From the NCBI GenBank assembly GCA_002413265.1, contig DHWR01000240.1:1-14581 (forward strand): a DNA stretch of 14,581 nucleotides, given 5' to 3'. Of the stretch, positions 1 through 14,581 are shown one piece after another. A program made the translations under genes and the position numbers. Below the pieces are notes generated by a model that made no database searches, was not told the DNA's origin, and worked only from the letters and a program-made list of their open reading frames with translations. The first letter of the stretch is position 1; every line of letters starts with the position of its first letter. Source of the stretch: Chloroflexi bacterium UBA5177 (GTDB lineage Bacteria; Chloroflexota; UBA5177).

Positions 1-574
1 CCTGTCGAATCCACCAGGTCGCATAGGTTGAGAAGCGGTTGCCCTTGTGATAATCGAACTTCTCGACCGCGCGCATCAGTCCGGTGTTGCCCTCCTGGAT
101 GAGATCCAGCAGGCTCATGCCGTGACCCAGGTATTTCTTGGCCACGCTGACTACCAGACGCAGGTTGGCTTCGATCATCTGCCGGCGAGCTTCATCGCCG
201 CCATAGAGGAACAGGTGCTCTCTGATCGGATCCCAGGTAAGAATGGTTTCCATCTGAGCGGGAGTAAGGTCGAGACCTTCAAACGCGACCTCGGGATCCG
301 ATTCGACCCGGGCGCGCTCCTCCTCGTTATCCATGGAGTTTTGGATAAGACGCTGCAATTCGATAGCCTTAGCGAGCCGAACTTCGTCGGCTTTCTTCAG
401 CAGAGGCACCCGTCCGATCTCGCGCAGGTACAGTCGAACAGCATCCTGGGCCTGCTCGTTTTCAAGCGCTGAGAGTGGGTCGTGATGTTCTGGCTGCGGC
501 TCCTCTGGCTCCATCGCCAGGTGGCCGCGAATTACATCGTCTTGGGGAGACATTTCATCTGCAGGCGCGTACAA
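1..574 (-). CDS. sigA: RNA polymerase primary-type sigma factor (SigA/RpoD family), N-terminal part, truncated by window edge
   Basis: This gene encodes a sigma-70 factor that directs RNA polymerase to promoters. It enters from the left edge, so only the N-terminal ~191 codons are present; regions 3 and 4 lie outside. Translating the minus strand gives region 1.2 ([21 protein letters not shown]), a short variable linker, then region 2: [34 protein letters not shown] and [10 protein letters not shown], the conserved core-binding and -10 recognition segment. No large acidic region 1.1 is present, as in many Gram-positive primary sigmas. Two starts are possible. TTG at 574-572 lies 5 nt after a strong AAGGAGG (586-580). 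ATG at 553-551 has no SD at normal distance. I chose TTG. A group 2 (SigB/HrdB-like) paralog cannot be excluded without the C-terminus. The divergent neighbour is arginase. Confidence 0.93.
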
Positions 575-577
575 ACG

Positions 578-592
578 CACCTCCTTTCGGTG
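578..592 (-). promoter_or_regulatory. Strong Shine-Dalgarno site supporting a TTG start; may fold on itself
   Basis: On the minus strand AAGGAGG (586-580) stands 5 nt before TTG 574-572, but 26 nt before the first in-frame ATG (553). This decides the start in favour of TTG. The site is flanked by CACC (592-589) and GGTG (581-578), which could pair and partly cover the SD. Confidence 0.55.
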
Positions 593-607
593 GGGAGACA
601 ACAGTTC

Positions 608-639
608 GAGGCCATGGAGTGGTGCCCCACTCTGGCCTC
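608..639 (-). promoter_or_regulatory. Leader hairpin in the sigma factor 5' UTR
   Basis: An inverted repeat has arms GAGGCCA (608-614) and TGGCCTC (633-639), then an inner stem GAGTGG/CCACTC (617-622/627-632) with a 2-nt bulge and a 4-nt loop. The 13 bp are perfectly paired. It lies between the predicted promoter and the ribosome site and about 22 nt upstream of the SD. No U-tract follows on either strand, so a simple intrinsic terminator is unlikely; a leader stability or regulatory structure is possible. Confidence 0.5.
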
Positions 640-709
640 ATTCATCGCTACCTCAAATATGGGTGACAACCCGCTGGGCGCACGTCGCCACATAAAGTAT
701 TACAACGGA

Positions 710-738
710 AGTATATCAGAGGAGTTTGCGGATGTAAA
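710..738 (-). promoter_or_regulatory. Predicted extended -10 sigma-70 promoter for the sigma factor gene
   Basis: On the minus strand there is a -35 TTTACA (738-733), a 17-nt spacer and a -10 TATACT (715-710), each matching consensus at 5 of 6 positions. A TGn element directly precedes the -10 (718-716). The predicted transcription start is near 703, giving a leader of about 130 nt before the TTG start. The call is by consensus match only. Confidence 0.7.
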
Positions 739-786
739 CCCTTCTGCCGCCCCAATATTCAACGTTTTCAAACTGCCTGCAAACCC

Positions 787-1677
787 ATGAATATCGCCAT
801 AATTGGAGCTCCCGTCGACCTCGGCGCGGACCGGCGTGGAGTCGACATGGGCCCCAGCGCCATCCGCTACGCCGGCCTCGAGCAGTCGCTAAGAAACATC
901 GGCCACGAGGTCACGGATCTCGGTAACATTCCGGCTCCGGTCCCCGAGGCCATCGACACCGGCCCGCACAATTTGAAGTATCTGGCACCCATAGTCGCCA
1001 TGGCCGAGCACCTGGCGAGTAAAGTATCAGACGCTATCGACCGGGATTGCTTCCCTCTAGTCTTGGGTGGAGACCATAGCATCTCATTGGGGTCACTGAC
1101 CGGCGTCACGGCCCGGCGCCGGGTCGGGATCATCTGGATGGATGCCCACGGCGATTTCAACACCGGCGACTCATCCCCCTCGGGCAATATCCATGGTATG
1201 GTGCTCGCAGCGCTTGCCGGTTTTGGCGATGAGAAGCTCGTGAATCTGGGTGGTTTCGCACCAAAAACGAAGCCTGCAAACATCGTCGTCGTCGGGGTGA
1301 GGGAGATAGACCCGGGCGAGCGCGCCCTTCTCAGGGAACACGGCGTCATGGTCTTTACCATGCACGATATCGACCGCATGGGCCTCCCGGCCGTGATGGG
1401 GCTCGCCATAGAGCGTGCCGGAGACGGAGTCGACGGCATCCACCTCAGCCTTGATCTGGATGTCGTCGATCCCCTGCAGGCGCCGGGCGTCGGGACGCCG
1501 GTGCTCGGCGGCTTGACTTATCGCGAGACTCATCTCGCCATGGAGCTGCTCGCCTCCTCTGGCTTGACGCGATCTATCGACATTGTCGAGGTCAACCCGG
1601 TTCTCGACACTCGAAATGAGACGGCCAAGCTCGCCGTGCAATTTGCACTGTCTGCTCTCGGCAAGAAAATTATGTAG
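787..1677 (+). CDS. rocF: Arginase
   Basis: Cytosolic binuclear manganese enzyme that hydrolyses L-arginine to L-ornithine and urea. At 296 aa it has typical bacterial arginase length. Family metal-binding and substrate motifs appear in order: GGDHS (94-98, ligand H97), DAHGDFN (119-125, ligands D119, H121, D123; N125), SGNIHGM (132-138), SLDLDVVDP (221-229, ligands D223, D225) and EVNP (E268, the guanidinium-binding Glu of arginases). The SGN-HG loop and ExNP pattern favour arginase over agmatinase or formiminoglutamase. The start gives the conserved N-terminus IIGAPVDLGADRRGVDMGP. No clear SD precedes ATG 787, so initiation may be leaderless or weak. It is divergent from the sigma gene and convergent with the M20 peptidase, which it overlaps by 8 bp. 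Confidence 0.93.
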   Translation: MNIAIIGAPVDLGADRRGVDMGPSAIRYAGLEQSLRNIGHEVTDLGNIPAPVPEAIDTGPHNLKYLAPIVAMAEHLASKVSDAIDRDCFPLVLGGDHSISLGSLTGVTARRRVGIIWMDAHGDFNTGDSSPSGNIHGMVLAALAGFGDEKLVNLGGFAPKTKPANIVVVGVREIDPGERALLREHGVMVFTMHDIDRMGLPAVMGLAIERAGDGVDGIHLSLDLDVVDPLQAPGVGTPVLGGLTYRETHLAMELLASSGLTRSIDIVEVNPVLDTRNETAKLAVQFALSALGKKIM

Positions 1678-3043
1678 CCGCGGCTCTGCCCTGCGCGTAG
1701 CGCGCAACCAGCAGCGCGGTGTGCAAAGTGCCGAGCACGAAGTTTTCGATCCTGATGTTCTCGTTCGGGGCATGGATGAGGGTCTCAGGGTCTCCCACCC
1801 CAGACGTCACGATGGGGACTCCGAGCGTGTGACGGAACGGATGCATCGGGCCGGAGCCCCCGATCATCGGCCAGACGATCGGCTCCTTCCCATACACCTC
1901 GCGCGCCGTCTCGATCGCAAGCCGCACCCAGGGCTCGTCCGGATCGGTAGCCGCTGCTCGTTCGCCTCCCAGATACGTCACCTCGACGTCGCCGAAGCCT
2001 TCTCTTTCAAGGTGGCTGCATACCTTCCGATAAATGTCCTCCGGGTCCTGATCCGGAATCAGTCGGAAGTCCATCTTGGCCATGGCGCTGGACGGAATGA
2101 CGGTCTTCGCGCCGGCTCCTTGGTAGCCACTGCTGAAGCCCGCAATGTTCGCCGTCGGCGAGTAGACCGCGCGCTCCGCTGCGTCCCCGCTCAGGCCGTT
2201 TATGAACTCGCTGATTCCGTAGCTGGCGTACATGTCTTCGTCTGCGTTGGGCAATTCGGAGATCAGCTGGAGATCACGCTCGGTCGGCTTTAGCGCGTCG
2301 TCGAAGAAACCCTCCACGGCAATATGACCCTCTGGGTCCTTCAAGGTGCCCAGCGCCTGCACCAGGCGCCAAGCGGCGTTAGGCAGCAGATGAGCCATTC
2401 CTGAATGGGCGTCCCGCGACATCGTCCGAACGTCGTACTGCAGGTAGCAAATCCCCCGCATGCCCAGCGTGATCACGGGCCGGCCGGAAAAATCGACGCC
2501 TCCCGTCTCCCAGATGCAGGCGTCCGCCGCCAGCAGATCACGATGCTCCTGCACGAACTCGGGAATGTGCGGGCTGCTGATCTCCTCCCCACCCTCGATC
2601 ATGAGCTTCACCGTGCACGGCAGGTCCCCGAGCACCTCGCGCACCGCATCGAGAGCCGCCAGACGGCTGATGATGTGACCTTTGTCGTCCGCGATGCCCC
2701 GGCCGACCAGCTTGCCATCGACCCGGGTGACCTCAAAAGGTGGAGAGTTCCAGAGATCGAGCGGGTCGGCCGGCTGCACGTCGTAATGGTTGTACAGCAC
2801 CAACGAGCCGGGCCTGCCTCCCTTCCACTCGCCGTAAACCACGGGATACGACGGTGTCTCGATGAGTCTGGAGGAGAGGTCGTGCCGGCGCAGCAGATCC
2901 GCCACCAGCTCGGCTGCCGCATCCATCCCCACGCCTTGCGACGAAATGCTCGGCTGCCCCACCAGCTCCGAGAGCTCCGACAGCGACCTCTCTAGGTTCC
3001 GGTCTATGGCCTTCATGAGTTGGGTGCGAAGCTCGCCGTCCAT
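1670..3043 (-). CDS. M20 family metallopeptidase (dipeptidase, ArgE/DapE/carnosinase-like)
   Basis: Predicted cytosolic di-zinc peptidase or amidohydrolase of 457 aa, the usual length for carnosinase-like M20 dipeptidases. Visible catalytic elements: metal ligand H86 in YNHYDVQP, bridging D119 in GRGIADDKGH, catalytic base and ligand E153/E154 in EGGEEI, probable ligand E179 (WETGG), the dimerisation/lid AHSG at H213, and C-terminal ligand H424 in IHAPNENI. GMRGICY (195-201) resembles carnosinase-type members. No signal peptide is present. The start is set by AGGAGG at 3055-3050, 6 nt from ATG. The exact substrate cannot be read from sequence; a broad-specificity dipeptidase is most likely, with acetylornithine deacetylase or DapE less so. 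It converges on arginase with an 8-bp overlap at their 3' ends. Confidence 0.9.
   Translation of the reverse strand: MDGELRTQLMKAIDRNLERSLSELSELVGQPSISSQGVGMDAAAELVADLLRRHDLSSRLIETPSYPVVYGEWKGGRPGSLVLYNHYDVQPADPLDLWNSPPFEVTRVDGKLVGRGIADDKGHIISRLAALDAVREVLGDLPCTVKLMIEGGEEISSPHIPEFVQEHRDLLAADACIWETGGVDFSGRPVITLGMRGICYLQYDVRTMSRDAHSGMAHLLPNAAWRLVQALGTLKDPEGHIAVEGFFDDALKPTERDLQLISELPNADEDMYASYGISEFINGLSGDAAERAVYSPTANIAGFSSGYQGAGAKTVIPSSAMAKMDFRLIPDQDPEDIYRKVCSHLEREGFGDVEVTYLGGERAAATDPDEPWVRLAIETAREVYGKEPIVWPMIGGSGPMHPFRHTLGVPIVTSGVGDPETLIHAPNENIRIENFVLGTLHTALLVARYAQGRAAAT
1692..1706. other. Short GC hairpin just past the arginase stop
   Basis: TGCGCG, TAG loop, CGCGCA: a 6-bp perfect stem that starts 15 nt after the arginase stop, within the last codons of the convergent M20 gene. 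It might help end arginase transcripts but has no T-tract. A 12-mer core GCGCGTAGCGCG recurs at 14186-14197. Confidence 0.3.
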
Positions 3044-3209
3044 ACCTTTCCTCCTCAGTCAAATCTACTGCCTTCGTCTGCCCCGGATGACCTTTGCCGC
3101 CGGTGGACTGCGTTGCCCATGTCTCTTACCACGACATATAGGACGAGGGAAACGGAAAAATCGGGCCTCGGTCCGATGGCCCACCGCGGCGTCCTGCCTC
3201 ATGCTCTTC

Positions 3210-3237
3210 CTGACATAGTTCAGTCGCTGGATAAATC
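3210..3237 (+). promoter_or_regulatory. Possible promoter for the secreted-protein operon
   Basis: CTGACA (3210-3215) is a good -35; 16 nt later comes TAAATC (3232-3237), a poor -10. It sits ~40 nt upstream of the first gene, as expected. A 5-bp hairpin GACGT/ACGTC (3239-3253) follows, directly before the SD, and could lie at the mRNA 5' end. Weak by consensus. Confidence 0.3.
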
Positions 3238-3273
3238 AGACGTTTCACACGTCCATTCAGGAAGGAACATTCA

Positions 3274-3804
3274 ATGAAGAAGGTACAGATTTTCGCCGTC
3301 CTACTCATGCTGGCGGGGGCCGGCTTCCTTAATGCGGCAGCGTCCGCGAATGCTGCGGGAAGCAGCAAGGTGGTCAGCTTCAAGGGCCATTACTCGGGAA
3401 CCGCCTCATTGCTGATCAGCGGCAGCTCCATCAAGATCATGTCCGTGACGGGCAGCGGTTCTGCCTCGCTCATCGGGGCCGGATCACTCTCCGGCACTGG
3501 CAACGCGACCGGATCAGACAACCTGTGCGTCCCCTTCAAGGGCAAAGCGTCCATCAAAGGGGCCTCGGGATCGATCAAGTTTTCCGTAAACGCTGCCAAG
3601 TCAACCGGTTGCAGTAGCGGTCAGAGTGGTCCCGTCACGGTCACCGTCAAGGGAAGCGCCAAGGTGACTGCCGGTACCGGTAAGGCCAAAGGCGCCAAGG
3701 GCACGCTCAAATTCAAGGGCACGCTCAAGCTCGACGATACCTCGGGCTTCCAGAGCGGCTCGTTTTCCGGCAGCCTCAGTGGCAAGCTAACCCTCGTCAA
3801 ATAG
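3274..3804 (+). CDS. Secreted Gly/Ser/Lys-rich repetitive protein, unknown function
   Basis: I do not recognise this 176-aa protein. It begins with a clear Sec signal peptide (MKKVQIFAVLLMLAGAGF, likely cleaved after the AAASANA region near residue 27). The mature part is very low in complexity: alternating small and polar residues with repeated short strands such as GSGSAS, GAGSLSGTG, KGTLKFKGTLKL and SGSFSGSLSGKL. The pattern is typical of an all-beta, possibly beta-solenoid or beta-barrel fold. Only two cysteines are present (C85, C113), possibly a disulfide. It is strongly basic, lacks a lipobox and lacks a transmembrane anchor. SD AGGAAGGA at 3259-3266. It is the first of three closely spaced genes for secreted proteins. 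Export is well supported; the role is unknown. Confidence 0.75.
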   Translation: MKKVQIFAVLLMLAGAGFLNAAASANAAGSSKVVSFKGHYSGTASLLISGSSIKIMSVTGSGSASLIGAGSLSGTGNATGSDNLCVPFKGKASIKGASGSIKFSVNAAKSTGCSSGQSGPVTVTVKGSAKVTAGTGKAKGAKGTLKFKGTLKLDDTSGFQSGSFSGSLSGKLTLVK

Positions 3805-3833
3805 CCGACACGAAAATTCAGGAAGGAAATCCC

Positions 3834-4388
3834 ATGAAGAGATTGATCGCACTCATCGCGGTGAGCGGCACGCTCGGCCTCGCACTTGTGACCGGGGCGC
3901 ATGCCAGCCCCGCCCACCAGACGACTACACCAACCCCCGTTCCGGGTCCACCGATCCAGGGCAACAAGGTCAACCTACTCCTCTACGTGGACACAGTGAC
4001 CGGCCCCATCGGCGGCGTCTCCTCCGTCTGTGCTCAGCAGAATCTGTTCAAGCACGGACAGATGGTGGTCTTCCGCATGTGGGGGAACAACGTCAAGGCC
4101 GCCGGAGCGGCACTGACGGCCAAAAACGTCAAGTCGGCAGTCGTCAACATCCCAGGCCTCAACCCAATCACGCTGAAGTACACGTCGCACAGCGGCAATG
4201 GTCTCCCGAAGGCTGTGTCCTACTGGGAGGCGCCCTGGGCGATTCCGGCTACCTATCCGATCGGCGTTGTGGACTTCACGGTCGTGGTCAAGACCAAGGC
4301 CAATAAGAAGGCCCACCTGAAGTCGTACACGGGATCCTTTTCCCAGCAGTATCTCTCGCCGTCCTCGAGGCTGTCGGTCACCCCCTAA
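3834..4388 (+). CDS. Secreted beta-rich protein, unknown function
   Basis: This 184-aa protein starts with a Sec signal peptide (MKRLIALIAVSGTLGLALVTGAHA, cleavage near A24), followed by a TTTPTPVPGPP proline/threonine linker to about residue 40. The mature domain has beta-like stretches: MVVFRMWGN (77-85), KSAVVNIPGLNPITLKY (100-116), YWEAPWAIPATYPIGVVDFTVVVKTKA (120-146). The pattern resembles an Ig-like sandwich domain, though I cannot name a family. A single cysteine (C66) is present. The 29-nt gap to the first gene contains the same ATTCAGGAAGGAA leader (3816-3828), giving a strong SD. The stop codon overlaps the SD of the next gene, suggesting translational coupling. Confidence 0.78.
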   Translation: MKRLIALIAVSGTLGLALVTGAHASPAHQTTTPTPVPGPPIQGNKVNLLLYVDTVTGPIGGVSSVCAQQNLFKHGQMVVFRMWGNNVKAAGAALTAKNVKSAVVNIPGLNPITLKYTSHSGNGLPKAVSYWEAPWAIPATYPIGVVDFTVVVKTKANKKAHLKSYTGSFSQQYLSPSSRLSVTP

Positions 4389-4398
4389 GGGAGTTACC

Positions 4399-5955
4399 AT
4401 GAACCTCGCACGACGCGCGCTCATCTGTCTCCTCGCCGCGACCTTCGCCTGGCCGGTCATGCCCGCCAGTGCGAACAGCAGCTTCATCGCAATCCCGACC
4501 CCGGCGATTCCCGGAGCTGCTCAGCTTCCCGGACCGGTCGCCGACGCCGCCACGCCCAGCGATCACATGGGCATCCTGAACGTGAGCCCCATCAAGGGCA
4601 TCCCTGGCACGCCCGTGACGATCTCCGGCTCCGGCCTGCCGGCTAAGACCGCGATCGTCCTCACCTGGTCGACCGCGAATGTTACCTGGGTCGTGGACCC
4701 GCAGCCGGAGACGGTGGACTACCACGGGCGGTCGGTCACGCATCTGGCTGTCGTCCTGAACCGGCTGACGACCGACGGATCCGGCGCCTTCCACGTGTCG
4801 CTGCGGGCGCCGGTCGACTTCGGCGGCCTGCACGACCTCTACGCGGTGGTTGGCCACACACAGGTCGCCCACGGCGGCTTCCTGATTCAGCGCTCGTTCT
4901 CCATCAATCCCACGAGCGGCCCGATTGGGACACCGATCACCATCACCTACCGCGGCATTGGCTCGTCCCTCTACGAGGGGGGCGGCGCCCTGCTCTACGA
5001 CAACCACTACGTCGGGGCCCTCACCGCGAACTGGACCCGCGGCACGGCGCAAGTCGTGATCCGCGCAGCCGGCCAGGTGGGCAACCACGTAGTCGGCGTC
5101 GAGGATGCCATCACGTACCCCTACCTCAACATCCAGCAGACCACCATCCCCTGGGCGCACGGCTTTAGCCGCACCTTCCGCGTGACGCGCGACGCCGGCC
5201 GTCCGGTCGCGCGCCTCGATTGGCCCGCCCAGGTGACCCCGACCCTCGACCAGCGCACCACACTGGAGGAGTTCGGGCAGGTACCTGATGGATCGGTGCG
5301 CCTGCAGCTCAGCGCGACAGCGGTCCCAGTCAACCACAGCATTACGGTGAAGGCCTCGGGGCTCACCTCCAGTGCACGGGTGTCCCTAGTGTGGTCCACG
5401 GTGGTGGGCAGCCGGATCAACTGCACGAGCATCTGCTGGACTACGGTCTCACAGCCGCTGAGCGAGGCCACGCCGACGAACGGTGTGGTCGCGACGACGG
5501 TTACATCGCCGGATGGATTAGGCGGCTGGCACGCTGTGCAGATGCTCCAGGCCGGTAAGCTCGTCGCCGAACAGCCGATCTTCCTCAAGGAGAACATCGT
5601 GGGAAGCGGCGTCTCCGCTCTCACCGTCAAGGAAGGGCAGCTCTTCACGGTGCACCTGAAGGGGATCGGCTGGACCCAACTCGACAACACCCGGGGCGTT
5701 ACTTACGACAACAGCTACATCGGCTACGGCTGCGGCTTCTCGAGCAACGGGGACATGCAGCTCGAGCTTCGCGCCACCGGCGGTGCGGGGACACATCTCA
5801 TCGACATATACCCGGTGCTGTTCACCGAGACGCCGTCCTTTGCCAACACGCCGTACGGTATGGCGCCGATGCTGACCTACGCTCGCGATCTGCCAGGACT
5901 GGCGATGGGCTACCAGCTGCCGGCAGCGCGGCTGGCGATTACCGTCGTGAACTAA
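4399..5955 (+). CDS. Secreted protein with internally duplicated Ig-like domains, unknown function
   Basis: This 518-aa exported protein has a signal peptide (MNLARRALICLLAATFAWPVMPASA) and a proline/alanine-rich linker to ~60. The rest reads as two copies of a two-domain unit. Domain A (61-165) carries GTPVTISGSGLP and VLTWST. Domain B (166-262) carries GPIGTPITITYRGIG, LLYDNHYVG and a VVIRAAG strand. A' (about 302-397) repeats NHSITVKASGL and LVWST. B' (about 402-497) repeats GQLFTVHLKGIG, VTYDNSYIG and LELRATG. The G-x-P-(V/I)-T-I start suggests IPT/TIG-like or bacterial Ig-like sandwiches. Cysteines occur only in the second half (C342, C346, C445) apart from the signal peptide. There is no C-terminal anchor or sorting motif. 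SD AAGGGAG (4387-4393) is 5 nt from ATG and 10 nt separate the genes. The 3' end overlaps the convergent MMPL gene by 17 bp. Confidence 0.82.
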   Translation: MNLARRALICLLAATFAWPVMPASANSSFIAIPTPAIPGAAQLPGPVADAATPSDHMGILNVSPIKGIPGTPVTISGSGLPAKTAIVLTWSTANVTWVVDPQPETVDYHGRSVTHLAVVLNRLTTDGSGAFHVSLRAPVDFGGLHDLYAVVGHTQVAHGGFLIQRSFSINPTSGPIGTPITITYRGIGSSLYEGGGALLYDNHYVGALTANWTRGTAQVVIRAAGQVGNHVVGVEDAITYPYLNIQQTTIPWAHGFSRTFRVTRDAGRPVARLDWPAQVTPTLDQRTTLEEFGQVPDGSVRLQLSATAVPVNHSITVKASGLTSSARVSLVWSTVVGSRINCTSICWTTVSQPLSEATPTNGVVATTVTSPDGLGGWHAVQMLQAGKLVAEQPIFLKENIVGSGVSALTVKEGQLFTVHLKGIGWTQLDNTRGVTYDNSYIGYGCGFSSNGDMQLELRATGGAGTHLIDIYPVLFTETPSFANTPYGMAPMLTYARDLPGLAMGYQLPAARLAITVVN

Positions 5956-8152
5956 GTGCTGTCAGGCGCTCCACAGGCCTCCTCTTGCGATCTGCCAGAG
6001 GGGAGGCCTGAACGCCTGCTATCCGAGCGATCCCGGCCGGCAGCCACCAGCTCCAACGGTCGAGCAGCACGATCAGACTCGGCATGAGCATCAGGCGTAC
6101 GACGGTCGCGTCGAGAAGCACCCCCAGCACCAGCCCGGCGCCGAATTCTTGAAGCCCCGCCAACCGCCCCGTCACGAAACCGGAGAAGCACACGACCATG
6201 ATCACGGCGGCGGCGCTCACTATACGTCCCGTCCGCTCCAGGCCCTCGGCGATCGCAGCCGGGTGGTCTTGACTCCGGTCCCACGCCTCCCGCATTCGAG
6301 ACACCAGGAAGACCTGGTAGTCCATGGAAAGGCCGAAGAGTGTGGCGAAAAGAAGGACCGGGACCCAGCCTTCGATCTGTGGAGTCTGGTAGAGCCCCAG
6401 TAGTCTTGCTCCGGCGCCGAACCGGAATGTCACGACGAGCAGGCCGTAGGCCGCGGAGACGGATACCACGTCGAGGGCCAAAGCTACCAGGGGCAAGAGC
6501 AACGAACGGAATGCGTGCAGCAGCACGACGTACGCGAGGAGTAGGGCTGCCGCGACGATCCACGGAAAGGCTCCGTACACTCGACTGAGGAAGTCTTCCC
6601 CTTCGGCCGGCACGCCGCCGACCGACGTGCGAACGTCCCGGGGGAATTTAGCTGCGGGCACGTAATCTTGTCGCACCCGCTGTACGAGCCGCAGGGTCGC
6701 TTCGTCGCCGAATGAATGTCGCCCAATCGCCAGCATACGTCGGTAGCGGCCCGAGTCATCTATGTACGGTTGGCGAGAGCCAATGGCGACGACAAAGACC
6801 TCGGGATCTCGTAAGAGGGTCGTTGCAAGTCGAAGTGTCGCGGCGGACAGAGTACCGGAGCGAGCCTTGTCTCGAAAGCCGCTGTCGAGGACAATCTCGA
6901 TCGGAGTAATCGTGCCCGATCCCACGCGTTCGCGCAATAGGGTCAATCCTTTGCCCGACTCGGTGAATCTCGGAATCGTGTCGAGCGACCCTGGGGTCAG
7001 CTGGAGCCACAAAACGGGCGCTCCCATGACTACGAGCACGGCCGCCGAAGCACACAATACCGCAACCGGGCGTTGAATTACCGTCCGCGCCAGCCGCCGC
7101 CAAATCTGCCGCGGCCGCGCACTCCCGCCGCTGGCCACGACACGCTTGCCAAGCAGGGTCTGTCGTCCGAACAGCGACAGCAGTGCAGGCTGCACGGTGA
7201 GCGCCGCGACCGTCGAAACAGCCGGGACGATCACCCCTGCAGTTCCCAGAGAGCGGATGAAAGGAACCGGGATCAAGAGAACGGTGCAGAGTCCTACGGC
7301 AACCGCCAGCCCCGAGAAAAGGACCGAGCGGCCGGCGGTTGCCATCGTTCGGACGATGGCGTCGTCGATCCGCACGTCCTGGTTGCCGGCTTCCTCTCGG
7401 AACCGCTGTACGCACAGCAGCGAGTAGTCGATGGCCAGGCCGAGACCCATGAGCTCGACGAGGTTCGGAACGTAGGACACCATCGTAACCACGTGCGCCA
7501 CCAGGTAGACAACGCCCAATGCGGCCGTTATCGTGCTGGCCGCGAACACCAGAGGCAGCAGGAACACTGCTCGCAGGCCCAGCACTAACGCGAGTAGGAG
7601 CAGTGCGACCGGCACGGCGACAAGCTCGCCCTTGCGGAGGTCGGCCGCCAGGATGGGATCGAGATCGTGCTGAATGGCCGGCGGCCCCGTAACGTAAGCG
7701 GCGGGATGTGCCGTTCGCGCCAATGCCTTCCGCAAAGGGTCGGTGTATGTCTCCGCCCGCTGGAGATCCAGCCCTGTCACGATGTCGCCATAGGCAAGAC
7801 CGTCCTGTACGGTCACCGTCGTTGCGCGAGACCCCGGCACATCCTTGGCGGCAGCGGCCAGACGTCGTGCAAGCAGTTGTTTGGCCTTGGCCGCAGTTCC
7901 GCCGGCCGGCGCCACGACCGTAAAGGTTCCCTCCGGGTTCTCCCCAAAGTGGAGGGCGAGCGTGGAATTTGCCTGTTCAGAGCTCGTTCCCGGCACTGTC
8001 AAACTGTTGGAGAGAAGGCCAGGCAGTTGCGTGGCCGAGATCCCGCCTAGGACAGCCACCGCCAGCCAGCAGGCGAGCACCAAAAAACGGAAACGGAGGA
8101 CCGTGCGAGTCCAAGCCTCCAGCATCTTCGTACCCCCATGTGCCTTGATCAT
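5939..8152 (-). CDS. MMPL/RND-type transporter
   Basis: Inner-membrane exporter of the MMPL branch of the RND superfamily, usually driven by proton motive force and exporting lipids or hydrophobic compounds. The 737-aa chain shows the classic duplicated layout: TM1 (21-41), a large extracytoplasmic loop, five clustered TMs (about 168-320), a cytoplasmic link, TM7 (352-376), a second loop, and five TMs (about 520-690). The family Asp-Tyr relay is present in both halves: GLAIDYSLLCVQRFREE (D242, Y243) and LFGLSMDYQVFLVSRMREAWD (D601, Y602). It lacks the long C-terminal extension of mycobacterial MmpL3. The open frame extends upstream to 8344, across the divergent gene; I chose ATG 8152 with GGGGAG (8167-8162) 9 nt away. 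ATG 8125, behind a GGGGG at 7 nt, is also possible. Substrate unknown; it converges on the secreted-protein operon. Confidence 0.9.
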   Translation of the reverse strand: MIKAHGGTKMLEAWTRTVLRFRFLVLACWLAVAVLGGISATQLPGLLSNSLTVPGTSSEQANSTLALHFGENPEGTFTVVAPAGGTAAKAKQLLARRLAAAAKDVPGSRATTVTVQDGLAYGDIVTGLDLQRAETYTDPLRKALARTAHPAAYVTGPPAIQHDLDPILAADLRKGELVAVPVALLLLALVLGLRAVFLLPLVFAASTITAALGVVYLVAHVVTMVSYVPNLVELMGLGLAIDYSLLCVQRFREEAGNQDVRIDDAIVRTMATAGRSVLFSGLAVAVGLCTVLLIPVPFIRSLGTAGVIVPAVSTVAALTVQPALLSLFGRQTLLGKRVVASGGSARPRQIWRRLARTVIQRPVAVLCASAAVLVVMGAPVLWLQLTPGSLDTIPRFTESGKGLTLLRERVGSGTITPIEIVLDSGFRDKARSGTLSAATLRLATTLLRDPEVFVVAIGSRQPYIDDSGRYRRMLAIGRHSFGDEATLRLVQRVRQDYVPAAKFPRDVRTSVGGVPAEGEDFLSRVYGAFPWIVAAALLLAYVVLLHAFRSLLLPLVALALDVVSVSAAYGLLVVTFRFGAGARLLGLYQTPQIEGWVPVLLFATLFGLSMDYQVFLVSRMREAWDRSQDHPAAIAEGLERTGRIVSAAAVIMVVCFSGFVTGRLAGLQEFGAGLVLGVLLDATVVRLMLMPSLIVLLDRWSWWLPAGIARIAGVQASPLADRKRRPVERLTALSSRR
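5963..6018. terminator. Nested inverted repeat after the secreted operon, inside the 3' end of the MMPL gene
   Basis: Outer arms CAGGCG (5963-5968) and CGCCTG (6013-6018) enclose an inner stem of AGGCCTCC+TCT (5975-5985) paired with AGA+GGGGAGGCCT (5997-6009), 11 bp with a 2-nt bulge and an 11-nt loop. It begins 7 nt after the stop of the + strand gene, a typical terminator position, but lacks a T-tract. It also encodes the final codons of the opposing gene. It may act as a Rho-assisted or 3'-end stabilising hairpin. Confidence 0.5.
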
Positions 8153-8207
8153 GCTCTGCATCTCCCCTGCTACCATAGGCATCATCCGAGACGAGGGGTA
8201 GCAGTCC

Positions 8208-8597
8208 ATGGAGCAGGACGGAATGCAGTTCGAGCTTCTGGCAGCCTCGCTCCGTGCCGATTCCACGGATCTGGCTGCTTTTACGGAAGCCCTGGCCGCC
8301 AAGCTGGAAGGGGCGCTGCCCGGACAGACCGAGTTGCAGCGCAAGGGCGGCGGGCTCTTTGGAGGGCCTAAGCGAGTCTCGAAGATAGGCGTTCAGCTCG
8401 GCGACTGCCGGTATGAGCTGCGCGTCGAAAAGCAGGGCATTGAATGTGCGCGCGGCAAATCGGTGCGTGGCATTGTTCTCAAAACCGATCAGCTGACCCT
8501 GGACGAATGGATCGACGCTCTTAGTCAGGAGCTGACGGAGCAAGCCGGGAAAAACGAGCAGGCTCGGCTGGCGCTCGAGCGCCTCGTCGGCCCTTAG
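8208..8597 (+). CDS. Small hypothetical protein, first gene of the YbjQ-domain cluster
   Basis: I do not recognise this 129-aa soluble protein. The N-terminal half is helical (ELLAASLRADSTDLAAFTEALAAKLEGAL). A glycine/lysine-rich turn (GGGLFGGPKR) follows, then beta-like strands (KIGVQLGDCRYELRVEKQGI) and VRGIVLKTDQLTLDEWIDALSQEL. The last ~30 residues are a charged helix (EQAGKNEQARLALERLV). There is no signal peptide or membrane segment. It starts 55 nt from the divergent MMPL gene. GAGGGG (8193-8198) lies 9 nt before ATG. Its stop overlaps the SD of the next gene, so it is very probably co-transcribed and coupled with the YbjQ-domain protein. A partner or regulator of those proteins is an inference from position only. 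Confidence 0.75.
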   Translation: MEQDGMQFELLAASLRADSTDLAAFTEALAAKLEGALPGQTELQRKGGGLFGGPKRVSKIGVQLGDCRYELRVEKQGIECARGKSVRGIVLKTDQLTLDEWIDALSQELTEQAGKNEQARLALERLVGP

Positions 8598-8606
8598 GGA
8601 GAAACC

Positions 8607-9569
8607 ATGCCATTCGGATTCGGCAAATCCGCCGAAGAGAAACAGCAGGACGCTCTGAGAAAAGAGCAGCTGGCCGTCGAGGAACAGCGCCGCGCCACCA
8701 GCCTCGAGTCCTTGGCTCGTGGCGGCATTCCCGTCGAGGCCACAAAGCGCCTGCAGAATGCCCGGCTGCTCGATGGATCGTTCTTCACCTCAGACCTCTC
8801 CGTCAACGAATTTCTCCTGGCCCGACAAACCAAGCTGCGGCCCATCTCTCAGGTCATGGGTAGCTCCGCTTACCACGTGGGCTGGCGCTTTATCGATTGG
8901 TATACGCCCTCCGGCGAGCTTTCGGTCCCCACGACCGCCATCAATCACGCGCGATCTCTCGCGCTCGGGCGCATGGGGCAGGAAGCCTCATTATTGGGGG
9001 CGCACGTCGTGGCCGGGGTCCGGCCACAGCTCCAGCGCTACGAATGGTCGGCCGGCATGATCGAGTTCAGCTTCGTGGGCACCGCCATGCGCTTCGAGGG
9101 CATGGAGCCGGCGCCGCTGCCCGCGCTCACCAACCTTTCAGGCCAGGACGTGTGGAAGTTGTACGCCTCCGGCCATTGGCCGCTTGGCGTCGTGGCCGGC
9201 AGCAGCGTTTACCACGCGGTCCCCAGCTGGAACCAGCGAATGTCGAGCTCGTGGGGAGGCTGGAACAACCAGGAGCTGACGGACTTCACTGCTGGCCTCT
9301 ATGCTGCTCGACACCTCGCTACACGCCACCTTCATGAGGGCGGTCTGGAGCTTGGATGCAGCGGGATCGTCGGCATGAGCATCCAGCAGGAGGAGGAAGA
9401 GTACGAGGTGCGGGGCAGCAACGACAACGAGCGCACCGACATGATATTCACCTTCCACGCCATGGGCACCGCGATAACCGAGCGTGCCCCCCGGCACACG
9501 ATTCCGCCCATTCGACAGACGATCGACCTGCGCCGTGAAACCGCGGCCGTTGTTCGCACGTTGGCGTAG
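8607..9569 (+). CDS. Double YbjQ-like (DUF74, heavy-metal-binding) domain protein
   Basis: This 320-aa soluble protein has an N-terminal charged helix (9-36, likely coiled coil) followed by two YbjQ-like domains. Domain 1 (about 59-164) begins FFTSDLSVNEFLL, then VMGSSAYHVG and ends GAHVVAGVRPQLQRYEW...FVGTAMRF. Domain 2 (about 174-295) begins NLSGQDVWKLYASG, then VVAGSSVYHAV and GCSGIVGMSIQ...FHAMGTAI. YbjQ domains are normally single ~105-aa proteins ending in an A-(D/N)-(G/A)-(V/I)-V-G-V-R segment. The family is annotated as heavy-metal-binding, but its biochemical role is not established. Domain 2 is more divergent, with an acidic insertion (QEEEEYEVRGSNDNE). SD AGGGAG (8596-8601), 5-nt spacer. 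Paralogous to the next gene. Confidence 0.82.
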   Translation: MPFGFGKSAEEKQQDALRKEQLAVEEQRRATSLESLARGGIPVEATKRLQNARLLDGSFFTSDLSVNEFLLARQTKLRPISQVMGSSAYHVGWRFIDWYTPSGELSVPTTAINHARSLALGRMGQEASLLGAHVVAGVRPQLQRYEWSAGMIEFSFVGTAMRFEGMEPAPLPALTNLSGQDVWKLYASGHWPLGVVAGSSVYHAVPSWNQRMSSSWGGWNNQELTDFTAGLYAARHLATRHLHEGGLELGCSGIVGMSIQQEEEEYEVRGSNDNERTDMIFTFHAMGTAITERAPRHTIPPIRQTIDLRRETAAVVRTLA

Positions 9570-9584
9570 CAATCCCGTGTAGCT

Positions 9585-9602
9585 GCACCCCTTTAGGGGT
9601 GC
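9585..9602. other. Perfect hairpin between the two YbjQ-domain genes
   Basis: GCACCCC, TTTA loop, GGGGTGC: a 7-bp perfect stem 15 nt after the upstream stop. No T-tract follows, so it is either a weak terminator or a processing/stability element that could set different levels for the two paralogs. Confidence 0.45.
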
Positions 9603-9677
9603 CCCCAACCAATCAGCCCCCGTAGCGCCTCCCAATGACCCAAATTCCCATGTAACCCGCCCGGTTTAGGGCATCCC

Positions 9678-9691
9678 GAGAGAGAGAGAGG
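9678..9691 (+). repeat. GA dinucleotide run forming the ribosome site of the second YbjQ gene
   Basis: A (GA)6-GG run ends 7 nt before ATG 9699, so its terminal GAGAGG is the probable SD. Runs like this can slip, but length changes here would alter only the leader. Confidence 0.5.
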
Positions 9692-9698
9692 AAAAACC

Positions 9699-10517
9699 AT
9701 GACCTACGATCCCGCATCCTTGGAAGGCGTCCCGACGCACGGGCGAGAGCGCATCGAGCGCATGAAGGAGGCCGAAAAACGCGGCTTCTTCACCAGCGAT
9801 CTATCCGTCAACGAATTCCTGCTCGTGAAGCAGGCGGGCTTTGATCCACTCGGTCTGGTCGTCGGCAGCTCGATCTATCACATCGGATATCAGCAGTCGA
9901 ACTGGAGCCAGAACCAGGAGATGGAAGTTCTCACGCAGGCGATGTACCACGCCCGTGAGCTCGCCATGACTCGCATGGAGGAAGAGGCGGACCAGGTAGG
10001 CGCGGATGGCGTCGTCGGCGTGCGTCTCGAGGTGGGCCGCTATGAATGGGGTGAGCATCTCGCCGAGTTCATCGCCATCGGCACCGCCGTGAGGCACCGC
10101 GAAGGCAAGCTGCACAGAGCGCCCAACAACCGGCCGTTCACCAGCGACCTGTCGGGTCAAGATTTCTGGACCCTTCTCTCGGCCGGCTATCGCCCAGTCG
10201 GATTGGTGATGGGTAACTGCGTCTATCACGTGGCCCATCAGGGTCTGCGCGGCATGTTCAAGCAGATGGGCCAGAACGTCGAGATGCCCAACTACACCCA
10301 GGCCCTGTACGATGCCCGAGAGCTGGCCATGGAACGCATGCAGGCCGAAGCCGAGGGTGTGCAAGCCGAGGGCATCGTCGGCGTCCAGCTCCAGGAACGC
10401 AGCCACGGCTGGGGCTCGCACGTCATCGAATTTTTCTCGGTTGGCACGGCAGTTGTGCCGACCACCGAGGATCACCAGATTCCCACCCCATCATTGGTGC
10501 TCGGCCTGAACGACTAA
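9699..10517 (+). CDS. Double YbjQ-like (DUF74) domain protein, paralog of the upstream gene
   Basis: A 272-aa soluble protein with two YbjQ-like domains. Domain 1 (about 29-132): FFTSDLSVNEFLL, VVGSSIYHIG, AMYHARELAMTRMEEEA, GADGVVGVRLEVGRYEWGEH, FIAIGTAV. Domain 2 (about 135-253): RPFTSDLSGQDFW, VMGNCVYHVA, ALYDARELAMERMQAEA, AEGIVGVQLQ, FFSVGTAV. Here both domains keep the family's alternating pattern, while the upstream paralog is more divergent. Domain 1 of each protein shares TSDLSVNEFLL and domain 2 of each shares LSGQD, so a two-domain gene probably duplicated as a unit (inference). No signal peptide or membrane segment. A 129-nt gap with a hairpin separates it from the first paralog; ComEC starts 33 nt downstream. 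Confidence 0.85.
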   Translation: MTYDPASLEGVPTHGRERIERMKEAEKRGFFTSDLSVNEFLLVKQAGFDPLGLVVGSSIYHIGYQQSNWSQNQEMEVLTQAMYHARELAMTRMEEEADQVGADGVVGVRLEVGRYEWGEHLAEFIAIGTAVRHREGKLHRAPNNRPFTSDLSGQDFWTLLSAGYRPVGLVMGNCVYHVAHQGLRGMFKQMGQNVEMPNYTQALYDARELAMERMQAEAEGVQAEGIVGVQLQERSHGWGSHVIEFFSVGTAVVPTTEDHQIPTPSLVLGLND

Positions 10518-10550
10518 AACTCCGAGAGCGGCGCCCTGGCGGGAGGCTTC

Positions 10551-12746
10551 ATGATCCTTGCCTGGCTGGCATGCGCCTTTGTCGCGGGCATCGTGCTGGG
10601 CTCGTGGATCGGGTTGCCGCTCATTCCCTTGCTGATCCTGGCGGCGCTCGGCACTGCCACGGCCCTCCTGCGCTGCAGGAGACGCGGTTGGACGGCCGCG
10701 GCCGTGTTAGCCATGCTGCTTCTCGGTGCGGCGCGCGCCCCAGGTGCAGCAGGCCCGCCCGGACCGCATGACCTGAGCTATTACAACGGCCGCACCGTCC
10801 AGCTGTCGGGCGTGGTCACTGCAGAACCGGACATCAGAGACACCGGCGCGAATTATGTCGTAACTGCAAAACAGCTCACGGCGGGCGGCAAGGCCCGTCC
10901 GATTTCTGGTCAGCTCGAGCTCCATCTGCCCCTGAGCCAGCCGCTGGCATATGGGGATGTGGTCGTGCTCAGTGGGAGGCTCCGCACTCCGTCCAATGCC
11001 GCGGGCACCGCTTTTCGAGACATCCTGGCTCGCAGGGGCATCCGCTCAACCATGAGCTTCGTCCGGGTTATCGATAGGGGCCCGAGTAACACCGGCCTGG
11101 CCGGTTGGTTCGTCATGTTGCGCCAGTCGATCGAACGGAACATCGACTCCTGGCTACCGGAACCGGAGGCCTCACTGTTGATCGCCATAACTCTCGGGGC
11201 GAGAAGCGCCTCACTGGGTGATCTAGCGCCGGCATTTGTCGCCACGGGCTTGATTCACATCGTCGCCATTTCCGGCATAAAAGTAGCCATGGTCGCCGGC
11301 ACCATGTTCGAGCTGGCACGCCTTCTCAGGCGTCGCTTCCTCACCCTGACCTCGGCCTTGCTCGCGCTCTGGATCTACGTGTTGCTGACCGGCCTCACCG
11401 TCTCGGGCGTCCGCTCCGCGATCATGTGGACGCTCGTCTTCATCTCTTCGTACCTGGGCAGAACGACGGTCACGCTCGTCTCGCTCGCGGCCGCCGCGGC
11501 GGTCATGGTGGGCTTGCAGCCCGACCTCATATCGGATATCGGTTTTCAGCTTTCGACCATCGGCACCTTCGCCATCGTCGCCTTCACTCCGCCGCTCAGC
11601 CGTCTGTTTAGTCGCGTGCCATCGCCATTCAGAGAGTCGTTGAGCGTAACCCTGGCTGCCCAGCTGGGGACGCTTCCCGTGGTTGCGATCGGCTTCGGGA
11701 CGGTCTCGGCCATTGGACCAATCGCCAACGCGCTCGTCCTCCCGCTGCTGCCTCTCTTGATCATCTTCGGCTTCGTACTGGGTGCGATCGGAGGCATCCC
11801 AGGCCTGGCCGCGCCACTGGCAGGCGTGACCTCTGCCCTCCTACATTTCGTATTGACTCTGACGGTGTGGCTTGCCAGGGTACCGGCGTTTCATACCGGA
11901 GGTCCGTTGGGAGTGCCTGCAATCGCCGCGTACTACGTGGCATTAGCCGTCATCGCCGGATGGTTGCTGAGGAAATCGAACTGGGCACCGGTGGCGCAAT
12001 GGGCAAGTCGCGGCCGTGAAGTTCTGATTGCCGGCGCCGTTGGGCTCACACTGCTGAGCGCCTCCGAAGCGATGGCGACCACGGTTCAACCAGCGCAACT
12101 GGTGTGGCTGGGTTCCGGTGAAGCTATCCTGCTCACGACGCCACACCGCGCCGTTCTCATCGACGGCTCACCACATCCACTGGCGCTTTTGCGAGGGCTC
12201 GGCTCACGGCTCCTCGGCCGTTCCAGAGAGCTGGACGCCGTCATCGTCACCGATCCTCGGGGCTCGAATATCACCGGCTTGCGCGCTGTGATAGCCCGCT
12301 ACGCGGTTCGCGAAGTCCTCGATGTCGGCACCGAGTATCCCTCCGCAACCTACGCCGCTTGGCGCTCGGATCTCGAGCATCGACACATCCCGGTCACGGC
12401 CCTGCGCACCGGAGTGGCCATCAGCGTAGAAGGCGTGAACCTTGCTGCCATCGCGCCGGACGATGTCTGCTCGGTTCCCGTCAACTGCGTCGGAATGTTG
12501 CGCATTGTCGTCGGTCCTCATACTGTCCTACTCGCCGGATCATCGAGCGCCCGAGAGCAGCGAGAGGCACTATTCCGACGTGTCCCCATTAGCGCAGACA
12601 CCCTCGTCTTCACCACGACCAAAGCCCACGACGCACTATTCACTCGACGCTCCGCCCGCTCCGCAACCCACGTCGTCTCACTCCCAGGATCCGGACCTTC
12701 GTCCGCCGCAGTCAGCACGACGACGAGAATCCTGGCTAGTCGCTAA
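10551..12746 (+). CDS. comEC: ComEC/Rec2-type DNA uptake channel with degenerate metallo-beta-lactamase domain
   Basis: Polytopic membrane protein of 731 aa that in naturally competent bacteria carries single-stranded DNA across the inner membrane. The order is normal: N-terminal TM segments (1-60), an OB-fold-like DUF4131 region (about 75-175: GRTVQLSGVV, YGDVVVLSGRL, FRDILARRGI), the Competence membrane domain (about 200-475: HIVAISGIKV at 236-245, TGLTVSGVRSAIM at 280-292, DIGFQLSTIGTFAI), one more TM (490-508), then a metallo-beta-lactamase-like region (about 513-731: LLTTPHRAVLIDGS). The usual THxHxDHxGG is TDPRGSNITG (567-576), LLTGD is LLAGS (660-664), and the HHGS motif is absent (TTTKAHD, 688-694). 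Nuclease activity from this domain therefore looks lost. SD GGGAGG, 4-nt spacer. No other competence genes are in the window. Confidence 0.9.
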   Translation: MILAWLACAFVAGIVLGSWIGLPLIPLLILAALGTATALLRCRRRGWTAAAVLAMLLLGAARAPGAAGPPGPHDLSYYNGRTVQLSGVVTAEPDIRDTGANYVVTAKQLTAGGKARPISGQLELHLPLSQPLAYGDVVVLSGRLRTPSNAAGTAFRDILARRGIRSTMSFVRVIDRGPSNTGLAGWFVMLRQSIERNIDSWLPEPEASLLIAITLGARSASLGDLAPAFVATGLIHIVAISGIKVAMVAGTMFELARLLRRRFLTLTSALLALWIYVLLTGLTVSGVRSAIMWTLVFISSYLGRTTVTLVSLAAAAAVMVGLQPDLISDIGFQLSTIGTFAIVAFTPPLSRLFSRVPSPFRESLSVTLAAQLGTLPVVAIGFGTVSAIGPIANALVLPLLPLLIIFGFVLGAIGGIPGLAAPLAGVTSALLHFVLTLTVWLARVPAFHTGGPLGVPAIAAYYVALAVIAGWLLRKSNWAPVAQWASRGREVLIAGAVGLTLLSASEAMATTVQPAQLVWLGSGEAILLTTPHRAVLIDGSPHPLALLRGLGSRLLGRSRELDAVIVTDPRGSNITGLRAVIARYAVREVLDVGTEYPSATYAAWRSDLEHRHIPVTALRTGVAISVEGVNLAAIAPDDVCSVPVNCVGMLRIVVGPHTVLLAGSSSAREQREALFRRVPISADTLVFTTTKAHDALFTRRSARSATHVVSLPGSGPSSAAVSTTTRILASR

Positions 12747-12785
12747 TGCGAAGCTGACGGGGCGCCCAACTGTATTCTCGATGTC

Positions 12786-12823
12786 CACCATTTCGCCATC
12801 AGAGTCGTAGGGCGAGCTGCGGT
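12786..12823 (+). repeat. Imperfect direct repeat, copy 1
   Basis: A 38-nt unit starting CACCATTTCGCCATCAG and ending GGCGAGCTGCGGT. It differs from copy 2 (12883-12921) at two bases plus one 1-nt indel. Confidence 0.75.
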
Positions 12824-12882
12824 ACTGTCAGCAATACCACCCTTTCGGGACGGCCCGCCGCGACTCCTGGCGTAGCGATGGT

Positions 12883-12921
12883 CACCATTCCGCCATCAGG
12901 GTCGTAGGGGCGAGCTGCGGT
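12883..12921 (+). repeat. Imperfect direct repeat, copy 2
   Basis: A 39-nt unit starting CACCATTCCGCCATCAG and ending GGGGCGAGCTGCGGT, 59 nt after copy 1. A 5' flanking ATGGT/ACCAT (12878-12888) forms a short palindrome here that copy 1 lacks. Confidence 0.75.
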
Positions 12922-12976
12922 CGCCCGCGGTTGAGGACCAGTGATGTCTCTACCCTGCAGTGGGGTAGCGAACGAA

Positions 12977-12993
12977 GTCCGAGGGGCGAGCTG
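12977..12993 (+). repeat. Partial third copy of the direct repeat
   Basis: GTCCGAGGGGCGAGCTG matches 15 of 17 bases of the repeat's 3' part (12901-12917 in copy 2). The CGAGCTG cores of the three copies are spaced 98 and 76 nt. Confidence 0.5.
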
Positions 12994-13077
12994 TATTGTG
13001 TTACCGCTGGCGACAGCACGCGTTTCATAGGTCAGCAGAGCTTGAAGCAGACTTTCCCAGACACAGATGGAGAGACT

Positions 13078-14118
13078 ATGCGTGTCATCCCAGCCGCAGT
13101 GGTCCTTGCTGTCCTTTGCGTGGAGCCAGGGGCTGCTCACGTGAGCGCTCTGCCCCTTCGCGCGCAATCCGTTAGAAACGCCACCATCGTCCAGACCACA
13201 ACGCGTCAAATCCACCTCTCTTTGCAGCTTCAGAAAGCGGTCTACCCGCGTAACGCCCTCGTTCTCACCACTGTCAGACTGACCAATAACTCCGCTCGTC
13301 CCATAAGCACCTGGGACTGTCTCCGCAGCTCCCTCGGGGCCGAGGTCCCGAGGTCGAATGGGGAAGGTGACCTGTACCCGCCCTTGATCCCTCCACCAGG
13401 TGCGCCGTGGGCCGGCTGCCCTGGAGAGCTCGCCATGGGCGGCATCCGCCGCATGACGACCACCATTGCGGTGAGTCAGACCCTTACCCGCACGAGTTAC
13501 GTGGTATTACGTGGCCTGTCCGTTCGCGGCTGGGCACAGCTCATGACTTCCCCTGGTCAGGGCAAGCCCACCATGCTGCAAACCCCGCTCATCCACATCC
13601 ATCCGGCTCCGGCCGCCGGTCCTGCAGTTCGGCTGAGAACAGGACCGTCGATCTCTGTCCATGTGATACCCGTCACCGCCGGCGGCCCGCTTCTGTATTC
13701 CGAGTACGCATCATGTCGTACCCTTGAGCCTAACCGGCCCCTCACGGTGTCGGCCACATTTAGCCGGTGGTATCGCGCCTCGAAGACCGTCCTCTACCCC
13801 TTCCACCGGTCCTGCAGCTCTCTGCTCGAGTGGATGCTCTTCGTCGCGCAGCCAGGTCGCCCCATCGCGCGGGTCTACTACTGCGCCCAGCACGATCGCT
13901 GCATCTACGCCCCTCCCACCCCTCAAGAACTGGGAATAGCTCGCTGCAAAGTGGACATCGCCAGAGCCGTGGTTGGAGGTCACTTGCCGGCTTCCTCGGC
14001 GCGCTACGCGATTGGCATCAGCTCTGTGCTGCCCTCGAGCCTAACGCCCAGACAACAAGCGCTTGCAAAGAAATTCCGTGCTCGTTGCGCTGGGCTCTTG
14101 GCTCGTCGCTGCCTCTAG
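13078..14118 (+). CDS. Secreted cysteine-rich protein, unknown function
   Basis: A 346-aa protein with a signal peptide (MRVIPAAVVLAVLCVEPGAAHVSA) that decides the start; GGAG lies 5 nt before ATG 13078. The frame stays open upstream to TTG 12931, but that would bury the signal peptide. An N-terminal region (about 40-150) reads as an Ig-like strand pattern (IHLSLQLQKAVYPRNALVLTTVRLTNNSARPIS), reminiscent of BsuPI-type or similar secreted beta-sandwich domains, with a PPLIPPPGAPWAGCPG loop. The C-terminal part has many cysteines (ASC, RSC, YYC, RC, RC, AGC or similar, RRC), spaced for disulfides. There is no lipobox, anchor or sorting motif. I cannot assign a function. It stands alone between a gene-free stretch and the methyltransferase. 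Confidence 0.7.
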   Translation: MRVIPAAVVLAVLCVEPGAAHVSALPLRAQSVRNATIVQTTTRQIHLSLQLQKAVYPRNALVLTTVRLTNNSARPISTWDCLRSSLGAEVPRSNGEGDLYPPLIPPPGAPWAGCPGELAMGGIRRMTTTIAVSQTLTRTSYVVLRGLSVRGWAQLMTSPGQGKPTMLQTPLIHIHPAPAAGPAVRLRTGPSISVHVIPVTAGGPLLYSEYASCRTLEPNRPLTVSATFSRWYRASKTVLYPFHRSCSSLLEWMLFVAQPGRPIARVYYCAQHDRCIYAPPTPQELGIARCKVDIARAVVGGHLPASSARYAIGISSVLPSSLTPRQQALAKKFRARCAGLLARRCL

Positions 14119-14176
14119 CCCTGCACCTCCTCGCCAGTGCAGAGCGGCGGCCACTAAAAAGATCCCCGTATTCCTC

Positions 14177-14205
14177 CTTGCCAAGGCGCGTAGCGCGGGA
14201 GCAAG
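14177..14205. other. Hairpin downstream of the secreted protein gene
   Basis: CTTGC (14177-14181) pairs with GCAAG (14201-14205), enclosing an inner GCGC/GCGC stem (14186-14197) across a symmetric 4-nt internal loop. It lies 59 nt after the stop and may be a weak terminator; no clean T-tract follows. Its 12-mer core recurs at 1693-1704. Confidence 0.35.
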
Positions 14206-14302
14206 TGGCTTTGTCTGGTAATTGTGGCTTCGCCCTCCCATTGCGAAAATGCCTCATGTGCCAATCGATCCAGTTTCTCCTGCCCCCAGGACCTTTCTCC
14301 CT

Positions 14303-14581
14303 GTGACAAAAAGAAAAGCGCGACCGCCCATCGAGCTGGAGCTATCCCTCGGCGCCTGGTCCCCCAAAGGAAGCACCGTCGCGGAGCATGAAGGGCGGCG
14401 CATATCCATCGACGGCGGCATCCCCGGTGAGCGGGTCCTGGCCGAGGTCGACCGTCGATCCAGGCAGTGGCGTGGTGTGGTACGGGAGATGATCGATCCG
14501 GCCGCGTCTCGGGTGGCTCCTCCCTGCCCGTACTACCAGATGGGCTGCGGCGGCTGTCAGTGGCAGCACCTGGACTACGAG
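14303..14581 (+). CDS. 23S rRNA/tRNA (uracil-C5)-methyltransferase, RlmD/TrmA family, N-terminal part, truncated by window edge
   Basis: The first 93 codons of a SAM-dependent RNA m5U methyltransferase; the catalytic domain lies beyond the right edge. An N-terminal TRAM-like RNA-binding domain spans about 9-62 (ELSLGAWSPKGSTVAEHEGR, IDGGIPGERVLAEV, GVVREMIDP). Then comes the [4Fe-4S] cluster motif CPYYQMGCGGCQWQHLDYE with cysteines C75, C82 and C85, typical of RumA/RlmD-type enzymes; the fourth ligand would lie further on. The GTG start has only a weak SD (AGGA, 12 nt away) but gives the expected TRAM N-terminus. In actinobacteria and related lineages such genes usually serve as the single RlmD/RlmCD/TrmA-like enzyme; the exact target uridine cannot be told here. 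Confidence 0.9.
   Translation, partial: MTKRKARPPIELELSLGAWSPKGSTVAEHEGRRISIDGGIPGERVLAEVDRRSRQWRGVVREMIDPAASRVAPPCPYYQMGCGGCQWQHLDYE

What the first reader, a model, noticed from the sequence alone, without database searches (positions are those of the whole stretch)
8208..10517. Cluster of a small protein and two paralogous double-YbjQ (DUF74) proteins
YbjQ-like domains normally occur singly in ~105-aa proteins. Here four domains sit in two adjacent genes (8607-9569, 9699-10517), in a fixed order marked by TSDLSVNEFLL in each first domain and LSGQD in each second. An uncharacterised 129-aa gene overlaps the SD of the first. The paralogs have diverged: the first has a coiled-coil N-terminus and an acidic insertion in domain 2, the second keeps both domains cleaner. 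This looks like a two-component oligomeric system of unknown function. A role in metal or stress response is only a guess from the family label.
Basis: partly seen in the sequence, partly recalled or inferred. Interest (0 to 1): 0.7.

Follow-up and report, generated by a model that had tools for sequence, protein, structure and literature searches.

The report
Conserved S-A-B tandem-YbjQ gene module
Three neighbouring bacterial genes of unknown function turn out to belong to a widely conserved unit, two of them chains of repeated ring-forming YbjQ domains and the third a small, nearly constant partner, and the unit appears to include a little-understood gene pair of mycobacteria.

Summary
The 320-aa (A) and 272-aa (B) proteins each hold two YbjQ (DUF74) domains; both pass Pfam's cut-off. 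The tandem arose before A and B separated. The 129-aa gene (S) is no bystander. Of the 80 named loci kept that carry B, 71 have S within 2.5 kb and 7 of the other 9 are cut by a contig end; the commonest order is S-A-B (54). In 296 Actinomycetota genomes, 10 have B: 8 of these have S, and 2 have DUF5073, a remote relative of S, directly behind B. S was found in none of the other 286. A is optional.

The mycobacterial form fits the published pair Rv1762c-Rv1761c. Rv1762c was reported to appear consistently in purified 25-nm nanocompartment preparations. Only 5 of 27 B-carrying genomes tested have a PF04454 encapsulin, so B does not need one. My best reading is an oligomeric particle of stacked YbjQ pentamers, with S as assembly partner or regulator. 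The module is shown; the particle is inferred; the cellular job is open. A metal role rests mainly on a family name. ComEC and MMPL neighbours are incidental; an acyltransferase follows the module in one A-less lineage.

The parts
8208..8597 (+). S, 129-aa partner protein; remote relative of DUF5073; no Pfam family over cut-off
8607..9569 (+). A, 320-aa diverged tandem-YbjQ protein
8781..9095 (+). A, first YbjQ domain (TSDLSVNEFLL at 8787-8819)
   Evidence: sequence, alignment A3; limits approximate
9117..9479 (+). A, second YbjQ domain (LSGQD)
   Evidence: sequence, alignment A3; limits approximate
9387..9440 (+). acidic insert in domain 2 of A
   Evidence: alignment A3: extra residues in most printed A rows, none in printed B rows
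9699..10517 (+). B, 272-aa highly conserved tandem-YbjQ protein
9786..10100 (+). B, first YbjQ domain
   Evidence: alignment A1 and AlphaFold2 model; limits approximate
10131..10466 (+). B, second YbjQ domain
   Evidence: alignment A1 and AlphaFold2 model; limits approximate
10467..10514 (+). B, conserved C-terminal tail (majority form P-x-M-V-L-T-L-N-D)
   Evidence: alignment A1; pLDDT 79 for residues 261-270 and 65 for the last two

Best explanation
S, A and B are one functional module. B is the conserved core: two YbjQ domains in one chain. As single YbjQ proteins form pentamer rings, B most likely assembles through its two domain types into coaxial (two-tier) rings or a larger particle built from them. 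A is a diverged paralog that probably joins or decorates the same assembly. S, a small alpha/beta protein, is the partner nearly always present, and most likely acts on the B assembly as chaperone, cap or regulator. Shown here: the module, its breadth, the order of events (tandem first, then A/B split), the remote S-DUF5073 kinship and the B-DUF5073 gene pair. Inferred: the identity with Rv1762c-Rv1761c, the ring stacking, the particle and what S does. Not known: the cellular task.
For: Pfam YbjQ_1 over cut-off in A and B and matched at E <= 0.01 by 87 of 87 rows of the A+B alignment. The AlphaFold2 model of B (mean pLDDT 87.9) matches YbjQ structures 1y2i and 1vr4 (Foldseek E 5.8e-5 and 2.1e-4). 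Two solved YbjQ proteins are homopentamers, one with subunits in different folds (PMC2954204, passages). Natural three-domain versions P0002 and P0024 suit a stack of rings. S beside B in 71 of 80 loci. In 61 genomes (own plus 60 relatives) B is in 13, S in 15, both in 13. In 296 Actinomycetota genomes B is in 10, S in 8 of these, DUF5073 beside B in the other 2, S in 0 of the remaining 286. S also lies beside B on all 3 plasmid records found. Second domains of A and B form one supported clade (100/98). The apparent mycobacterial counterpart Rv1762c was consistently found in a purified 25-nm nanocompartment fraction (PMC8635971).
Against: No oligomer was modelled or measured; only single chains could be predicted. 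The nanocompartment observation concerns one distant relative (the mycobacteria-like copy is 52% identical to window B) and may reflect a contaminant or an encapsulin associate. S-B contact is unproven; adjacency can reflect co-transfer. 2 of 80 loci have B without adjacent S although upstream sequence is held (L104, with an S-A pair about 7 kb away, and L130); in G146 S lies about 40 kb from B; in G007 and G029 they are on different contigs, and G019 and G035 have S but no B. The S model is only moderately confident (75.6) and has no clear structural match.
Confidence: 0.45

Rival explanations
1. B-type proteins are encapsulin cargo or encapsulin-associated proteins, and S-A-B serves encapsulin nanocompartments.
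For: Rv1762c was consistently found in Mtb nanocompartment preparations (PMC8635971). 5 of 14 further B-carrying genomes also carry an encapsulin, among them both DUF5073 genomes. B ends in a conserved tail, as a docking peptide might.
Against: 0 of the 13 B-carrying genomes among 61 have PF04454, and none of the 5 of those 61 that have it carries full-length B. 9 of 14 further B genomes lack it. Family 2 encapsulins were not searched, and several genomes are incomplete.
Confidence: 0.12
2. The proteins bind or buffer a transition metal, as the Pfam label says.
For: Pfam calls YbjQ_1 putative heavy-metal-binding. B keeps His61, Cys174, His177, His236 and His241 in at least 95% of 55 B rows. 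A cation-efflux gene (PF01545) lies downstream in 8 of 91 loci.
Against: The label is a name, not a test. In the 30 A rows the matching positions vary (His61 60% His; Cys174 57% Ser; His177 70% Tyr). The 8 cation-efflux loci are all in one A-less lineage, on the other strand and 0.75 to 5.5 kb away.
Confidence: 0.2
3. The module works on membrane lipids or the envelope, with neighbouring acyltransferase, MMPL or ComEC genes as hints.
For: A PF01553 acyltransferase-type gene follows B on the same strand in 13 of the 14 A-less S-B loci (two of the 13 scanned). A wax ester synthase/DGAT gene lies beside the pair in both DUF5073 loci. MMPL and ComEC flank the module in the window.
Against: The acyltransferase was found in no other of the loci scanned. 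ComEC occurs in 1 of 95 other loci, MMPL in 3 of 95. Each hint is limited to one lineage.
Confidence: 0.08
4. The cluster is an anti-phage or mobile-element conflict system.
For: Patchy presence within families; closer B similarity to Actinomycetota records than to Ktedonobacteria hints at transfer; three plasmids carry S and B.
Against: No PADLOC hit for S, A or B, no match in 50,697 phage records, no relative in the viral contig scan, 3 of 72,556 plasmid records. B is very conserved, unlike many arms-race proteins.
Confidence: 0.06

Closest known systems
YbjQ / UPF0145 / DUF74 single-domain proteins (1y2i, 1vr4, 2gtc)
   Same: Same Pfam family and fold
   Different: One domain of about 105 aa; here two per chain with distinct first and second domain types, plus partner S. 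The window's genome also has a single-domain YbjQ elsewhere (C285).
Rv1762c-Rv1761c of Mycobacterium tuberculosis
   Same: Rv1762c has two DUF74 domains (PMC9846648, passages); a heavy metal-binding domain gene and a DUF5073 gene are consecutive in a published M. bovis gene list (PMC11449866, passage). The mycobacteria-like copy is 52% identical to window B and 32% to window A
   Different: No A gene found beside the pair in the two loci read, order B-S, S partner strongly diverged
Encapsulin nanocompartments and their cargo
   Same: Rv1762c appears in the nanocompartment fraction (PMC8635971)
   Different: 22 of 27 B-carrying genomes tested lack PF04454
RcsF, DUF1471, IgaA periplasmic domain
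   Same: Similar small alpha/beta fold: RcsF and IgaA by Foldseek, RcsF and DUF1471 by PMC4092069 (passages)
   Different: RcsF and IgaA are envelope proteins; no S partner is known to me

Membership tests
YbjQ_1 (PF01906) | Profile score over the curated cut-off of 23 bits | tested here: met
   A 42.7, B 86.6 bits, two stretches each
YbjQ_1 (PF01906) | YbjQ fold | tested here: met
   B model matches 1y2i and 1vr4 with E < 1e-3; A was not modelled
YbjQ_1 (PF01906) | Pentameric assembly | not testable with these tools
   Only single chains could be predicted
YbjQ_1 (PF01906) | Heavy-metal binding (family label) | not testable with these tools
   No assay; label only
DUF5073 (PF16817), for S | Profile score over the curated cut-off of 27 bits | tested here: not met
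   Window S gives no DUF5073 match up to E 1. 14 of 87 S rows match at E <= 1, best 2.7e-4; L180 scores 21.5 bits
DUF5073 (PF16817), for S | Detectable kinship by profile comparison and the same gene neighbour | tested here: met
   hhalign 79% probability, pairwise E 1.6e-5, 63 columns; the 2 of 296 genomes with DUF5073 over its cut-off both have it 2 or 5 bp behind the B match. So S is a remote relative, not a member
Encapsulin cargo, for B | An encapsulin shell gene (PF04454) in the same genome | tested here: not met
   Not found in the window's genome (88.9% complete) nor in the other 12 B-carrying relatives; present in 5 of 14 further B genomes
Anti-phage defence (PADLOC-DB) | Match to a model of a defence protein | tested here: not met
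   0 families for S, A and B up to E 1

The most novel reading that the evidence does not exclude
Tandem-YbjQ proteins build a widespread, previously unrecognised protein particle, a pentamer-based stack or small shell of near-megadalton size unrelated to encapsulins. Chain length (two or three domains) sets the number of tiers, A is a minor shell component and S (DUF5073-like) its cap or assembly switch. The unexplained protein in the Mtb nanocompartment fraction would then be this second particle co-sedimenting.
Probability: 0.22. Interest if true: 0.85.

Novelty: new variant of a known kind. Interest (0 to 1): 0.58.

Why it matters
It turns three anonymous genes into a defined module with a conserved partner, found in records labelled Chloroflexi, Ktedonobacteria, Actinobacteria, Armatimonadetes and Bacillota and on a cyanobacterial plasmid. 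It gives an unexplained mycobacterial gene pair a family and a testable hypothesis (a separate large assembly rather than encapsulin cargo). It also gives YbjQ, a family with solved structures but no established function, a partner to test.

Full report
WHAT IS THERE. The window lies in a 3.03-Mb draft genome of 321 contigs, 88.9% complete. Three same-strand genes sit at 8208-8597 (S, 129 aa), 8607-9569 (A, 320 aa) and 9699-10517 (B, 272 aa). A and B each hold two YbjQ_1 stretches above the Pfam cut-off. The same genome has a separate single-domain YbjQ on contig C285.

CONSERVATION. B is remarkably conserved: 85-86% identity within the family, 78-82% to the nearest Actinomycetota-labelled records, 70-74% to Ktedonobacteria, 69-71% to Bacillota and 67-74% to Armatimonadota-type records. 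In 57 loci where S, A and B could all be aligned, median pairwise identity is 0.68 for B, 0.34 for A and 0.35 for S. That set was cut down: ten loci with broken, split or partial genes were left out by hand (L035, L042, L051-L054, L058, L104, L116, L131), and loci without all three were not usable. Distances correlate (S-B 0.62, A-B 0.74, S-A 0.80; 0 of 999 shuffles as high), which shows co-inheritance, not contact.

THE MODULE. In these 80 the order is S-A-B in 54, S-B in 14, S-A-A-B in 2, A-B-S in 1. Of the 9 without adjacent S, 7 hold under 1.6 kb upstream and 2 (L104, L130) lack it with flank held; L104 has an S-A pair about 7 kb upstream. In 61 genomes (own plus 60 relatives) 13 have full-length B (E < 1e-80) and 15 have S; all 13 are among the 15. 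The S-only genomes are G019 and G035 (57% and 87% complete). In G007 and G029 S and B lie on different contigs. Five of the seven families with B (f4, f6, f11, f18, f19) also contain genomes without it, so the pair tends to come and go together. All three plasmid records with a B match have an S match beside it: A-B-S in two Streptomyces (E 7e-30, 8e-27) and S-B in Aulosira (E 2e-10).

ACTINOMYCETOTA. In an even sample of 296 genomes, full-length B occurs in 10 (E <= 3.3e-93). Eight of the ten have S. The other two, G162 and G216, are the only genomes with DUF5073 above its cut-off, and there the DUF5073 match lies 2 and 5 bp behind the B match. None of the other 286 has an S match at E <= 1e-3, though only the best 14 candidates per genome were scored. 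Two weaker DUF5073 hits fell below the cut-off: one in G255 is its S gene, one in G252, which has no B, was not followed. S or DUF5073 is adjacent to the tandem-YbjQ genes in 9 of 10; in G146 S lies about 40 kb away. One search also lists shorter matches in 22 further genomes, most with a frame about the length of a single YbjQ domain, not counted as B.

S AND DUF5073. Window S itself fails the DUF5073 model. 14 of 87 S rows match it weakly; one scores 21.5 bits against a cut-off of 27. The S profile against PDB 2k3m (Rv1761c) gives only E 0.47, with shared LPG, GDxRYE and VxGIV elements. Comparison with the mycobacteria-like protein gives E 1.6e-5. With the shared position beside B, I conclude remote kinship, not membership.

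THE MYCOBACTERIAL PAIR. The B-type protein of G216 (L146) is 262 aa, 52% identical to window B and 32% to window A. Its named relatives in the list are mostly Mycobacterium and Nocardia. The DUF5073 protein beside it closely resembles the 2k3m sequence shown (my reading). A published gene list has DUF5073 and heavy metal-binding domain genes in a row (PMC11449866, passage), and Rv1762c is described as 789 bp, non-essential, with two DUF74-type domains (PMC9846648, passages). That these are the B-S pair follows from family, order and length; I did not fetch the H37Rv locus. [quoted passage not shown] A proteome study lists it as higher in intracellular BCG than in M. tuberculosis (PMC8995892, passages).

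ENCAPSULIN TEST. PF04454 was found in none of the 13 B-carrying genomes among the 61; the 5 that have it lack full-length B. Of 14 further B-carrying genomes 5 have it. So 5 of 27. Family 2 encapsulins were not searched.

NEIGHBOURS. ComEC, next door in the window, recurs in 1 of 95 other loci and MMPL in 3 of 95 (101 sources less the window and five duplicate contigs; four of the 95, L051-L054, hold no full-length B, and many flanks are short). Nothing recurs across the whole set, but lineage-limited neighbours do: an acyltransferase-type gene directly after B in 13 of the 14 A-less S-B loci, a cation-efflux gene in 8 of those 13, and pyruvate kinase on the other strand in 8 S-A-B loci. Both DUF5073 loci adjoin a wax ester synthase/DGAT gene. 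I raised the lipid rival from 0.04 to 0.08 for this; the other odds stand.

ORIGIN. In a tree of 69 single domains, a subsample of 171, the second domains of A and B form one clade (100/98) apart from the first domains. The tandem therefore arose before A and B parted. The program warned of few columns, an unsettled bootstrap and long branches that meet; the first domains of A are not one group in it. Three-domain relatives P0002 and P0024 exist, whose middle domain begins like a second domain and ends like a first (reading of the sequence).

STRUCTURE. The B model (mean pLDDT 87.9, pTM 0.84) shows two similar alpha/beta halves and matches 1y2i and 1vr4. YbjQ proteins 1y2i and 1vr4 are pentamers, the latter with subunits in different folds (PMC2954204, passages). 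The S model (75.6, pTM 0.67) is helix-helix, five strands, helix-helix, with no clear match.

MECHANISM. Best reading: B, with A where present, assembles through pentameric YbjQ rings into tiers or a larger particle, and S assists or regulates it. Each step after the module itself is inferred. I put 0.45 on this, 0.2 on a metal role (which is not exclusive), 0.12 on encapsulin cargo, 0.08 on lipids. In E. coli, single-domain YbjQ rises while depolarised persisters recover (PMC6414554, passage), a loose hint of a recovery or stress context. Residues invariant in 55 B rows include Arg18, Asp34, Glu39, His61, Arg92, Cys174, His177, Asn193 and Glu195; only some persist in 30 A rows (rows L031 and L032 of the alignment were left out).

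LIMITS. Co-occurrence counts are not corrected for phylogeny; the 80 loci are the best-scoring and so biased to close relatives; record labels of MAGs may be wrong; no oligomer was modelled.

Noticed in passing
P0002, P0024: Natural three-domain YbjQ proteins whose middle domain is a hybrid of second-domain start and first-domain end.
   Followed up: partly
P0061, P0063, P0067, P0079: B relatives that also carry PF10708 (DUF2510, name from recall); in the two read (P0061, P0063) the extra part is N-terminal.
   Followed up: partly
L064, L065, L069, L070, L073, L075, L076, L077, L079, L084, L088, L095, L097: In 13 of the 14 A-less S-B loci a PF01553-type acyltransferase gene follows B on the same strand.
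   Followed up: partly
L104:1697-2982 and 9938-10810: An S-A pair lies about 7 kb upstream of a separate B gene.
   Followed up: no
L048, L042: Expanded clusters: three tandem-YbjQ hits in each, with two S genes in L048.
   Followed up: no
G062:C1:1141287-1142784: A second set of tandem-YbjQ genes in a Conexibacter genome that also has the S-B locus.
   Followed up: no
L143:4297-4935, L144:4167-4841: Both Streptomyces plasmid operons have a 212-224 aa hypothetical gene upstream of A, with no Pfam match.
   Followed up: partly
L145:5595-6696: S and a tandem-YbjQ relative (42% identity to B) on a conjugative plasmid of the cyanobacterium Aulosira laxa.
   Followed up: partly
PDB 2k3m versus window:8208-8597: Rv1761c is listed as a membrane protein (PMC6151718, passage), while the S model is a mixed alpha/beta fold; no membrane-segment program was run.
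   Followed up: no
window 787-1677 and 1670-3043: Arginase gene and an M20-type peptidase gene overlap tail to tail.
   Followed up: no
window 3274-5955: Three consecutive same-strand genes with signal-like N-termini (176, 184, 518 aa), no NCBIfam match.
   Followed up: no
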